Below, one piece after another: positions 1 through 64,000 of a stretch of 64,000 nucleotides of DNA. Position numbers and translations under genes: made by a program. The notes beneath the pieces are model-generated. The model worked only from the letters and a program-made list of their open reading frames with translations. It searched no databases and was not told the DNA's origin. Origin of the DNA: Aureimonas sp. Leaf427 (GTDB lineage Bacteria > Pseudomonadota > Alphaproteobacteria > Rhizobiales > Rhizobiaceae); contig NZ_LMQW01000001.1 in the NCBI RefSeq assembly GCF_001425485.1, positions 471,016 through 535,015 of the forward strand, read 5' to 3'. Every line of letters starts with the position of its first letter. Positions within the stretch are counted from its first letter, which is position 1.

Positions 1-190
1 ACAAGGCCGCATGAATTTTCTTGCGTCTTAAGTCTTGCGCAAGGCTTCCGGCGTATCCATCTTGTGAGGACACGAGGATGGTCGGAGAAATCCAGACCTC
101 TCGCCGTCCCGGCCTTCGCGGCTCGTCCGACCACGGATGTACTGGCGAGGTGAGTCAGAAGGCCTCGAGACTCTTAGCAATAAGACGCAG
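1..190. other. Unassigned region at window start
   Basis: I see no convincing gene here. Open frames that cross this stretch on both strands are compositional shadows without ribosome binding sites. It ends in a strong hairpin terminator (191-221), so it may hold the 3' end of a transcript, possibly a small RNA or leader, but I recognise no tRNA, tmRNA or known RNA motif. Confidence 0.4.
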
Positions 191-221
191 AGCCGCCGGC
201 GGAAACGCCCGGCGGCTTTTT
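191..221 (+). terminator. Rho-independent terminator
   Basis: GCCGCCGGCG (192-201) pairs with CGCCCGGCGGC (206-216) around a GAAA loop with one bulged C, followed by a run of five T. This is an intrinsic terminator reading rightwards. It lies about 110 bases before the DUF3140 gene, so it must end a transcript that starts upstream. Confidence 0.75.
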
Positions 222-330
222 CGTGTCCGGGTCTCCCCACCGTCAGCGGCGCCCTGCCGCAGCCCCCTCTCCCCCGCATCCTTCGCGGCGCGACCGGCGT
301 TGCCGTCCGAGGAAACCCCGGAGAGGCGAG

Positions 331-678
331 ATGGCCGAGAGCAAGACCGACCACGACGACACGATGAAGGACTTCGCCGAGGCCGTGAACATGACGCCGG
401 CCGAGCTGGAAAAGTGGCTGAAGACCGAGGAGAGCAAGGAGGTCGGCTGGCCGAAGGATGGCAGCGCGAAGGAGTCCGTCGGACATGCCTCGGGCAGGCG
501 CATCGTCGAGATCAAGCGCACGAAGAAGGCCGATCTCACCGAGGACGATCTCGCCCATATGAAGAAGGTCGTCGGCTACGTGCATCGCCACCTGAAGCAG
601 CGCCCGGACGGCGACGTCTCGCAAACCCGCTGGCGCTACTCCCTGATGAACTGGGGCCACGATCCGCTGAAGACCTGA
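331..678 (+). CDS. DUF3140 family protein
   Basis: A 115-residue soluble protein of the DUF3140 family, whose function is unknown. Family-typical stretches are the early MTPAELEKWL, a central SGRRIVEI followed by KKADLTEDDLAHM, and the C-terminal RWRYSLMNWGHDP. Length fits the family. The ATG at 331 is chosen because GGAGAGG lies just upstream; a longer reading frame from 223 is low-complexity Arg/Pro sequence and is not supported. It is convergent with the ydfG-like gene, and its stop codon lies inside a large hairpin (674-731). Family assignment rests on recalled sequence similarity; no catalytic residues are known. Confidence 0.85.
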   Translation: MAESKTDHDDTMKDFAEAVNMTPAELEKWLKTEESKEVGWPKDGSAKESVGHASGRRIVEIKRTKKADLTEDDLAHMKKVVGYVHRHLKQRPDGDVSQTRWRYSLMNWGHDPLKT

Positions 679-731
679 CCGGCGGCACGCGGCGTCGCGA
701 GAGCCCGCGACGGGCCGGGCCGCCGGTCAGG
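674..731. other. Compound hairpin between convergent genes
   Basis: CCTGACCGGCGGC (674-686) and GCCGCCGGTCAGG (719-731) are perfect 13-base inverted arms. Inside them GTCGCG (694-699) pairs with CGCGAC (706-711). The left arm includes the TGA stop of the DUF3140 gene. There is no T run on either side, so it may block exonucleases or act as a factor-dependent end rather than as a classical terminator. Confidence 0.6.
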
Positions 732-802
732 GCGCTTCAGTGTTCGACGAGCAATCGAGGCGTCGCGGCGCCGGATGCCGCGACGCCGGCGGGCTGCGCG
801 GT

Positions 803-1552
803 TCAGCTTTCGCGGTGGACGGCGAAGGGCCCGAAGCTCTGGCTGACCGGCATGACCTCCAGGCTGTTGACGTTCACATGCGGCGGCTGGTTCGCGACCC
901 AGAAGATCGTCTCGGCGATGTCCTCCGGCTGGAGCGCGTTGGCTCCGCCATAGAGCTTGTCGTAGGCCTCCTGGTTGCCGCCGGTGCGCACCAGCGTGAA
1001 CTCGCTTTCGCAGAGGCCGGGCTCGATCGAGGTGACGCGCACGCCCTTGCCCTGGAGATCGGCCCGCAGGCCCAGCGAGAACTGGCGCACGAAGGCCTTG
1101 GTGCCGCCATAGACGTTGCCGCCCGGATAGGGCCAGTTGGAGGCGACGGAGGCGATGTTCACGATGGCGCCCCGCCGCTGCACGAGCCCCGGCAGAAGCT
1201 GGTGCGTCACCGTCACGAGCCCGGTCACGTTCGTGTCGATCATCGTCGTCCACTGGTCGAGGTCGCACTGGTCGGCCGGCGCCGTGCCGAGGGCGAGACC
1301 GGCATTGTTGACGAGGAGATCGATCTCCGCGAAGGCGCCGGGCAGGCCGTCCAGCGCCGCGCGCGTGGCGGCGGCATCCGTGATGTCGAAGGCGAGCGGG
1401 TGGAAGCTGGCTCCGAGTTCCTCGGCCAGCGCGGACAGCCGCTCGGCCCGCCGTCCCGTGCCGACGACCCGCCAGCCTGCCCCGGCGAAACGCCGTGCCG
1501 TCGCCGCGCCGAAACCGGAGGTCGCGCCGGTGATGAGGAGGGTCTTCGTCAC
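803..1552 (-). CDS. ydfG: YdfG-like NADP-dependent 3-hydroxy acid dehydrogenase (SDR)
   Basis: A 249-residue classical short-chain dehydrogenase. The cofactor motif GATSGFG is at residues 9-15, with GTGRR following beta-2 as expected for NADP. NNAG is at 82-85, and the catalytic set is Ser135 or Ser138, Tyr148 and Lys152 in YGGTK. The whole protein closely resembles E. coli YdfG, including NNAGLALG, WPYPGGNVYG and a C-terminal MPVSQS. YdfG oxidises serine, allo-threonine and other 3-hydroxy acids and reduces malonic semialdehyde; the exact substrate here is inferred. The start is GTG at 1552, with AAGGA about ten bases upstream. It is transcribed alone, convergent with DUF3140. Confidence 0.88.
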   Translation of the reverse strand: MTKTLLITGATSGFGAATARRFAGAGWRVVGTGRRAERLSALAEELGASFHPLAFDITDAAATRAALDGLPGAFAEIDLLVNNAGLALGTAPADQCDLDQWTTMIDTNVTGLVTVTHQLLPGLVQRRGAIVNIASVASNWPYPGGNVYGGTKAFVRQFSLGLRADLQGKGVRVTSIEPGLCESEFTLVRTGGNQEAYDKLYGGANALQPEDIAETIFWVANQPPHVNVNSLEVMPVSQSFGPFAVHRES

Positions 1553-1781
1553 GATGGCTGTCCTTGAGAAGGAGGAGGAAGAAGCGTCGGAAGGGAGATC
1601 GACGATTCGAAGCGCCCGATCAAGACCTCGCCCGCCGCGTGGGGCGCCGGCTGGAAGCTCAAAGTCAAGCCGCCGCCATTGCGTGGCCGGCTATAAATTG
1701 CCACCCGGCTAAAATCTTGTCCCGTTGTCGAAGGGGCCGGACGCGACGTAAGCTTTTCAAAAAACGGAAGCATTCTGGCCG

Positions 1782-3422
1782 GTGACGATCGACCTTCAGA
1801 CCTTATCGCGGGACGGGCTCGAAGCGGAGGTGAGACGCCTGCGCGGGCTCCTGCGCGGCGATCCCGAAACGCGGCCCGAAACGCGGAACGCGCCGGATCT
1901 TTCGGACGGCGCCGGCGGGACGGTGGCGCACGACCGCACGCGTCTGGCCGAAGAGCGTCTCGACCTCGCGCTCGAGGCCGCAGGCGCCATCGGCTGGTGG
2001 GACTGGAACGTTCCGGCCGATCTCTGCAAGTCGAGCCCCAGTTTCGCGCGCATCTTCGGCATCGATCCCGACCGTGCGGCGATGGGCCTGCCCCGCTCGG
2101 CCTATTCGGGCGCCGTCCACCCGGACGACCGCGCCCGCGTCGCCGCCGATATCGAAGCGGCGCTGGCGGCGGGCGGAAGCTTCAACCACGAGCTGCGGAT
2201 CGTCGATCGGAGCGGCACCGTCATCTGGGTCTACGGGCATGGACGCTGCGAGCACGATGCGGCGGGGCGCCCTGTGCGCTGCACCGGCATCGCGCTCGAC
2301 ATTTCCGGCCGCAAGGCGAGCGACGCGCGAAAGAGCGCCCTCGTGGACCTCGGCGACGCCCTGCGCGACGTCGAGGATGTCGGCGAGATCGCCTATATCG
2401 CGGCCGAGGTCATGGCACGGGCGCTCCATGCGACGCGGGCCGGTTTCGGCGTCGTCGATCCCGTGCGCGAGACCGTGCTCATACAGCCGGACTGGCGCGC
2501 GCCGGGCGTCGCCAGTCTCGCCGGCCTCCATCGGTTCCGGGACTACGGCTCCTTCATCGACGATCTGAAGCGCGGCGAGGCGGTGATCATTCCCGACGTC
2601 GCGAGCGATCCGCGCACGGCCGGGACCGCCGAGGCCCTCGCCGCGATCGGCATCCGCGTCCTCGTCAATCTCCCGATCATCGAGCACGGGCGCTTCGTCT
2701 TCGTGGTCTTCGTCCATCACGACCGGCCCCATGCCTGGAACGACGCGGAAATCGCCTTCGTGCGCAACGTCGCCGACCGCGCGCAATCGGCGATCGCGCG
2801 CCTGCGGGCCGAGGAGCAGCGCCGCCTTCTCCACCGCGAGCTCGGGCACCGGCTGAAGAACAACGAGGCCATGGTCCAGGCCATCGTCACCCAGACGCTG
2901 CGCAACGCTCCCGATCTCGCCACCGCCCGTTCCGCCCTCACCGAGCGTCTCCAGGCACTCGGCCGCGCCCACGACGTCCTGTTTTCCGGCGAGACGCAGA
3001 ATGCCGAGGTCGCGGCCGTGATCGACGGCGCGCTGTCGCTGCACGACGACGGCCAGGGCCGCATCGCCGCGCAAGGCCCGCCGCTGAAGATGACCGCGCC
3101 CGTCGCGCTGTCCATGGCGCTGATCCTGCACGAGCTGGCGACCAACGCGGCCAAATACGGGGCGCTCTCGGTGCCGGACGGCAAGGTGCGCGTCACCTGG
3201 GCGACGGAGGCGACGTCGGAGACGGAGGGCGTCTTCACGCTGGTCTGGCGCGAGGATGGCGGCCCCGCCGTCGCTCCGCCGACGCGCAAGGGCTTCGGCA
3301 CGCGGCTGATCGAGCGCGGGCTCGGCGGCACCGCCGGCGGCACCGTGCGCCTCGCCTATGACGAAGGCGGCTTCACCTGCGAATTCGGCGCCCCGCTCGG
3401 CGACATCGGCCCGAACGTCTGA
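1782..3422 (+). CDS. HWE-family sensor histidine kinase with PAS and GAF domains
   Basis: A 546-residue soluble sensor kinase without membrane segments. Residues about 60-178 form a PAS fold (GWWDWN, VHPDDR, DISGRK), residues about 185-340 a GAF-like domain (DVASDPRT, FVRNVADRAQ), then the HWE kinase core. The phosphoacceptor is His356 in ELGHRLKNN. The N box is LHELATNAAKYG near 449-460, the family WxE motif is Trp489-Glu491, and a glycine-rich GFGTRLIERGLGG follows. HWE kinases are common in alphaproteobacteria and often sense light or redox; a LOV-type cysteine motif is not evident, so the signal is unknown. GTG start at 1782 with GGAAG upstream. No response regulator is adjacent. The stop codon abuts a TACCGACG repeat end. 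Confidence 0.9.
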   Translation: MTIDLQTLSRDGLEAEVRRLRGLLRGDPETRPETRNAPDLSDGAGGTVAHDRTRLAEERLDLALEAAGAIGWWDWNVPADLCKSSPSFARIFGIDPDRAAMGLPRSAYSGAVHPDDRARVAADIEAALAAGGSFNHELRIVDRSGTVIWVYGHGRCEHDAAGRPVRCTGIALDISGRKASDARKSALVDLGDALRDVEDVGEIAYIAAEVMARALHATRAGFGVVDPVRETVLIQPDWRAPGVASLAGLHRFRDYGSFIDDLKRGEAVIIPDVASDPRTAGTAEALAAIGIRVLVNLPIIEHGRFVFVVFVHHDRPHAWNDAEIAFVRNVADRAQSAIARLRAEEQRRLLHRELGHRLKNNEAMVQAIVTQTLRNAPDLATARSALTERLQALGRAHDVLFSGETQNAEVAAVIDGALSLHDDGQGRIAAQGPPLKMTAPVALSMALILHELATNAAKYGALSVPDGKVRVTWATEATSETEGVFTLVWREDGGPAVAPPTRKGFGTRLIERGLGGTAGGTVRLAYDEGGFTCEFGAPLGDIGPNV

Positions 3423-3431
3423 TACCGACGG
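3420..3431 (+). repeat. Repeat end fused to stop codon, copy 1
   Basis: TGATACCGACGG begins with the TGA of the HWE kinase gene. TACCGACG also follows the stop codons of three other genes (3752-3765, 15535-15550 and, on the minus strand, 31117 downwards). At 15538 and 31063 it is the outer end of a longer inverted repeat. Confidence 0.5.
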
Positions 3432-3505
3432 CCCCGACGAGGGACGTCACCCCGCCACCCGGATATGCCTGGGTCGGGGGCCTGCCGACGGGGAGACGAC
3501 ACGCG

Positions 3506-3754
3506 ATGGCCGATAAGGTGCTTCACATCGTCCAGCAGTTCGAGCGCATGGGCAAGAAGCTCGTCGCCGGGCGCGCCATGGAGTTCAAGACGGCCGAGGA
3601 GGCGATCGCGCGGGCCGAGCGGGATGCGGCGCGCATGGCCGGCGTCGTCGCGCTTTCCCAGACGATCGACCTCGACACCGGAGAGGTCGTGGAGGAACCC
3701 GTGATCCACGCCCGCCACGGCGAACTGCCCAAGGAGTTCCAGCCGGACGACTGA
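3506..3754 (+). CDS. Small conserved hypothetical protein
   Basis: An 82-residue acidic soluble protein that I do not recognise as a named family. It is predicted mostly helical in the first 45 residues (VLHIVQQFERMGKKL, AEEAIARAERDAARM), followed by an IDLDTGEVVEEP segment and a charged end. The ATG at 3506 is preceded by GGGGAG at a good distance, and amino-acid use is ordinary, so it is very likely a real gene. It lies alone between the HWE kinase and the HAD phosphatase on the same strand. The TGA stop is immediately followed by the TACCGACGAGC repeat end. No function can be assigned. Confidence 0.7.
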   Translation: MADKVLHIVQQFERMGKKLVAGRAMEFKTAEEAIARAERDAARMAGVVALSQTIDLDTGEVVEEPVIHARHGELPKEFQPDD

Positions 3755-3765
3755 TACCGACGAGC
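3752..3765 (+). repeat. Repeat end fused to stop codon, copy 2
   Basis: TGATACCGACGAGC starts with the stop codon of the small hypothetical gene and matches the outer arm of the 15538-15755 inverted repeat (TACCGACGAGC). Similarity ends after the C at 3765. Confidence 0.55.
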
Positions 3766-3872
3766 GAGGCGGGAAGACCGATCGGCGCCCAGCCTTGCGC
3801 CCTCGGCGCGAAGCGGCCAAGAGATCGCTTTAAGCCCAGCCGTGCCGCACGGCCCCCATCGAGGAACCGGCC

Positions 3873-4553
3873 ATGACGCGCACCAGCGCCCTCCCCTTCG
3901 GCGAGACGACCTTCGACGCGATCCTCTTCGACATGGACGGGACGCTCCTGTCGTCCATCGAGGCGACCGAGCGCGTCTGGTTCGCCTGGGGTCGCCGGCA
4001 CGGTCTCGACATGGAGACGCTGATGCCCAAGCTCCACGGCATGCGCGCGATCGACACGATCGGCCGCCTGGCGCTTCCCGGCGTCGATCCGGCGGTCGAA
4101 GCCGCGCAGATTCTCGCGGACGAGATCGCCGATACCGGCGGCGTCGTGCCGATCGAGGGCGTTCTCGCCTTCCTCGCCAGCCTGCCCGCCGACCGCTGGG
4201 CGATCGTGACCTCGGCGCCCCGCGCTCTGGCCGAGCGCCGGCTTTTCGTCGCCGGCGTGACGCCGCCGGCCGTCGTCGTCACCGCCGATGACGTCTCGCG
4301 CGGCAAGCCCGCGCCGGACTGCTTCCAGCTGGCCGCCGAGCGCCTCGGCTTCCGCGCCGAGAACTGCCTCGTCTGCGAGGACGCCCTGGCCGGCATCGCG
4401 GCGGGCGAGGCGGCGGGCGCCTCGGTGCTCGTCATCACCGCGACCCACACCCATCCCGTGGAGACCGGCCATCCGACGACGCCCGGCTATGGCGACCTGC
4501 GCGCCGAGGCGACGGCGGACGGCACGATCCGCGTCACCCGCGCCGGCGCCTGA
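3873..4553 (+). CDS. HAD-superfamily sugar or glycerol phosphatase
   Basis: A 226-residue haloacid dehalogenase-type phosphatase. Motif I is DMDGT (Asp20 nucleophile, Asp22 acid/base). Motif II is TSAP (Thr113/Ser114), motif III is Lys145 in GKPAPD, and motif IV is Glu169-Asp170 in CEDALAG. The helical cap between residues 25 and 95 and the overall layout resemble the YfbT/GPP-like group that dephosphorylates hexitol phosphates, 2-deoxyglucose-6-phosphate or glycerol phosphate. The physiological substrate is not determined by the sequence. ATG at 3873 has GAGGAACC upstream. It is monocistronic and convergent with the mechanosensitive channel gene. Confidence 0.87.
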   Translation: MTRTSALPFGETTFDAILFDMDGTLLSSIEATERVWFAWGRRHGLDMETLMPKLHGMRAIDTIGRLALPGVDPAVEAAQILADEIADTGGVVPIEGVLAFLASLPADRWAIVTSAPRALAERRLFVAGVTPPAVVVTADDVSRGKPAPDCFQLAAERLGFRAENCLVCEDALAGIAAGEAAGASVLVITATHTHPVETGHPTTPGYGDLRAEATADGTIRVTRAGA

Positions 4554-4571
4554 TCTCCCTTTCGGGCGGCG

Positions 4572-6908
4572 TCAGGCCGGCGCGACCAGCTGGATGCCGT
4601 CCTTGCGCAGCCGCTCCAGGAGCGCGAAGAGCACCGCGCTGCGCGCGCTGTAGACCGCGCGCGGGCCCGAGACGAAGGCGAAGGACTTGAAGGCGACCTG
4701 CCCGCCCTCGATCCCGTCGATGAAGACCGAGGGCGCCGGCTCCGAGAGCACGGCATTGTGCTCGGCATAGACCTCCATCAGCATCGCCTTCACCGCCGCC
4801 ACGTCGACGTCGAGCGGGGCCGCGAACTGGATCTGGATGCGGCCGAGCGGGTTGGCCAGCGTCATGTTGCGGATCGACTTGGTGATCAGCTCGGAATTCG
4901 GGACGATCAGCGTCGAGCGGTCCGCGATCTGGATCTCGGTCGAGCGCACGCTGATGCGCTTCACGTCGCCCTCGTCCGTGCCGATCCGCACAGTGTCGCC
5001 GATCTTCACGGGCCGTTCGGCCAGCAGGATCAGCCCCGAGATGAAGTTCTGCGTGATCGCCTGGAGGCCGAAGCCGATGCCGACCGAGAGGGCGGAGACG
5101 ACGAGCGCGATGCGCTCGACGCCGATGCCGAGCGCGGTCATGGCCCAGAAGCCGGCGAGGATGATGCCGGCATAGCTGACGATGGTCGAGACCGAGTTGC
5201 GCGCGCCCTGGTCGAGATCGGTGGCGGGCAGGAAGCGCTCGTCCAGCCAGTGGCGCACGGCGCGCATCAGCGTGATGCCGATGATCAGCGCGACGGCCGC
5301 TTTCAGGATCGCGCCGGGCACGAGCGTGACGCCGCCGACCGTGATCTCGGCCGAGGCGCTGAACTGGTAGAAGAGCGAGCTGGCGCCCGGTCCGAGCGGG
5401 CCGGAGAGCAGCAGCGCGGCGAGGACGAGAATGCCGATCCGCAAGAGGGCCGAGATGACGACGCCGAGCTGGCCCACCTGCGAACGGCGGATGCCGAGCC
5501 CGGAATGGAGCGAATGGCCGAGCCGGCTGTCCGGCGAGATGAAGGTCGTGCAGAGATCGTCGACGACGATGAGGAGCAGATAGGCCGTCGCCGCCACGAT
5601 CGCCGTCCAGATCGTCTGGCGGCTGAGGAAGAGCGCGAAATTGACGTAGCCCTGCAGCGCCGCGACGATCGAGACGGCGACGGCGACCCAGGCGAGGATG
5701 GTCGCCAGCGTCACTATGGTCGTGCGTGCGTTCGGCTCGCGCCCGGCATCCTCGGGATGGCTGCGCCGCAGCCGGCCGAGGCTGACGAGGACGGCGACGA
5801 TGAGGCCGATATAGGTGAAGGCGACGACGTAGTTGAGAAGGATCGCGCCGACGCGGCTGATGCCGAAGGCGCGGCCGGTCTCCACCACGAAAACGCCGGC
5901 GAGCGTCAGGATCGCGCCGAGCGTCGGATAGGAGCGCAGCTTGCGGGCCGCCTCGTCGCTGATCGGCAGAAGGCGCCAGGCGGGCTGGCCGACGAGGAGC
6001 AGCCCCGCGCCGAGCGACACCATGAAGGCGCCGATCGAGGCGGTGACGGTCATGGCTTCCGCCAGGGGGCGCGTGCCCGTCGTCAGGATGTTCGCCCAGT
6101 TCATCGCGACGAAGAGCGCGATGAAGGCGACGGTGGAGGTGGCCGTGCCGACGAAGACGAACCAGACCGCGAGCGCCGAGCGCCGGGCACGCGTGCCCGC
6201 GACCTGATTGACCGCGAAGTTCCGCCCGAGCTGGCGCAGGCGCCGGCGCACGGGGCCGAGGAGGAGGCCGGCCAGGACGAGGCTGGCCGTGAGCACGGCG
6301 AAGCGCTGCAGCGTCGCCTCGCCCGGAATGCGCAGGACCTGATCGTGGATGAAGTCCCAGAACCGCGCCATGTCGTCGGGAAAGCGGTCGGCGGCGTCCA
6401 TCCAGAGCTTGGGCGACAGAGGCGAGGCCACCTGCTGGAACGTGTCGCGGCTGAAGGCCTCGTTGATCTCCCGGATCATCCGGTCGATCATCTCCTTGGC
6501 ATCGGCGGCCAGCAGCCGGCCGCGCTTGATGGCGCTGTCGATGCCGTCCCGCTCCTCCGTCAGCTTGGCGCGCTGCGCCTTCACGTCGGGCGCCTCGCCG
6601 TCGGAGGGCTCGCCGAGCTCGGCGATGCGGGCGTTGATGGCGGCGAGCTGCGGGTCGAGCAGGGCCACCATGGCGTTGGCCGTCGTGCCGACGACGATGC
6701 CCCGGTCGCGCAGCTCCACCTTCTGGTCGGCCGTCACGGCCCGATCGGCCTCCGCGGTGATGGCCTTCAGTTCGGCCGTCTGCTGGTCGAGCACGACGAG
6801 AGGATCGGGCGCGGCCTCCTGCGCCCCGGCGCCGGGCGCCGGGACGAGGAGGAAGAGGCAGAGAAAGAGGGCGGCGAGGAAGCCGCCGGGAGAGCTGCGC
6901 AACGTCAT
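4572..6908 (-). CDS. Large mechanosensitive channel, MscS family with DUF3772
   Basis: A 778-residue inner-membrane channel. From the chosen ATG at 6908 there is a clear signal peptide (hydrophobic residues about 9-27, AGAQ cleavage). A periplasmic helical domain of about 200 residues (DUF3772 type) follows, then roughly ten membrane segments. The C-terminal MscS core carries GIGFGLQ and NFISGLILL for the pore helix, then ERPVKIGDTV and IVPNSELI in the beta domain. This is the multi-helix MscK/YbiO-like class that releases solutes on hypo-osmotic shock. The frame stays open to 7016, but the first 36 residues are Arg/Pro-rich and precede the signal peptide, so I exclude them. The ribosome site is weak. 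Confidence 0.88.
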   Translation of the reverse strand: MTLRSSPGGFLAALFLCLFLLVPAPGAGAQEAAPDPLVVLDQQTAELKAITAEADRAVTADQKVELRDRGIVVGTTANAMVALLDPQLAAINARIAELGEPSDGEAPDVKAQRAKLTEERDGIDSAIKRGRLLAADAKEMIDRMIREINEAFSRDTFQQVASPLSPKLWMDAADRFPDDMARFWDFIHDQVLRIPGEATLQRFAVLTASLVLAGLLLGPVRRRLRQLGRNFAVNQVAGTRARRSALAVWFVFVGTATSTVAFIALFVAMNWANILTTGTRPLAEAMTVTASIGAFMVSLGAGLLLVGQPAWRLLPISDEAARKLRSYPTLGAILTLAGVFVVETGRAFGISRVGAILLNYVVAFTYIGLIVAVLVSLGRLRRSHPEDAGREPNARTTIVTLATILAWVAVAVSIVAALQGYVNFALFLSRQTIWTAIVAATAYLLLIVVDDLCTTFISPDSRLGHSLHSGLGIRRSQVGQLGVVISALLRIGILVLAALLLSGPLGPGASSLFYQFSASAEITVGGVTLVPGAILKAAVALIIGITLMRAVRHWLDERFLPATDLDQGARNSVSTIVSYAGIILAGFWAMTALGIGVERIALVVSALSVGIGFGLQAITQNFISGLILLAERPVKIGDTVRIGTDEGDVKRISVRSTEIQIADRSTLIVPNSELITKSIRNMTLANPLGRIQIQFAAPLDVDVAAVKAMLMEVYAEHNAVLSEPAPSVFIDGIEGGQVAFKSFAFVSGPRAVYSARSAVLFALLERLRKDGIQLVAPA

Positions 6909-7064
6909 CGGCTCGGTCGGCGGCGCGCTCGGCGCCGCCCCTTGTTGAATCGGAAGGCCGTCCGTTAGCCCCCGATCATGGCGAAGTCGACATCGCCGCC
7001 GAAATTCATGCTGCATCGCAGCGATCTCGCGCCGTCGTGAGCTCCTGGCGGTCGGACGCCCTCC

Positions 7065-8876
7065 CTACACCGGCTCCCCCGAAAGCGTCGCCGCCGTCTG
7101 GATCAGGGCGAGATGCGTGAGGCCCTGCGGCATGTTGCCGAGGAAGGAGAAATCCTCGGGGTCCATCATCTCCGGCAGAATGCCGGCTCCGGCATCGAGG
7201 AGAGCCACGAGCCTGTCGAAGCGCCCGCACGCCTCCTCGCGATGGCCGAGAAGGGCAAGGCCCTCGACGACCCAGAACGAGCAGGCGAGGAAGCAGCCCT
7301 CGTCCTTCTCCACGCCGTTGTAGCGATAGTGCAGCTCGCCCCGCCGCAGCTCCCTGTCGATCGCGCGCAGCGTCTTCTCCAGCCGCTCGCGCCCGTCGAA
7401 GCCGAAGCGCACGGCCAAAGCCAGCGAGGCGTCGAGCTTGGTGGAGCCGGGAAAGAAGACGTAGGACTGGAGCTTCTCCGACCAGCAGTTCTCGTCGATC
7501 CAGGCGACGACCCGATCGCGCGCCCGGGCCCAGCGCTCGCGCGAGGTGCCGGGAATATGGCCGCCATCGGCCAGCTCCACCGCGCGCGCCAGCGCCTGCC
7601 AGGCCGAGATCTTCGACATCGTGTAATGTTCGCGCTCCTCCAGCTCCCAGATGCCGCAGTCCTTCTGGCGCCAGCGCTCGGCGCATTCGTCTGCGGTGCG
7701 GGCGAGCGTCGCGGCGCTCTTCGGGTCGAGCACATGGCCGGCGGCCACGAAGCGCGCGGCCGTCTCCAGAATGTCGCCGTAGATGCCGTGCTGATGCTGG
7801 TCGGCGGCCTGGTTGCCGGCGAGAACCGGCCTGGAATCGCGATAGCCCGGCAGATCCACCTCGCGCATCTCGCCCAGCATCCGGCCGTCCAGCCGGTAGC
7901 AGACCTTGGCACCGTGCTCGTCCAGCCGCTTGATCAGCCAGGTGAAGGCCGCCTTCGCCTCGGCCATGGCGCCGATGCGCATGAAGGCCTTGATCGTGTA
8001 GGAGGCGTCGCGAATCCAGGCATAGCGGTAGTCGTAGTTCTTCGTGCCGCCGATGCCCTCGGGCAGCGAGGTCGTCGCCGCCGCCGCGATGGCGCCGGTC
8101 GGAGAATAGAGAAGCAGCTTCAGCGCCAGGGCCGAGCGGAGCACGAGCGGGCGGTGCAGCCCGTCATAGCGCATGTTGCCGCTCCACTCGCGCCATTCGG
8201 CATCGGTCGTGTCGATGCGCCGGTCGATGGTCTCGGCGGCTTCCGCCACGAGCGGCTCGTCCTCGCCGGCGATGATCGCGACCACCTGCCGCTCGCCCGC
8301 CCCGACCTCGATCGCGCCGAGAATGCCGTCGTCGGCCTCCTCGCCGATCTCGACGCCCTCGCTGTAGCGCAGCATGCCGATGACGCTGCCGGCGTGGAAG
8401 GTCGTCGCATTGTCGTTGCGCGACAGGAAGGGGCAGATCGTGTCGGCCCGCGTGCCGAAGCGCAGCTGCAGCCGGAAGCGCACGCGACCGCTCAGGCCCT
8501 CGACGCGCCGCGCCAGCTCGCACCAGGGCAGGCGCCCGGCCGTGCCGCTGTTCAGCGACTCCGTCAGCCGCGCGGCTCCGCTCATCGTGACATAGGTCGT
8601 CTCCAGCACGTTGGAGCCGTCGAGATAGCGGCGGCTGACCTCGAAGGGCTCGTCCGGCGTCAGGAGGAAGCAGCCGCCGGAGGTTTCGGCGAGCAGCCGG
8701 TCGAACATCGGCGGCGTGTCGAGATTGGGCACGCACCACCAGTCGATCGAGCCGTCCGTGCCGATCAGCGCCACGGAGCGCCCGTCGCCGATCGCGGCAT
8801 AGGAGGAAAGCGGCAGATAGCCGAGGGTGCGGCGGTCGGCTGCCGTATGGATGTCGTCGGAGCGCTGGTCCATCAT
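7065..8876 (-). CDS. Glycoside hydrolase family 15 (glucoamylase/trehalase type)
   Basis: A 603-residue GH15 enzyme. The N-terminal part has LGYLPLSSYAAIGDGRS and DGSIDWWCVP, followed by a beta domain. The (alpha/alpha)6 catalytic barrel has YDYRYAWIRDASYT, the signature of bacterial GH15 proteins. There is no signal peptide, so it is cytoplasmic. GH15 members hydrolyse terminal alpha-glucosidic bonds of maltodextrins, and some act as alpha,alpha-trehalases; sequence alone does not separate these. The start is ATG-ATG at 8876/8873. The ribosome site GAGG overlaps the TGA of the upstream GMC gene four bases away, which implies translational coupling. It is the last gene of the subunit-3/GMC/GH15 operon. 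Confidence 0.9.
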   Translation of the reverse strand: MMDQRSDDIHTAADRRTLGYLPLSSYAAIGDGRSVALIGTDGSIDWWCVPNLDTPPMFDRLLAETSGGCFLLTPDEPFEVSRRYLDGSNVLETTYVTMSGAARLTESLNSGTAGRLPWCELARRVEGLSGRVRFRLQLRFGTRADTICPFLSRNDNATTFHAGSVIGMLRYSEGVEIGEEADDGILGAIEVGAGERQVVAIIAGEDEPLVAEAAETIDRRIDTTDAEWREWSGNMRYDGLHRPLVLRSALALKLLLYSPTGAIAAAATTSLPEGIGGTKNYDYRYAWIRDASYTIKAFMRIGAMAEAKAAFTWLIKRLDEHGAKVCYRLDGRMLGEMREVDLPGYRDSRPVLAGNQAADQHQHGIYGDILETAARFVAAGHVLDPKSAATLARTADECAERWRQKDCGIWELEEREHYTMSKISAWQALARAVELADGGHIPGTSRERWARARDRVVAWIDENCWSEKLQSYVFFPGSTKLDASLALAVRFGFDGRERLEKTLRAIDRELRRGELHYRYNGVEKDEGCFLACSFWVVEGLALLGHREEACGRFDRLVALLDAGAGILPEMMDPEDFSFLGNMPQGLTHLALIQTAATLSGEPV

Positions 8877-8880
8877 CGCC

Positions 8881-10410
8881 TCAGGCTGCCAGAAACGCAT
8901 CGGCGGTGCGCAGCGACAGCGCCATGATGGTGAGGGCCGGGTTGGCCGAGAGAGAGCTCGGAAAGGTCGAGTTGTCGGAGATCCAGAGGTTCGGCACCTC
9001 GAAGGACCGGCCGGTCGGATCGACCACCGCGCTCGCGGGATCGGTTCCCATTCGGCAGGTCCCGATCGTGTGCGCCGTCCGCTCCAGAACCCAGATGTCG
9101 CTCGCCCCCGCCGCCTCCCAGACCCGGCGCATGAAGCGCACCGCATGGTCGCGGATGGCGGTCTCGTTCGGGCCGTAGCTGTAGCGGATCAAAGGCTTGT
9201 AGAGGCCGGACTCGTCCTTTTCCTCCGACAGCATCATCCGGTTGTCGTTGGACGGCAGGCCCTCGCCGTTGATGCCGATGCCGGCGATATGGTTGTAGCG
9301 GTCGAGATAGTCGACGAGGGGCCGGCCCCAGAGCCCGCGCCCGCGCGCCACCTGATCGGCGAAGGTCTGCACGACGACGCCGAGGCTCTGGACGAGATAA
9401 CCGCCCGCGAAGTCCGCATCCTTCGGGCGCACCATCTCCTCGGTGATGAGCGAGGACGGATAGCCCTTGTTCATCCGCATTTCCGGCTCGAACGTGCCCC
9501 AGACCTGCGTCGCGACATGGGCGGTGTAGTTGCGACCGACCTGCCCGTTCCGGTTGGCGACGCCCTGGTTGAGGAGGAGCCGGGGCGTCTCGATGGCGCC
9601 GGCGCAGAGGAACACGGCCCGGCAGGGCTGGCGATGCTCGCGGTCCTCGTGGCGATAGACGACGGCCGTGATGCGGCCCTCGCCGTCGAACTCGAAGCCG
9701 GTCGCGAAACATTCGGGGCGGATTTCCGCTCCCCGGCCGACGGCATAGGGCAGGAATGTCACGTCCATCGAGGCCTTGGAGCCGTTGCGGCAGCCCTGGT
9801 GGCAATAGCCGCAGTTCCGGCAGCCGAAGCGCGTCGCGCCGCCTTCCTGGTCGAAGTCGCGGGAGGTCACGGCGACCGGCGCGTCGGCGGCGAGAACGCC
9901 GATCTCGGCGCAGCCCTTCGCCATCGCCTCGGCCGGCGCGTTGCGCTTGACCGGCGGCAGGCGGTAGTTGCGCGAGGCGTCCCAGGGATAGCTGGCGGGG
10001 CCGGACACGCCGATGAAATCCTCGACCTCGCGCCAATAGGGCACGAGCTCCTCGTGGCGCACCGGCCAGTCCTCGCCCTCGCCTGTCTCCGATTTCAGGC
10101 GCATGTCGCGCGGATCGGCCCGCGGCACGAAGGCGCCCCAATGGAGCATGGAGCCGCCGACGCCGATGCCGCTATTGTTGGCGCCGAAGGCTTCGGGCGT
10201 GCGCCCGCCGCTGACGCGCTCGTTCATCCAGTAGAGATCGGAGGAAAGCGCTTCGTCGGCGAAATAGGCTTCGGGATCGCGGTTGCGCCCCGCCTCCAGC
10301 GCGACGACGCTGAGCCCGCGTTCGGCCAGCCGCGCCAGAAGCGGCGCGCCGCCGGCCCCGGTGCCGATCACGACGGCGTCGACGATCTCGCTCTCCTTGT
10401 AGCGGCGCAT
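8881..10410 (-). CDS. GMC-family FAD oxidoreductase
   Basis: A 509-residue flavoprotein. The FAD-binding GTGAGG is near the N-terminus, a cysteine cluster GCRNCGYCHQGCRNG is in the middle, and the C-terminal GMC motif HTIGTCRMGTD precedes NLWISDNSTFPSS and NPALTIMALS. This architecture is that of the large subunit of gluconate 2-dehydrogenase and related membrane-linked sugar or polyol dehydrogenases. The adjacent upstream gene encodes a subunit-3 homologue, which supports a two-subunit enzyme. The substrate is unknown. ATG at 10410 is preferred because AGG sits nine bases upstream; a GTG at 10425 overlapping the previous stop as GTGA is possible. Much longer frames extending to 11193 run through the neighbouring gene in the wrong phase. 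Confidence 0.9.
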   Translation of the reverse strand: MRRYKESEIVDAVVIGTGAGGAPLLARLAERGLSVVALEAGRNRDPEAYFADEALSSDLYWMNERVSGGRTPEAFGANNSGIGVGGSMLHWGAFVPRADPRDMRLKSETGEGEDWPVRHEELVPYWREVEDFIGVSGPASYPWDASRNYRLPPVKRNAPAEAMAKGCAEIGVLAADAPVAVTSRDFDQEGGATRFGCRNCGYCHQGCRNGSKASMDVTFLPYAVGRGAEIRPECFATGFEFDGEGRITAVVYRHEDREHRQPCRAVFLCAGAIETPRLLLNQGVANRNGQVGRNYTAHVATQVWGTFEPEMRMNKGYPSSLITEEMVRPKDADFAGGYLVQSLGVVVQTFADQVARGRGLWGRPLVDYLDRYNHIAGIGINGEGLPSNDNRMMLSEEKDESGLYKPLIRYSYGPNETAIRDHAVRFMRRVWEAAGASDIWVLERTAHTIGTCRMGTDPASAVVDPTGRSFEVPNLWISDNSTFPSSLSANPALTIMALSLRTADAFLAA

Positions 10411-10421
10411 GGCGTCGAGCC

Positions 10422-11105
10422 TCACGAGACCGCTCCGGCCTGCGCGCGCGGCTCGAAATCCTCGCGCTCGCCGATGCCGACCTTCTCGAAGCCGGTGAAG
10501 AGCGCGCCGCCATGGCCGCCATTGGCGATGCCGGAATAGCCGAGGCGGGCCATCGTCGCGGGATGCGCGACATAGTGGCGAACGGCGTCCGAGCGCAGCT
10601 CCTCGAACCAGAGCACCATCTGCTCGGCGTCGAAGCGCCCCTCGCGGTCCTCGAACCCGGCCTTTCCGGCCTCGACATCGCGAAGGATCGCGTCGCGCTC
10701 CTCCGGGGAAAGATCGGCGAAGCCCTGCCCGAACCGGTCCTGCGCCAGATCGCCCAGCGTCTCCAAGCCCGCCCTGTAGGCATCCGGATCGCCCGGCAGC
10801 GCCTCGTAGCGCCAGCCATTGCCCGTCGCCTCCGCCATCATCGCGTCGAGCCGTGCGGCGAGATCGATGAAGGCGTCGGGGTTCTGGGGGACGATGCTGT
10901 CGAGCGCCGCGGAGAGAATGTCGAACTGGTGCGGCTCCAACGAGCGCGGAGCGGCCGCCGGATCGTCCGGCCGGGCGCGCTTCAGGAGTTCGTCCCGCAG
11001 ATGCGGGCTGACGCGATCGGACCGGATCAGCGCCGCGTAGGCGGGCGGAAGGGTCGGCGCGGTGCGCGTGCGGGCAAGCGCCTCGCCGGGAAGATCGTCT
11101 CTCAA
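10422..11105 (-). CDS. Gluconate 2-dehydrogenase subunit 3 family protein
   Basis: About 227 residues from a TTG at 11105 with AGGA nine bases upstream. An ATG at 11216, two bases after the TPK stop, would add 37 residues that look non-coding. The body matches the gluconate 2-dehydrogenase subunit 3 family: SLEPHQFDILSAALDSIVPQ, then a helical region with LSPEERDAIL and VLWFEELRSDAVRHY, then HPATMARLGYSG. In this family the small subunit helps export or assemble the GMC partner. Unlike the second copy at 44094-44648, no twin-arginine signal is visible, so this complex may stay in the cytoplasm. The gene ends 11 bases before the GMC start. Confidence 0.82.
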   Translation of the reverse strand: MRDDLPGEALARTRTAPTLPPAYAALIRSDRVSPHLRDELLKRARPDDPAAAPRSLEPHQFDILSAALDSIVPQNPDAFIDLAARLDAMMAEATGNGWRYEALPGDPDAYRAGLETLGDLAQDRFGQGFADLSPEERDAILRDVEAGKAGFEDREGRFDAEQMVLWFEELRSDAVRHYVAHPATMARLGYSGIANGGHGGALFTGFEKVGIGEREDFEPRAQAGAVS

Positions 11106-11218
11106 GCGTGCGGGTCCTGTCGAAGGGAATGATCCCGTAGACTGATTTGCCGTCCGACTGGTTCCCTCGGCATGCTCGGATGCACTGAGCCATACTGCCG
11201 CATTGCGGCAGGACATGC

Positions 11219-11863
11219 TCAGTCCGGCCCGGCCTCAGCCTGCACGATCAGCACCGCGCGGCCCCTTTCGATCGTCACCTCGACGGGGCCGGTCGCCTCG
11301 TTCGACTGGGTGAGGATGGAGGAGAACGGCAGATCGACGCCCTCCAGCGGCCATTTCGCCCCCGAAATGGAAAGCCCTTCGACGTCCGAGAAGCGCAGGA
11401 TGGAAAAGGCGGCGCCCGGCACCGCGTCCACGATCGTCCGCCGCCCCTCGACCAGCGGAACGCCCCGCTCCGCCCCGTCGAAGAGCTCGATCGAGACGCC
11501 CTCCTCCGCCAGACCGATGGCGAGCACGAGATGCATGAAGGCATGGTCGGTGCGCGGACCGCCGCAGGCGCCGACGAGAAGAAGGCTCGTCGCGCCACGG
11601 GCCAGCGCCGTTCGGATCGCGAGTTCCCCGTCCGTCTTGTCCTTGTCGGCGGGAAAGGTCTCGCGCGGCACGTCCGGGTGGAGCGCCTGAAGGTCGGCGC
11701 CGGCGGAATCGAAGTCGCCGATCCAAAGCTCCGGCGAAAGGCCGAGCGGGGCGGCATGGCGCATGCCCCGGTCCGCCGCGACGACGCGCGTTCCCGCGAC
11801 CTCGTCGCGCAAGGCGGGCGTCGGGCGGATCGTGCCCGCGAGAAGGACGGTGAAGCGGCTCAT
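11219..11863 (-). CDS. Thiamin pyrophosphokinase
   Basis: A 214-residue TPK that transfers pyrophosphate from ATP to thiamin to form the active cofactor TPP. Catalytic motifs are GDFDS at 49-53 and KDKTDGELA from residue 74, followed by GGPRTDH. The C-terminal all-beta thiamin-binding domain contains SISGAKWPLEG, typical of the family, and SILTQSNEA. It lies head-to-head with the thiBPQ transporter operon. The TPP riboswitch in between is oriented towards thiB, so import is riboswitch-controlled while TPK itself is not covered. The ATG at 11863 gives the usual family length. Longer upstream reading frames are antisense to the transporter genes. Confidence 0.92.
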   Translation of the reverse strand: MSRFTVLLAGTIRPTPALRDEVAGTRVVAADRGMRHAAPLGLSPELWIGDFDSAGADLQALHPDVPRETFPADKDKTDGELAIRTALARGATSLLLVGACGGPRTDHAFMHLVLAIGLAEEGVSIELFDGAERGVPLVEGRRTIVDAVPGAAFSILRFSDVEGLSISGAKWPLEGVDLPFSSILTQSNEATGPVEVTIERGRAVLIVQAEAGPD

Positions 11864-11988
11864 GCGGCGGGCCTGGAAGCGGTTGCGGACCTTCGGATCG
11901 ACCCTGCCTCTAACCGAGGCCTCGCGCTGCCGCAACGTCGGCCGGGCCGGTGCTTGCAGGCGGCCCGGAGCCGCATTAGGATCGTCCT

Positions 11989-12082
11989 TGCTCACACGGG
12001 GTGCCCATTCGGGCTGAGAGGCGAGGATCATCGCCAACCCGACGAACCTGATCCGGCTCGTACCGGCGGAGGGATGGGGAGC
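11989..12082 (+). promoter_or_regulatory. TPP riboswitch (THI element)
   Basis: The aptamer signature is nearly consensus: GGGGTGCCC (11998-12006), GGGCTGAGAGG (12011-12021), AACCCG, GAACCTGATCCGG (12043-12055), TACCGGCGGAGGGA (12061-12074). GCTC near 11990 can pair with GAGC near 12080 to close P1. It lies about 80 bases before thiB in the right orientation, so it should repress the thiamin ABC transporter when TPP is abundant. No strong terminator was seen between it and the thiB start, so control of translation initiation is the likelier mechanism. Confidence 0.95.
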
Positions 12083-12160
12083 GGTCCGCGCGGGTCTTCG
12101 TCGTGCGGTCGGCCGCCGTTCAGCCCGATGCGACAGCCGCCGCCCGCGAAGGAAGCCGCC

Positions 12161-13180
12161 GTGTCCCCCACTCTCGACGCCGCCCCTCTGGCGCTCGCCG
12201 CAGCCCTCCTCATGGGCGGCACGGCGCTGGCACAGGAGCCCACCAAGCCCGTCCTCACCGTCTTCACCTATGACAGCTTCGTCGCCGAATGGGGGCCGGG
12301 GCCGAAGATCGAGGCCGGCTTCGAGAAGACCTGCGGCTGCGATCTGCAATGGGTCGGGCTCGGCGACGGCGTCGCGATCCTCAACCGGCTGAAGCTGGAG
12401 GGCGCGGCAACCAAGGCCGACATCGCCCTCGGCCTCACCGCCGAACTGGTGCCGGAGGCCAAGGCCAGCGGCTTCTTCGCGCCGAGCGGCACCGATCTCT
12501 CCGCCCTGAAGGTGCCCGGCGACTTTGCCGACGACACGTTCGTGCCCTTCGACTATTCCTATCTCGCCTTCGTCTACGACACCGAGACGGTGAAGAACCC
12601 GCCCGCCAGCCTCGAGGATCTCGTCAACGGCGATCCCGAGCAGAAGATCGTCATCGAGGACCCCCGCTCCTCGACGCCCGGCCTCGGCTTCCTGCTCTGG
12701 ATGAAGGCGATCTACGGCGACGGGGCCGCCGAGAAATGGGCGACGCTCTCGAAGCGCATCCTGACGGTGACGCCCGGCTGGAGCGAGGCCTATGGCCTCT
12801 TCACCTCGGGCGAGACCCCGATCGTCCTCTCCTACACGACCTCGCCCGCTTATCACATCATCGAGGAAAAGACCGAGCGATATCAGGCGGCTGCCTTCTC
12901 GGAAGGGCACTACCTCCAGCTCGAACTCGCCGGCCGGATCGCTTCCTCCAAGCAGCCAGGCCTCGGCGCCGACTTCCTCGCCTATCTCGTCTCGCCCGAG
13001 GTCCAGGCCCTCCTGCCGACGACGAACTGGGCGCTGCCCGTGACCGAGCCGGCGACGCCGCTGCCCGAGGTCTTCGCGCGCATGGTGCAGCCGACGAAAC
13101 CCCTCGCGATCCCCGCCGAGGAGGTCGCGGCGAACCGCAAGGCCTGGACCGAGGAGTGGCGCGCCGCGCTCGGCCGCTGA
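12161..13180 (+). CDS. thiB: Thiamin ABC transporter, periplasmic binding protein
   Basis: A 339-residue periplasmic protein that captures thiamin, thiamin phosphate or TPP for ThiPQ. The GTG at 12161 has a GAAGGAAG site at good spacing and starts a clear Sec signal peptide (hydrophobic LALAAALLMGG, cleavage after ALA-Q). Mature residues include LTVFTYDSFVAEWGPGP, VGLGDGVAILNRLKLEG, FDYSYLAFVYD and DPRSSTPGLGFLLWMK, all typical of ThiB. An in-frame ATG at 12128 would add 11 residues before the signal peptide and is less likely. It is the first gene of the riboswitch-controlled thiBPQ operon; thiP starts three bases after its stop. Confidence 0.93.
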   Translation: MSPTLDAAPLALAAALLMGGTALAQEPTKPVLTVFTYDSFVAEWGPGPKIEAGFEKTCGCDLQWVGLGDGVAILNRLKLEGAATKADIALGLTAELVPEAKASGFFAPSGTDLSALKVPGDFADDTFVPFDYSYLAFVYDTETVKNPPASLEDLVNGDPEQKIVIEDPRSSTPGLGFLLWMKAIYGDGAAEKWATLSKRILTVTPGWSEAYGLFTSGETPIVLSYTTSPAYHIIEEKTERYQAAAFSEGHYLQLELAGRIASSKQPGLGADFLAYLVSPEVQALLPTTNWALPVTEPATPLPEVFARMVQPTKPLAIPAEEVAANRKAWTEEWRAALGR

Positions 13181-13183
13181 TCC

Positions 13184-14824
13184 ATGGCGCGGCGCCGAAA
13201 CACCATGCCGGACCGGGGCTGGCGCCTCGGTTTCGGCCTTGCCGTGCTCGCGCTTCTCGCCGGGCTGGTCGGAGGCGCCTTCGCCGCGCTCTTCGCCTAT
13301 GCCGGCGGCGGCACAGGCTTTAGCGCGCTCGCCTCCGACGCCTATCTGCGGGGCGTCGTCCTCTTCACGCTGGAGCAGGCGGCCCTCTCGACGCTTCTCT
13401 CGCTCGGCTTCGGCTGTCTCTTCGCTCTCGCCCTCCACCGAACGCGCTTTCCCGGCCGCGCCCTCCTCGTCCGCCTTCTGATTCTGACGCAGGCTTTGCC
13501 CGTCCTCGTCGGCGCGCTCGCGATCCTCGCGGTCTGGGGCCGAAGCGGCCTCGTTTCGGAGGCGCTCGTCTCGGTCGGCCTCGGCCGGCTGGATGTCTAC
13601 GGCCTGTCCGGCATTCTCCTGGCGCACACGTTCTTCAACATGCCGCTCGCCGCGCGCCTCGTCCTCTCCGCCCTCGACGAGGTGCCGGCGGAAAGCTGGA
13701 AACTGGCCGGCCAGATGTCGCTCGGCCCTCTCGCGACCTGGCGCATCGTGGAGGCGCCGGCGGTGCTCCGCGCCGTGCCCGGCGCCGCGAGTCTGATCTT
13801 CATGCTCTGCATGACGAGCTTCACCCTCGTTCTCGTCCTCGGCGGCGGGCCGGGCGCGACGACGCTCCAGGTCGAGATCTACCAGGCTCTCCGCGCCGAT
13901 TTCGATCCCGCGCGGGCCGCCCTTCTCGGCCTCGCCCAGATCGCCCTGACGCTCCTCGTCCTCGCCACCATCCTGCGGCTTCGCGGCGCGGCCGATGCCT
14001 TCGCGGGCCTTGGCCGCACCGCCCGCCGCTACGACCGGCGCTCGTGCCCCATGGCGGTCCTTTCCGGGCTCGTCTGCCTCCTCGGCGGCACCTTCGTCAT
14101 CGCACCCTTCGCCGCCGTGATCTGGCGCGGCCTTGCCGCCGACCTGCCGCGCCTCGTCGCCGAGCGGGCCGTGCACGAGGCGGCGGCGACCAGCCTTGCC
14201 ATCGCGCTCGCCTCCGCCGGCCTCTCCCTCCTCCTGTCGGCCGGGCTGCTTCTGGCGGGCGAGGCGCTGCGCTCGGACCCGCGTCCGGCGCGGCGCGGCT
14301 TTCGCGCGGTCTTCGATCTTTCCGGCAGCCTCGTCCTCGTCGTGCCGCCCATCGTGCTCGGCGCGGGGTGGTTCCTCGCCCTTCGCGCTGTCGCCGATGC
14401 CTTCGCGCTCGCCCCCGCCGTCATCGTCACGGCCAATGCGATGATGGCCATGCCCTTCGTCACGCGCATTCTCGGACCCGCCTTGGCGGAGGCCGGCGAC
14501 CGGCATGGCCGGCTGGCGGCCCATCTCGGCCTTGCCGGCCTCGCGCGCCTGCGCCTCGTTGAGGGTCCGGCCCTCCGCGCGCCGCTCGGCCTCGCCTTCG
14601 CCTATGCGCTGGCTCTGTCGCTCGGCGATCTCGGCGTCGTCACGATCTTCGGCAACGAGGATCTGGTGACGCTGCCCCTCCTCCTCTACCAGCGCCTCGG
14701 CAGCTATCGAACCGCCGACGCCGCGGGTCTGGCACTTCTCCTCGGCCTCGGCACGCTTCTGCTCGTCGTCGCCGCCGAGCGCCTCTTCGCCCGACGGATC
14801 GCCGCCCCGAGGATCGCCCGATGA
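13184..14824 (+). CDS. thiP: Thiamin ABC transporter, permease
   Basis: A 546-residue inner-membrane permease made of two fused ABC permease units of about six helices each, as in ThiP and FbpB proteins. Each half carries an EAA-type loop: VPAESWKLAGQM in the first half, and AEAGDRHGRLAAHLG in the second. It forms the channel through which ThiB delivers thiamin, powered by ThiQ. ATG at 13184 is three bases after the thiB stop with little ribosome site, implying translational coupling. The stop overlaps the thiQ start by four bases (ATGA). Confidence 0.93.
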   Translation: MARRRNTMPDRGWRLGFGLAVLALLAGLVGGAFAALFAYAGGGTGFSALASDAYLRGVVLFTLEQAALSTLLSLGFGCLFALALHRTRFPGRALLVRLLILTQALPVLVGALAILAVWGRSGLVSEALVSVGLGRLDVYGLSGILLAHTFFNMPLAARLVLSALDEVPAESWKLAGQMSLGPLATWRIVEAPAVLRAVPGAASLIFMLCMTSFTLVLVLGGGPGATTLQVEIYQALRADFDPARAALLGLAQIALTLLVLATILRLRGAADAFAGLGRTARRYDRRSCPMAVLSGLVCLLGGTFVIAPFAAVIWRGLAADLPRLVAERAVHEAAATSLAIALASAGLSLLLSAGLLLAGEALRSDPRPARRGFRAVFDLSGSLVLVVPPIVLGAGWFLALRAVADAFALAPAVIVTANAMMAMPFVTRILGPALAEAGDRHGRLAAHLGLAGLARLRLVEGPALRAPLGLAFAYALALSLGDLGVVTIFGNEDLVTLPLLLYQRLGSYRTADAAGLALLLGLGTLLLVVAAERLFARRIAAPRIAR

Positions 14825-15537
14825 CCGCGCCCGCTCTCCATCTCGACGGCGTCGCCACCCGGTTCGGTGCCGAGGAGATGATCTTCGACCTCAGCGTCTC
14901 GCCCGGCGAATGGCTGGCGGTGATCGGCCCGAGCGGCGCCGGCAAGTCGACGCTGCTCGATCTCGTCGCCGGCTTTCTCGCCCCCGATGCCGGCCGCATC
15001 CTGATCGACGGCATCGACCGCACGCAGAGCGCGCCGGCCGAGCGCCGGCTCAGCATGGTCTTTCAGGACAACAACCTCTTTCCCCATCTCGACGTCTTCC
15101 AGAACGTCGCCCTCGGCATCACCTCCCGCCGGCGCCTCTCCGACGGGGATCGGGACCGGGTGGAGGCGTCCCTCGCGGCGGTCGGGCTCGAAGGCTTCGG
15201 CGCGCGGCGCCCGGCCGAGATGTCCGGCGGCGAGCGGCAGCGCGTGGCGCTCGCCCGCGCCTTCCTGCGCGAGCGCCCGCTGCTCCTTCTCGACGAGCCC
15301 TTCGCCGCGCTCGGCCCCGCCCTTCGCCGGAACATGCTGGCGCTTCTGGCAAGCCTGAAGGCGGCAAGGGCGCCGGCTCCGATGACGATCGTCCTCGTCA
15401 CCCACAATCCAGAGGATGCCCGCCGCCATGCCGACCGCGTCGCCTTCCTCGACAAGGGCCGCATCGCCGCCATCGGCCCCGCCGCCATGCTGGACGATCC
15501 GGCCGATCCCGCCCTTCGCGCCTATCTGGGGCTCTAA
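14821..15537 (+). CDS. thiQ: Thiamin ABC transporter, ATP-binding protein
   Basis: A 238-residue ABC ATPase. Walker A is GPSGAGKS at 36-43, the Q loop is VFQDNN, the signature is MSGGERQR, Walker B is LLLLDEP, and the switch histidine is in LVTHN. The D-loop reads AALGPALR instead of the usual ALD, so the aspartate is replaced by glycine; I believe this also occurs in other ThiQ proteins but could not check. It powers thiamin import with ThiB and ThiP and starts inside the thiP stop codon. The TAA stop is followed at once by the outer arm of a large inverted repeat (15538-15755), so transcription probably ends within that structure. Confidence 0.93.
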   Translation: MTAPALHLDGVATRFGAEEMIFDLSVSPGEWLAVIGPSGAGKSTLLDLVAGFLAPDAGRILIDGIDRTQSAPAERRLSMVFQDNNLFPHLDVFQNVALGITSRRRLSDGDRDRVEASLAAVGLEGFGARRPAEMSGGERQRVALARAFLRERPLLLLDEPFAALGPALRRNMLALLASLKAARAPAPMTIVLVTHNPEDARRHADRVAFLDKGRIAAIGPAAMLDDPADPALRAYLGL

Positions 15538-15755
15538 TACCGACGAGCCCTTGAATCGACCTGTTTCGCCGGAGCGGCCTTCGTCGTGGACGAGGAGGGC
15601 GATGGGGAGGCAAGCCCGGCCCTGCGGGTGGACCTTGGCGGACTTTCGGAGTGCGTCGCCGCGCTTGGACGTGCCCCCGGCACGCCCGGCGCACGGCTCC
15701 TACCCGAAAGACCGCCAAGGCCCACGAAACAGGTCAATTCAAGGGCTCGTCGGTA
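15538..15755. repeat. Large inverted repeat A (outer arms)
   Basis: The 31-base segment 15538-15568 (starting TACCGACGAGCCCTTGAA) is the reverse complement of 15725-15755 with one mismatch. The arms enclose a second stem, 15628-15649 with 15704-15725 (20 of 22 pairs), so the whole 218 bases can fold into one long compound hairpin directly downstream of the thiQ stop. A reduced copy of the outer arm is at 31063-31118. Nothing in it looks coding. Confidence 0.85.
15628..15725 (-). repeat. Inner hairpin of repeat A with GGTAGGAG core
   Basis: Stem 15628-15649 pairs with 15704-15725. Inside, on the minus strand, GGTAGGAGCC (15704-15695) lies on the 5' side and GGCGACGCAC (15660-15651) on the 3' side, with a GC-rich central hairpin (GTGCC/GGCAC at 15671-15683). 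The same two core strings, but a different stem, occur in the hairpins at 16025-16110 and 15912-16011. Confidence 0.65.
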
Positions 15756-15911
15756 TAATCCCAATTCCGGCGGGTTTTGCCGGTAGTGACACTTAGGATG
15801 ACCGGCCCGACTTGCCGCGATGCAAAAAGCTTCGGCACTGTGTCCTGGCGAGGCTTTCGCCGGCGCCCCATTTGACGATAGAGGCTGTTATGGACCTTGG
15901 ACAGGCGTTGT

Positions 15912-16011
15912 GTCGTGTCAGCGACGTTCAGACCGGTAGGAGGGTAGAACAGGCAAGACTGTCCGTCTTGTCTGTTCTGGCCGACGCCCCGGATGACGTC
16001 GCTCACACGAC
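15912..16011 (+). repeat. Hairpin C inside repeat B with GGTAGGAG core
   Basis: GTCGTGTCAGCGACGT (15912-15927) pairs with ACGTCGCTCACACGAC (15996-16011), 15 of 16. Inside lie GGTAGGAGGG (15935-15944) and CGACGC (15982-15987) flanking a central hairpin AACAGGCAAGAC/GTCTTGTCTGTT (15948-15959 with 15964-15975). The core is on the plus strand, opposite to the other two copies. Confidence 0.6.
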
Positions 16012-16024
16012 CCGAAGGGCCGTT

Positions 16025-16110
16025 CGTGTTTGGCCGCGGATGTGCGTCGCCCTCTTTGCCGGTAGCCCCGCTACCGGCTACATCGGGCTCCTACCCCGCG
16101 ACCAAACACG
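16025..16110 (-). repeat. Hairpin B inside repeat B with GGTAGGAG core
   Basis: CGTGTTTGGCCGCGG (16025-16039) pairs with CCGCGACCAAACACG (16096-16110), 14 of 15. On the minus strand GGTAGGAGCC and GGCGACGCAC occupy the same positions as in the repeat A hairpin. The central stem is GCCGGTAGC/GCTACCGGC (16058-16066 with 16070-16078). Confidence 0.65.
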
Positions 16111-16247
16111 AGCGGCACAACACCTGTCCAAGGTTCATAACAGCCTCTAACAGGCCGGCTGATGGGGCATGCCCTTGGAATCGAAGGTCCGCTTCTTCCG
16201 GAAGAGTGGACCAGCGCGCGCGGCAGGCGCAGGGATCGAAGATCGAC

Positions 16248-17783
16248 ATGGCGGCTCTCTCCTCGGCAGGACGGATGGGATCGATCGCGCGGCTCCTGGC
16301 GCGGGGGACGGCGCTCGGCCTGTCCCTGATGCTGCTCGGCGCCTGCACGACGATCGAATCCGGCCTGCAGGAGGCCGCCGATTCCGAGGCGCTGAAGGCC
16401 GGCTACATGCCGGGGCCGACGCGCGAGCCGATCACCTTCGAGAATCTCCAGAAGGCCGATCCGCAATCCTCGATCGGCCGCTCGCAGCACCCGAAGATTC
16501 TCGCGGCCTATGGCGGCGCCTATTCGGACCCTAAGCTCGAGCAGACGCTGGCCGGCATCGTCGGGCGGCTCGCCGCCGTGACGGACGATCCGAACCGGAT
16601 CTATCGCATCACCGTCCTCAACTCGCCGAACGTCAACGCCTTCGCCTTGCCCGGCGGTTATCTCTACGTGACGCGCGGCCTTCTCGCGCTCGCCAACGAT
16701 TCCGCCGAGGTCGCGGCCGTGCTGGCGCACGAGATGGGCCACGTCACCGCCAATCACGGCATCGAGCGGCAGAAGCGCGAGGAAGCCGCGGAGATCGCCG
16801 GGCGCGTCGTCAGCGAGGTCCTGTCCAGCGACGCCGCCGGGCGCGCGGCGCTCGCGCGCGGGCGCCTCAGCCTCGCCAGCTTCTCGCGCAACCAGGAACT
16901 CCAGGCCGATGCGCTCGGCATCCGCCAGACCGGGCGCGCGGGCTACGACGCCTTCGCCGCCTCGCGCTTCCTGCGGGCGATGGACAGCTATTCGCATTTC
17001 CGCGCGGCCTTCCAGGCCGACAATCCCGATCTCGACTTCCTTGCCTCGCATCCCGCCGCGCCCCAGCGCGTTGAACTGGCCGAGCGGCACGCGCGCGAGT
17101 TCGGCATGAACGGCACGGGCCTTCGCGACCGCGACCGCTATCTTTCGGGCATCGACGGCATGCTCTTCGGCGACAGCGCCGTCGAGGGCTATGTCCGCAA
17201 CCGGTCCTTCTACCATCCCGGCCTCGGCATCACCTTCCAGGTGCCGCAGGGCTTCGTGATCGACAACACGGCGGAAGCGGTCCTCGCAACCGGCCCCGGC
17301 GACACCGCCATCCGCTTCGACGGCGTGGCGCTCGCCCAGAATTCCGGCCTCGTCGACTACATCAAGTCCGGCTGGATCGGCGGGCTCGACGTCGGCAGCA
17401 TCCGCGAGCTGCGCATATCGGGCCTCGAAGCCGTCTCGGCCCGCGCGGCCGGTGGAGAATACGTCTTCGACGTCACGGTCATCCGCGTCGGCGATCAGGT
17501 CTACCGCTTCCTCACCGCCCTCCCCGCCGCATCGGACGCGAGCGTCGGGCAGATCGCGGGAACGGTCGCCAATTCCTTCCGCCTCCTCAGCCCCGCGGAG
17601 AAGGAATCGCTGAAGCCCCTGCGCATCCGCATCCTGACGGCCGCCGCCGGCGACACGCCGCAGAGTCTCGCCAACCGCATGACCGGCGTCGACCGCAAGC
17701 TCGAAATGTTCCAGCTCCTGAACGAGCTGGGGCCCACGACGCCGCTGCAGGCCGGCGAGCGCTACAAGATCATCGGCGAGTAG
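16248..17783 (+). CDS. M48-family metalloprotease, lipoprotein
   Basis: A 511-residue envelope zinc protease of the BepA/YfgC type, which degrades or assists misfolded outer-membrane proteins. A lipoprotein signal ends in LLGAC (lipidated Cys33). The zinc site is HEMGH (His161, Glu162, His165) with the third ligand Glu217 in NQELQAD. The extra C-terminal half contains a second domain (FYHPGLGITFQVP) and ends in a LysM-like segment (GDTPQSLANRM, LQAGERYKII) that may bind peptidoglycan. ATG at 16248 follows a moderate AGGGA site and places the signal peptide correctly; the frame upstream crosses repeat B and is not coding. It is convergent with rpoH across a shared terminator. Confidence 0.9.
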   Translation: MAALSSAGRMGSIARLLARGTALGLSLMLLGACTTIESGLQEAADSEALKAGYMPGPTREPITFENLQKADPQSSIGRSQHPKILAAYGGAYSDPKLEQTLAGIVGRLAAVTDDPNRIYRITVLNSPNVNAFALPGGYLYVTRGLLALANDSAEVAAVLAHEMGHVTANHGIERQKREEAAEIAGRVVSEVLSSDAAGRAALARGRLSLASFSRNQELQADALGIRQTGRAGYDAFAASRFLRAMDSYSHFRAAFQADNPDLDFLASHPAAPQRVELAERHAREFGMNGTGLRDRDRYLSGIDGMLFGDSAVEGYVRNRSFYHPGLGITFQVPQGFVIDNTAEAVLATGPGDTAIRFDGVALAQNSGLVDYIKSGWIGGLDVGSIRELRISGLEAVSARAAGGEYVFDVTVIRVGDQVYRFLTALPAASDASVGQIAGTVANSFRLLSPAEKESLKPLRIRILTAAAGDTPQSLANRMTGVDRKLEMFQLLNELGPTTPLQAGERYKIIGE

Positions 17784-17884
17784 AGCCTCCACGGCGCGGC
17801 GCCTTCCGGTTCCGAGCGACGGGAGAAATCGAACGCCACGCGGCGCTTTCCCCAGGACGGGCATTCGACCTCGCACCTCACAGC

Positions 17885-17914
17885 AAAAAGGCCGGGCGCG
17901 AGCCCAGCCTTTTC
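17885..17914. terminator. Bidirectional terminator between M48 gene and rpoH
   Basis: AGGCCGGGC, loop GCGA, GCCCAGCCT forms a stem flanked by five A on the left and TTTT on the right, so it can end both convergent transcripts. It is nearly identical, including the right flank, to the terminator at 28749-28778. Confidence 0.85.
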
Positions 17915-17938
17915 ATCGTCTTCCGCCATGGGCAGGTT

Positions 17939-18805
17939 TCAGCTCAGATAAGCCGCCTGATCCGGATTGGCTTGGAGAAGCGCGGTGCGCAGCTTTTCCA
18001 TGGCGCGGGTCTCGATCTGGCGAACGCGCTCCTTGGAAATGCCGAGCTTGGAGCCGAGGGCCTCCAGCGTCGCGCCGTCGTCCTGAAGCCGGCGCTCGCG
18101 GATGATCTTCAGCTCGCGCTCGGAGAGAACCGTCAGCGCCGATTTCAGCCAGGTCACGCGGCGCTCGTCGTCGATCGAGGTCGAGACCATCTCGTCGGGC
18201 AGCGGGTCCTTGGCGACGAGGAAGTCCTGCCGGTCGGCCGAGCCGGACTCGTCCTCGATCAGCGGCGCGTTGAGCGAGGAATCAGGGCCGGAAAGGCGGG
18301 AGTCCATCAGCGCGACGTCGCCCTCCGAAACCTTCAGCGCTGTCGCGATCTCGCGATACATGGCCGTGCCGGACAGGCTGTCGGAGCCCTGGCTCAGCCG
18401 GGCGCGGAGCCGGCGGAGGTTGAAGAAGAGCGCCTTCTGCGCCGAGGACGTGCCGCCGCGCACGATCGACCAGTTGCGCAGGATGTAGTCCTGGATCGAC
18501 GCTCTGATCCACCACGTGGCATAGGTGGAGAAGCGAACCTCCCGCTCCGGCTCGAAACGGGCGGCGGCTTCGAGCAGACCGACATGGCCTTCCTGGATGA
18601 GATCGTTCATCGCGAGGCCGAAATGGCGGAACTTCGAGGCCATGGAGATGACGAGGCGCATATGCGCGGAGGTGATCTTGTGGAGCGCCTCCTGGTCCTT
18701 CTCTTCCTTCCACTTCACCGCCAGTTCGTACTCTTCCTCGCGCTGGAGATAGGGCGCCGCCATGGCGGCCCTGATCATGGTGCGGCGTGCAGATTGGGAC
18801 TTCAT
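17939..18805 (-). CDS. rpoH: RNA polymerase sigma-32 factor, RpoH2 type
   Basis: A 288-residue heat-shock/stress sigma factor. Region 2 contains MNDLIQEGHVGLLEAAARFEP and VRFSTYATWWIRASIQDYILRNWS. The RpoH-specific box is present as QKALFFNLRRLRARL. Region 4 ends with LGISKERVRQIETRAMEKL. The sequence is closer to the alphaproteobacterial RpoH2 group than to RpoH1, judged from recall. ATG at 18805 follows GGAAGG at good spacing. An EcfG-type promoter lies about 150 bases upstream, which fits the known control of rpoH2 by the general stress sigma factor in rhizobia. It is the last gene of the helicase-S4-fdxA-carD-rpoH block. Confidence 0.92.
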   Translation of the reverse strand: MKSQSARRTMIRAAMAAPYLQREEEYELAVKWKEEKDQEALHKITSAHMRLVISMASKFRHFGLAMNDLIQEGHVGLLEAAARFEPEREVRFSTYATWWIRASIQDYILRNWSIVRGGTSSAQKALFFNLRRLRARLSQGSDSLSGTAMYREIATALKVSEGDVALMDSRLSGPDSSLNAPLIEDESGSADRQDFLVAKDPLPDEMVSTSIDDERRVTWLKSALTVLSERELKIIRERRLQDDGATLEALGSKLGISKERVRQIETRAMEKLRTALLQANPDQAAYLS

Positions 18806-18962
18806 CGCTCAAACCTTCCGGTGCGGGCCTGACGACGGGTCTCGCGAGCGAGGCGCCGGTCGAGGAGGCGATACGATGAGGCGGAGCGGGAACAGCGATG
18901 CTGCGGTCTCGACCTCGGCGGCCGGATGCGCGGAGGGACCCCTTCGCATCTCGTGAAACCAG

Positions 18963-18987
18963 AACGCGAGCATGAAGGGAACGTTCC
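18963..18987 (-). promoter_or_regulatory. EcfG-type general stress promoter for rpoH
   Basis: Read on the minus strand, GGAAC (18987-18983), exactly 16 bases, then CGTT (18966-18963). This matches the EcfG/RpoE2 consensus GGAAC-N16/17-CGTT. It points at rpoH with a leader of about 150 bases. The -35 element is embedded in the palindrome GGGAACGTTCCC. Confidence 0.75.
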
Positions 18988-19231
18988 CAAGGATGGAAAC
19001 TTTTTGTCGCTAAATAGTGCGGGAAGGAGCGGCGGCAAGCTAGGAAGCGCCGAATGCTGCGAAGGCCACCGGCCCGGTGGCCTCTGCCCTATCCCGGACG
19101 ACAGGCCGGACCGACGACCGCTGCCGATGGGCCCATCCATCCGCGATACCGTCGGAAAGTCGAGCCTCGTGCCGGCCGAAACGGAGCGATTCTCTCTCGC
19201 AGCGCAAAAAGACTACATCGTCGGCCGACAA
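18988..19231. other. Intergenic stretch between carD and rpoH
   Basis: Together with the rpoH leader this forms a 488-base gap between rpoH and carD. Apart from the EcfG promoter and the carD terminator I see no gene or conserved motif. Short open frames on both strands lack ribosome sites. Confidence 0.5.
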
Positions 19232-19265
19232 AAGCAAAGCCGGCCGCGACAGGGTCGCGGCCGGC
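19232..19265 (-). terminator. Terminator after carD
   Basis: GCCGGCCGCGAC (19239-19250) and GTCGCGGCCGGC (19254-19265) are a perfect 12-base stem. Read on the minus strand it is followed by a T-rich tail (TTTGCTTTTG). It separates carD from rpoH. Confidence 0.8.
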
Positions 19266-19293
19266 TTGAAAGCAGTATCGAACTCGCCTGAAA

Positions 19294-19890
19294 TCAGGCG
19301 GCCTGAACTTCCTCGGCGACCTCTTCGGCCTCGGCGTCGGCATCCGCCTCGTCCTCGGCCTTGGCGGTGCGCTTGGGGCCCTTGTTGAGATTGGTCTCGA
19401 TCAGGCGGACGGCCTCGGTCTCGGACACCTCGTTGACGGCGGCAAGCTCGCGCGCCATGCGACCGAGGGCGGCCTCATAGAGCTGGCGCTCGGAATAGGA
19501 CTGCTCGGGCTGGCTGTCGGCACGATAGAGATCGCGCACGACCTCGGCGATCTGGATGAGATCGCCCGAATTGATCTTCGCGTCGTATTCCTGGGCCCTG
19601 CGGCTCCACATGGTCTTCTTCACGCGGGCGCGACCCTGGACGACCTTGAGGGCGCGTTCGACGAAATCGGTCTCGGAGAGCTTGCGCATGCCCACGGCTT
19701 CGGCCTTGGCGACCGGCACCTTGAGACGCATCTTGTCCTTCTCGAAATCGATGACGAAGAGCTCGAGCTTCATGCCCGCGACGACCTGTTCCTCGATGGC
19801 CACGATCTGTCCGACGCCATGGGCGGGATAGACGATGCTCTCGCCGGTCTTGAAACCCTGACGCTGGGAGGTCTTCTTCTGAATGGTCAT
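19294..19890 (-). CDS. carD: CarD-family transcriptional regulator
   Basis: A 198-residue CarD/CdnL-type protein that binds the RNA polymerase beta subunit and stabilises open promoter complexes. The N-terminal polymerase-interaction domain has GESIVYPAHGVGQIVAIEE and LELFVIDFEKDKM. The helical DNA-binding part contains KTMWSRRAQEYDAKINSGDLIQIAEVVRDL and SYSERQLYEAALGRMARELA. The last 30 residues are an acidic Ala/Glu tail. ATG at 19890 has GAGGG at good spacing. In alphaproteobacteria CarD supports ribosomal RNA and other growth promoters. It is flanked by its own terminator, with a possible sigma-70 promoter about 280 bases upstream. Confidence 0.93.
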   Translation of the reverse strand: MTIQKKTSQRQGFKTGESIVYPAHGVGQIVAIEEQVVAGMKLELFVIDFEKDKMRLKVPVAKAEAVGMRKLSETDFVERALKVVQGRARVKKTMWSRRAQEYDAKINSGDLIQIAEVVRDLYRADSQPEQSYSERQLYEAALGRMARELAAVNEVSETEAVRLIETNLNKGPKRTAKAEDEADADAEAEEVAEEVQAA

Positions 19891-20171
19891 ACGCCCTCTT
19901 AAACTCCCTGTTGTGCCGGGCCACGACAGCCGCTAGACACGGGGGGCCGGTGCTTCGCACCGCCCGTTTTCGAAGCACTTCGCGACCGATGCGAAGCGAC
20001 AGCGGCGCCCTGCGAAGCCGACCCGATCCCGCAAGATCGAAGGCGCGTTCCCACAACCCCGAAACTCAGGGGTGGCGAGCAGCGAACCTTTGGCGGGAAA
20101 ACGTCCTTTCGAGGCACCCGGAACGAGGACCTGCCCGAAGGAAAGGCAGGCGCCGCTCGACTGTCACGTTG
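19891..20171. other. carD leader region
   Basis: About 280 bases between the predicted carD promoter and its start codon, with no gene recognised. The stretch is long for a leader, so another promoter nearer carD is possible. Confidence 0.4.
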
Positions 20172-20200
20172 AGAATAACTTATTCTTCCGCAAAATTCAA
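20172..20200 (-). promoter_or_regulatory. Possible sigma-70 promoter for carD
   Basis: On the minus strand TTGAAT (20200-20195), 17 bases, TATTCT (20177-20172). It lies in the only AT-rich patch between fdxA and carD and overlaps the palindrome GAATAACTTATTC (20173-20185). Prediction only. Confidence 0.35.
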
Positions 20201-20312
20201 GGTTTATGCCAAAGCGCTGCAATTTCGTCACAGCGACGCGACGCCCTTGCGAGCCGCAGCCTTACCAAGGCTGGGATGATCTCGGGCATCGGCGAAAGCC
20301 TTGAAAAACAGC

Positions 20313-20340
20313 AAAAAGACCGGTGCTTTCGCCCCGGCCT
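20313..20340 (-). terminator. Terminator after fdxA
   Basis: On the minus strand GGCCGGGGC, loop GAAA, GCACCGGTC, then TTTTT (20317-20313). It is an imperfect but convincing intrinsic terminator about 45 bases after the fdxA stop. Confidence 0.75.
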
Positions 20341-20382
20341 CGCTTGTTCCCCCTCGCGTCCGGCGCCGCTCGGCGCGGACCG

Positions 20383-20721
20383 TCAGTCGCCCTGGCCGCG
20401 CTCGGCGGAAAAGTATTTTTCGAATTTGCCGGTCTCGCCGTCGAACTTGGCGGCATCGGCGGGCGCATCGCGCTTGATCGTGATGTTCGGCCAGGCCTCC
20501 GCATACTCGGCGTTGACCTTCAGCCATTTGTCGAGACCGGGCTCCGTGTCGGGCTTGATCGCCTCGGCGGGGCACTCAGGCTCGCAGACGCCGCAGTCGA
20601 TGCACTCGTCGGGATGGATGACGAGCATGTTGTCGCCCTCGTAGAAGCAGTCCACCGGACAGACCTCCACGCAGTCCATGTACTTGCACTTGATGCAGTT
20701 GTCGGTCACGACGTAGGTCAT
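20383..20721 (-). CDS. fdxA: Seven-iron ferredoxin FdxA
   Basis: A 112-residue 7Fe ferredoxin, a small cytoplasmic electron carrier. Cysteines are at 9, 12, 17, 21, 25, 40, 43, 46 and 50. By alignment to Azotobacter ferredoxin I (shift of one), Cys9, 17 and 50 hold the 3Fe-4S cluster and Cys21, 40, 43 and 46 the 4Fe-4S cluster. The C-terminal extension ([16 protein letters not shown]) is typical of the alphaproteobacterial type. ATG at 20721 has GAGGA upstream; the frame extends to 20847 without a good site. It lies between the S4 protein and carD, an order I recall from other Rhizobiales. The redox partner is not indicated. Confidence 0.94.
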
Positions 20722-21053
20722 AACGGGTCCTCGGGATCGGACCGCGCTGCGGTCCCTTTCGATCGGCGAGCAGGACCCGATCCCGCCCGGCCCCATTCGA
20801 GTTTCGGGAGGTAGCCCCTGCATCCCTCGCTGGCAAGGGCAAAGCATGCACCAAGTCGGCGCCCAAAGAGAACTGTTTTGCGTTGCGGCGGAACGGCGGG
20901 CCGAAACCGCGAAAATCCTTCGCCAAGGCGTGTGGGTCGGCGTTTTCGCCGCAGGATGGAGAACCGGCCTTCTCCGATCGAGGCCGGCAAGCGCCCATCT
21001 CGTCGAACCTGCGCCCCCACGCGATGCTCAAAGTCGGCCACGACCGGCACCCT
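20722..21053. other. Intergenic stretch upstream of fdxA
   Basis: This 332-base gap between the S4 protein and fdxA presumably holds the fdxA promoter. I see no clear -35/-10 pair, palindrome or gene in it. Confidence 0.4.
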
Positions 21054-21446
21054 CTACCCGTCGTCCTCCCAGCGCAGCCGGTCGAGGGCGCGGCGCTCGC
21101 GCTTGTTGGGCGGCCGCTCGCTCGGCGTATAGCCGGCCTCCACGGCTTTCGCCGCCGCCTCCTCGGCCTTCGGCTCCGGGGGCGTCATGTCCTCGTAGAG
21201 CGTCTGCGCCTCCGGCGCCGGCCCGCGCCGCTGACCCGGATCGAGGATCTTCAGAACCTTGACGCCCCGCCCGATCGGGATCGTCAGCACATCGCCGGGG
21301 CGCACGATCTTGGCGGGGTTGTCGATCTTCTCGCGATTGACGCGAACCCCGCCGGAAAGGAGCAGTTTCTGGGCGAGGCTACGGGATTTGACGATGCGCG
21401 CGAAGAACAGCCACTTGTCGACGCGCTGCTCGCCCGCTCCCGCCAT
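21054..21446 (-). CDS. RNA-binding S4-domain protein, Hsp15-like
   Basis: A 130-residue protein with an N-terminal S4 RNA-binding domain: RVDKWLFFARIVKSRSLAQKLL, GGVRVNREKIDNPAKIVRPGDVL. It is followed by a charged tail (NKRERRALDRLRWEDDG). E. coli Hsp15 (HslR) recycles stalled 50S subunits that carry nascent chains; this protein probably has a related RNA or ribosome role. ATG at 21446 follows GGAAAG, and the gene starts six bases after the helicase stop, so the two are very likely cotranscribed. This pairing of a Suv3-like helicase with an S4 protein suggests a shared RNA function. Confidence 0.88.
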   Translation of the reverse strand: MAGAGEQRVDKWLFFARIVKSRSLAQKLLLSGGVRVNREKIDNPAKIVRPGDVLTIPIGRGVKVLKILDPGQRRGPAPEAQTLYEDMTPPEPKAEEAAAKAVEAGYTPSERPPNKRERRALDRLRWEDDG

Positions 21447-21452
21447 CCGCGC

Positions 21453-24400
21453 TTACTTTCCGAGCTTGTCCCGAAGCGCCGCGAGCTTGGCGAAGGGAGA
21501 ATCGGGATCGATCCGCGCCGGCGCCTTGCTCTCGAACCGTCTGGTCTCGCCGCCTGCCGCCTTGTCCGGGCGTCCGTCGCCGCGATTGTCCGGCCGGTTG
21601 TCGCCGCGCGGCGGGCGCTTGTCGCCGCTAAAACCCTCGCGCCGGTTCTCGCGCCCGTCTCTCGAGCCGCCCGGCTTCTCGCCGCCCTTGCCGCCGAAGG
21701 AGCGCTGGTTGCGATCGCCGCCCGGTCCCTTGCCGCCGCCGCCCTGGCGGAACGGACGACCGCCGCTGCGCTCGCCCTCCGGCCGTGCCTCGCGGGCAAC
21801 CGCATCCGCCGGCGCGCCTTCGGCCCCGGCCTCGGCCGGCTGAGCGCCGCGCCCCGGCTGACGCCCGCCCGGACGCTGGCGACCGCCCGCCCGATCGCCG
21901 CCGCGTCCATCGCGCGCGCCGCCCCGGCCCTCGTGCCGCTGCGGACGCCAGACCTGAACGAGCTTGATCTCGGCCGGAGCCACCGGCACCTCGGCAGACG
22001 CGGCCTCGGCGGCCACGGGCTCGGAACGCTCGCCCGCCTCGGACGGCGCAACATCGGATGCTTCGCCGGCAGCAGCTTCCGCAACGCCAATATCGGAGGA
22101 CTCGGGAGCGGTCTCGTCCGTCGCTTCGGCAGGCGCGTCGGCTTCGCTCGAAGCCTCGGCGGTCTCCGTCTCGGCCGCAGGCGCCGTCTCGGTCTCGCTC
22201 GCCGGCTCGGCCGCATCGGCCAGACCGGGCTCGAGCACGCCATCCGCCGCCTCGGCCGCAGCGGCCGTCAGCGCATCCTCGGCCGGATCGCCCGAGGACG
22301 CCGCGACATCCGACGACGTCGAAGCATCGGCATCGATCGTGCCTTCCGCAGCGGCCCCGGTCTCGGCCGACCCGGCAGCGTCGCTCTCGCCCTGCGCCAG
22401 GGCGCCGCGAGCGGCTTCAGCCGCCGCGACCACGGCGGCTTCCGCCTTGGCCGCTTCGGCGGCGAGGGCTTCCTCGTCCTGCCGGGCGATCGTCTTCTCG
22501 ATCTCCTTGGCGTCGATGCCCTGGCTGCGATAGCCGAGGCCCCGCAGGATCTCCTCCATGTCGTCGGCCGTGGCGCCGAGGATCGACATCATGGCCGGCG
22601 TCACGAGGAACTGCGAGCCGTTGAAGCCGCCTTCGGGGCGCTTCGTCGTGCCGGGCTTCCAGGCGAGCGCGGGCCGGATGAGATCGGCGAGCCGCTCCAG
22701 GATGTCGATGCGCACCGCGCGGCGCCCGAGCAGGCGATAGCCGGCGAGCGCGTAGAAGATCGGATCGAAGGCCGGGTCCGCCACCGCCGAGGTGCGCCCG
22801 GTCGAAAGAAGGTGCGTGACGTCGCCGAAGCCCGGCTTGTCGCGCCCGTCCTTGGCGATCGCCCAGAGCAGCGTCAGGAGATTGGCGGGCGCCGGCTTCA
22901 CCAGCGCGGGCACGAAGATGTGGTAGGCGCCGAAGCGCACGCCATGGCGCCGTAGCGCGGCACGGGCATCCTGGTCGAGCGAGCGGACCTCGTCGGAAAT
23001 GTCCCGGCGCTGGAGCAGGCCGAAATTCTCCACGAGCCGATAGGCGATGCCCCGGGCCGTGCCCTCCAGCCCTTCGGCGGACTTGAGGTCCATCAGCGGC
23101 TTCAGGATGGTGGAGACCTGATAGGTGACGAAACGCTCGGCGCGCGCGGCGACCTTGTCGCGCGCGGGACCGGTCAGCTGCTCGTCGGCCAGAAGCACGA
23201 CGCGCGGCGTCATCGCGTCGTCGCCCGAGGTCAGCGAGGCGACGGGCGCGCCGAGCCAGCGAAGAAGTCCGTCCTGGCCGAGCGCCAGATCCCCGTTCGG
23301 AGCGTTGAAGAACCGTTCCGCCCGCGAATCGAATTCACCGGCCAAGGCCTTTTGCGCTGCCGCGCGAACGGCTTTGGCGTCGGGTCCGTCGGCTTTGGTG
23401 TCCGGCGAGAACCTGAATCCCTGCAGTTCGCCGACATGGTGGCCCTCCACGAGCACCTTGCCGTCGACGCCGATTTCAGCCTCCATGGATGCGTTCTCTC
23501 TCAGCCGCTTCATCAAGACGCTTGTCCTGCGGTCTACGAAGCGTTTCGTCAACCGCTCGTGAAGAGCGTCGGAAAGCCGGTCCTCGATGTCCCGGGTCTT
23601 TTCCTGCCAGTGTGACGGATCGGCCAGCCATCCCGGGCGGTGCGAAATATACGTCCAGGTGCGGATTTCGGCGATGCGGCGCGAGAGCGTGTCGATGTCG
23701 CCCTCCATCTGGTCGGCGCGTAGAACCTGCGCGGCCATGTAGTCTTCCGCCACATGTCCGCGCCCGACGAGATCGCCGTAGATGGTCGCGATGATCTCGG
23801 CATGCTGGGCGGGCGCGATGCGTCGATAGTCGGGAAGCTTGCAGGCCTCCCAGAGCATCTCGACGCGCGCGGCCGTCGTCGCCCGCTCCGTCACGAACGG
23901 GTCGCGCGACAGAAATTCGAGCGCGCGCTGATCGACCGCAGGCAGCGCCCGCGTCAGCTCCGGCGCGTTCGGCACGGCGTCGAGGCTCGCCTTCAGCCGG
24001 TCGAGCGATCCGAAATCGAGCTGGTCGGACCGCCATTGAAGCACCCGCACCGGCGGGAAGGCATGGGCCTCCAGCGCCTGCACCAGCTCGTCCGCCAGCG
24101 GATCGACGCGGCCCGTCACGCCGAACGTGCCGTCGCGCAGGTGCCGCCCGGCGCGGCCCGCGATCTGCCCGAGCTCGGCCGGCGTCAGCTGGCGATACTG
24201 GAACCCGTCATATTTCCAGTCCTGCGCGAAGGCGACATGATCGACGTCGAGATTGAGCCCCATGCCGATCGCGTCGGTCGCGACAAGGAAATCGACGTCG
24301 CCGGACTGGTAGAGCTGGACCTGCGCGTTGCGGGTGCGGGGCGAGAGCGCCCCCATCACGACGGCCGCCCCGCCCCGCTGGCGGCGGATCAGCTCGGCGA

Positions 24401-24968
24401 TCGAATAGACCTCGTCGGCCGAGAAGGCGACGATGGCCGAGCGCCGGGGCAGGCGCGTCGTCTTCTTCTGGCCGGCATAGAGAAGCTGCGACATGCGCGG
24501 CCGCGTCACGACCTGGATGCCCGGCAGGAGCCGCTCCAGGACGCCGCGCATAGAGCCGGAGCCGAGCAGCAGCGTCTCGGAATGGCCGCGCGTGTGGAGG
24601 ATGCGGTCGGTGAAGATGTGCCCGCGCTCGAGATCGCCGGCCAGCTGCACCTCGTCGATCGCCACGAAGGCGGCGTCCGTCTTCCGCGGCATCGCCTCCA
24701 CCGTGCAGACGTGGAAGCGCGCGTTCTTCGGCTTGATCTTCTCCTCGCCGGTGATCAGCGCGACGTTGGAGGCGCCGACCCTGTCGACGACCTTCTGATA
24801 GACCTCGCGCGCCAGAAGACGCAGCGGCAGTCCGATGACGCCGGAGGAATGGGCGACCATCCGCTCGATGGCGAGAAAGGTCTTGCCGGTGTTGGTCGGC
24901 CCGAGCACGGCAGTGACGCCGGAGCCGGTCTGGGGGCGCATATCCGGCGCTCGGAAGGAGGCGTTCAT
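21453..24968 (-). CDS. Suv3-like RNA helicase with Arg/Gly-rich C-terminus
   Basis: A 1171-residue superfamily 2 helicase related to mitochondrial Suv3. Walker A is GPTNTGKT, motif II is IDEVQLAGD (DEVQ instead of DEAD), motif III-like GSGSMRG, and the C-terminal RecA domain has ATDAIGMGLNLD and QIAGRAGRH. Residues about 750-900 are an Ala/Glu-rich low-complexity region. From about residue 960 to near the end it is rich in Arg-Gly-Gly, as in RNA-binding RGG tails, with a short ordered end (FAKLAALRDKLGK). It probably unwinds RNA in decay or ribosome maturation. ATG at 24968 has a weak ribosome site; ATG at 24941 is an alternative. First gene of the S4-containing operon. Confidence 0.9.
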   Translation of the reverse strand: MNASFRAPDMRPQTGSGVTAVLGPTNTGKTFLAIERMVAHSSGVIGLPLRLLAREVYQKVVDRVGASNVALITGEEKIKPKNARFHVCTVEAMPRKTDAAFVAIDEVQLAGDLERGHIFTDRILHTRGHSETLLLGSGSMRGVLERLLPGIQVVTRPRMSQLLYAGQKKTTRLPRRSAIVAFSADEVYSIAELIRRQRGGAAVVMGALSPRTRNAQVQLYQSGDVDFLVATDAIGMGLNLDVDHVAFAQDWKYDGFQYRQLTPAELGQIAGRAGRHLRDGTFGVTGRVDPLADELVQALEAHAFPPVRVLQWRSDQLDFGSLDRLKASLDAVPNAPELTRALPAVDQRALEFLSRDPFVTERATTAARVEMLWEACKLPDYRRIAPAQHAEIIATIYGDLVGRGHVAEDYMAAQVLRADQMEGDIDTLSRRIAEIRTWTYISHRPGWLADPSHWQEKTRDIEDRLSDALHERLTKRFVDRRTSVLMKRLRENASMEAEIGVDGKVLVEGHHVGELQGFRFSPDTKADGPDAKAVRAAAQKALAGEFDSRAERFFNAPNGDLALGQDGLLRWLGAPVASLTSGDDAMTPRVVLLADEQLTGPARDKVAARAERFVTYQVSTILKPLMDLKSAEGLEGTARGIAYRLVENFGLLQRRDISDEVRSLDQDARAALRRHGVRFGAYHIFVPALVKPAPANLLTLLWAIAKDGRDKPGFGDVTHLLSTGRTSAVADPAFDPIFYALAGYRLLGRRAVRIDILERLADLIRPALAWKPGTTKRPEGGFNGSQFLVTPAMMSILGATADDMEEILRGLGYRSQGIDAKEIEKTIARQDEEALAAEAAKAEAAVVAAAEAARGALAQGESDAAGSAETGAAAEGTIDADASTSSDVAASSGDPAEDALTAAAAEAADGVLEPGLADAAEPASETETAPAAETETAEASSEADAPAEATDETAPESSDIGVAEAAAGEASDVAPSEAGERSEPVAAEAASAEVPVAPAEIKLVQVWRPQRHEGRGGARDGRGGDRAGGRQRPGGRQPGRGAQPAEAGAEGAPADAVAREARPEGERSGGRPFRQGGGGKGPGGDRNQRSFGGKGGEKPGGSRDGRENRREGFSGDKRPPRGDNRPDNRGDGRPDKAAGGETRRFESKAPARIDPDSPFAKLAALRDKLGK

Positions 24969-25020
24969 AGACGCATCAATTAGGGTGCCGGGCGCCCCAG
25001 CGAAAGGCGCAAGGACTACA

Positions 25021-25302
25021 TCAAACCCCGAGCGCCTCGCGCAGGATGCGATTGGCGCGAACCTGCCAGCCAGCCCCGCCAGCCTTCAGACGCGTAACCA
25101 CGTCTGCGTCGAGCCAGATGATCGTCTTCAACTCGCCATCCACGTCGAAAGGTTCGTCGTCGTGAAGGGGGGGATTGTCCGGATCGAGGCGCGCCGCGGC
25201 CGTGATCGCTGCATCCTCTTCCGGTGTCATCGCCATGGGAGATGCCTTCGCATCGGCGGTGTGCTCAGCCACCCTGGTCTGTTTGCTTCCGAGAGCCGCC
25301 AT
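25021..25302 (-). CDS. brnA: BrnA-family antitoxin
   Basis: A 93-residue antitoxin from the ATG at 25302, which has GAGAGGG eight bases upstream; an ATG at 25323 would add seven residues. The C-terminal half is the BrnA ribbon-helix-helix-like domain: KTIIWLDADVVTRLKAGGAGWQVRANRILREAL. The N-terminal half is acidic and probably wraps the toxin. BrnA neutralises BrnT and, with it, represses the operon promoter. The gene overlaps the end of brnT by 38 bases, and toxin-before-antitoxin order is normal for brnTA. Together they form one complete type II module downstream of phbB. Confidence 0.87.
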   Translation of the reverse strand: MAALGSKQTRVAEHTADAKASPMAMTPEEDAAITAAARLDPDNPPLHDDEPFDVDGELKTIIWLDADVVTRLKAGGAGWQVRANRILREALGV

Positions 25303-25570
25303 AGAGCTTTCCCTCTCTGTCATTCGCCTTCCGAAGCGATATCACACGAATGTGGGTGTCTCGCTCCGTATAGACCAATACGTGGAGGCGATCCTGAATG
25401 AACCCGAAGGCGATCTTTCGGACTTCACCGTAATCGTGCCGACCGTCGATGACGATCAGAGCCGTCTCGAAATCGAAGTCCGAGACAGTATCGAACGGAA
25501 CGCCGTGCGCGGCAAGATTGCTGGCGGCCTTCACCGGGTCCCATTTGAAGGCCGCGCCGTCGGTCGTCAT
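25265..25570 (-). CDS. brnT: BrnT-family toxin (ribonuclease)
   Basis: A 101-residue toxin of the BrnT family, which has a RelE-like fold and cleaves mRNA. Family features are the N-terminal FKWDPVKAASNLAAHGVPF (residues 8-26), DFETALIVIDGRHDYGEVR, and VISLRKANDRE near the end, which carries the conserved arginines. Length matches the family (about 90-100 residues). It starts 24 bases after the phbB stop on the same strand, so it could share the phb transcript besides using its own promoter. The intact motifs and overlapping antitoxin suggest a functional pair. Confidence 0.88.
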   Translation of the reverse strand: MTTDGAAFKWDPVKAASNLAAHGVPFDTVSDFDFETALIVIDGRHDYGEVRKIAFGFIQDRLHVLVYTERDTHIRVISLRKANDREGKLYGGSRKQTDQGG

Positions 25571-25594
25571 CGCGGCGGCGCGGCCCTCGTTCGA

Positions 25595-26320
25595 TCAGGC
25601 GAAGTACTGTCCGCCGTTCGCGGTCAGCGTGGCGCCGGTGATGAAGCCGGCATCCTCGGCCACGAGGAAGAGCACGCAGCGGGCGATTTCCTCGGGCTCC
25701 CCGAGACGGCCGACCGGGATCTGCGGGATGATGCGCTCGTTCAGCACCTTCTCGTCGATCGCGCGAACCATTTGCGTGCCGATATAGCCGGGGCAGATCG
25801 CGTTGACGGTGATGCCGGCGCGCGCGCCTTCCTGGGCGAGCGCCTTGGTGAAGCCGATGTCGCCGGCCTTGGAGGCGGAGTAGTTCGCCTGTCCGGCCTG
25901 GCCCTTCTGCCCGTTGATCGAGGAAATGTTGACGACGCGGCCGAACTTGGCGTCCCGCATGCCCGTCCAGCAGGGATGGGTCATGTTGAAGAGGCCGTTG
26001 AGGTTCGTGTCGATGACCGCCTTCCACTGGTCCGGCGTCATCTTGTGGAACATGGCGTCGCGCGTGATGCCGGCATTGTTGACGAGAATGCCGATCGGGC
26101 CGTGCTCGGCCGCGATCTTCTGCACGTTCTCGGCGCAGGCCTCGTAGCTCGCCACGTCCCACTTGGCGACGACGATGCCGGTCTCCTCGGCAAAAGCCTT
26201 GGCGGCCTCGTCATTGCCCGCATAGCTGGCGACGACCGTATGGCCCGCACCCTTCAGCGCCTTGGAAATCGCAGCGCCGATGCCGCGCGTGCCGCCCGTG
26301 ACGATGGCCGTTCTCTGCAT
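25595..26320 (-). CDS. phbB: Acetoacetyl-CoA reductase
   Basis: A 241-residue SDR enzyme that reduces acetoacetyl-CoA to (R)-3-hydroxybutyryl-CoA with NADPH for polyhydroxybutyrate synthesis. The cofactor motif is GGTRGIG (9-15), with NNAG at 81-84, and catalytic Ser134, Tyr147 and Lys151 in YSASK. Specific PhaB features include MFHKMTPDQWKAVIDTNLNGLFNMT, SSINGQKGQAGQ and PGYIGTQMV. ATG at 26320 follows GGGTGGGA; the upstream frame to 26518 is not coding. It lies downstream of phbA, separated by a 179-base spacer with a strong hairpin. Its family relative FabG is excluded by the substrate-loop motifs, judged from recall. Confidence 0.94.
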   Translation of the reverse strand: MQRTAIVTGGTRGIGAAISKALKGAGHTVVASYAGNDEAAKAFAEETGIVVAKWDVASYEACAENVQKIAAEHGPIGILVNNAGITRDAMFHKMTPDQWKAVIDTNLNGLFNMTHPCWTGMRDAKFGRVVNISSINGQKGQAGQANYSASKAGDIGFTKALAQEGARAGITVNAICPGYIGTQMVRAIDEKVLNERIIPQIPVGRLGEPEEIARCVLFLVAEDAGFITGATLTANGGQYFA

Positions 26321-26444
26321 GTCGTGTCCCACCCTGATGGTCTCGTTGATTGGCCGGGCTTCGAGCCCCCGGCAAGGCGGAGCGAAAAGCTCCGTGCGTT
26401 CTGCTGCCGAACGTCGGCCCGGAGCTTGTCGTCCGGGCAAGCGG

Positions 26445-26474
26445 GCGACGCGGCGGCGAAGGCCGCCGCGTCGC
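26445..26474. other. Intercistronic stem-loop between phbA and phbB
   Basis: GCGACGCGGCGGC (26445-26457) and GCCGCCGCGTCGC (26462-26474) form a perfect 13-pair stem with a 4-base loop. No T run follows in the phbA to phbB direction, so it is more likely to stabilise or segment the mRNA than to terminate it. Confidence 0.6.
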
Positions 26475-26499
26475 TCCTCTGTCTTGAAACCCCGTCGCG

Positions 26500-27687
<1,188 letters not shown>

Positions 27688-28000
27688 CTCAAGTTCCTCC
27701 CGAAACAGGAATCAGCTCTCGAAACCGGTGCCGTTCGAGAAGGCTGGCCGTCATGACGTTGCTTGTCGCAGAGGCTGCCGGAGCCTGTCAAACGCGAACG
27801 CGCAAACCTTTGCCCACAACTTTGGCGGGCCGATTCGTGCGACCCGGGCGGGGTGTGGGCGGATCACCGGAAGGTGGGGTTCGGCATGTTGGAAAGCCAG
27901 TCTTTTTATGTCACTCATGAGCCATGGCGCACTGCAATAGACCGGGCCAGTCGGCGATGAGACCGGCAGCCCCTGCGGAGCGAAAGGGAGAGACATCACC
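27688..28000. other. phbA-phaR divergent control region
   Basis: A 313-base space between divergent phbA and phaR. It must contain both promoters and probably PhaR binding sites. It includes an AT-rich patch near 27895-27915 (TTGGAAAG, TTTTTATG). I could not identify a convincing PhaR operator. Confidence 0.4.
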
Positions 28001-28642
28001 ATGGCCAAGACCACCGACGTCACCGTCATCAAGAAATACGCCAACCGGCGGCTCTACAACACGGGGACGAGCACCTACGTCACCCTCGAGAATCTGGCGG
28101 CCATGGTGAAGGGCAACGAGGAGTTCGTCGTCCAGGACGCCAAGTCCGGCGAGGACATCACCCATTCGGTGCTGACGCAGATCATCTTCGAGCAGGAGAA
28201 CAAGGTCGGGCAGAACATGATGCCCATCGCCTTCCTGCGCCAGCTCATCCGCTTCTACGGCGACCAGATGCAGATGGTCATCCCGAGCTATCTCGAACAG
28301 TCCATGACCGCCTTCGCCCAGGAGCAGGAGGGCTTCCGCGACAAGGGCGCCGGCGTCGGCAGCGTGTCCAGCCAGAACGCGATGAAGCTGATGGAGACGC
28401 AGGTCCGCCGGAACACCGAGATGTTCCGTCAGGCCATGGCCATGTTCAATCCCTTCATGGCCAATGCCATCATCCCGGGCGACGGCGCGGCCGGCGCACC
28501 CTCGGCCGCCAAGCAGCCCGGCACCGCGGCTCCGGTTCCCGAGCGCGACGACTTCAACGCCATGCGCCGCCAGCTCGACGAGATGCAGAAGCGCCTGGAA
28601 GCGCTGGACTCCAAGGCCGCGGAGCCCGCCAAGGAGGGCTGA
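28001..28642 (+). CDS. phaR: Polyhydroxyalkanoate synthesis repressor PhaR
   Basis: A 213-residue regulator. The N-terminal PHB accumulation domain (VIKKYANRRLYNT, STYVTLENLAAMVK, DAKSGEDITHSVLTQII) is nearly identical to known PhaR proteins. A central helical part (QLIRFYGDQMQMVIPSYLEQSM) and a C-terminal coiled coil (DDFNAMRRQLDEMQKRLEALD) follow. PhaR binds DNA near phasin and phaR genes and is released by nascent polyhydroxybutyrate, so it links polymer level to gene expression. AAGGGAGAG precedes the ATG. It faces away from phbA-phbB and ends at a shared terminator with rpmF. Confidence 0.94.
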   Translation: MAKTTDVTVIKKYANRRLYNTGTSTYVTLENLAAMVKGNEEFVVQDAKSGEDITHSVLTQIIFEQENKVGQNMMPIAFLRQLIRFYGDQMQMVIPSYLEQSMTAFAQEQEGFRDKGAGVGSVSSQNAMKLMETQVRRNTEMFRQAMAMFNPFMANAIIPGDGAAGAPSAAKQPGTAAPVPERDDFNAMRRQLDEMQKRLEALDSKAAEPAKEG

Positions 28643-28748
28643 CGCGAGAAGGCTCGACAGCCTGTCCCGCAGCGAACGCTCCGACCACGAAAGGCTCGGA
28701 GCATTCGCCCGGCCTTCGGGCACGCAACGCCACTTCGCCGATCCCATG

Positions 28749-28778
28749 AAAAAAGCCGGGCGCGAGCCCGGCTTTTTT
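28749..28778. terminator. Bidirectional terminator between phaR and rpmF
   Basis: AAAAAA, GCCGGGC (28755-28761), loop GCGA, GCCCGGC (28766-28772), TTTTTT. It is a perfect stem with A and T tracts on the two sides, serving both convergent genes. Confidence 0.92.
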
Positions 28779-28874
28779 CATGGTCTTCGTCCCCGTCCAT
28801 CGGCATCGCCGAGGATCGGACCGGCCGCCTGGAGACCCACGAAGGCCGCGAGCCGTCCGCGACGGGGCGTGATA

Positions 28875-29060
28875 TCAGGCGTCGGCCTTGACGGTCAGAA
28901 CCTGCTTGCCACGATACATGCCGGTCTTCAGGTCGATGTGATGGGGGCGGCGCAGCTCGCCCGAGTTCTTGTCCTCGACATAGGTCGGGGCCTTGAGGGC
29001 GTCGTGCGAACGACGCATGCCACGCTTGGACGGCGAGGTCTTTCTCTTCGGGACGGCCAT
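28875..29060 (-). CDS. rpmF: 50S ribosomal protein L32
   Basis: A 61-residue ribosomal protein. [20 protein letters not shown] at the N-terminus is diagnostic, followed by [29 protein letters not shown]. The zinc-binding cysteines found in some L32 proteins are absent, as in other alphaproteobacteria. ATG at 29060 follows GGAGAAGAG; a longer in-frame start at 29174 is not credible. It sits downstream of mtgA on the same strand, 246 bases away, and ends at a shared terminator. Confidence 0.96.
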
Positions 29061-29306
29061 GCTCTTCTCCGTATCGCTCGGGCGAGGAGGCGCGCTTCCG
29101 CCCGGCCCGCCGGTCTCATCTCTGCAAAACTCTCGAGGGACCTTCCGAGGATCGGAAGGCACCCGTTCCGTCATGCGCGACAGGAGCGGGATCGAGCCTC
29201 GACCCTGTCCTGTCCAATCGAATGACGGGAATTGGACGGTCCCTTATCGAAGAATCGCCCGAATGGGAAGAGGCAGGCGCCGATTCAAGGCGCGCCCCGC
29301 GCCTCG

Positions 29307-29999
29307 TCAGCCGCTGCGCGGCGCCACCGCGACGCAGCCGACATAGCCGCCAGAGGCGCGCGCGCGCGCCGCGACCGTCGTCGCCAGCCGGGAGAGGCCG
29401 CGCGAGGGCTTGGCGGGATTGCGCTTGGCGGGCGCGGGCAGCGTCACCGCCAGGAGCGAGGCTTCGCGCGCGGTCAGCGCGAAGGCCGGCTTGTCGAAAT
29501 AGTGCCAGCTCGCAGCCTCGATCCCGTAGATCCCCTCGCCCCATTCCGCGACGTTCAGATAGATCTCGATCAGCCGGCGCTTGGAGAGCATGAGGTCGAG
29601 ATAGAGCGCCAGCGGCACTTCCAGCCCCTTGCGGACGAAGGAGCGGCTGTTCCAGAGGAAGAGGTTCTTGGCCGTCTGCATGGGAATGGTGGAGGCGCCG
29701 CGCGTGTCCTCGCCTTCCAGCGTCGAATCGATGACCGCGTTCAGCTCGCGCCAGTCGATCCCGCCGTGAAAGCAGTACTGCCCGTCCTCCGACATCATCA
29801 CGGAATGGACGAGCACCGGCGAGATGTCCTCCAGGGCTACCCATTCGCGCGTCACCGGACGGAAGGTCAGCCAGTCGCCGAGCATCAGCGTCGAGACCGG
29901 CCGGACGATCGGAATGGCGTAGATGGGAACGAGGGCGATCGGCAGCGCGACGAGGATCGCGAGGGTCACGATCAGGAGGCCGAAGGCGCGTCGCAGCAT
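29307..29999 (-). CDS. mtgA: Monofunctional peptidoglycan glycosyltransferase
   Basis: A 230-residue GT51 enzyme that polymerises lipid II into glycan strands at the outer face of the inner membrane. One N-terminal membrane segment ([21 protein letters not shown]) is followed by the catalytic domain. Glu71 in [12 protein letters not shown] is the catalytic base, followed by [17 protein letters not shown] and [25 protein letters not shown], which are the GT51 motifs. There is no transpeptidase domain. The ATG at 29999 gives the usual MtgA length; another at 30044 is possible, and neither has a strong ribosome site. It is divergent from ispA. Confidence 0.92.
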
Positions 30000-30162
30000 C
30001 AGGAACTCTAGGGAGGGACGGGCGCTAAGAGCCCTTGGTCTCATCGTCTTATCGGCGGGCGGCAGGTGAGGCAACCGGCCGCCGCGCGGGGCCGCGCCGG
30101 CCGCTTGACCTTGCCGCCGGGATCGGCGAAGGCCGCGGACGGGATTTGGAGGACGAGACGGC

Positions 30163-31062
30163 ATGACGACGAGTTTCGAAACGGCGCTCGCCGCGCGTGC
30201 ACAGGCCGTCGAGACGCGGCTCGGCGAGATCCTCTCCCCCGACCATCCGCTGCTCGCCGGCACGCCCGCGCGGCTTCTCGCCGCCATGCGCCACGGCGTG
30301 CTGAACGGCGGCAAGCGCCTTCGCCCCTTCCTGGTCTTGGAATCGGCCGCGCTCTTCGACGGCGACGGGCAAGCTGCGAGCGATGTCGCGGCGGCGCTCG
30401 AATGCGTCCATTCCTACTCGCTCGTCCATGACGACCTGCCCGCCATGGACGACGACGACCTGCGCCGGGGCCAGCCGACGGTCCACCGGGCCTTCGACGA
30501 GGCGACCGCGATTCTCGCCGGCGACGGGCTTCTGACGATCGCCTCCGGCCTCGTGGCGGGCGCCGAGGGCGCCTCGCCGGCCGCACGGCTGGAGCTGGTC
30601 CGGCGCCTCGCGGTGCAGGCCGGCCCCGGCGGCATGGTCGGCGGGCAGGCGCTGGATCTGGCGGCCGAGACGGAGGACCTCGCCGAGGTCGAGATTTCCG
30701 TGATGCAGGCGATGAAGACCGGCGCGCTGATCGCCTTCGCCTGCGAGGCCGGGCCGATCCTCGCGGGTGCCGCGATGGAGGACGTGCTGCGCCTTCGCCG
30801 CTTCGGCGAGATCGTCGGCCTCGCCTTCCAGCTGGCCGACGATCTTCTCGACGAGACGGCCGATGCGGCCGCGCTCGGCAAGGCCGCGGGCAAGGACCGC
30901 GCGCGCGGCAAGAAGACCCTGCCCGCGCTGCACGGCCACGACTGGACGAGGCGCCGGCTGGCCGAGCTCGTCGCGGACGGCACGGCGCTGCTCGCGCCCT
31001 ATGGCGATCGGGCCGGCCCTCTTCTCGACGCCGCCCGCTTCATCGCCGAGCGCACACGCTGA
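30163..31062 (+). CDS. ispA: Farnesyl diphosphate synthase
   Basis: A 299-residue short-chain trans-prenyltransferase that joins IPP to DMAPP and GPP to make C15 farnesyl diphosphate for ubiquinone, undecaprenyl phosphate and hopanoids. The first aspartate-rich motif is [10 protein letters not shown], the second is [20 protein letters not shown] and [10 protein letters not shown] are also typical of IspA. Chain length (C15) is inferred from overall resemblance. GGAGGACGAG precedes the ATG. Its stop codon is followed within one base by a short relative of repeat A (31063-31118). ispG, an earlier enzyme of the same pathway, is about 2.7 kb away on the other strand. Confidence 0.93.
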
Positions 31063-31118
31063 GGTATCAGGCCGACAAGCCCTTGAATTGACCTGTTTCG
31101 TGGGCTCGTCGGTATCAG
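31063..31118. repeat. Short relative of repeat A between ispA and GGDEF-EAL gene
   Basis: The segment contains GACAAGCCC (31074-31082) and GGGCTCGTC (31102-31110) as hairpin arms. The loop TTGAATTGACCTGTTTCG matches the outer arm of repeat A. Both ends read TGATACC/GGTATCA. It spans the whole space between the two convergent genes and includes the TGA of the GGDEF-EAL gene (31117-31115). It looks like repeat A without the inner hairpin. Confidence 0.75.
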
Positions 31119-32611
31119 GCCGCGATGGAGCGCCTCGCTCCCGCAAGCTCCGCCAGCGGGACGGGCCGGCCGAGCAGATAGCCCTGGAAGACCGTGCAGC
31201 CGGCGGTCCTGGCGAGAAGCCGCTGCTCCTCGGTCTCGACGCCCTCGGCGACGACCGCGATGGCCTTGGTGCGGCCGATGGCCCCGATGGCGGCGACGAG
31301 AATGCTGGCGATCTCGTCGCCGGCCATGGCCTGGATGTAGCTCCGGTCGATCTTGATCGCGTCGATCGGCAGCGTGCTCAGCGAATTGAAGCCGAAATGC
31401 CCGGTGCCGAAATCGTCGAGCGAGACGTGCGCGCCCATGTCCTGAAGCGTCTTCAGCCGCTGGAGAACGGCGGCGCTCGCGCCCAGCGCGACGCTTTCGG
31501 TGATCTCGAAGGTGAAGCGCCCGGCATCGCAGCCGGTCTCGCCGAGCACCGCCACGACCATCTCCAGAAACGTGTCGCGCTGGAGCTGCGCGCCGGAGAC
31601 GTTGATGCCGATCGTGCGGCCGGGCAGCGCGGCGGCATCCCGGCAGGCCCGGCGCAGCACCCATTCGCCGAGACTGTCGATCAGGTTCGACTGCTCGGCG
31701 ATCGGAACGAACCGATCCGGCGCCATCAGCCCGCGCACCGGATGGCGCCAGCGGATCAGCGCCTCCACGCCCTCCGTCTCGCCGGCGCCGTCCAGCATCG
31801 GCTGGTAGTGAAGCTCGAGCTGGTCGAGGAGCACGGCGGCGCGAAGCTCGCGCTCGATGAGCCGGCGATACTTCTGCTCGGCCATCATCTCGTCGTCGAA
31901 GACGGTGTAGGTCCCCCGCCCGCGCCGCTTGCTCTCGTAGAGGGCAAGGTCCGCGCAGAGCATCAGCTCGTCGCCGAAGACGGAATGATGCGGCGAGGTC
32001 GCGATGCCGATGGAGGCGCTGACGCGGACCTGCCGCCCCGCGATGATCGTCGGCACGGCGAGGCGCGAGAGAAAGAGCGCGGCCGCGCGCGTCGCGATGT
32101 CGGTCTCGGTGTTCTCCATCAGGATCGCGAACTCGTCGCCGCCGAGCCGGCTGACCGAGCCCGTCGGGAAGACGCCCTCGCCGATCTCGACGAGATGGCG
32201 CAGCACCGCGTCGCCGACGCCGTGGCCGAGACTGTCGTTGATCGACTTGAAATGGTCGATGTCCACGAGAAGGAGGCTCACCGTCGAGCGGCTGCTGTGG
32301 TTCACGCGCGCGCCGAGCGACTGCAGGAAGGCATGGCGCGTGCGCGCGCCGGTGAGGCTGTCGCGAATGTTCGTCTGGATCAGGCTGCGCTGCGCGGCGT
32401 CGCCGGTGAGGAACCGGTCGGCAAGACGCCGCCGCGTCGCGACGAGGACGGCGAGGACGGCGATGTCGAGGGAGAGGAGCAAGCCGAAGAGAAGCGGCGC
32501 CGGCGACACGAGGAGGCCGGCGACGGCGATGCCGATACACAGGACCTCGATGCCGAGGAGCCCATGATAGATCGCAAGGCCTTGACGTCGAAGGGAAGTT
32601 TGCGTGGGCAT
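31115..32611 (-). CDS. GGDEF-EAL cyclic-di-GMP protein, membrane anchored
   Basis: A 498-residue bifunctional-type c-di-GMP enzyme. Two N-terminal membrane helices (about 12-34 and 38-58) are followed by a GGDEF domain with an intact GGDEF at 157-161 and DSLTGARTRHAF. The EAL domain has an intact EAL at 283-285, with later motifs FEITESVAL, LDDFGTGHFGFNSL, IKIDRSYI and VAEGVET. Both active sites look complete, so synthesis and hydrolysis are possible, perhaps switched by the membrane part. Many such proteins are mainly phosphodiesterases. ATG at 32611 follows GAGGCCGG. A longer reading frame to 33319 crosses the transglycosylase gene and is excluded. The stop codon belongs to the repeat at 31063-31118. 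Confidence 0.9.
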   Translation of the reverse strand: MPTQTSLRRQGLAIYHGLLGIEVLCIGIAVAGLLVSPAPLLFGLLLSLDIAVLAVLVATRRRLADRFLTGDAAQRSLIQTNIRDSLTGARTRHAFLQSLGARVNHSSRSTVSLLLVDIDHFKSINDSLGHGVGDAVLRHLVEIGEGVFPTGSVSRLGGDEFAILMENTETDIATRAAALFLSRLAVPTIIAGRQVRVSASIGIATSPHHSVFGDELMLCADLALYESKRRGRGTYTVFDDEMMAEQKYRRLIERELRAAVLLDQLELHYQPMLDGAGETEGVEALIRWRHPVRGLMAPDRFVPIAEQSNLIDSLGEWVLRRACRDAAALPGRTIGINVSGAQLQRDTFLEMVVAVLGETGCDAGRFTFEITESVALGASAAVLQRLKTLQDMGAHVSLDDFGTGHFGFNSLSTLPIDAIKIDRSYIQAMAGDEIASILVAAIGAIGRTKAIAVVAEGVETEEQRLLARTAGCTVFQGYLLGRPVPLAELAGARRSIAA

Positions 32612-32814
32612 GGGGGTCCGGCCTCGAGGATGCTCGGCCCAGACTCCCCGTCGAAGATTAAGAGAAGCTGAGTCCGGCGCTCCCCTTCCTCGACCCGGCG
32701 GAGCGAGATTCGACGATCCTCTCCGACCCTTCGGCACTTGCGCCGATTTGTGACGTTTCCTTGAAATTTCAGGTGCATGCGGCGCAATGGCGCGGCATGG
32801 CAGGGCTTCCCGCC

Positions 32815-33771
32815 TCAGTTGCGGAAGACGACGCAGGATGCACCGGATTGGCGCAGGCGCGTGCAGAGCCGGATCGCATCGTTGTGCGAGTCCGCGCCGA
32901 TGCGCACCGCGTAGATGCGCAGCCGGCCGGCCCGCGCGCGCATGACGATCGGCTTGGCGTCGCCGATAATGCCGGCATACTGGCCCTGCACGCGGCGGAA
33001 CATGGACATGGCGGCGGACTGCTGCGGATGGCCCGCGACCTGAACGCCCCAGGGCTTCATCGGCGCGCTGTCCAGCGAAGCGGTGATCGTCGCCTTGGTG
33101 CGGCGCGTCGGCAGGCCGCGGCAGGCCTCGTCGAAATCCTTGTCCTTGTCGAGCGGCCGCGTCTCGATCTCGCGGCCCTCCTCCAGGAACCAGGCGGCCG
33201 GCCGCGCGGTGATGGAGAGGACGTAGTTCTCGGTCTCGAAGGGCAGCGTGCCGCCGCTGATGCGCCAGCGCTTCACGCGGTTGATGCCGCCATTGTAGGC
33301 CGCCGCCGCCAGGCCCCAATTGCCGAGCTCGGCTTTGAGATCGCGAAGATACAGCGCGGAATGGCGGATCGCCTCGACCGGATCGAACGGATCGGCGAGC
33401 CCGCGCTCCTTGGCCGTATAGGGCATGAACTGCGCGATGCCCTGGGCGCCGACGGGCGAGCGCGCCCCCGCGTCGAAGCGGCTCTCCTTCCAGATGAGCC
33501 GGGTGAAGAAGTCCGGCGACATGTCGGCGATGGCGGCATTGGCCTTGATGAGATCGCAGACGAGCGCCGCGCCCTTCTCCGCCTCGGTCTTCGCCCGGCG
33601 CACGAGATCGGGCGGCACGAGCGAGAGATTGTGCGTGCCGGGGTCGAGCGCGGTGAGGACGACGGGCGGCAGGCCGGTGCCGGACCCTTGCGCCGGCGCG
33701 GCAAGGGTCGAGGCCGCCAGACAGGCGGCGGCGAAGCGTTTCCAGCCCCTGGCAGCGCCGCCTTTCGTCAT
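32815..33771 (-). CDS. Lytic transglycosylase with SPOR-like C-terminus
   Basis: A 318-residue secreted muramidase. A signal peptide ([17 protein letters not shown]) is followed by an SLT domain: Glu96 in IWKESRFD is the catalytic acid, then [17 protein letters not shown] and [15 protein letters not shown], the family 1 signatures. It cleaves peptidoglycan with formation of 1,6-anhydromuramic acid. Residues about 245-318 ([38 protein letters not shown]) resemble a SPOR peptidoglycan-binding domain. The ATG overlaps the ispG stop (ATGA), so the two genes are translationally coupled although their functions differ. Confidence 0.9.
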
Positions 33772-35051
33772 CCCTGCCGGGCCGACGGTCCGAAGCGCTT
33801 CTCGATATAGTCGGCGACCATCACGCGGAAATCCGCCGCGATGTTCGGCCCGCGCAGCGTGGCGACCTTCTGCCCGTCGACGAAGATCGGCGCGGCCGGC
33901 GTCTCGCCGGTGCCGGGCAGCGAGATGCCGATATCGGCATGCTTGGATTCACCGGGTCCGTTGACGATGCAACCCATGACCGCGACCTTCAGCGCCTCGA
34001 CGCCCGGATAGGTCTCGCGCCAGACCGGCATGGCCTCGCGAAGATCCTTCTGGATCGTCTCGGCGAGTTCCTGGAAGACCGTCGAGGTCGTGCGCCCGCA
34101 GCCCGGACAGGCCGCGACGATCGGCACGAACTGGCGAAAGCCCATCGTCTGGAGGATTTCCTGCCCGACCTGCACCTCGCGCGTCCGGTCGCCGTTCGGC
34201 TCGGGCGTCAGCGAGACGCGGATCGTGTCGCCGATGCCCTCCTGAAGAAGGATGCCGAGGGCGGCGGAGGAGGCGACGATGCCCTTGCTGCCCATGCCGG
34301 CCTCGGTCAGGCCGAGATGGAGCGCATGATCGGTGCGGCGGGAGAGATCGCGATAGACCGCGATGAGATCCTGCACGTTCGAGACCTTGGCCGAAAGAAT
34401 GATCTTCTCGCGCGGCAGGCCGGTCTCCTCGGCGAGCGCGGCGGAGTGCAGCGCCGACTGGATGATCGCCTCGCGCATGACGGCGCGGGCCGTCGCCGGC
34501 CGTGCGCTGGCGGCATTCGCGTCCATCAGCCGCGTCAGGAGCTCCTGGTCGAGAGAGCCCCAGTTGACGCCGATGCGCACCGGCTTGTTCCAGCGGATCG
34601 CCTGCTCGATGATCTCGACGAACTGCCGGTCCTTCTTGTCCTTGAAGCCGACATTGCCGGGATTGATGCGGTATTTGGCGAGCGTCTCCGCGCAGCCCGG
34701 ATGATCCGCCAGGAGCTTGTGGCCGATATAGTGGAAGTCGCCGACGAGCGGCACGTTCAGCCCCAGGCGCGCCAGACGCTCGGCGATGCGCGGAACGGCG
34801 GCGGCGGACTCGTCGCGATCGACCGTGATGCGCACGATCTCCGAACCCGCCTTCGAGAGCGCGGCGACCTGGGCGACCGTCGCGTCGATATCGGCCGTGT
34901 CCGTGTTCGTCATGGACTGCACGACGACCGGCGCCGAGCCGCCCACGAGGACGCCGCCGACATCGACGCCGACGGTCGCGCGGCGCGGCGAAGGCTCGTC
35001 GAGAAACGAGGAGGCCGGCAGGACGGAGGTCATGGGAACTTCGATGTTCAT
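33768..35051 (-). CDS. ispG: 4-hydroxy-3-methylbut-2-en-1-yl diphosphate synthase
   Basis: A 427-residue IspG (GcpE), the 4Fe-4S enzyme of the MEP pathway that converts MEcPP to HMBPP. Family motifs are [43 protein letters not shown] and LGLTEAG. The cluster cysteines are in ACPGCGRTT and [11 protein letters not shown], all present. Length is typical for the alphaproteobacterial form. ATG at 35051 has a weak site; 35033 is an alternative. The frame upstream to 35372 is not coding. Cotranscribed with the lytic transglycosylase through a 4-base overlap. It supplies precursors for the ispA product encoded nearby. Confidence 0.95.
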
Positions 35052-35262
35052 CGCGCTGATCGCCTGACTTGATCGCGGAAGACCCGGCCGCTGGGAAATC
35101 GGCCCTCCGCTAACGCTTCGCCTGTCGAAACGACGCCGCCGGAAGAGGCCCGGCCGCCGCTGGCCCCGCGCGCGTCGGAAAACCCGCGCTGGAGACGCCG
35201 GGGTCGAGGTGGCCCTTTCGCGCGATCTTGTCAAATCCTCCTCGCGCGGCGCTGGAATGACG

Positions 35263-35288
35263 GGAACCTGACGCGGCGAACAAGTGTT
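35263..35288 (+). promoter_or_regulatory. EcfG-like promoter for DUF3309 gene
   Basis: GGAAC (35263-35267), 17 bases, TGTT (35285-35288). It matches GGAAC-N16/17-CGTT except for the first -10 base and lies 50 bases before the start codon. DUF3309 genes being stress-induced would fit. Weaker than the rpoH site. Confidence 0.45.
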
Positions 35289-35337
35289 TGTGATCGGAGA
35301 CGACCCGCTCGTCGCCAGCAAACCCGAGGATGCCCCC

Positions 35338-35499
35338 ATGTCGCTCACAACGATCCTTCTCATCATCGTCATTCTGATCCTGATCGGCGTCTTTCCGGCC
35401 TGGCCGCATTCGCGCGGCTGGGGCTATGGGCCGAGCGGCCTTCTCGGCGTGATCGTGGTCGTGGTGCTGATCCTCATCCTCGTTCGCGGCGGGGTCTGA
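35338..35499 (+). CDS. DUF3309 small membrane protein
   Basis: A 53-residue protein almost entirely made of two hydrophobic segments ([19 protein letters not shown] and [18 protein letters not shown]) around a short turn, [10 protein letters not shown]. This is the DUF3309 layout, a widespread small inner-membrane protein of unknown function in alphaproteobacteria and other proteobacteria. ATG at 35338 follows GAGGA at good spacing; the in-frame start at 35284 is less likely. It is monocistronic, with an EcfG-like promoter just upstream, so a role in general stress is possible but inferred. Confidence 0.9.
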
Positions 35500-35571
35500 C
35501 CGGCCGAGCCCCCCTCAGCCGAGCGGCGCAGGGGGGTTCTTCGTCTCGTCCAGCGAAGAGGCGGACCGGCG

Positions 35572-36792
35572 TCAGGCGCCGGCCCGGTCGTCCGCCGCGG
35601 CGAGCAGACGGGCGGCGAGCGCGACGCCTGCCAGCCCCACCGCGAGCCCGAGGAAGATCGGCCCGAAGCCGAAATGCTCGGCCACGAAGCCGATCGCCGA
35701 GGGCGCGACGAGAATGCCGGAATAGCCGAACGTGGTGACGACCGACATGCCGACGCCCTTGGGAAGATCGCGCAGATTGCCCGCCGCCGAGAAGGCGATC
35801 GGCACGATGTTGGCAAGGCCGACGCCCATCAGCGCATAGCCCAGGAGCGCGACGGGCACGGAGGACGCCGCCGCGATCAGGAGCAGTCCCGCCACGCCGA
35901 AGACGGCCGAGCCCCGCACGGTGCGCACCGCGCCGAAGCGGTTTCGAATTCCGTCGCCGGCAAAGCGCAGGACGGCCATGGAGGCCGCGAGCGCGGCGAA
36001 GGCGAGGCCCGAGACGGCCGCCTCCGCCTCCAGGCTCTCGCGGAGATAGATCGCGCTCCAGTCGATGGCGACGCCTTCGGGAATCATCGCGGCCAGCGCG
36101 ACGAGACCGACCGCCACCGCCCGGCCATAGGCGGCGAGCCCGCCCTGCGAGGCGGTGGCCTCCCTGGTTTCAGCCGATGCAGGCTCCGGCCCGTCCGCCA
36201 GCGCGGAGCGCCAGACCGGCAGGAGGAGAAGCGCGATGACCGCGCCGACGATCAGCCCATGCGCCGTGCCGCCGAGCCCGGCGATGGCAAAGCCCCCGAG
36301 GGTCGCGCCGAGAAGGCCGCCGATGCTCCAGAACCCGTGACAGGCGGAGGTGATGGCCTGATCCATGCGCCGCTCGACCGCGACCGCATTGACGTTCATC
36401 GCGACATCCATGCCCCCCGTCGTCACGCCGGCCAGAAGGATGGCCGCGACGCCGAGCGGCACGCTGCCGACCAGCGCCAGCGCGGGCATGGCCGCGATCA
36501 TCGCCAGATGCAGAGCGAGCATCGGCCCGCGCGAGCCGCCCTTGGCGATCATCCGGCCGACGAGCGGCATCGCGCCGACCGCGCCGAGGCCGAAGGCGAG
36601 GATCATCAGGCCGAGCTCGGGCTTGGAGAGATCGAGCCGGGCGGCGAACAGCGGGATCTGCGGCGCCCAGCTTCCGATGAGAAAGCCGTTGGCGAGAAAG
36701 GCGGCGGAAACGGCGATGCGCTCGGCCGGCCAGGACCCTGCGGCGATGCCCCGCGCGGGAGCCGCCTCGGTCGCGGAATAGGTGTCGGTCAC
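35572..36792 (-). CDS. Major facilitator superfamily transporter
   Basis: A 406-residue, 12-helix MFS protein. The first half has GSWAPQIPLFAARL and LGAVGAMPLVGRMIAKGGSR, a loop 2-3 motif. The second half includes WSAIYLRESL and DGIRNRFGAVRTVR. It resembles the YbjJ/FucP-like group of putative sugar or fosmidomycin-type transporters, but the substrate is not readable. The GTG at 36792 overlaps the stop of the upstream DeoR gene (GTGA) and has GAGGAG nine bases before it. Cotranscription with a DeoR/GlpR-type sugar-phosphate-responsive repressor suggests a carbohydrate or sugar-derived substrate. Confidence 0.87.
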   Translation of the reverse strand: MTDTYSATEAAPARGIAAGSWPAERIAVSAAFLANGFLIGSWAPQIPLFAARLDLSKPELGLMILAFGLGAVGAMPLVGRMIAKGGSRGPMLALHLAMIAAMPALALVGSVPLGVAAILLAGVTTGGMDVAMNVNAVAVERRMDQAITSACHGFWSIGGLLGATLGGFAIAGLGGTAHGLIVGAVIALLLLPVWRSALADGPEPASAETREATASQGGLAAYGRAVAVGLVALAAMIPEGVAIDWSAIYLRESLEAEAAVSGLAFAALAASMAVLRFAGDGIRNRFGAVRTVRGSAVFGVAGLLLIAAASSVPVALLGYALMGVGLANIVPIAFSAAGNLRDLPKGVGMSVVTTFGYSGILVAPSAIGFVAEHFGFGPIFLGLAVGLAGVALAARLLAAADDRAGA

Positions 36793-37745
36793 GATGACAT
36801 CTCCTCGGAGCCCCCGGATGCTTCGATCGGGAAGGGCTTCAGAATGGGCAAGGGCGCCGGGATGGCCTGGGTGGCCCGTCCGGCAGGTAGCTTGCGGGAG
36901 CGGCGCAGGCCGGCCGTCTCGGCGGGCGGCAGGGGCTCGGCGGTGGCCACCGGCAGGCCGCGCGCCTCGAAAGGCGCAAGCCGCTCCGCGCCGCAATCGG
37001 CTTCGACGACGAGGCGCGAAATGCGGTCGGCGGGAACGACGTGGAAGGCCGCGGCCGTGCCGAGCTTCTCGTTGGTCGCCGCCACGAGGATCGTCGCGCT
37101 CCGCAGGGCGGCGGCGGCCTTCAGTTCGGCTTCCTCGAAGACATGCGCCGTGACGCCCGCCACCGCATCGACGCCGCAGGCGCCGAGCACGAGGGCGGCG
37201 AAGCGGAAGCGCTCGAGATCGCGCAGCGCCTGCGGCCCGAGGCAGGCCCCGCTCGCGATATCGAGCCGCCCGCCGACGACGATGATCTCGAAACCCGTTC
37301 GGCTCGCCAGCAGCGAGGCGATCGCCGGCGCGTTGGTCACGACCGTCAGCCCCGCCTGGGCCGGCAAGGCGGCAGCGACCGCCAGATTGGTCGAGCCGGC
37401 ATCGAGAAAGATGCACGAACCCGGCGCAATCGTGCAGACCAGCGCCCGCGCCAGCGCCGCTTTGCGGAGCGCCCCCTGCGCCACCCGCTGATCGATCGTG
37501 CCTCCGTCCGGCGCCGCCGGCAGCGCGCCACCGTAGACCCGCCGGCAAAGCCCCTCCGCCGCCATCTCGCGCAGATCGCGCCGAACGGTATCCTCCGACA
37601 CGCCGAAGCGCATCGCGAGATCGCCGGCCACGACCCGCCCGTCCCGAGCCAGCATCGCCGCGATCTCCGCCTGCCGCTGTCCGGCCAATCGGATGGCATT
37701 GGAATTTGAATCGTGCATCATCGTGCACGGTTTGTCAGATGGCAT
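36789..37745 (-). CDS. DeoR/GlpR-family transcriptional regulator
   Basis: A 318-residue regulator. The N-terminal winged helix is RQAEIAAMLARDGRVVAGDLAMRFGVSEDTVRRDLREMAAEGLCRRVYGGAL. The C-terminal DeoR sensor domain has IFLDAGSTNLAVAAALP, VVTNAPAIASLL, VVGGRLD and LGACGVDAVAGVTA, which bind phosphorylated sugars in this family. The last 50 residues are Pro-rich and extra. Start is uncertain: ATG at 37745 lacks a ribosome site, and ATGs at 37721 and 37718 lie inside a small palindrome that may be its own operator. It heads a two-gene operon with the MFS transporter and probably controls it. Confidence 0.87.
   Translation of the reverse strand: MPSDKPCTMMHDSNSNAIRLAGQRQAEIAAMLARDGRVVAGDLAMRFGVSEDTVRRDLREMAAEGLCRRVYGGALPAAPDGGTIDQRVAQGALRKAALARALVCTIAPGSCIFLDAGSTNLAVAAALPAQAGLTVVTNAPAIASLLASRTGFEIIVVGGRLDIASGACLGPQALRDLERFRFAALVLGACGVDAVAGVTAHVFEEAELKAAAALRSATILVAATNEKLGTAAAFHVVPADRISRLVVEADCGAERLAPFEARGLPVATAEPLPPAETAGLRRSRKLPAGRATQAIPAPLPILKPFPIEASGGSEEMSS
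37712..37729. promoter_or_regulatory. Possible operator at DeoR start
   Basis: CGTGCA, six bases, TGCACG is a perfect inverted repeat, which also contains the direct repeat TCGTGCA (37711-37717 and 37721-37727). It overlaps the alternative start codons of the DeoR gene, a position expected for autoregulation. No binding evidence. Confidence 0.35.
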
Positions 37746-37794
37746 GGGACGATGTCAATCCGCGAAGGCGCGACAGGCTCGCGCCCTGCAAGAT

Positions 37795-37960
37795 CATCCG
37801 ATCCCTCCTCACGGGGAGATGTCCGGCGGGACAGAGGGGGTGCCTCCCGCCGACGCCCCGATTGGAAACCACATCGCGAGGCGGCATCCAAGCTTCGTGC
37901 GAGACGCCACCTCTGCCTGCAGGCATCTTCCCCGCAATAGGGGAGATCAGGCCAACCTCC
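37795..37960. repeat. RIME-like intergenic repeat, copy 1
   Basis: Starts with CTCACGGGGAGATGTCCGGC and GACAGAGGGGGTGCC and ends with the inverse set CCACCTCTGCCTGC and CTTCCCCGCAATAGGGGAGA. So it is an inverted repeat with a central part containing GGAAACCA and GCGAGGCGGC. The pattern is typical of the mosaic repeats found between genes in Rhizobiales. No coding potential. Confidence 0.8.
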
Positions 37961-38032
37961 CGGCGGCCGAGGTCCCGTCGCGGCCCAAGGCTCTTCTCGC
38001 GAAGGTCGAGACCGCGCAGAACCGCCAAAGCT

Positions 38033-38205
38033 GCCGATCTCCACCCTTGCGGGGGAGATGTCCGGCAGGACAGAGGGGGGTGCCTCCCGCAAACGCTTCA
38101 GTCGGAAACCATAGCGCGAGGCGGCCATCAACGTTCGTGCGAGGCACCCCCCTCTGCCTGCCGGCATCTCCCCCGCAAGGGGAGAGATCAGGCCGACCTC
38201 CAAGC
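38033..38205. repeat. RIME-like intergenic repeat, copy 2
   Basis: A direct copy of the 37795-37960 element: GCGGGGGAGATGTCCGGC, GACAGAGGGGGGTGCC, the centre GGAAACCATAGCGCGAGGCGG, then CACCCCCCTCTGCCTGCC and TCCCCCGCAAGGGGAGA. Better conserved palindrome than copy 1. It could fold into a hairpin of about 150 bases. Confidence 0.82.
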
Positions 38206-38296
38206 GATTGCGATTCGTCGCCGGCGCAAGGGGACTTCGAGACCGAGCGCGTCCGACTCTTCGGACCGAAGGCGCAGCCCCTTGCAGAACCTGGTT

Positions 38297-38345
38297 CTTC
38301 TCCCCTGCGGGGAGAAGTGGCCGGCAGGCCGATGAGGGGCATGCC
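38297..38345. repeat. Partial RIME-like element
   Basis: TTCTCCCCTGCGGGGAGAAG (a perfect short palindrome, 38298-38317) followed by TGGCCGGCAGGCCGATGAGG. It is a related half-element without the inverted partner. It lies about 100 bases after the pyruvate carboxylase stop and may help end that transcript. Confidence 0.65.
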
Positions 38346-38451
38346 ATCGGGTTGAGGATGCGCCGCCGCCTCGGGCGTCGCTCCCTCATCCCCGAGCCCG
38401 CCGAGAGCGCCGGACCTCTTCCGGCGCGAGGTCACGCTCCCCGTATACCCC

Positions 38452-41400
38452 TCAAGCCGCTTTGAACGACACCAGCAGGTCCTTCGCGTCGATCTGGTCG
38501 CCGACCTTGACGTTGACGGCGTCGATCGTGCCGTCGCGGTCGGCGTGGAGGGCGGTTTCCATCTTCATGGCTTCGATGGAAAGGAGCACGTCGCCGGACT
38601 TGACGTTCTGGCCGGGCGCGACGGCGAGGGTGGAGACGACGCCGGGCATGGGCGCGCCGACATGGTTCGTGTTGCCCGGCTCGACCTTGGGCTTGGCGGC
38701 GGAGGCGCCCGTCCGGTTGCGGTCGGGGACCTTCACCCGGCGCGGCTGGCCGTTCAGCTCGAAGAAGACGGTGCGCAGGCCCTTGTCGTTGGTCTCGCCG
38801 AAGCCGAGGCAGCGCACGACCAGCGTCTTGCCGCGCTCAAGATCGATCAACACCTCCTCCTCCTGCTCGATGCCGTAGAAATAGCTGGGCGTCGGCAGGC
38901 CGCTGACGGGGCCGTAAAGCTCCTGCGCGGCATGGAAGTCGGTGAAGACCTTCGGATACATGAGGTAGGAGGCGAAGGCCTGGTCGTCGAGCTTGGCGCC
39001 GAGCTTCTCCTCGATCTTGGCCCGTTCGGCCGCAAGGTCGGCCTCCGCGATCAGCGAGCCCGGCCGGACCGTGATCGGCGCCTCGCCCTTCAGCACCTTC
39101 TTCTGCAGCGCCTGCGGCCAGCCGCCAGCCGGCTGCCCGAGATCGCCGCGCAGCATGGAGACGACGCTTTCGGGGAAGGCGAGATCCTTGGCGGGGTCCT
39201 CGACCTCGGCCACGGAAAGATCTTGGCTCACCATCATCAGCGCCATGTCGCCGACGACCTTGGAGGACGGCGTCACCTTCACGATGTCGCCGAACATCTG
39301 GTTCACGTCCGCATAGGTCTGCGCGACCGCGTGCCAGCGCGTGTCGAGGCCGAGCGAGCGGGCCTGCTCCTTCAGGTTGGTGAACTGGCCGCCAGGCATC
39401 TCGTGGAGATAGACCTCCGAGGCCGGACCCTTGAGATCGCTCTCGAAGGCCGAATACTGGTGGCGCACGGCCTCCCAGTAGAAGCTGATCCGCCGGATCG
39501 CGTCCTGGTCGAGGCCGGGATCGCGCTCCGAGCCGCGCAGCGCCTCGTTCAAGGAGCCGAGGCAGGGCTGCGACGTGTTGCCGGAGAAGGCGTCCATCGC
39601 CGCGTCGATCGCATCGACCCCGGCATCGACCGCCGCCAGGATCGTCGCCGCCGCGATGCCGGACGTGTCGTGCGTGTGGAAATGGATGGGCAGGCCCACC
39701 TCCTCGCGCAGCGCCTTGAAGAGGACGCGCGCGGCGGCGGGCTTCAGGAGGCCCGCCATGTCCTTGACGCCGAGGATATGCGCGCCGGCCGCCTCCATCT
39801 CCTTGGCAAGGCCCACATAGTATTTGAGGTCGTATTTCGGCCGCGAAGCGTCAAGGAGATCGGCGGTGTAGCAGATCGCGCCCTCGCAGAGCTTGTCGGC
39901 CTCGCGTACCGCGTCGATCGAGACGCGCATGTTCTCGACCCAGTTCAGGCAGTCGAAGACGCGGAAGAGATCGACCCCGCCCTTGGCCGCCTCACGCACG
40001 AAGAGCTTCACGACATTGTCGGGATAGTTGGTGTAGCCGACGCCGTTCGAGCCGCGCAGCAGCATCTGGAGAAGGATGTTCGGAGCGCGCTCGCGGATCA
40101 GCGCGAGCCGCTCCCACGGGTCCTCCGTGAGGAAGCGCATGGCGACGTCGAAGGTCGCCCCGCCCCAGCATTCGAGGCTCAGAAGCTGCGGCAGCGAGCG
40201 CGCATAGGCATCCGCCACGGCGACGATGTCATGGGTGCGCACGCGCGTCGCCAGCAGCGACTGGTGGCCGTCGCGCATCGTCGTGTCGGTGACGAGCACC
40301 TGCGGCTGGGCGCGCATCCAGGCGGCGAAGCCGACGGGGCCCAGCTCCTCCAGCTTCTGGCGCGTGCCCGGCAGGATCGGCTGGTGGAAGACCGGCGGCA
40401 CGGGCAGCGCCAGATCCTTGCTCGGCTTCGGCCGCGAGCGCGTCTCGGGATGGCCGTTGATCGTGACGTCGGCGAGATAGGTCAGGAGCTTCGTCGCGCG
40501 GTCGCGGCGCTTCACCTGCGCGAAGAGCTCCGGCGTCGTGTCGATGAACTTCGTCGTGTAGGAATTGTCGCGAAACTTCGGATGCGTGATGATCGCTTCG
40601 AGGAAGGTGAGGTTCGTCGCGACGCCGCGGATGCGGAACTCGCGCAGCGCCCGGTCCATGCGCGCGATCGCCTCCTCCGGGCTCGGCGCCCAGGCGGTGA
40701 TCTTCTCCAGAAGCGGATCGTAGAAGCGCGTGATGACGGCGCCCGAATAGGCCGTGCCGCCGTCGAGCCGGATGCCGAAGCCCGTCGCGCCGCGATAGGC
40801 GGTGATGCGGCCGTAGTCGGGAATGAAATTGTGCTCGGGGTCCTCGGTCGTGATGCGGCACTGGAGGGCATGGCCGTTCAGCCGGATGTCCTCCTGGCGC
40901 GGCACGCCTGATTCCGGCGTGCCGATCGCGTGTCCGTCGAGGATGTGGATCTGCGCCTTCACGATGTCGATGCCCGTGACGACCTCCGTCACCGTGTGCT
41001 CGACCTGGATGCGCGGGTTCACCTCGATGAAGTAGAACGCGCCCGTATCGGCATCCATCAGGAACTCGACGGTGCCCGCGCCGACATAGGCCGTGGCCTC
41101 CGCGAGCTTTCGCGCGTAGCCGGCAAGCTCGCGGCGTCGCGTGTCGTCGAGATAGGGCGCGGGCGCGCGCTCCACGACCTTCTGGTTGCGGCGCTGGATG
41201 GAGCAGTCGCGCTCGAAGAGATCGACGACGTTGCCATGCGTGTCGCCGAGAATCTGCACCTCGACGTGCCGGGCGCGCTCGACGAGCTTCTCGAGATAGA
41301 CCTCGTCCTTGCCGAAGGCGGCCTTGGCCTCGCGCTTGCCCTCGATGACCTCGCGCTCAAGGTCCTTCTCCTCGCGCACGGCGCGCATGCCGCGCCCGCC

Positions 41401-41913
41401 GCCGCCCCAGGAGGCCTTCAGCATGACGGGATAGCCGATCTCGGCGGCCATCCGCCGGACCTCGTCCATGTCGTCCGGCAAGGGATCGGTCGCGGGCACC
41501 ACGGGCACGCCGACCTCGATGGCGAGATTGCGCGCCTGGACCTTGTTGCCGAGCCGGCGCATCGTGTCGCCGGTCGGGCCGATGAAGGTGAGGCCGGCCT
41601 CCTTGCAGGCGTCCACGAATTCCGGGCTCTCCGACAGGAGGCCGTAGCCCGGATGGATCGCGTCGGCGCCCGACAGCTTGGCGACGCGGATGATCTCCTC
41701 GATCGAGAGATAGCTCTCGATCGGGCCCAGATCCTTCTTCAGATGCGGCCCCCGCCCGACCTGATAGCTCTCGTCGGCCTTGAACCGGTGCAGCGCGAGC
41801 TTGTCCTCCTCCGCCCAGATGGCCACCGTCTTGAGACCGAGCTCGTTGGCGGCACGAAAGACGCGGATCGCGATTTCGGAACGGTTCGCCACGAGAATTT
41901 TGCGGATGGTCAA
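38452..41913 (-). CDS. pyc: Pyruvate carboxylase
   Basis: An 1153-residue single-chain biotin enzyme that carboxylates pyruvate to oxaloacetate, refilling the TCA cycle. Domains in order are biotin carboxylase (IRKILVANRSEIAIRVFRA, GGGGRGMR ATP-binding loop, EVNPRIQVEHTVTE), carboxyltransferase (TTMRDGHQSLLATRVRT, MAGLLKPAAA, HTHDTSG), the allosteric/PYC domain, and the C-terminal biotinyl domain with Lys1117 in EAMKM. Full length and intact. The start codon is TTG at 41913, preceded by GGGGGC; an ATG is not available at the conserved N-terminus. It is divergent from the RHH gene, with 148 bases between. Confidence 0.96.
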   Translation of the reverse strand: MTIRKILVANRSEIAIRVFRAANELGLKTVAIWAEEDKLALHRFKADESYQVGRGPHLKKDLGPIESYLSIEEIIRVAKLSGADAIHPGYGLLSESPEFVDACKEAGLTFIGPTGDTMRRLGNKVQARNLAIEVGVPVVPATDPLPDDMDEVRRMAAEIGYPVMLKASWGGGGRGMRAVREEKDLEREVIEGKREAKAAFGKDEVYLEKLVERARHVEVQILGDTHGNVVDLFERDCSIQRRNQKVVERAPAPYLDDTRRRELAGYARKLAEATAYVGAGTVEFLMDADTGAFYFIEVNPRIQVEHTVTEVVTGIDIVKAQIHILDGHAIGTPESGVPRQEDIRLNGHALQCRITTEDPEHNFIPDYGRITAYRGATGFGIRLDGGTAYSGAVITRFYDPLLEKITAWAPSPEEAIARMDRALREFRIRGVATNLTFLEAIITHPKFRDNSYTTKFIDTTPELFAQVKRRDRATKLLTYLADVTINGHPETRSRPKPSKDLALPVPPVFHQPILPGTRQKLEELGPVGFAAWMRAQPQVLVTDTTMRDGHQSLLATRVRTHDIVAVADAYARSLPQLLSLECWGGATFDVAMRFLTEDPWERLALIRERAPNILLQMLLRGSNGVGYTNYPDNVVKLFVREAAKGGVDLFRVFDCLNWVENMRVSIDAVREADKLCEGAICYTADLLDASRPKYDLKYYVGLAKEMEAAGAHILGVKDMAGLLKPAAARVLFKALREEVGLPIHFHTHDTSGIAAATILAAVDAGVDAIDAAMDAFSGNTSQPCLGSLNEALRGSERDPGLDQDAIRRISFYWEAVRHQYSAFESDLKGPASEVYLHEMPGGQFTNLKEQARSLGLDTRWHAVAQTYADVNQMFGDIVKVTPSSKVVGDMALMMVSQDLSVAEVEDPAKDLAFPESVVSMLRGDLGQPAGGWPQALQKKVLKGEAPITVRPGSLIAEADLAAERAKIEEKLGAKLDDQAFASYLMYPKVFTDFHAAQELYGPVSGLPTPSYFYGIEQEEEVLIDLERGKTLVVRCLGFGETNDKGLRTVFFELNGQPRRVKVPDRNRTGASAAKPKVEPGNTNHVGAPMPGVVSTLAVAPGQNVKSGDVLLSIEAMKMETALHADRDGTIDAVNVKVGDQIDAKDLLVSFKAA

Positions 41914-41996
41914 GCTCTAGCCCCCAGAAGATCAATACCCGGCTGCGAGCTAACGCCAAGTCGCAGACGGTTGCAATGCAGCACGGAAAGGAGATT

Positions 41997-42037
41997 GTCT
42001 GGAAGCGGGAATGGCGGAATATGGAATCGTTCCAGAC
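41997..42037. promoter_or_regulatory. Inverted repeat upstream of RHH gene
   Basis: GTCTGGAA (41997-42004) and TTCCAGAC (42030-42037) are perfect 8-base inverted arms 25 bases apart, in the pyc/RHH divergent space just before the RHH ribosome site. It could be an operator for the RHH protein or an mRNA hairpin. Function is a guess. Confidence 0.35.
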
Positions 42038-42061
42038 GGGAGGCCGAGAGGGAGGATTGCC

Positions 42062-42355
42062 ATGTGTCACGTATTTTCCGGGATTGCGGTCGCCGAATAC
42101 GAGAGCGAGACGCGCTCGGTGCGTCTGGCCGGCTATTCCACCTCGATTCGCCTCGAGACCATGTACTGGCGCGTGCTGGAGGATCTGGCGCGGGAGCAGG
42201 GCATGACCCTGCCGCGCTTCCTCACCGTCCTCTACGAGGAGGTGCTGGAGATCCACGGCGAAGCGCGCAACTTCGCCTCGCTCCTGCGCTGCGCCTGCCT
42301 GCGCTCGGCCGAGATGGAGCGCGCCAAGAGCGTTCCGGTGCGCGTCGCGGCGTAG
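42062..42355 (+). CDS. Ribbon-helix-helix domain protein
   Basis: A 97-residue protein of the RHH_4 type, a small DNA-binding fold found in alphaproteobacteria. RSVRLAGYSTSIRLETMYWRVLEDLAREQGMTLPRFLTVLYEEV gives the strand (TSIRLE) and two helices. The N-terminal FSGIAVAEYESE and C-terminal ASLLRCACLRSAE are also typical. The ATG at 42062 has an excellent GGGAGGA site; an in-frame ATG at 42011 is inferior. It may regulate its own promoter or pyc through the inverted repeat at 41997-42037, but the family's targets are unknown. Confidence 0.85.
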   Translation: MCHVFSGIAVAEYESETRSVRLAGYSTSIRLETMYWRVLEDLAREQGMTLPRFLTVLYEEVLEIHGEARNFASLLRCACLRSAEMERAKSVPVRVAA

Positions 42356-42424
42356 GCGGAGCCTTCAGCCGGCCGGCACCGGCGGGCGGAAAGGGGCGCC
42401 GGTCGAAGCGCCCCTTCCAGGGTC

Positions 42425-43996
42425 CTACAGCTCTCCGCGGCTCATCCGCGTCGCGATATGGTCGGCCTGGCGCAGCGCCAGCGCCACGATCGTCAGCGTC
42501 GGGTTCTCGGCGGCGCCGGAGGTGAACTGCGAGCCGTCGGAGACGAAGAGGTTCGAAACGTCGTGCGTCTGGCCGAAGCGGTTGACGACGCCGTCGGCGG
42601 CCTTCTCGCTCATCCGGTTGGTGCCGAGATTGTGGGTCGAGGGATAGGGCGGCGTGTGGATCGTGCGGATCGCGCCGATCGAATCGTAGATCGCCGAGCC
42701 CTGCTTGTAGGCGTGGTCGCGCATCGCCGTGTCGTTCTCGTGGTCGTCGAAATGGACGGAGGCGATCGGCATGCCGAAGACGTCCTTGTCGTCGGCGGCG
42801 AGCGTGATGCGGTTCTCCTCGCGTGCCATGTCCTCGCCGACGATCCAGAGGCCGGCCAGATTCTTGTAGTTGTCGAGCGCGTCCGAGAAGTCGCGGCCCC
42901 ATTTCAGCGGGTCGAGGAAGGCGGCCATGAAGGGCAGGCCGAGCGACAGCGTCTCGAACTCGTAGCCGCCCGCAAACCCCCGGCTCGTGTCGTGCCGGGC
43001 CTCGTCGCGCACGATGCCGGCCATGGTCGTGCCGCGATACATGTGCACCGGCTTTTCGAAGAGCCCGTAGACCGAGCCGGTCGTGTGGCGCATGTAGTTC
43101 TTGCCGACCTGGCCCGACGAATTGGCGAGCCCGTCCGGAAACATCGTCGAATGCGAGTTGAGGAGCAGACGCGGGCTCTCGATCGAATTGCCGGCGACCG
43201 CGACGCCCCTCGCCTTCTGGCGCTGCTCGACGCCGTCGGCATCGGCATAGACGACGCCCGTCACCTTGCCTGCGTCGTCGTGCTCGATGCGAAGGACCTG
43301 GCAGGAGGGACGAACTTCGAGCTTGCCCGTCTCCTCGCCCTTCGGGATCTCGGCAACGAGCGTCGACCACTTGGCGCCGGACTTGCAGCCCTGGAAGCAG
43401 AAGCCGATCTGCAGACAGGACGAGCGCTCGTCGCGCGGCTCGGAATTGATCGCCATATGGCCGGTATGGACCTCCTTGTAGCCGATCTTCTTCGCGCCGG
43501 CCTCCAGCACCTTGAAATTGTTGTTGCCGGGAAGGCCGGGAATGCCGTTGGTGCGCGTCACGCCCATCCGGTCCTCCGCCTTGGCGTACCAGGGCTCCAT
43601 CTCCTTGAGATCGATCGGCCAGTCCATGAGATTGGCGCCGGCGATCTCGCCGTAATGGGTGCGCGTCTTGAACTCGTGCTCCTGGAAGCGGAGCGAGGCG
43701 CCGGCCCAGTGGACCGTCGAGCCGCCGACCGACTTAACGATCCAGGCCGGCAGGTTCGGAAAGCTCTTGGTGATGTCCCAGGAGCCCGAGGTCAGGCGCT
43801 TGTCCGTCCAGGCGAGCTGGGCGAAGCTGTCCCATTCGTCGTTGATGAAGTCCCAGGTCTCGTGCCGCTTGCCGGCTTCCAGGATGACGGTGTCGATGCC
43901 CTTGAGGGCGAGCTGCGTGCCGAGCGTGCCGCCGCCGGCACCCGAGCCGACGATGACGAAGACGCTGGAATCGTTGAGATCATAGGGTGCAGGCAT
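42425..43996 (-). CDS. GMC-family FAD oxidoreductase (second copy)
   Basis: A 523-residue flavoprotein of the gluconate/sorbitol dehydrogenase large-subunit type. FAD-binding GSGAGGGTLGTQLA is at residues about 17-30, then VGGSTVHWAGASLR, the cysteine cluster SSCLQIGFCFQGCKSGAK, and the C-terminal THNLGTNRMSEKAADGVV and NPTLTIVALALRQADHI. It has no signal peptide itself and is presumably exported with the Tat-signal small subunit encoded just upstream. It differs clearly from the other GMC protein at 8881-10410, so this is a paralogue rather than a recent duplication. ATG at 43996 follows GGGAGGA. Substrate unknown. Confidence 0.9.
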   Translation of the reverse strand: MPAPYDLNDSSVFVIVGSGAGGGTLGTQLALKGIDTVILEAGKRHETWDFINDEWDSFAQLAWTDKRLTSGSWDITKSFPNLPAWIVKSVGGSTVHWAGASLRFQEHEFKTRTHYGEIAGANLMDWPIDLKEMEPWYAKAEDRMGVTRTNGIPGLPGNNNFKVLEAGAKKIGYKEVHTGHMAINSEPRDERSSCLQIGFCFQGCKSGAKWSTLVAEIPKGEETGKLEVRPSCQVLRIEHDDAGKVTGVVYADADGVEQRQKARGVAVAGNSIESPRLLLNSHSTMFPDGLANSSGQVGKNYMRHTTGSVYGLFEKPVHMYRGTTMAGIVRDEARHDTSRGFAGGYEFETLSLGLPFMAAFLDPLKWGRDFSDALDNYKNLAGLWIVGEDMAREENRITLAADDKDVFGMPIASVHFDDHENDTAMRDHAYKQGSAIYDSIGAIRTIHTPPYPSTHNLGTNRMSEKAADGVVNRFGQTHDVSNLFVSDGSQFTSGAAENPTLTIVALALRQADHIATRMSRGEL

Positions 43997-44093
43997 GGGT
44001 CGAATCCTCCCGGGGCACGGGTCTGCCATCCGTCTTGATGCGGATTGGCCGAGCCGGCTCTGTCAAAATGCGATGGGGTGAAGCCGTGGCGGT

Positions 44094-44648
44094 TCAGGCG
44101 AGCCAGGCGATATCGTCGAAGCCACGCTCGATGTAGCCGCCCTTGTCCGCCGAGGCGCCCTCGTAGCCGAAGATCGGCCAGAGATCCTTCTGGTTGTAGA
44201 GCCCGACCACGAGATTGCTGCGCACCTTTTGGAAGAAGGGCCCGTCCTCGATGGCCTTCAGAAGGGCGACGCGGTCCTCTTCCCGCGCGATCTTGGCGTA
44301 GGGGCTGCCGTGCGCCTCGCTCGCGGCCTTGTCGAGCGCGCCCATCCCGTCTTCGAGAAGCGTCAGCTGCTCGGGCGAAGAGCGCGCGGCCTCGTCGATG
44401 ATTTCGACGGCGGTAGCGTAGAACTTGTCCTCGATCCGGTCGTGCGGATAGCAGTCGCGCGACATCTGGACGAGCGAGGCGAAGGTCTCCGGCTTCGTCG
44501 CCTTGGGCATCTGCGCCCAGGCCTTGCCGGACACGAGACCGTCCGCGCCGATCGTCATGGCGAGAAGCGTCGTGCCGGCCGCGGCCTTCAGGAAGCCGCG
44601 CCGGGACAGGCCGGATGGGGTCTGTCCTCTGAAATCGAGATGGGTCAT
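44094..44648 (-). CDS. Gluconate 2-dehydrogenase subunit 3 family protein, Tat-exported
   Basis: A 184-residue small subunit with a twin-arginine signal, SRRGFLKAAAGTTLLA (15-30), and a likely cleavage after KAWA (about 45). The mature part (ETFASLVQMSRDCYPHDRIEDKFYATAVEIID, PYAKIAREEDRVALLKAIEDGPFFQKVR, LYNQKDLWPIFGYEGASADKGGYIERGFDDIAWL) matches the family. It probably carries the folded GMC flavoprotein across the inner membrane and attaches it to an electron acceptor; no cytochrome subunit gene is adjacent. ATG at 44648 has GGGAGGAG. It is the first gene of a two-gene operon with the GMC gene 97 bases downstream. Confidence 0.9.
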   Translation of the reverse strand: MTHLDFRGQTPSGLSRRGFLKAAAGTTLLAMTIGADGLVSGKAWAQMPKATKPETFASLVQMSRDCYPHDRIEDKFYATAVEIIDEAARSSPEQLTLLEDGMGALDKAASEAHGSPYAKIAREEDRVALLKAIEDGPFFQKVRSNLVVGLYNQKDLWPIFGYEGASADKGGYIERGFDDIAWLA

Positions 44649-44718
44649 GCGTTGGGCTCCTCCCGTCTGTCGGCCGCCCGTTCGCGCCTCCCAGCGCGGG
44701 CGGCCCATGCTTCGAAGT

Positions 44719-45111
44719 CTAAACGTATCGGCCGCCCCGCTGGAGAACCTCGATCTTGTAGCCGTCGGGGTCCTCGATGAAGAAGAAGCGGGCTTTGAGG
44801 CCGCTCCCGTGCTCGAGCTGCTTGATGTCCTTGGGCGAAAGGCCGGCCGCGACGAGCCGCTCCCGCTCCGCGTCGAGATCCTCGACCGAGACGGCGAGAT
44901 GGCCGTAGCCGTCGCCGAGATCGTAGGACTCGCGGCCCTTGTTCACGGTCAGCTCCAGCTCGAAGCCGGTCTCGGGATTGGAGAGGTAGAGAAGCGTGAA
45001 CCCGTCGAACTCGAAGCGATCGGCGACCGAAAGGCCGAAGGCGGTCTCGTAGAACGAAACCGACCGGGCCTCGTCCACGACCCGGATCATCGCGTGAATC
45101 AGCTTTGCCAT
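44719..45111 (-). CDS. gloA: Lactoylglutathione lyase (glyoxalase I)
   Basis: A 130-residue glyoxalase I that isomerises the methylglyoxal-glutathione hemithioacetal to S-lactoylglutathione. Metal ligands by alignment are His6, Glu53, His71 and Glu121, all present. Other family motifs are SVSFYETAFGLSVADR, GFTLLYLSNPE, GYGHLAVSVED and FIEDPDGYKIEVLQR. Length matches bacterial Ni/Co-type enzymes. ATG at 45111 is at the conserved N-terminus. It lies 70 bases upstream of the Tat-subunit gene on the same strand and could be cotranscribed, but the functions are not obviously linked. Confidence 0.93.
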   Translation of the reverse strand: MAKLIHAMIRVVDEARSVSFYETAFGLSVADRFEFDGFTLLYLSNPETGFELELTVNKGRESYDLGDGYGHLAVSVEDLDAERERLVAAGLSPKDIKQLEHGSGLKARFFFIEDPDGYKIEVLQRGGRYV

Positions 45112-45284
45112 GCTCTGCCCCTGCTGCGGCAACCCATGGCTGCCGGCCTCTTCGTCGCCTTGGTTGAATCGAAGACTAGGAGGGCGCCGGCCGGGCCGGG
45201 TAGTAGCATGATACGACAGGCTCTTTTCCGCTGCGCTCCCTCGCCGCAGGGAGCGCAGGCCAGGCGCGCCGGAGTGCCGCTGCG

Positions 45285-46172
45285 TCAGCCGCGGTTGCGC
45301 ACGAGCGGGGTGCGCCAGGACCAGTGGAAGCGCTGCTCCTCGCGGATGAAGGTGAAGAGCCCGGCGACGCCGACCAGCGCCATGCCGGCCATGCCAATGA
45401 GGTCCGGCACCTCGCCGAAGAAGGTCGCGCCGATCACGGCCGCCCAGATGATCTGACTGTACTGCGTCGGCGCCACGCGGTTGGCGGGGGCGGCGCGCGT
45501 GGCGAAGACCTGGATGAGATGGCCGAGCCCGGCGCAGAGGCCGGCGCCGACCATCAGATGGAAGATGTCGGCCGAGGGCATGACGAAGGTCGGGATCATC
45601 AGGACGCCGTTGACGGCGATCGAGGCGACGATGACCGAGCCGATCAGCGTGATGCGCCGCTCGGTCGGCCCGAGCTTGCGAAGGACGATCACCGTGACCG
45701 CGCCGCAGAGCGCGCAGCCGACGGCCGCGATATGCCCCGGCAGGATCTCGCGAAAGCCCGGACGCACCACGAGAATGACGCCGAGCAGGCCGACGACGAC
45801 CGCCACGCGGCGCTTCCAGCCGATCGTCTCCTTGAGGACGAGAGCCGACAGGATCGTGACGAAGATCGGCAGGAGGAAGATCAGCGCATAGGCTTCGGCG
45901 AGCGGCAGCGTGGTGAAGGCGACGACGGCCAGAAGCCCGCCGATCGTGCCGCTCGTCATGCGCACGGCGATCAGCTTGGGGTTCTGCGGCGTGAAGACCG
46001 CCCGCCAGCTATCCTCCGAGCGCTTGGTGAAGAGGGCCGGGATCAGCGCGAAGAGAGCGGTGAAGAAGGCGATCTCGAAGATCGGCAGCGACGGCCCGAG
46101 CGCCTTGATGAAGGCATCCGAGCAGGCATAGATGAAGTATCCGAGGAAGCCGAGAAGAATGCCGGTCTGCAT
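45285..46172 (-). CDS. EamA-family (DMT) transporter
   Basis: A 295-residue inner-membrane protein with ten predicted helices in two EamA repeats, the first about residues 5-138 (TLPLAEAYALIFLLPIFVTILSALVLKETIG) and the second about 148-285 (APANRVAPTQYSQIIWAAVIGATFFGEVPD). The EamA family exports metabolites such as amino acids, purines or S-adenosylmethionine; the substrate here cannot be read. ATG at 46172 is used. It is divergent from the anchored unknown protein at 46280. The stretch to gloA (45112-45284) shows no gene. Confidence 0.9.
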   Translation of the reverse strand: MQTGILLGFLGYFIYACSDAFIKALGPSLPIFEIAFFTALFALIPALFTKRSEDSWRAVFTPQNPKLIAVRMTSGTIGGLLAVVAFTTLPLAEAYALIFLLPIFVTILSALVLKETIGWKRRVAVVVGLLGVILVVRPGFREILPGHIAAVGCALCGAVTVIVLRKLGPTERRITLIGSVIVASIAVNGVLMIPTFVMPSADIFHLMVGAGLCAGLGHLIQVFATRAAPANRVAPTQYSQIIWAAVIGATFFGEVPDLIGMAGMALVGVAGLFTFIREEQRFHWSWRTPLVRNRG

Positions 46173-46279
46173 GGGAAGGGGCCGTTCGTTGAGCTGCCAT
46201 CGAATCGGCCCTGGCTACCCCATCGAGCTTGCCCGAGACAGAGCGGAACCGCCCGTCCGGTGAAAAAGGAAGGCGGCCC

Positions 46280-46813
46280 ATGGCAAATGGTGGCGGACGA
46301 CGCAAAGGGTTGAAGCATATCGGACTGCGCCAGATCGTGCTGGCCGGCGCCGGGCTCCTGGCCGTGCTGCTCGCCATCGGCTGGGCGACGCGCACGCCGC
46401 CCGGCGAGAGGCCCTATCTGAGGATCGCCGGCAAGGGCTTCCTCTTCAACTACCGGCTGGCGGAGGCCTCCTACGGCTTCACCGCGCAACTGCTTCGCCC
46501 CGTCGCGAACGCATCCGTCATCGAGGCGCGCTTCGAGGACCCGGTCGGCGGGCCTCCCATCCTCGTCACCGAGCGCCTGTGGCCGGCGAGCCGGCAATAT
46601 GCCATCCGCACGCCGGGTCTCGCCGGCATTCGCAAGGATCGGCCCTATCGGGTGACGGTCCGGCTTCTGGAAGGCTGGGAGCACAAGCCGATCTTCCAGA
46701 CCGAGTTCACCGTCACCTCCGACCTCGACGGAGCCGTCATGCCGAAAGCGCCTTTGACCATCGGCCCCGGCTATGCCCGAAATCCGGCCGCCGTCATCGG
46801 CGGCCGGACCTGA
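46280..46813 (+). CDS. Membrane-anchored hypothetical protein
   Basis: A 177-residue protein that I do not recognise. A basic N-terminus is followed by a single hydrophobic helix (IVLAGAGLLAVLLAIGW, about 19-35). A periplasmic part of about 140 residues, probably beta-rich, follows (YLRIAGKGFLFNYRLAEASYGF, PPILVTERLWPASRQYAIRTPGL, YRVTVRLLEG). GGAAGG lies seven bases before the ATG, supporting this start over 46229. It stands alone, divergent from the EamA transporter and convergent with treY, 18 bases away. No motif suggests an enzyme. Confidence 0.75.
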   Translation: MANGGGRRKGLKHIGLRQIVLAGAGLLAVLLAIGWATRTPPGERPYLRIAGKGFLFNYRLAEASYGFTAQLLRPVANASVIEARFEDPVGGPPILVTERLWPASRQYAIRTPGLAGIRKDRPYRVTVRLLEGWEHKPIFQTEFTVTSDLDGAVMPKAPLTIGPGYARNPAAVIGGRT

Positions 46814-46831
46814 GCCAAATCCACACCCGGA

Positions 46832-49537
46832 TCAGGTCGAGATCAGCAGCGCGAAGGGCAGATCGTTCGGCAGCTTTCCCAGCTCCAGCGCGGAGCCGAC
46901 CTTCAGCGAGCCGCCCATCAGGCCGTCGTCGTAGTCGAGCCCGGCGAGCTTGCGCGGCAGGACCACGCGCGTGTCGCCCCAGCCGCCCTTGCCGGGTAGG
47001 AACCCGGCCCCGCCCTCGATCAGTGACAGGCAGAGGCGCGGCGCGACGGCGATGGCCGCGCGTCCCTCCGCGTCCGTCCGCGCGAAGGCGACGACATGAG
47101 CGGCCTTCTCGCCCGTCACCTCCAGCGGCACGTAGGCGCCCTTGGTGAAGAGCTCCGGCGCGCTCGCGCGCACCTTGAGCCCGGCCGCGGTGAGCTTGGC
47201 CTTCACATGCCCGTTGCGCCAATGCTCCAGCGCGCCGGTCATGGAATGGCCGTTCGACATGGTCTCCTCGCGGGCCGAGAAGTCGATCGCGCGGCGGTTG
47301 TCGGGATCGACGAGGCTGAGATCGTAGAACTCCGTGCCCTGGTAGATGTCGGGCACGCCCGGCGCCGCCATCTTGATCAGCGTCTGCGACAGCGAGGTCA
47401 GCGCGCCCGCCGCGACGAAGGGCTGAACCTTCTCCCAGAAATCGGCGAGGAAGGTGCCCGACTTCGCCTCGTCCAGCGCGGCGGCGACGAAGTCCTGCAG
47501 CGCGGTCTCGTAAGCTTCCGCCGGCGCGGTCCAGCTCGTGTAGCGCTTGGCCTCGCGCACGGCCTTCTCCATGAAGCCCGCGAGCCGCTTGCCGATCGCC
47601 GCGCGGGCGTCGGCATCCGCCGGGTCGAAATCGGCGGGCAGGACGCCGAGCAGGCCCTGGTAGAACATCCACTCGCTCGCCGGGTCCGGCGAGACGAAGC
47701 CGGGCTCGATCTCGATCCGGAACGGCGCCAGGGCCTCTGCGGCCTCGCGCACGATCTCGGCCCAGCGCCCGGGCGCCTCGCTCAACGTATAGAGCCGCGC
47801 GCGGGCATCCTCGCCGCGCTTGGTGTCGTGCGTGGAGGTCGCGAGCAGGCCCTCCGGCTGGTCCTCGACGCGGATCTCCATCGCCTCGTGGAAGGCCGAG
47901 ACCGGCGCGCCGTAATGGTCGGGCTCGCCGCCGACCTCGTTCAGCGCGATCAGGCGGTTGTAGCGGTAGAAGACCGTGTCCTCCACGGCCTTCGCCATGA
48001 CCGCGCCCGTCGTCTGCTGGAAGCGGCGGGTGAAGTTCAGGGCGCCGGCGACGTCGCGTCCGTCCTCGAAGTCGAGCTTGAGCAGGCGGCCGATGAAGTC
48101 GATCGGCTCGTCCGCCTCCACCTCGCGGCGCGATTTTGCGAGCGTCACGGCATCGTCGATGATCGCGACGTCCTTCTGCGGCACGCCCTCGACGCCGACA
48201 TAGGTCCGGTAGACGGGAAGCGCGGCGGCGACCTCGACGATGGAGCGCGAGATCGTGTCCTGTCCGAGATCGCGCGTGGCGAGCCCGCGCGAGGCGACGC
48301 CGAGCGCCTCCGCCGAGAGATAGGCAAGTTCGCCCGCGAGGTTGCGCGAGAAGATCGAGCGCTTCTGACCGAGGATCATGGCGCGCAGATCCTCCTCCTG
48401 GCCGAGGAAGCCGGCATAGGCCTCCGTCATCGCCTCTTCCTGGGAGGAATCCACGTAGAGACCCGCGAGCGCGGTGATGAACTCGTAGCCGGTCGTGCCC
48501 TCGATCTTCCAGGAGGTGCGCAGCCGCTCCTCGCCGGTCAGGATCTTCTCGACATGGATCAGCGGCTCGCGCCGGACCGACTGGAAGGCCTGCTTCAGGT
48601 CTTCCAAATAGGCCTTCGGATCGGCGAGGCCGTCGACATGGTCGATGCGGATGCCGTCGAGCCTGCGCTCGCGGGCGAGCCGGATGACGGTGCGGTGCGA
48701 GTCGCGGAAGACGTGGCGCAGCTCCTGGCGCACGCCGATCAGATCGGCGATCTCGAAGAAGCGGCGATAGGTCAGCTTCTCGCGCGCCGTGCGCCACCAG
48801 GCGAGGCGCCAGACCTGCGCCTCGTGGAGATCGTGCAGCGCGGCCTTGTTGGCGTTCATCGCGGAGACGGCGGCGTCGAGCGCCGTGGCGAAGCTCGCCT
48901 CCGCCAGATGCTCGCGGAGCCGCTCGGTCAGTTCCTCCGCCTCGACCGGCGTCGCGACGGCGAAGCGGCGGATCAGCCGGTCGCGCTCGGGATGGTCGAG
49001 AAAGCCGAAGATCGCCCCCAGCGTGCGCGGATCGAGCGGCAGCTCGTAGCCGGCCGCGTCGAAGCGAAGGCGCGCGCGCTCGGTGTCGAGCACGACGGAG
49101 AGATCACCGGACGCCGCCGCCTCGCCATAGGGCTTGCCGAGCACCGGGATGAGCACCTTCTCGGCGTCCCAGGCGATGTCGAACGTGTGCGCATGGCGGC
49201 TGTCGCGGCCCCAGGCCAGCACGTCCTCCCACCAGGCGTTCTCCGGCGAGACGCCCATATGGTTCGGCACGAAGTCGAGCAGCAGCCCGATGTCGCGGCC
49301 CGACAGCGCGTCGCTCATGGCGAGAAAGCCCTCGTCGCCGCCGAGATTCTCCTCGAAGGCGTTGTAGTCGACGACGTCGTAGCCGTGGGTCGAGCCGGGC
49401 GAGGCCGAGAAGATCGGCGAGGCGTAGAGATGGCTGACGCCGAGGGTCTGGAGATAGGGCGCCAGCGCCCGGGCCGTCTCGAAGTCCGTCCCCTCCCGGA
49501 ACTGGAGCCGGTAGGTGGCGATCAGGGTGCGGCTCAT
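46832..49537 (-). CDS. treY: Maltooligosyl trehalose synthase
   Basis: A 901-residue GH13 enzyme that turns the reducing-end alpha-1,4 bond of maltodextrins into alpha,alpha-1,1, giving maltooligosyl trehalose for TreZ. Early motifs are ATYRLQFREGTDFETARALAPYL, HLYASPIFSASPGSTHGYDVVDY and LLLDFVPNHM. The catalytic stretch RLDGIRIDHVDGL holds the nucleophile Asp, then EKILTGEE, TTGYEF and ATSTHDTKRGEDARARL. The C-terminal VPDIYQGTE is also typical. ATG at 49537 overlaps the malQ stop (ATGA). It is the last gene of treZ-malQ-treY and convergent with the anchored unknown gene. The frame is open far upstream but overlaps malQ there. Confidence 0.95.
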   Translation of the reverse strand: MSRTLIATYRLQFREGTDFETARALAPYLQTLGVSHLYASPIFSASPGSTHGYDVVDYNAFEENLGGDEGFLAMSDALSGRDIGLLLDFVPNHMGVSPENAWWEDVLAWGRDSRHAHTFDIAWDAEKVLIPVLGKPYGEAAASGDLSVVLDTERARLRFDAAGYELPLDPRTLGAIFGFLDHPERDRLIRRFAVATPVEAEELTERLREHLAEASFATALDAAVSAMNANKAALHDLHEAQVWRLAWWRTAREKLTYRRFFEIADLIGVRQELRHVFRDSHRTVIRLARERRLDGIRIDHVDGLADPKAYLEDLKQAFQSVRREPLIHVEKILTGEERLRTSWKIEGTTGYEFITALAGLYVDSSQEEAMTEAYAGFLGQEEDLRAMILGQKRSIFSRNLAGELAYLSAEALGVASRGLATRDLGQDTISRSIVEVAAALPVYRTYVGVEGVPQKDVAIIDDAVTLAKSRREVEADEPIDFIGRLLKLDFEDGRDVAGALNFTRRFQQTTGAVMAKAVEDTVFYRYNRLIALNEVGGEPDHYGAPVSAFHEAMEIRVEDQPEGLLATSTHDTKRGEDARARLYTLSEAPGRWAEIVREAAEALAPFRIEIEPGFVSPDPASEWMFYQGLLGVLPADFDPADADARAAIGKRLAGFMEKAVREAKRYTSWTAPAEAYETALQDFVAAALDEAKSGTFLADFWEKVQPFVAAGALTSLSQTLIKMAAPGVPDIYQGTEFYDLSLVDPDNRRAIDFSAREETMSNGHSMTGALEHWRNGHVKAKLTAAGLKVRASAPELFTKGAYVPLEVTGEKAAHVVAFARTDAEGRAAIAVAPRLCLSLIEGGAGFLPGKGGWGDTRVVLPRKLAGLDYDDGLMGGSLKVGSALELGKLPNDLPFALLIST

Positions 49538-51411
49538 GCGCTCTCCGGTGTCTGATGAGGGCCCGGACGCTCCAGGCGAAGGGCTTCGGCGACGCTGCCG
49601 AAACCGCGATGGGTGGCGAGGTCTTCCAGCGGCACGGACTGGCGGATGCGCCAGTTCGGATATTCGTCCATCGTGCCCGGCAGGTTGGGCTGGCGGTCGG
49701 AGCCGACCATGTCCTCGATCTGCGCGGCGACGAGAAGGCTGGGGGACCGCGCGAGGAACCGGTGGACGGCGTCCGATAGGTCCTGCTCCAGCCGGCCCGG
49801 CAGCGGGTCCTCGCCGGTGGCGGCGCGGTCGTAAGGCTCGGGCAGAACCGTCTCCTCCTTCAGCGCCGCCAGAAGCAGGCGCCGGTCGCGCTTGCGCTCC
49901 TCGCGCTGCGTTTCCGTCCGCTCGGGGCTCTGGCGGCCGGTCTCGGCGCGAAGGCCGATGTCGATCGCCTGCCACCAGCCGGTCAGCGTCGGCAGGTCGT
50001 GGGTGGAGATGCAGGCCAGCGCGAGCTCGGGATAGGCCGAGGGCGGCAGGAAGGCGATCTCGCCGTGCCGCTCGAAATAGAGGACGCGGTAGGAGAGGAC
50101 GCCCGCCTCCGTCATCACATGGCGAAAACCGGGTGGCACGGTGCCGAGATCCTCGCCGATGACGAGGCAATGGTTCGAGGTGGAGGCGCGGGAGACCGTG
50201 TCCACCATGCGTCCCAGCGGATAGCGCACATAGCCGCCGCCGCCGGAATTGCGCCCCTCCGGGATCAGCCAGAGGCGGGCAAGGCCCATCGCGTGGTCGA
50301 TGCGGATCGCGCCGGCATGGCGCGTCAGCGCGTCGAAGGTCTCGGCCAGCGGCTCGTAGTTCCGGTCCGCCAGCGCTTTGGGCGAATAGGGCGCGATGCC
50401 CCAGTCCTGGCCGGAGGAGTTGAACATGTCGGGCGGCGAGCCGATGCGCGCCGTCTTCATGGTCAGCTCCGCGTCGAGCCAGGTTTCCGCGCCGTCCGAC
50501 GCGACGCCGACGGCGAAATCGAGATAGAGCCCGATCCGCATCCCGGCGTCCCGCGCCCGGGCCTGCGCCTCGCCGAGCTGGCGATCGGCCGTGTACTGGA
50601 GCCAGACGTGGAAGAGGATGTCGTCTTCCGCCTCTTCGGCGAAGGCGGCGACGTCCGCCGAGGCGTGGTCGCGATAGGCCTCCGGCCAGGAGTGCCAGCC
50701 GGCATGGTGCCCCTCGCGGACCATCCGGGCCGACAGGGACTCGAAGAGCGCGAAGGCCCGCAACGAGTCCCCACCGCCGGCCATGAACCGATCGAAATCA
50801 TCGTCGCCGACGATCGCCTCGCGCCCAGCGTCGAAGAGGGTGCGCAGCACGGCGCTCTTGATCCGCCCGATCGCGGCATAGTCGATGATGTCGCCGGACA
50901 GCGCCTCGAAATCCGCCGCCATCGCGGCCTTCGCCTCGTCGAGCGCCGCCCGGCCGCCCGGCAGCTTGTCGACCGCGATGTAGAGCGGATTGAGGAAGCG
51001 CCGGCTGGAAGGCGAGTAGGGGCTGCAGCGGGCGGCGTCCGCCATGAAGAGCGCATGGAGCGGGTTCACCCCGACGAAATCGGCCCCGACATCGGCCGCG
51101 ATCACGGCAAGCGCGGCGAGATCCTCGAAATCGCCGATCCCGAGATTGCGGCCGGAGGACAGGCTGTAAAGCTGGCAGGCGATGCCCCAGGCCTTGTGGT
51201 GCCGCAGGGTCTCCGGCACCTCGCAGCGGCTCGTCGCCGGGTCGAGGTTCTCGTCGAACGTGCCGAAGGCCTCGCCCTCGGGGTCGACGCCGAGCGCCCG
51301 GAGCAGGGCGATCTTCGACGGATCGTCGATGACCTTGCGCTCGCCGAGTTCGGAAATGTAGCCGATCTGGATTCCGTGGCTTTCGGCGAGGCGGTCGAGC
51401 TTGTCGGTCAT
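49534..51411 (-). CDS. malQ: 4-alpha-glucanotransferase (amylomaltase)
   Basis: A 625-residue GH77 enzyme that transfers alpha-1,4-glucan segments between maltodextrins, producing chains long enough for TreY and GlgB. Typical stretches are WGIACQLYSLSSGRNLGIGDFEDL, SPYSPSSRRFLNPLYI, QDWGIAPYSPKAL, the nucleophile region GAIRIDHAMGLARLW, VIGEDLGTVPPG and SYRVLYFE, with STHDLPTLTGWW near the end. The ATG at 51411 begins one base after the treZ stop, and its own stop overlaps treY, so translation of the three genes is coupled. Its location between treZ and treY is a recurring arrangement in trehalose operons. Confidence 0.94.
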   Translation of the reverse strand: MTDKLDRLAESHGIQIGYISELGERKVIDDPSKIALLRALGVDPEGEAFGTFDENLDPATSRCEVPETLRHHKAWGIACQLYSLSSGRNLGIGDFEDLAALAVIAADVGADFVGVNPLHALFMADAARCSPYSPSSRRFLNPLYIAVDKLPGGRAALDEAKAAMAADFEALSGDIIDYAAIGRIKSAVLRTLFDAGREAIVGDDDFDRFMAGGGDSLRAFALFESLSARMVREGHHAGWHSWPEAYRDHASADVAAFAEEAEDDILFHVWLQYTADRQLGEAQARARDAGMRIGLYLDFAVGVASDGAETWLDAELTMKTARIGSPPDMFNSSGQDWGIAPYSPKALADRNYEPLAETFDALTRHAGAIRIDHAMGLARLWLIPEGRNSGGGGYVRYPLGRMVDTVSRASTSNHCLVIGEDLGTVPPGFRHVMTEAGVLSYRVLYFERHGEIAFLPPSAYPELALACISTHDLPTLTGWWQAIDIGLRAETGRQSPERTETQREERKRDRRLLLAALKEETVLPEPYDRAATGEDPLPGRLEQDLSDAVHRFLARSPSLLVAAQIEDMVGSDRQPNLPGTMDEYPNWRIRQSVPLEDLATHRGFGSVAEALRLERPGPHQTPESA

Positions 51412-51412
51412 G

Positions 51413-53317
<1,905 letters not shown>

Positions 53318-53571
53318 CGATGTCCCTTTCATCGGTGGCCGGCTAGCGATCACCCGAAGGCGGGCGCGACGGGAGCTTTCGACGACCTTCGTCCCGTCCG
53401 AAGGTTTCAGTCGTCGAGAGGTTCCCCGTCCGGTCGCGGCTCTGGTCGCTATACGGCGGTGTTCCCGTCTAATTGGGGCGCGGTCGTCGCCCGGCATGGG
53501 CGGTGGCGGCACGACTTCGCGTCGCACGCATCTGTCGAGCGGCCGTTCGAGCCGCCCGATCCGTCACTCCG

Positions 53572-54711
53572 TCAGGCGGCGGCGGGCACGGTGCCGCCGG
53601 TCTCCTCGGCCGCTTCCTCCAGCCCGCCCGTCGCATGGCCGGAGCCGACGCGGCCGTGGACGAGATCGTGGATGAAGCCGATCTTGGCGATGACGGTCGG
53701 CGAGAGCACAAAGGGATAGACGTCCTTCTGGCCCATGGAGCGGTTCAGCGAGTTCAGCGCGGAGGACAGCGCGTACCAGGCCTCGGAGATCTGATCGATC
53801 GTCGTCGAGGAATCGAAGACCGTGAAGTCGAGATCGGTCGTCAGGATGCCCTCGCGGTCGAGGCGCGGATGGAGCGTGATGCCCCAGGAACCGCCGGTCT
53901 CCAGCGAATCGACGATGTGGAGATAGTGCGCCCAGGTCTCCGCGAAGTCCTCCCAGGCATGGGCGCCCGCATAGGCCGAGACGAAGTCGTCCTGCCAGTC
54001 GGGCTTCGGGCCGTTGGCGTAATGCGCCTTCAGCGCCTCGCCGTAGTCCACCGTGTCGTCGCCGAAGACCGCGCGGCACTCTTCGAGCACGCCGCCGTCG
54101 CGCACCAGCCGGTCCCAGTACCAATGGCCGACCTCGTGGCGGAAATGGCCGAGCAGCGTGCGGTAGGGCTCGCCCATGGCCGTGCGCCGGCGCTCGCGCT
54201 CGGCATCGTCCGCCTCGGCGAGCGAAATGGTGATGAGCCCGTCCTGATGCCCCGTCAGGACCTTCTCCTCGCTCGTCGGATCGTCGCCGAGAAACTCGAA
54301 GGCAAGGCCCTCGGGATGCTCGTTCCGGTCGGGCAGCGGCAGGTCGAGGCGCAGGAGCGTGTAGATCAGCCGCTGCTTGGCGAATTCCATGCGCTGCCAG
54401 AGCATCATGTTCTCGGGGCGCGACAGGTCGGGGATGACGCGGTTGTAGCGCGAGGCGAGCGACAGGCGCTCCGGGCTGTCGGCGGGAAGCAGCCAGTTGC
54501 AGACGGCATATTCGTAGTTCGCGCAGTACTTCCACTTGGAGCCGTCCGACTTGCGGCCGACCGAGGTCCAGAAGCCCGTCTCCGCGTCGGGCTCCAGCGC
54601 GAGCATGCGATTCGTCAGCGGCTCGTAGCCGATCGCATGCTGGCAACGCTCGCATTTCGTGTTGTTGAAGAACACGACATTGTCGCAGGACGGGCACGAA
54701 AAGAGTTTCAT
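53572..54711 (-). CDS. Putative zinc-binding metallopeptidase (Peptidase_Mx type)
   Basis: A 379-residue cytoplasmic protein. The N-terminus is a zinc ribbon with Cys6, Cys9, Cys20 and Cys23 (CPSCD, CERC). The catalytic zinc motif is HEVGH at 192-196 within GHFRHEVGHWYWDRLV, and a conserved downstream stretch is DFVSAYAGAHAWEDFAETWAHYLHI. This is the family annotated as putative zinc-binding metallopeptidase (PF15887), whose substrate is unknown. ATG at 54711 has a weak ribosome site. It is divergent, 213 bases away, from the transglutaminase/ATP-grasp operon, so the two may share control and pathway. A proteolytic partner of the ligase system is a reasonable inference only. Confidence 0.85.
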   Translation of the reverse strand: MKLFSCPSCDNVVFFNNTKCERCQHAIGYEPLTNRMLALEPDAETGFWTSVGRKSDGSKWKYCANYEYAVCNWLLPADSPERLSLASRYNRVIPDLSRPENMMLWQRMEFAKQRLIYTLLRLDLPLPDRNEHPEGLAFEFLGDDPTSEEKVLTGHQDGLITISLAEADDAERERRRTAMGEPYRTLLGHFRHEVGHWYWDRLVRDGGVLEECRAVFGDDTVDYGEALKAHYANGPKPDWQDDFVSAYAGAHAWEDFAETWAHYLHIVDSLETGGSWGITLHPRLDREGILTTDLDFTVFDSSTTIDQISEAWYALSSALNSLNRSMGQKDVYPFVLSPTVIAKIGFIHDLVHGRVGSGHATGGLEEAAEETGGTVPAAA

Positions 54712-54924
54712 CGGAAGGCCTTTTGGGGCGCTCTGAATCGGCGCGGAGGAGTTTGTGGCTAATGCGAGGCGGATTTGTCGGTTCCGCTCCTCTCGTGTGC
54801 ATTGCAAAAATACTTTGACAGGACGGGGCCCGGCGCATCTCTATCGGGATGCCGGGCGAGACCCTATGGTCGCGCGAAACCAGCCGCTTCCCCGCGCTCC
54901 CGCAGCGCTGACCGAAGAGTGCCG

Positions 54925-57900
54925 ATGTCGATCCTCGCAGCCGTCCATCATGTCACGCACTACACGTACGACCGGCCGGTCAATCTGGCGCCGCAGACGG
55001 TGCGTCTGCGACCCGCGCCGCATTCGCGTACGCGCGTTCCATCATATTCGCTGAAGGTCACGCCCGAGAACCACTTCGTCAACTGGCAGCAGGACCCGTT
55101 CGGCAACTACCTCGCCCGCTTCGTGTTTCCGGAGAAGGCGACGGAGTTCAAGATCGAGGTCGACCTCGTCGCCGACATGACGGTCTACAATCCCTTCGAC
55201 TTCTTCGTCGAAGACTATGGAAGCGCCTGGCCCTTCGAGTACGAGGAGGGCCTAAAGACCGATCTCCTCGCCTATCTCGGGCCTGAGGAGGCCGGTCCGC
55301 GCCTTGCCGAGTTCCTGCGCGATCTCGACCGGTCGGAGACCCACACGGTCGACTTCCTCGTCGGGCTGAACCGGCTCCTGTCGCAGAAGATCGGATATCT
55401 CATCCGCATGGAGCCCGGCGTGCAGACGCCGGAGGAGACGCTGGAGCGCGCGTCCGGCTCCTGCCGCGACACGTCCTGGCTGCTCGTCCAGATCATGCGC
55501 CAGCTGGGTTTCGCCGCGCGCTTCGTCTCGGGCTACCTGATCCAGTTGAAGCCCGACCTCGTCGCGCTGGACGGGCCGGCCGGCACCACGGTGGACTTCA
55601 CCGATCTCCACGCCTGGGCCGAGGTCTATCTGCCCGGCGCCGGCTGGATCGGCCTCGATCCGACCTCCGGCCTCATGACGGGCGAGAGCCACGTTCCGCT
55701 GGCCGCGACCCCGCACTACCGCTCGGCCGCCCCGATCTCGGGCGCGGTGGACTATGCGGAGGTCGAGTTCGCCTTCGAGATGACGGTCGACCGCATCGCC
55801 GAGCGCCCGCGCGTCTCCGCCCCCTTCGACGACGAGAGCTGGGCGGCGCTCGACGCGCTCGGCGAACAGGTCGATGCCGAGCTGATCGCCAACGACGTCC
55901 GCCTCACCATGGGCGGCGAGCCGACCTTCGTCTCGATCGACGATTTCCAGGGCGACGAGTGGAACGCCTCCGCCACGGGCCCGACCAAGCGCGCGCTCGC
56001 CGACGATCTCATCCGGCGCCTGCGCGACCGCTTCGCGCCCGGCGGCTTCCTGCATTACGGCCAGGGCAAGTGGTATCCCGGCGAGACGCTGCCGCGCTGG
56101 ACCTTCTCGCTCTACTGGCGGCGCGACGGCAAGCCGATCTGGCGCGACGTGAACCTCGTCGCGCGCGAGAAGGCCGATAGCGGCGTCACCGTCGAGCAGG
56201 CGGAGCTTCTGGTGCGCGATGTCGCGGAGGCTCTCGGCGTTCCCGCCGACAACGCGGCGCCCGCCTTCGAGGACCCCGCCTACTGGCTGGTTCGCGAGGC
56301 GCAGCTGCCGGAGAATGTCGAGCCGACCGATTCCAAGCTGGAGGACCCCGAGGAGCGCCTGCGCCTCTCGCGCGTCTTCGACCGGGGCCTCAACAAGGTC
56401 TCGGGCATGGTCCTGCCCATCCAGGCCTGGCAGTCCCAGGCCTTCGGCATCCGCTGGATGTCGGAGCGCTGGGGCACGCGGCGCGGGCACATCTTCCTGA
56501 CCCCCGGCGACAGCCCGGTCGGCTATCGCCTGCCGCTGGGCTCCCTGCCCTATCTCGCCCCCGCGCGCTATCCCTACACCCATCCCGCCGACCCGACCGA
56601 GGAGCGCGGGCCCCTGCCGGACCCCAAGGATCTCGGCCGCAACCAGCGCCGCATCGAGGCGCACGACACGCCGATCTGGAGCCCGCCCCAGCAGGTGAGC
56701 CAGGAGATCTTCGGCTCGGTCCGCACCGCGCTCTCGGTCGAGCCGCGGGACGGCAAGCTCTTCGTCTTCATGCCGCCGCTCGAGACGGTCGAGGCCTATC
56801 TCGACCTCGTCGCCGCGGTCGAGGCCTCGGCGGAGGACCGGAACCTTCCGATCGTCATCGAGGGCTATCCGCCGCCATACGATCCGCGCATCAACGTCGT
56901 GCGCGTCGCGCCCGATCCGGGCGTCATCGAGGTGAACGTCCATCCCGCGACGTCGTGGAAGGAGTGCGTCTCGATCACGCGCACCGTCTACGAGGAGGCG
57001 CGCCAGTCGCGGCTGGGCACCGACAAGTTCATGATCGACGGCAAGCATGCCGGCACCGGCGGCGGCAACCACGTCGTGGTCGGCGGCGCGACGCCGAACG
57101 ATTCGCCCTTCCTGCGCCGGCCGGACCTTCTGAAGTCCTTCGTCCTGCATTGGCAGCGCCATCCCTCGCTGTCCTATCTCTTCTCCGGCCTCTTCGTCGG
57201 CCCGACGAGCCAGGCGCCGCGCGTCGACGAGGCACGGCACGACCAGCTCTACGAGCTGGAGATCGCGATGGCGCAGGTGCCGCTGCCGGGCGAGGGCCTG
57301 CCGCCTCTGCCCTGGCTGGTCGACCGGCTCTTCCGCAACCTTCTCGTGGACGTGACCGGCAACACGCACCGGTCCGAGATCTGCATCGACAAGCTCTATT
57401 CGCCGGACGGCCCGACCGGCCGCCTGGGGCTGGTCGAGTTCCGCGGCTTCGAGATGCCGCCGGACGCGCGCATGTCGCTCGCCCAGCAGCTCCTGATCCG
57501 GGCGCTCGTCGCCAAGTTCTGGAAGGAGCCGCAGACCGGCCGCTTCGCGCGCTGGGGCACCACGCTCCACGACCGCTTCATGCTGCCCGCCTTCCTCTGG
57601 CAGGACTTCCTCGACGTTCTCGCCGATCTCGGCCGCTCGGGCTTTCCGATCCGTTCGGAATGGTTCGAGGCGCAGTCCGAGTTCCGCTTCCCCTTCTGCG
57701 GGAAGATGGAACGCGAAGGCGTCGAGCTGGAACTGCGGCAGGCCCTGGAGCCCTGGCACGTCATGGGCGAGACCGGCGCCATCGGCGGCACCGTGCGCTT
57801 CGTGGATTCCTCGGTCGAGCGGCTTCAGGTGAAGCTCTCGAACTACGATCCCGGCCGCCATGCCGTCACCTGCAACGGCCGCTTCGTGCCGCTGACGCCG

Positions 57901-58242
57901 CTCGCCGGCACGGGCGCGGCGGTGGCGGGCGTACGGTTCAAAGCGTGGCAGCCGGCGTCGGGCCTCCACCCGACGATCCCCGTCCACGCGCCGCTGACCT
58001 TTGACATCTACGATCGCTGGTCGAAGCGCTCGCTCGGGGGTTGCGTCTATCACGTCGCCCATCCCGGCGGCCGGAACTACGACACGTTCCCCGTCAACGC
58101 CAACGAGGCCGAGGCGCGCCGTCTGGCACGCTTCGAGGAACTCGGCCACACGCCGGGCTTCTACGAGCCGCTCCGGGAGGTGCCCGATCCGTCCTTCCCG
58201 ATGACGCTCGACCTCAGACGTCCGTCCGGCCTCGCCCTTTGA
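54925..58242 (+). CDS. Transglutaminase-like domain fused to DUF2126
   Basis: An 1105-residue two-part protein. Residues 1-290 are a bacterial transglutaminase-like cysteine-protease fold with the triad Cys180 (GSCRDTSW), His229 (DLHAWAEV) and Asp245 (GLDPTSG). From about residue 315 on is DUF2126 (COG4196): [86 protein letters not shown]2126 has been proposed to belong to the glutamine synthetase/GCS-type carboxylate-amine ligases; the GGGNH and EVN stretches fit a nucleotide/metal site. No signal peptide. ATG at 54925 follows GAAGAG. First gene of an operon with the ATP-grasp and second transglutaminase genes. Confidence 0.9.
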
Positions 58243-58289
58243 GCGCAGCGCCTGTCGAAGAAACGAAGACGAAGGCCGGCAAGGACGCG

Positions 58290-60671
58290 ATGGCCGCGTT
58301 CCTGTCGGCCTATCGCAGGCAGCCCGGCGTCTACGACGAGATGCTGGACGAAGCGGGCGAGATCCGCCCCCACTACCGGCCGCTGATCGAGGCGCTCGCC
58401 GCCATGGCCCCGGCCGAGCGCGCGGCGCGCTTCCGCTCGTCGCGGCAATACTTGCGCGAGGCCGGCGTCTTCTACCGCGTCTACGGCACGGGCTCCTCGG
58501 AGGACGACCGCGGCTGGCCGCTGGCCCATCCGGCCCTCGTCATCGAGCCGAAGGAATGGGCCGAGCTCGAAGCCGGCCTCGTCCAGCGCGCGAGCTTTCT
58601 CGAAAAGCTCGGCGGCGACCTCTACGGCACGCGCTCGCTGATCGCCAAGGGCCACCTGCCCGCCGCCCTCGTCGGCCGCAACCCGGAATTCCTGCGCCCG
58701 CTCGGGCGCCAGGGCCTGATGGGCAAGCCGTTGATCCGCTTCATCGCGGTCGATCTCGGCCGTGGGCCGGACGGGCGCTGGTGGGTGCTCGGCGACCGCA
58801 CGCAGGCGCCCTCGGGCGCAGGCTTCGCGCTGGAGAACCGCGTCGCGACGTCGAGGGCCTTCCCGGAGATCGCCGCGGAGCTGAAGGTCCAGCGCATCGC
58901 GGGGTTCTTCGGCAAGTTCCGCGATTCGCTCTTTGCGCTGAACGGCAGCGGCATCCAGTCCCGCATCGGGCTTCTGACGCCGGGCCCCGCCAACGAGACC
59001 TATTTCGAGCACGCCTATCTCGCGCGCTATCTCGGCTTCCTGCTTCTGGAGGGCGGCGATCTCGTCGTGCACGGCAGCTCGGTCGAGGTGCGCACCGTCG
59101 ACGGCTTCAAGCCGCTGCGCGTCCTCTGGCGCCGGCTCGACGCCGATTTCGCCGACCCGCTGGAACTCTTCCCGAAGAGCTATATCGGCACGCCCGGCCT
59201 CGTGCGGGCGGTGCGCTCGGGCGAGGTCGAGGTGGTCAACGCGCTGGGCTCGGGCATTCTGGAGACGCGCGCCCTCCTCGCCTTCCAGCCGAGTCTGGCC
59301 GAGGCGCTCCTCGGCACGGGGCTGAAACTTCCGACGATCGCCACATGGTGGGGCGGCACGCCCGCCGCCAAGGCCTTTCTGGAAAAGCAGGCCGAGCGCC
59401 TGTCCTTCGACAGCGCCTTCCCGCCGGGCGCCAGCGCCGCCGGCCCGGTCGCGCGCAGCCGGGAGGCGCTGCGGGCGGAGCTTTCGCTCGACGCGCTCGG
59501 CGTCGTCGGGCAGGAGGTCGCCGCCCTTTCCACCGCGCCCGTCTTCGTCGGCGACAGGCTGGAGGCGCGCCCGGTCGCGCTGCGCGTCTTCCTGGCGCGC
59601 AACGAGGACGGCTGGCACGTCATGCCGGGCGGCTTTGCCCGCGTCGCGGACGCGACGAGCGCCACCGCCGTCTCCATGCAGGCGGGCGGTCGCTCGATCG
59701 ACGTCTGGGTGGGATCGCAGACGGAGGCGCAGCCGATCACGCTGCTCGGGCCGCCGCAGGCCCGCTTCATCCGCCGCGTGCCCGGCGCGCTGCCGGCCAG
59801 AGCCGCCGACAATCTCTACTGGCTCGGCCGCTATGCCGAGCGCGCGGAGGTCGCGACCCGCCTTCTGCGCCTTCACGCGGCGCGAACCGCCGTGGCGAGG
59901 CCCGGCCTTCTGGAGGAAGCGGTCAAAACGCTTCTGGCGCAGCTCGGCGTCGACATCGCGGAGGAAAAGCCCGCGCGCGGCCTCCTGACGCTCGTTCGCG
60001 GCGCCTTCGACATCGCCTCGCGCATCCGCGACCGCTTCTCGCCGGACGGCTGGCGCGTCCTCGGCGAGATCGTAGAGCTTCTGTCGGACAGTCTCGAGGG
60101 AGAGAAGCCGAGCGATCTCGCCGACGTCACCAGCGCCGTCCTGACGCGCCTTGCCGGCTTCACAGGACTGGTGCGCGAGAACATGTACCAGTTCGCGGGC
60201 TGGCGGTTTCTCTCCTGCGGCCGCTCGCTCGAGCGCGCGCGCTCGACCGCGACCGTCGCCTCGCGCCTGATCGGCACGGATGCGCCGGAAGGCGCGCTCG
60301 AGGCGCTGCTGGAATTCGTCGACAGCCGCGTGACCTACCGCCGGCGCTACTCCGTGACGCTCTCGCCGCAGACGGTGCTGGATCTGGCCGTGCTCGATCC
60401 CCTCAACCCGCGCTCCGTCGCCTTCCAGGTCAATGCCCTGAAGGAGACGATCGGCCAGCTTCCGGGCGTGCAGCCCGGCGCCTCGCTCGACCAGCTCTCG
60501 CGCCGCATCGCGCGGCTGCAGGTCCGGCTCGTGACCGCCGGGCCGGTGGAGGTGGATCAGGCCTTCCTCGACCGCATCGCCAGGGATCTCGGCGAAATCT
60601 CCGATCTTCTCGGCCAGCGCTACTTCGCGGCGGGGCCGGACACGGTCCATCAGGGGCTCGACCACGAATGA
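58290..60671 (+). CDS. Circularly permuted ATP-grasp protein fused to alpha-E domain
   Basis: A 793-residue fusion. The first 470 residues are a circularly permuted type 2 ATP-grasp ligase: RRQPGVYDEMLDEAGEIRPHY, GTGSSEDDRGWPL, FIAVDLGRGPDGRWWVLGDR, GFALENRVATSRAFPE, VHGSSVEVRTVDGFKPLRVLWRR, and LGSGILETRALLAF. Residues about 495-790 are the all-helical alpha-E domain (ADNLYWLGRYAERAEV, ENMYQFAGWRFLSCGRSLERA). Such proteins are predicted to form peptide bonds on small peptides or proteins. ATG at 58290 has AGGA upstream and matches the conserved N-terminus; a TTG at 58239 overlapping the previous stop would add 17 residues. The stop overlaps the next start (ATGA). Confidence 0.9.
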   Translation: MAAFLSAYRRQPGVYDEMLDEAGEIRPHYRPLIEALAAMAPAERAARFRSSRQYLREAGVFYRVYGTGSSEDDRGWPLAHPALVIEPKEWAELEAGLVQRASFLEKLGGDLYGTRSLIAKGHLPAALVGRNPEFLRPLGRQGLMGKPLIRFIAVDLGRGPDGRWWVLGDRTQAPSGAGFALENRVATSRAFPEIAAELKVQRIAGFFGKFRDSLFALNGSGIQSRIGLLTPGPANETYFEHAYLARYLGFLLLEGGDLVVHGSSVEVRTVDGFKPLRVLWRRLDADFADPLELFPKSYIGTPGLVRAVRSGEVEVVNALGSGILETRALLAFQPSLAEALLGTGLKLPTIATWWGGTPAAKAFLEKQAERLSFDSAFPPGASAAGPVARSREALRAELSLDALGVVGQEVAALSTAPVFVGDRLEARPVALRVFLARNEDGWHVMPGGFARVADATSATAVSMQAGGRSIDVWVGSQTEAQPITLLGPPQARFIRRVPGALPARAADNLYWLGRYAERAEVATRLLRLHAARTAVARPGLLEEAVKTLLAQLGVDIAEEKPARGLLTLVRGAFDIASRIRDRFSPDGWRVLGEIVELLSDSLEGEKPSDLADVTSAVLTRLAGFTGLVRENMYQFAGWRFLSCGRSLERARSTATVASRLIGTDAPEGALEALLEFVDSRVTYRRRYSVTLSPQTVLDLAVLDPLNPRSVAFQVNALKETIGQLPGVQPGASLDQLSRRIARLQVRLVTAGPVEVDQAFLDRIARDLGEISDLLGQRYFAAGPDTVHQGLDHE

Positions 60672-61582
60672 GCATTCGGCGCGATCCCAAGGCCATGGTC
60701 TACGACATCACGCTGAAGTTCGGCTACGACTACCCCTCGGCGGTCAAGGACGCGCGGCACATCCTGCGCCTTCGCCCGCGCGAGACCAAGCGCCAGCACG
60801 TCGCCTCGAAGGTGGTGCGGGTCGATCCCGAGCCGGACGAGACGGTGCGCGAATCCGACTTCTTCGGAAACGGCGTCGATCACCTGCGCCTCTACCGTCC
60901 GCACGAGTCCCTGAAGATCGAGATGCGCGCCCGCATCGCGGTCAAGACGCACGAGCCCGATCTCGGCGCGACGCCGTCGATCGCCGCGCTTCGCAAGGCG
61001 GGGCTCCTCTGCCGCGATACCGGCGCGCAGAGCCCGGTCCACTTCCTCGGCGCGAGCCGCATGCTGCCGGGCTCGCCCCTCGCCACCGCCTTCTACAAGG
61101 AGCGCCTGCCCGATCCCGACGAGCCGGCCGGCCCCGCGCTCCTGCGGCTGACGAAGGAGACCTACGAAGCTTTCACCTACGCCTCCGGCACGACGACGAT
61201 CGAGACGCCGGTGGACACGGTCATGACGACGCGCAAGGGCGTCTGCCAGGACTTCGCCCATGCGATGATCTCGGGCCTTCGCGGCGCCGGCATTCCGGCC
61301 GCCTACGTCTCCGGTTTCCTGCGCACGATCCCGCCCAAGGGCCAGCCGCGCCTGGAAGGCGCCGATGCCATGCACGCCTGGATCGCGGTCTGGCTCGGCG
61401 AGGAGACGGGCTGGGTCGGCTTCGATCCGACCAACGGCGTCGCGGCGGCGGGGGACCATATCGAGGTCGCCATCGGCCGCGACTATGCGGACGTCGCGCC
61501 GATCGGCGGCGTGATCGTCACATCCGGCCCCCAGCGCCTCACCCATTCGGTCGACGTCGCGCCGGTCGAGGAAGCCGGCTAA
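60668..61582 (+). CDS. Transglutaminase family protein
   Basis: A 304-residue transglutaminase-like protein. An N-terminal beta domain (YDITLKFGYDYPSAVKDARHILRLRP) is followed by the catalytic fold with Cys193 (RKGVCQDFAHAM), His236 (DAMHAWIAVW) and Asp253 (GFDPTNG). Members of this group are predicted to cleave or transfer amide bonds and regularly accompany circularly permuted ATP-grasp/alpha-E proteins. It starts within the ATP-grasp stop codon and ends the operon. With the transglutaminase domain of the DUF2126 protein, the locus encodes two such peptidase/transferase folds and two predicted ligases. Confidence 0.92.
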   Translation: MSIRRDPKAMVYDITLKFGYDYPSAVKDARHILRLRPRETKRQHVASKVVRVDPEPDETVRESDFFGNGVDHLRLYRPHESLKIEMRARIAVKTHEPDLGATPSIAALRKAGLLCRDTGAQSPVHFLGASRMLPGSPLATAFYKERLPDPDEPAGPALLRLTKETYEAFTYASGTTTIETPVDTVMTTRKGVCQDFAHAMISGLRGAGIPAAYVSGFLRTIPPKGQPRLEGADAMHAWIAVWLGEETGWVGFDPTNGVAAAGDHIEVAIGRDYADVAPIGGVIVTSGPQRLTHSVDVAPVEEAG

Positions 61583-61688
61583 CGAGCCGTTAGCGCACTT
61601 TAACCACAGACGCCGAAATGCCGACCCGGGTAAGAAAGTATTGGCGTCTCGGCTGCGAAAACAGGGGTGACCGAACAAGAAGCTGACG

Positions 61689-62849
61689 ATGCGTATGGAC
61701 GTTCCCACCCTCTACGGCCTGACGGTCGGAACGCTGTGCCTTGCGGTCGCGATGACGCTGTGGGAGCGCAAGGCCCATCCCGGACGCGCCGGCCCGCTCG
61801 GCATCTGGGCTTCGGCCTACGCGGCCTTCGCCCTCGGCTGCATGGTCATGATGAACCGCTCGTCCTTGCCCGGCGTGCTCGGCATGGCGCTGACGAACGT
61901 CATCATGGTCACGGGCTACCTGCTCGTCCTTCACGGCGCGATCCGGCTCGACGGACGGGGCCGCCCGCTGCTTCTGACCTTGCCGCTCGTCGCGATCAGC
62001 GTCGTCTGGACGGAGTTCGGCGCGCGCTACGGCGACGCCTTCTGGCAGTTCGGCGGGTCGCTGCCGATCCTCCTCGTCAGCTTCGCGACCGCCATCGTGC
62101 TCGCGCGCAGCAGAGCCTTGAAAGGGCTGCGCTCCCGGCCGCTCGCCATCGCCGTCCATCTCGTCCACGGGCTGTTCTATCTCGGCCGCTTCGCCGTGAT
62201 GCCCTTCCTCGCCGAAGCCTTCGGACCGGAAGCGCTCGCGCTCTCGGCCAAGATCACCATGTTCGAGGCGGTGCTCTATTCGGTGGCCATGCCGGCGGCC
62301 TTCCTGGCGCTCGTGCGCGAGGAGGCGCAGGACCGGCTTCTCGCGGCCTCGCAGACGGACTACCTGACCGGCCTCGGCAATCGGCACGCCTTCTTCGAAC
62401 GCGGCGCCGCGTTGATGCGGGACAAGAACGCGCTGACGCTGCTGGCCTTCGATCTCGACCATTTCAAGAGCATCAACGACCGCCATGGCCATGCCGCCGG
62501 CGACGAGGTCCTGAAGCTCTTCGCAGACGTCGCCCGCGCGGGGCTCGGCTCGAACGCCATTCTGGCGCGGCTCGGCGGCGAGGAGTTCGCGGCGCTCCTT
62601 CCGGGCATGGGCGCGAACGAGGCACGGCCTCTCGCCGAGGCGCTCTGCCGGTCCTTCGCGATGGAAGCCGCGAAGGCCGAGGGCCTCGCCATCCGCGCCA
62701 CCGTCAGCGTCGGGCTGGCCGAACGCGAGCCCGAGAGGCCGGACCTGCAGCGCCTTCTCTCGGCCGCCGATCAGGCGCTCTATCGCGCCAAGTCGCTCGG
62801 CCGCGACCGGGTCGAGGCGGCGGCCCCCGCCATCGCAAGGGCCGCCTGA
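61689..62849 (+). CDS. Diguanylate cyclase, membrane sensor with GGDEF domain
   Basis: A 386-residue membrane protein. Six or seven predicted helices lie in the first 210 residues (LYGLTVGTLCLAVAMTLW, NVIMVTGYLLVLHGAI, LPILLVSFATAIVLA and others). A GGDEF domain follows, with DYLTGLGNRHAFFERG, FDLDHFKSINDRHGH and the active-site variant GGEEF at 296-300, which is catalytically competent in other cyclases. Product inhibition is not certain: an upstream RxxD is not obvious. It makes c-di-GMP from GTP. ATG at 61689 is used; a second in-frame ATG lies six bases later. It is monocistronic and convergent with glgB, 15 bases apart. Confidence 0.9.
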   Translation: MRMDVPTLYGLTVGTLCLAVAMTLWERKAHPGRAGPLGIWASAYAAFALGCMVMMNRSSLPGVLGMALTNVIMVTGYLLVLHGAIRLDGRGRPLLLTLPLVAISVVWTEFGARYGDAFWQFGGSLPILLVSFATAIVLARSRALKGLRSRPLAIAVHLVHGLFYLGRFAVMPFLAEAFGPEALALSAKITMFEAVLYSVAMPAAFLALVREEAQDRLLAASQTDYLTGLGNRHAFFERGAALMRDKNALTLLAFDLDHFKSINDRHGHAAGDEVLKLFADVARAGLGSNAILARLGGEEFAALLPGMGANEARPLAEALCRSFAMEAAKAEGLAIRATVSVGLAEREPERPDLQRLLSAADQALYRAKSLGRDRVEAAAPAIARAA

Positions 62850-62864
62850 ACCTCGATCCCGCGA

Positions 62865-64000
<1,136 letters not shown>

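Follow-up and report, generated by a model that had tools for sequence, protein, structure and literature searches.

We tentatively propose that a divergent gene cluster in Aureimonas sp. Leaf427 forms a stress-linked amide-modification system with a writer and an eraser, and that in this lineage the general stress sigma factor EcfG would switch on the eraser gene, pep, together with treZ, malQ and treY. As a whole, this reading is possible and falls somewhat short of probable. It is built on the gene content of the locus, its conserved cysteine and zinc sites, the loss of an E-x-N motif from one of its proteins, a recurrent linkage of Pep with DUF2126, two linkages to alpha-glucan genes and a conserved promoter-like element, all of which are observed.

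The locus lies within a window of 64,000 nucleotides, the whole stretch of DNA analysed. Pep, a zinc-ribbon metallopeptidase of 379 aa (53572..54711, reverse strand; PF10005, E 4e-28; PF15887 (Peptidase_Mx), E 5e-103), diverges from Tgl-DUF2126, a transglutaminase-DUF2126 fusion of 1105 aa (54925..58242, forward; PF08379, PF01841, PF09899 at 1326 bits), with 213 bp between the two genes. Behind Tgl-DUF2126 follow a circularly permuted (CP) ATP-grasp fused to alpha-E (793 aa; 58290..60671, forward; PF14403, PF04168) and a second transglutaminase-like protein, Tgl2 (60668..61582, forward; PF08379, PF01841; alternative start 60695). Profile matches bear out the gene order and coordinates that a sequence-only reading had given for this block and the facing metallopeptidase. 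On the Pep side, the maltooligosyltrehalose trehalohydrolase gene treZ (51413..53317, reverse; TIGR02402, 668 bits; Met at 53317) lies 254 bp behind Pep in the same direction and is followed by the 4-alpha-glucanotransferase gene malQ (49534..51411, reverse; PF02446) and by treY (46832..49555, start approximate, reverse; PF00128), a maltooligosyltrehalose synthase named from gene order and earlier annotation. On the other side are a GGDEF protein gene (61689..62849, forward; PF00990), with a relative in 6 of 12 covering rows of the Aurantimonas-type clade, and the C-terminal part of glgB (62865..64000, reverse), which reaches the window edge. Past glgB, outside the window, are treS/maltokinase (NCBIfam TIGR02456 and TIGR02457, over cut-offs) and a glgE-like gene that is named by context, its NCBIfam matches being weak and of alpha-amylase type. 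Between 53100 and 62900 no sigma-70 promoter or terminator scored above shuffled sequence, and in a search for a defence-system role PADLOC gave no match for the four proteins of the locus.

We hypothesize that Tgl-DUF2126 is the core enzyme of the system. All of the proteins compared, 52 of 52, keep its catalytic triad (C180, H229, D245), and each residue of the Tgl2 triad (C193, H236, D253) is shared by 96% or more of 149 proteins, so that the intact Cys-His-Asp triads claimed earlier hold up across both families. The AlphaFold model of Tgl-DUF2126 (mean pLDDT 76.6) matches the transglutaminase-like structure 3isr in Foldseek (E 6e-12); among the best 50 of 630 matches, five reach E<=0.001, all transglutaminase-like, and none has a glutamine-synthetase-like fold. 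Tgl2 matches 3isr and 6g49 by sequence, and by triad and by fold or sequence match both proteins are assigned to the transglutaminase-like superfamily. A kinship of DUF2126 with glutamine synthetase was unconfirmed both by those 50 Foldseek matches and by a profile comparison with 23 GCS2 loci, which gave a weak hhalign E of 0.42 and in which some GCS2 reading frames were odd in length. DUF2126 is an amidoligase by name alone, and its ligase activity is one that we infer; a literature search by the name DUF2126 found no paper, nor did any paper carry two of five COG numbers, and four contained one of six other names. Relatives of Tgl-DUF2126 are 56-79% identical to the window's protein in two alignments and share many invariant polar residues, and this strong conservation suggests catalysis.

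The E-x-N motif is a metal-binding pair known from glutathione and glutathionylspermidine synthetases. It is found in none of 151 fused ATP-grasp/alpha-E proteins, as against 29 of 29 standalone relatives, and the window's protein has G168-D-R170 at its position. The fused ATP-grasp, which matches 3n6x (named a putative glutathionylspermidine synthase), has therefore lost its presumed metal-binding residues and is probably not a working ligase. The earlier prediction of two amide-forming ligases in the operon is not supported: the E-x-N pair is missing from 151 of 151 fused proteins, and for the other candidate, DUF2126, no ligase relative appeared among the best 50 Foldseek matches or in the one weak profile comparison. 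The loss of E-x-N speaks against presuming ligase function for every ATP-grasp of such operons. The overlapping stop and start codons described for the last two genes fared unevenly: the ATGA is present at 60668, but Tgl2 homologues start like the Met at 60695, so that the true start may lie 27 bases downstream, and a 4-bp overlap occurs in 41 of 149 pairs under the start calling of this analysis.

By profile and motif, Pep is a predicted zinc metallopeptidase of the Peptidase_Mx family (PF15887), with a presumed zinc-binding HExxH at residues 192-196 and a probable third ligand in EDFAE (254-258). The HExxH and the downstream acidic ligand are conserved at 96% or more among 55 Pep proteins, and a further alignment covered 10; in one relative (L123), V replaces the catalytic E. 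Profile comparison gave a weak match to the zinc metallohydrolase 9urd, and Foldseek found no match to the structure model (pLDDT 80) at E<=0.001.

The family sample of 101 genomes, our own included, contains 40 with both Pep and DUF2126, 7 with Pep only, 11 with DUF2126 only and 43 with neither, counts that ignore the kinship of genomes. This co-occurrence (Pep in 47, DUF2126 in 51) sustains the view of the sequence-only reading that the metallopeptidase belongs with the operon. The class sample of 289 genomes, again including our own and ignoring kinship, has 19 with full-length Pep (6 of 25 matches were partial and excluded), 44 with DUF2126, 13 with both and 6 with Pep and no DUF2126. Left out were the DUF2126 loci of one family genome (G095) and five class genomes (G125, G199, G244, G343, G355), and four lone Pep loci (G029, G049, G089, G097). 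Pep adjoins DUF2126, in several arrangements, in 14 of the 40 family genomes with both genes, at 3 of 38 fetched class loci and at 9 of 80 named loci; in the other 26 of the 40 it lies at a distance, which counts against our main reading, as do the 7 family and 6 class genomes that have Pep and no DUF2126. On a tree of 165 of the 168 Tgl-DUF2126 proteins (two short and one identical omitted), the Pep neighbourhood changes at least 7 times, in several lineages. Neighbour clustering, based on ORFs of at least 90 aa in unannotated families, places Pep first among upstream neighbours, at 22 of 165 loci with 10 changes, even with a gene caller that misses some of the 25 Pep neighbours found by direct search; GlgP occurs at 28 loci with 3 changes. 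The same scan holds a family that by eye resembles an amino-acid ABC permease (6 of 165 loci, 6 changes).

Head-to-head pairs of Pep and Tgl-DUF2126, with 161-884 bp between start codons, occur in the Aurantimonas clade, in Methylobacterium (with which G383 groups), in Hyphomicrobium, in one Hyphomicrobiales MAG and in the family coded f6. At three loci Pep and Tgl-DUF2126 are present but the genes for the fused ATP-grasp/alpha-E and Tgl2 are missing: L013 (genome G042), L017 (G088) and L149 (Boseongicola). An Anbu-type alpha-E is the sole alpha-E in G042 and G088, and these two genomes, in keeping Tgl-DUF2126 and the zinc peptidase without the fused ATP-grasp/alpha-E, offer a handle on the substrate. 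Lone Pep genes, judged by eye, show no shared neighbour theme, the commonest family occurring at 12 of 29 loci.

A promoter-like element of EcfG type, GGAAC-N16-CATT (54761..54785, reverse strand), precedes the start codon of Pep by 74 bp. It points at Pep, the first gene behind it, and at the co-directional treZ-malQ-treY. The pattern GGAAC-N16-[CT][AG]TT, widened at the -10 box after these loci were seen, is present at 12 of 12 Aurantimonas-clade loci, against 0.05 of 12 expected by shuffling; GGAAC and the exact N16 are found in all, and the -10 box is CATT in 11, TGTT in 1 and CGTT in 0. A flexible -10 is reported for EcfG promoters (PMC7083833). Elsewhere the element occurs at 3 of 9 other head-to-head loci, which include both f6 loci, and at 10 of 29 lone Pep genes; it is absent from the remaining 6 of those 9 and from 4 of 4 Pep genes located 3' of Tgl-DUF2126. 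Upstream of Tgl-DUF2126 it was found at none of 28 glgP loci and 1 of 111 others, and genome-wide the bare pattern is not enriched (39 matches, 40 in a backward control). We consider it a candidate EcfG promoter, from which Pep and treZ may be co-transcribed across the 254-bp gap. Such a stress-type element predicts when to look for activity of the system.

The sugar-storage neighbourhood, in turn, suggests where to look for its role. Alpha-glucan or trehalose genes lie within about 10 kb of 29 of 50 family loci; they were found at none of 38 class loci outside the family, 29 lone-Pep loci or 21 Anbu-type loci. The refuting condition attached to the sequence-only reading thus comes out partly in that reading's favour: Pep and DUF2126 co-occur, and the suggested tre/glg link is supported within the family. 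On the tree the linkage has two independent origins, neither of them outside the family. In rhizobia the operon neighbours glgP; in the Aurantimonas-type clade it neighbours treZ-malQ-treY, and there glgB is on the operon's other side at 8 of 11 loci and outside the fetched stretch at 3. A Henriciella locus outside this pattern (L154, a named locus) has a TreS-like match of 34% identity.

We propose the following working model. The system would probably be cytoplasmic. In the core enzyme, the DUF2126 part probably carries out amide-bond formation, with a peptide, protein or small amine as its target, and the cysteine domain would, by analogy with glutathionylspermidine synthetase/amidase, hydrolyse or transfer the product. 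The fused ATP-grasp/alpha-E would be a degenerate ligase serving as substrate binder or regulator, Tgl2 would be accessory and Pep would remove or process the modification. EcfG would switch on Pep and treZ-malQ-treY as storage glucan is converted to trehalose. A more specific version is quite unlikely as it stands: in a general-stress system, Tgl-DUF2126 would write, an EcfG-induced Pep co-transcribed with the glycogen-to-trehalose enzymes would erase, the modification may serve to label glycogen-metabolising enzymes or granules that are to be mobilised, and the pseudo-ATP-grasp/alpha-E would regulate.

The alpha-glucan neighbourhood may instead be hitch-hiking: the two linkages would have arisen by chance and been inherited since, without any functional tie to glycogen or trehalose. 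We regard this as a serious possibility that is still less than probable. There are just two independent linkages on the tree, alpha-glucan genes are missing from all 38 class loci, glgB is within reach at only the 8 of 11 tre-clade loci, and a TadG-like gene, located between Tgl2 and glgP, is retained as well (24 of 28 loci). Against this, 28 of 30 rows in the rhizobial clade keep glgP, the other two stopping at contig ends, whereas the best-kept upstream neighbour of the glgP loci is found at 8 of 27. Since the 28 loci of the neighbour comparison were selected for glgP, the tree alone bears on this retention. The two linkages also fall on different loci of one metabolism, and the lone-Pep and Anbu-type controls have none.

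Instead of a protein tag, the product could be a small peptide or peptide-amide that acts as an osmolyte or storage compound, with trehalose co-produced as a stress solute and Pep recycling the peptide. The trehalose/glycogen linkage in two arrangements, the EcfG-like element at the pep-tre unit and the peptide-synthesis idea set out for the related Anbu operon (PMC5666114) all favour this account, which we judge possible and on the doubtful side. Alternatively, the genes may be a protein or cell-envelope remodelling set of transglutaminase-like hydrolases and a zinc peptidase, with DUF2126 and the fused ATP-grasp as binding scaffolds instead of ligases. The three recognised intact sites (two transglutaminase triads and one HExxH) are of hydrolase or transferase type, which agrees with such a set, as do the missing E-x-N in all 151 fused ATP-grasps and the lack of a ligase fold among the best Foldseek matches to DUF2126; the conservation of Tgl-DUF2126, with its suggestion of catalysis, speaks against it, and we think it unlikely. 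Very improbable is the idea that Pep replaces Anbu in a system of the same type, although both are peptidases beside ATP-grasp, alpha-E and transglutaminase genes. The absence of Anbu noted earlier is true of the window but not of the genome, which encodes Anbu on contig C34 in its own CP-ATP-grasp/alpha-E/Anbu operon, lacking the usual transglutaminase. We therefore reject the proposal that the metallopeptidase stands in Anbu's place, because the genome holds both at separate loci. Eight class loci have Anbu-type genes at the DUF2126 locus and Pep at none of them, so that there is no clean swap either way. The Anbu-type loci compared came from 20 genomes and the window's own, out of 84 family genomes with alpha-E.

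To return to the proposed amide-modification system, DUF2126/transglutaminase amidoligase systems of the same protein families were reportedly predicted by Iyer et al. in 2009; the present analysis is the source of the EcfG-like element, the loss of E-x-N and the linkages to alpha-glucan genes. In glutathionylspermidine synthetase/amidase a papain-like amidase is fused to a synthetase, and we take the resemblance of Tgl-DUF2126 to this fusion as an analogy of architecture. The Anbu operon likewise encodes CP-ATP-grasp, alpha-E and transglutaminase families together (PMC5666114, PMC6376114). Here, in contrast, ATP-grasp and alpha-E are fused and without E-x-N, Tgl-DUF2126 is present and the locus has a zinc peptidase and no Anbu gene. 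Peptide synthesis is among the roles put forward for the Anbu operon (PMC5666114), and PMC6376114 describes the hypotheses on that operon as unconfirmed to its authors' knowledge.

In Sphingomonas melonis a treY-malQ-treZ-glgX cluster, with trehalose genes as here, is EcfG-dependent, and the main text of that article does not contain the words "metallopeptidase" or "transglutaminase" (PMC6599016). The rloABC operon of Pseudomonas aeruginosa also joins protease, transglutaminase-like and ATP-grasp genes, and under hypoosmotic stress its protease mutants are rescued when rloB or rloC is deleted (PMC12239564). Its protease is a secreted aspartic protease, its membrane transglutaminase domain is inactive and its ATP-grasp is compared with RimK (PMC12239564), whereas the locus described here has a zinc peptidase, a CP-ATP-grasp and other protein families. 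By analogy, we suggest that rloABC and the present locus may work alike with different protein families.

We tentatively favour reading this locus as a stress-linked amide-modification system; its gene content, conserved residues, linkages and promoter-like element are observed, and its roles and regulation are inferred. The operon encodes a transglutaminase-DUF2126 fusion (Tgl-DUF2126, 54925-58242, + strand), a circularly permuted (CP) ATP-grasp fused to alpha-E (58290-60671, +) and a second transglutaminase (Tgl2, 60668-61582, +). Facing it on the opposite strand is the zinc-ribbon metallopeptidase Pep (53572-54711, -; PF10005 and PF15887), whose start codon lies 213 bp from that of Tgl-DUF2126. 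Gene calls and Pfam domains agree with the coordinates of the sequence-only reading. Behind Pep, after a gap of 254 bp, come the co-directional genes treZ, malQ and treY; on the 3' side of the operon are a GGDEF gene and then glgB, followed outside the window by treS/maltokinase and a GlgE-like gene. The GGDEF protein (61689-62849), between Tgl2 and glgB, has a relative in 6 of the 12 covering rows from the Aurantimonas-type clade that includes the window's genome, and could contribute cyclic-di-GMP signalling or simply be carried along.

The transglutaminase triads, which the sequence-only reading had described as intact, are conserved among relatives: C180-H229-D245 of Tgl-DUF2126 is unchanged in all 52 aligned proteins, and each residue of C193-H236-D253 in Tgl2 is at least 96% conserved (n=149). 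The zinc-ribbon cysteines of Pep, its H192-E193-H196 and its E254-D255-E258 are likewise all at least 96% conserved (n=55). Its profile weakly matches a solved zinc metallohydrolase, 9urd (E 0.0014), with the HExxH and EDF regions aligned; a Foldseek search with the Pep model returned nothing at E 0.001 or better. In Aurantimonas marianensis (L123, 8724-9803, -) V replaces the catalytic E of HExxH, and this Pep is possibly an inactive copy.

The same reading had counted two predicted ligases, DUF2126 and the fused ATP-grasp, a count that has to be corrected. The E-x-N motif binds metal in glutathione and glutathionylspermidine synthetases. It is present in all 29 standalone CP-ATP-grasp proteins of the Anbu type (21 of them from Rhizobiaceae) and in 3n6x, a solved relative, and in none of the 151 fused proteins of DUF2126 operons. 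Of these, 135 have G, A or S at the E position and 2 retain E there; the N position is R in 146, and position 246, which is D in 16/16 standalone proteins, is R in 148. Because E-x-N is absent and R stands in place of a conserved D, the fused ATP-grasp is probably not a normal ligase. The case for DUF2126 as a ligase rests on its Pfam name; the domain has many invariant polar residues. Among the matches listed by Foldseek for the full Tgl-DUF2126 model (pLDDT 76.6), five reached E<=0.001, all transglutaminase-like. Compared against 23 GCS2 loci, the DUF2126 profile scored E 0.42, a weak test because some of the chosen reading frames have odd lengths.

Co-occurrence supports the view that Pep belongs to the DUF2126 system. 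In the family sample (101 Rhizobiaceae genomes from 100 genera, the window's own included), Pep is present in 47, DUF2126 in 51 and both in 40 (Fisher p 4e-11, uncorrected for phylogeny); in the alphaproteobacterial class sample (289 genomes, again including our own), full-length Pep is found in 19, DUF2126 in 44 and both in 13 (p 6e-8, also uncorrected). Counting against this view, Pep is not near DUF2126 in 26 of the 40 family genomes having both. The two adjoin in the other 14, in 3/38 fetched class loci and in 9/80 loci from named organisms. Adjacency requires at least seven changes on a FastTree phylogeny of 165 Tgl-DUF2126 proteins (25 adjacent rows) and five on the corresponding Pep tree (54 proteins). 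The head-to-head arrangement occurs in the Aurantimonas clade, Methylobacterium, Hyphomicrobium, a Hyphomicrobiales MAG (L170) and family code f6; in G015, G074 and G039 Pep instead follows the entire operon on its 3' side, and in Boseongicola (L149) it comes immediately 3' of Tgl-DUF2126. Fused ATP-grasp and Tgl2 are absent from the loci of G042, whose locus matches Mangrovicella endophytica (L124), and G088, of the same genus as the window; in each genome a single alpha-E was found, at its Anbu operon, and another transglutaminase is present elsewhere.

Gene neighbourhoods support the suggested tie to carbohydrate storage or osmotic stress within the family, and not in the class loci fetched outside it. 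Genes of tre/glg type lie within ~10 kb in 29/50 family loci, compared with 0/38 class loci outside the family, 0/29 loci where Pep is without DUF2126 nearby (lone Pep) and 0/21 Anbu-type loci. Eighteen of the 29 have glgP downstream, with glgB also seen in 17; the other 11 have treZ-malQ-treY behind Pep, with glgB on the opposite side in 8 and treS and a glgE-like gene beyond it wherever the fetched stretch extends far enough. Among the 80 named loci there are 12 with tre/glg genes, one being the G042 locus, and a TreS-like match of 34% identity lies close to the stretch edge in Henriciella (L154). Mapped onto the tree, the linkage requires four changes; L021 and L143 account for two of them because their contigs end there, leaving two independent linkages, each seen in all rows with a visible flank (28/30 rows and 12/12). 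Two such events are suggestive, without being proof, of a functional tie to alpha-glucan genes; a serious rival is chance linkage retained by descent. In glgP loci the best-kept upstream neighbour occurs in 8/27, while 24/28 carry a TadG-like gene that separates Tgl2 from glgP.

Sequence between genes shows little conservation in the clade, and when its loci are anchored on the motif GGAAC-N16-CATT (TGTT in one), the only columns reaching 11 or 12 of 12 are those of the motif. It occurs in 12/12 clade loci, pointing at Pep, 72-102 bp upstream of the start (0.05 of 12 expected for the widened pattern in a shuffled control), having first been noticed in these same loci and its -10 box widened afterwards. 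The Rhizobium etli EcfG1 promoter is given as GGAAC-N16-CGTT (PMC3892343), and the -10 box is described as flexible in Sphingopyxis (PMC7083833). This strict CGTT form is found in 0/12 clade loci; independent support comes from both f6 loci, where it lies 46-50 bp upstream of Pep, and from 10/29 lone Pep genes. On the other side, neither the Pep genes of Methylobacterium and Hyphomicrobium nor 4/4 Pep genes 3' of Tgl-DUF2126 have the element, and upstream of Tgl-DUF2126 itself it occurs in 0/28 glgP loci and 1/111 others; genome-wide the bare pattern shows no enrichment (39 matches versus 40 in a backward control). NepR is found in the window's genome. In Sphingomonas melonis a treY-malQ-treZ-glgX cluster is reported as EcfG-dependent, glgX being termed a putative indirect target (PMC6599016). 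In the 10 of 29 lone Pep loci (L054-L082) that have it, the CGTT form lies 55-153 bp upstream of Pep, so that some family members may use Pep as a general-stress gene regardless of its location.

The window's genome has a separate CP-ATP-grasp/alpha-E/Anbu operon on contig C34 (within the stretch L003, G000 C34: 37000-56900), and its only Bact_transglu_N proteins found are the two at the DUF2126 locus. A transglutaminase match occurs in 0/7 clade Anbu-type operons versus 14/14 other family loci examined, and an Anbu match in 6/7 versus 2/14, both unchanged at E 0.01. In several distant loci (L097, L101, L102, L107, L110, L187) a standalone CP-ATP-grasp/alpha-E pair adjoins the DUF2126 operon, and therefore both systems can share a neighbourhood. 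A protein of ~160-180 aa lies directly 3' of the Anbu-type operon's transglutaminase in L204 (11438-11914, +) and L208, and nearby in L203; a Pfam search with the L204 protein gave no match.

We propose that Tgl-DUF2126 would be the core enzyme of the amide-modification system, that the fused ATP-grasp/alpha-E protein would act as a non-catalytic partner, and that Pep would remove or process the modification. A review, citing a thesis, tables an antinematode clone from a metagenome that carries genes for ATP-grasp, alpha-E, transglutaminase and protease (PMC7764037), and work on nodule competition in Sinorhizobium includes among its regulatory regions one at a CP-ATP-grasp gene, COG2308 (PMC8407117). 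A parallel from genetics comes from rloABC: protease mutants are reported to be rescued when rloB or rloC is lost (PMC12239564).
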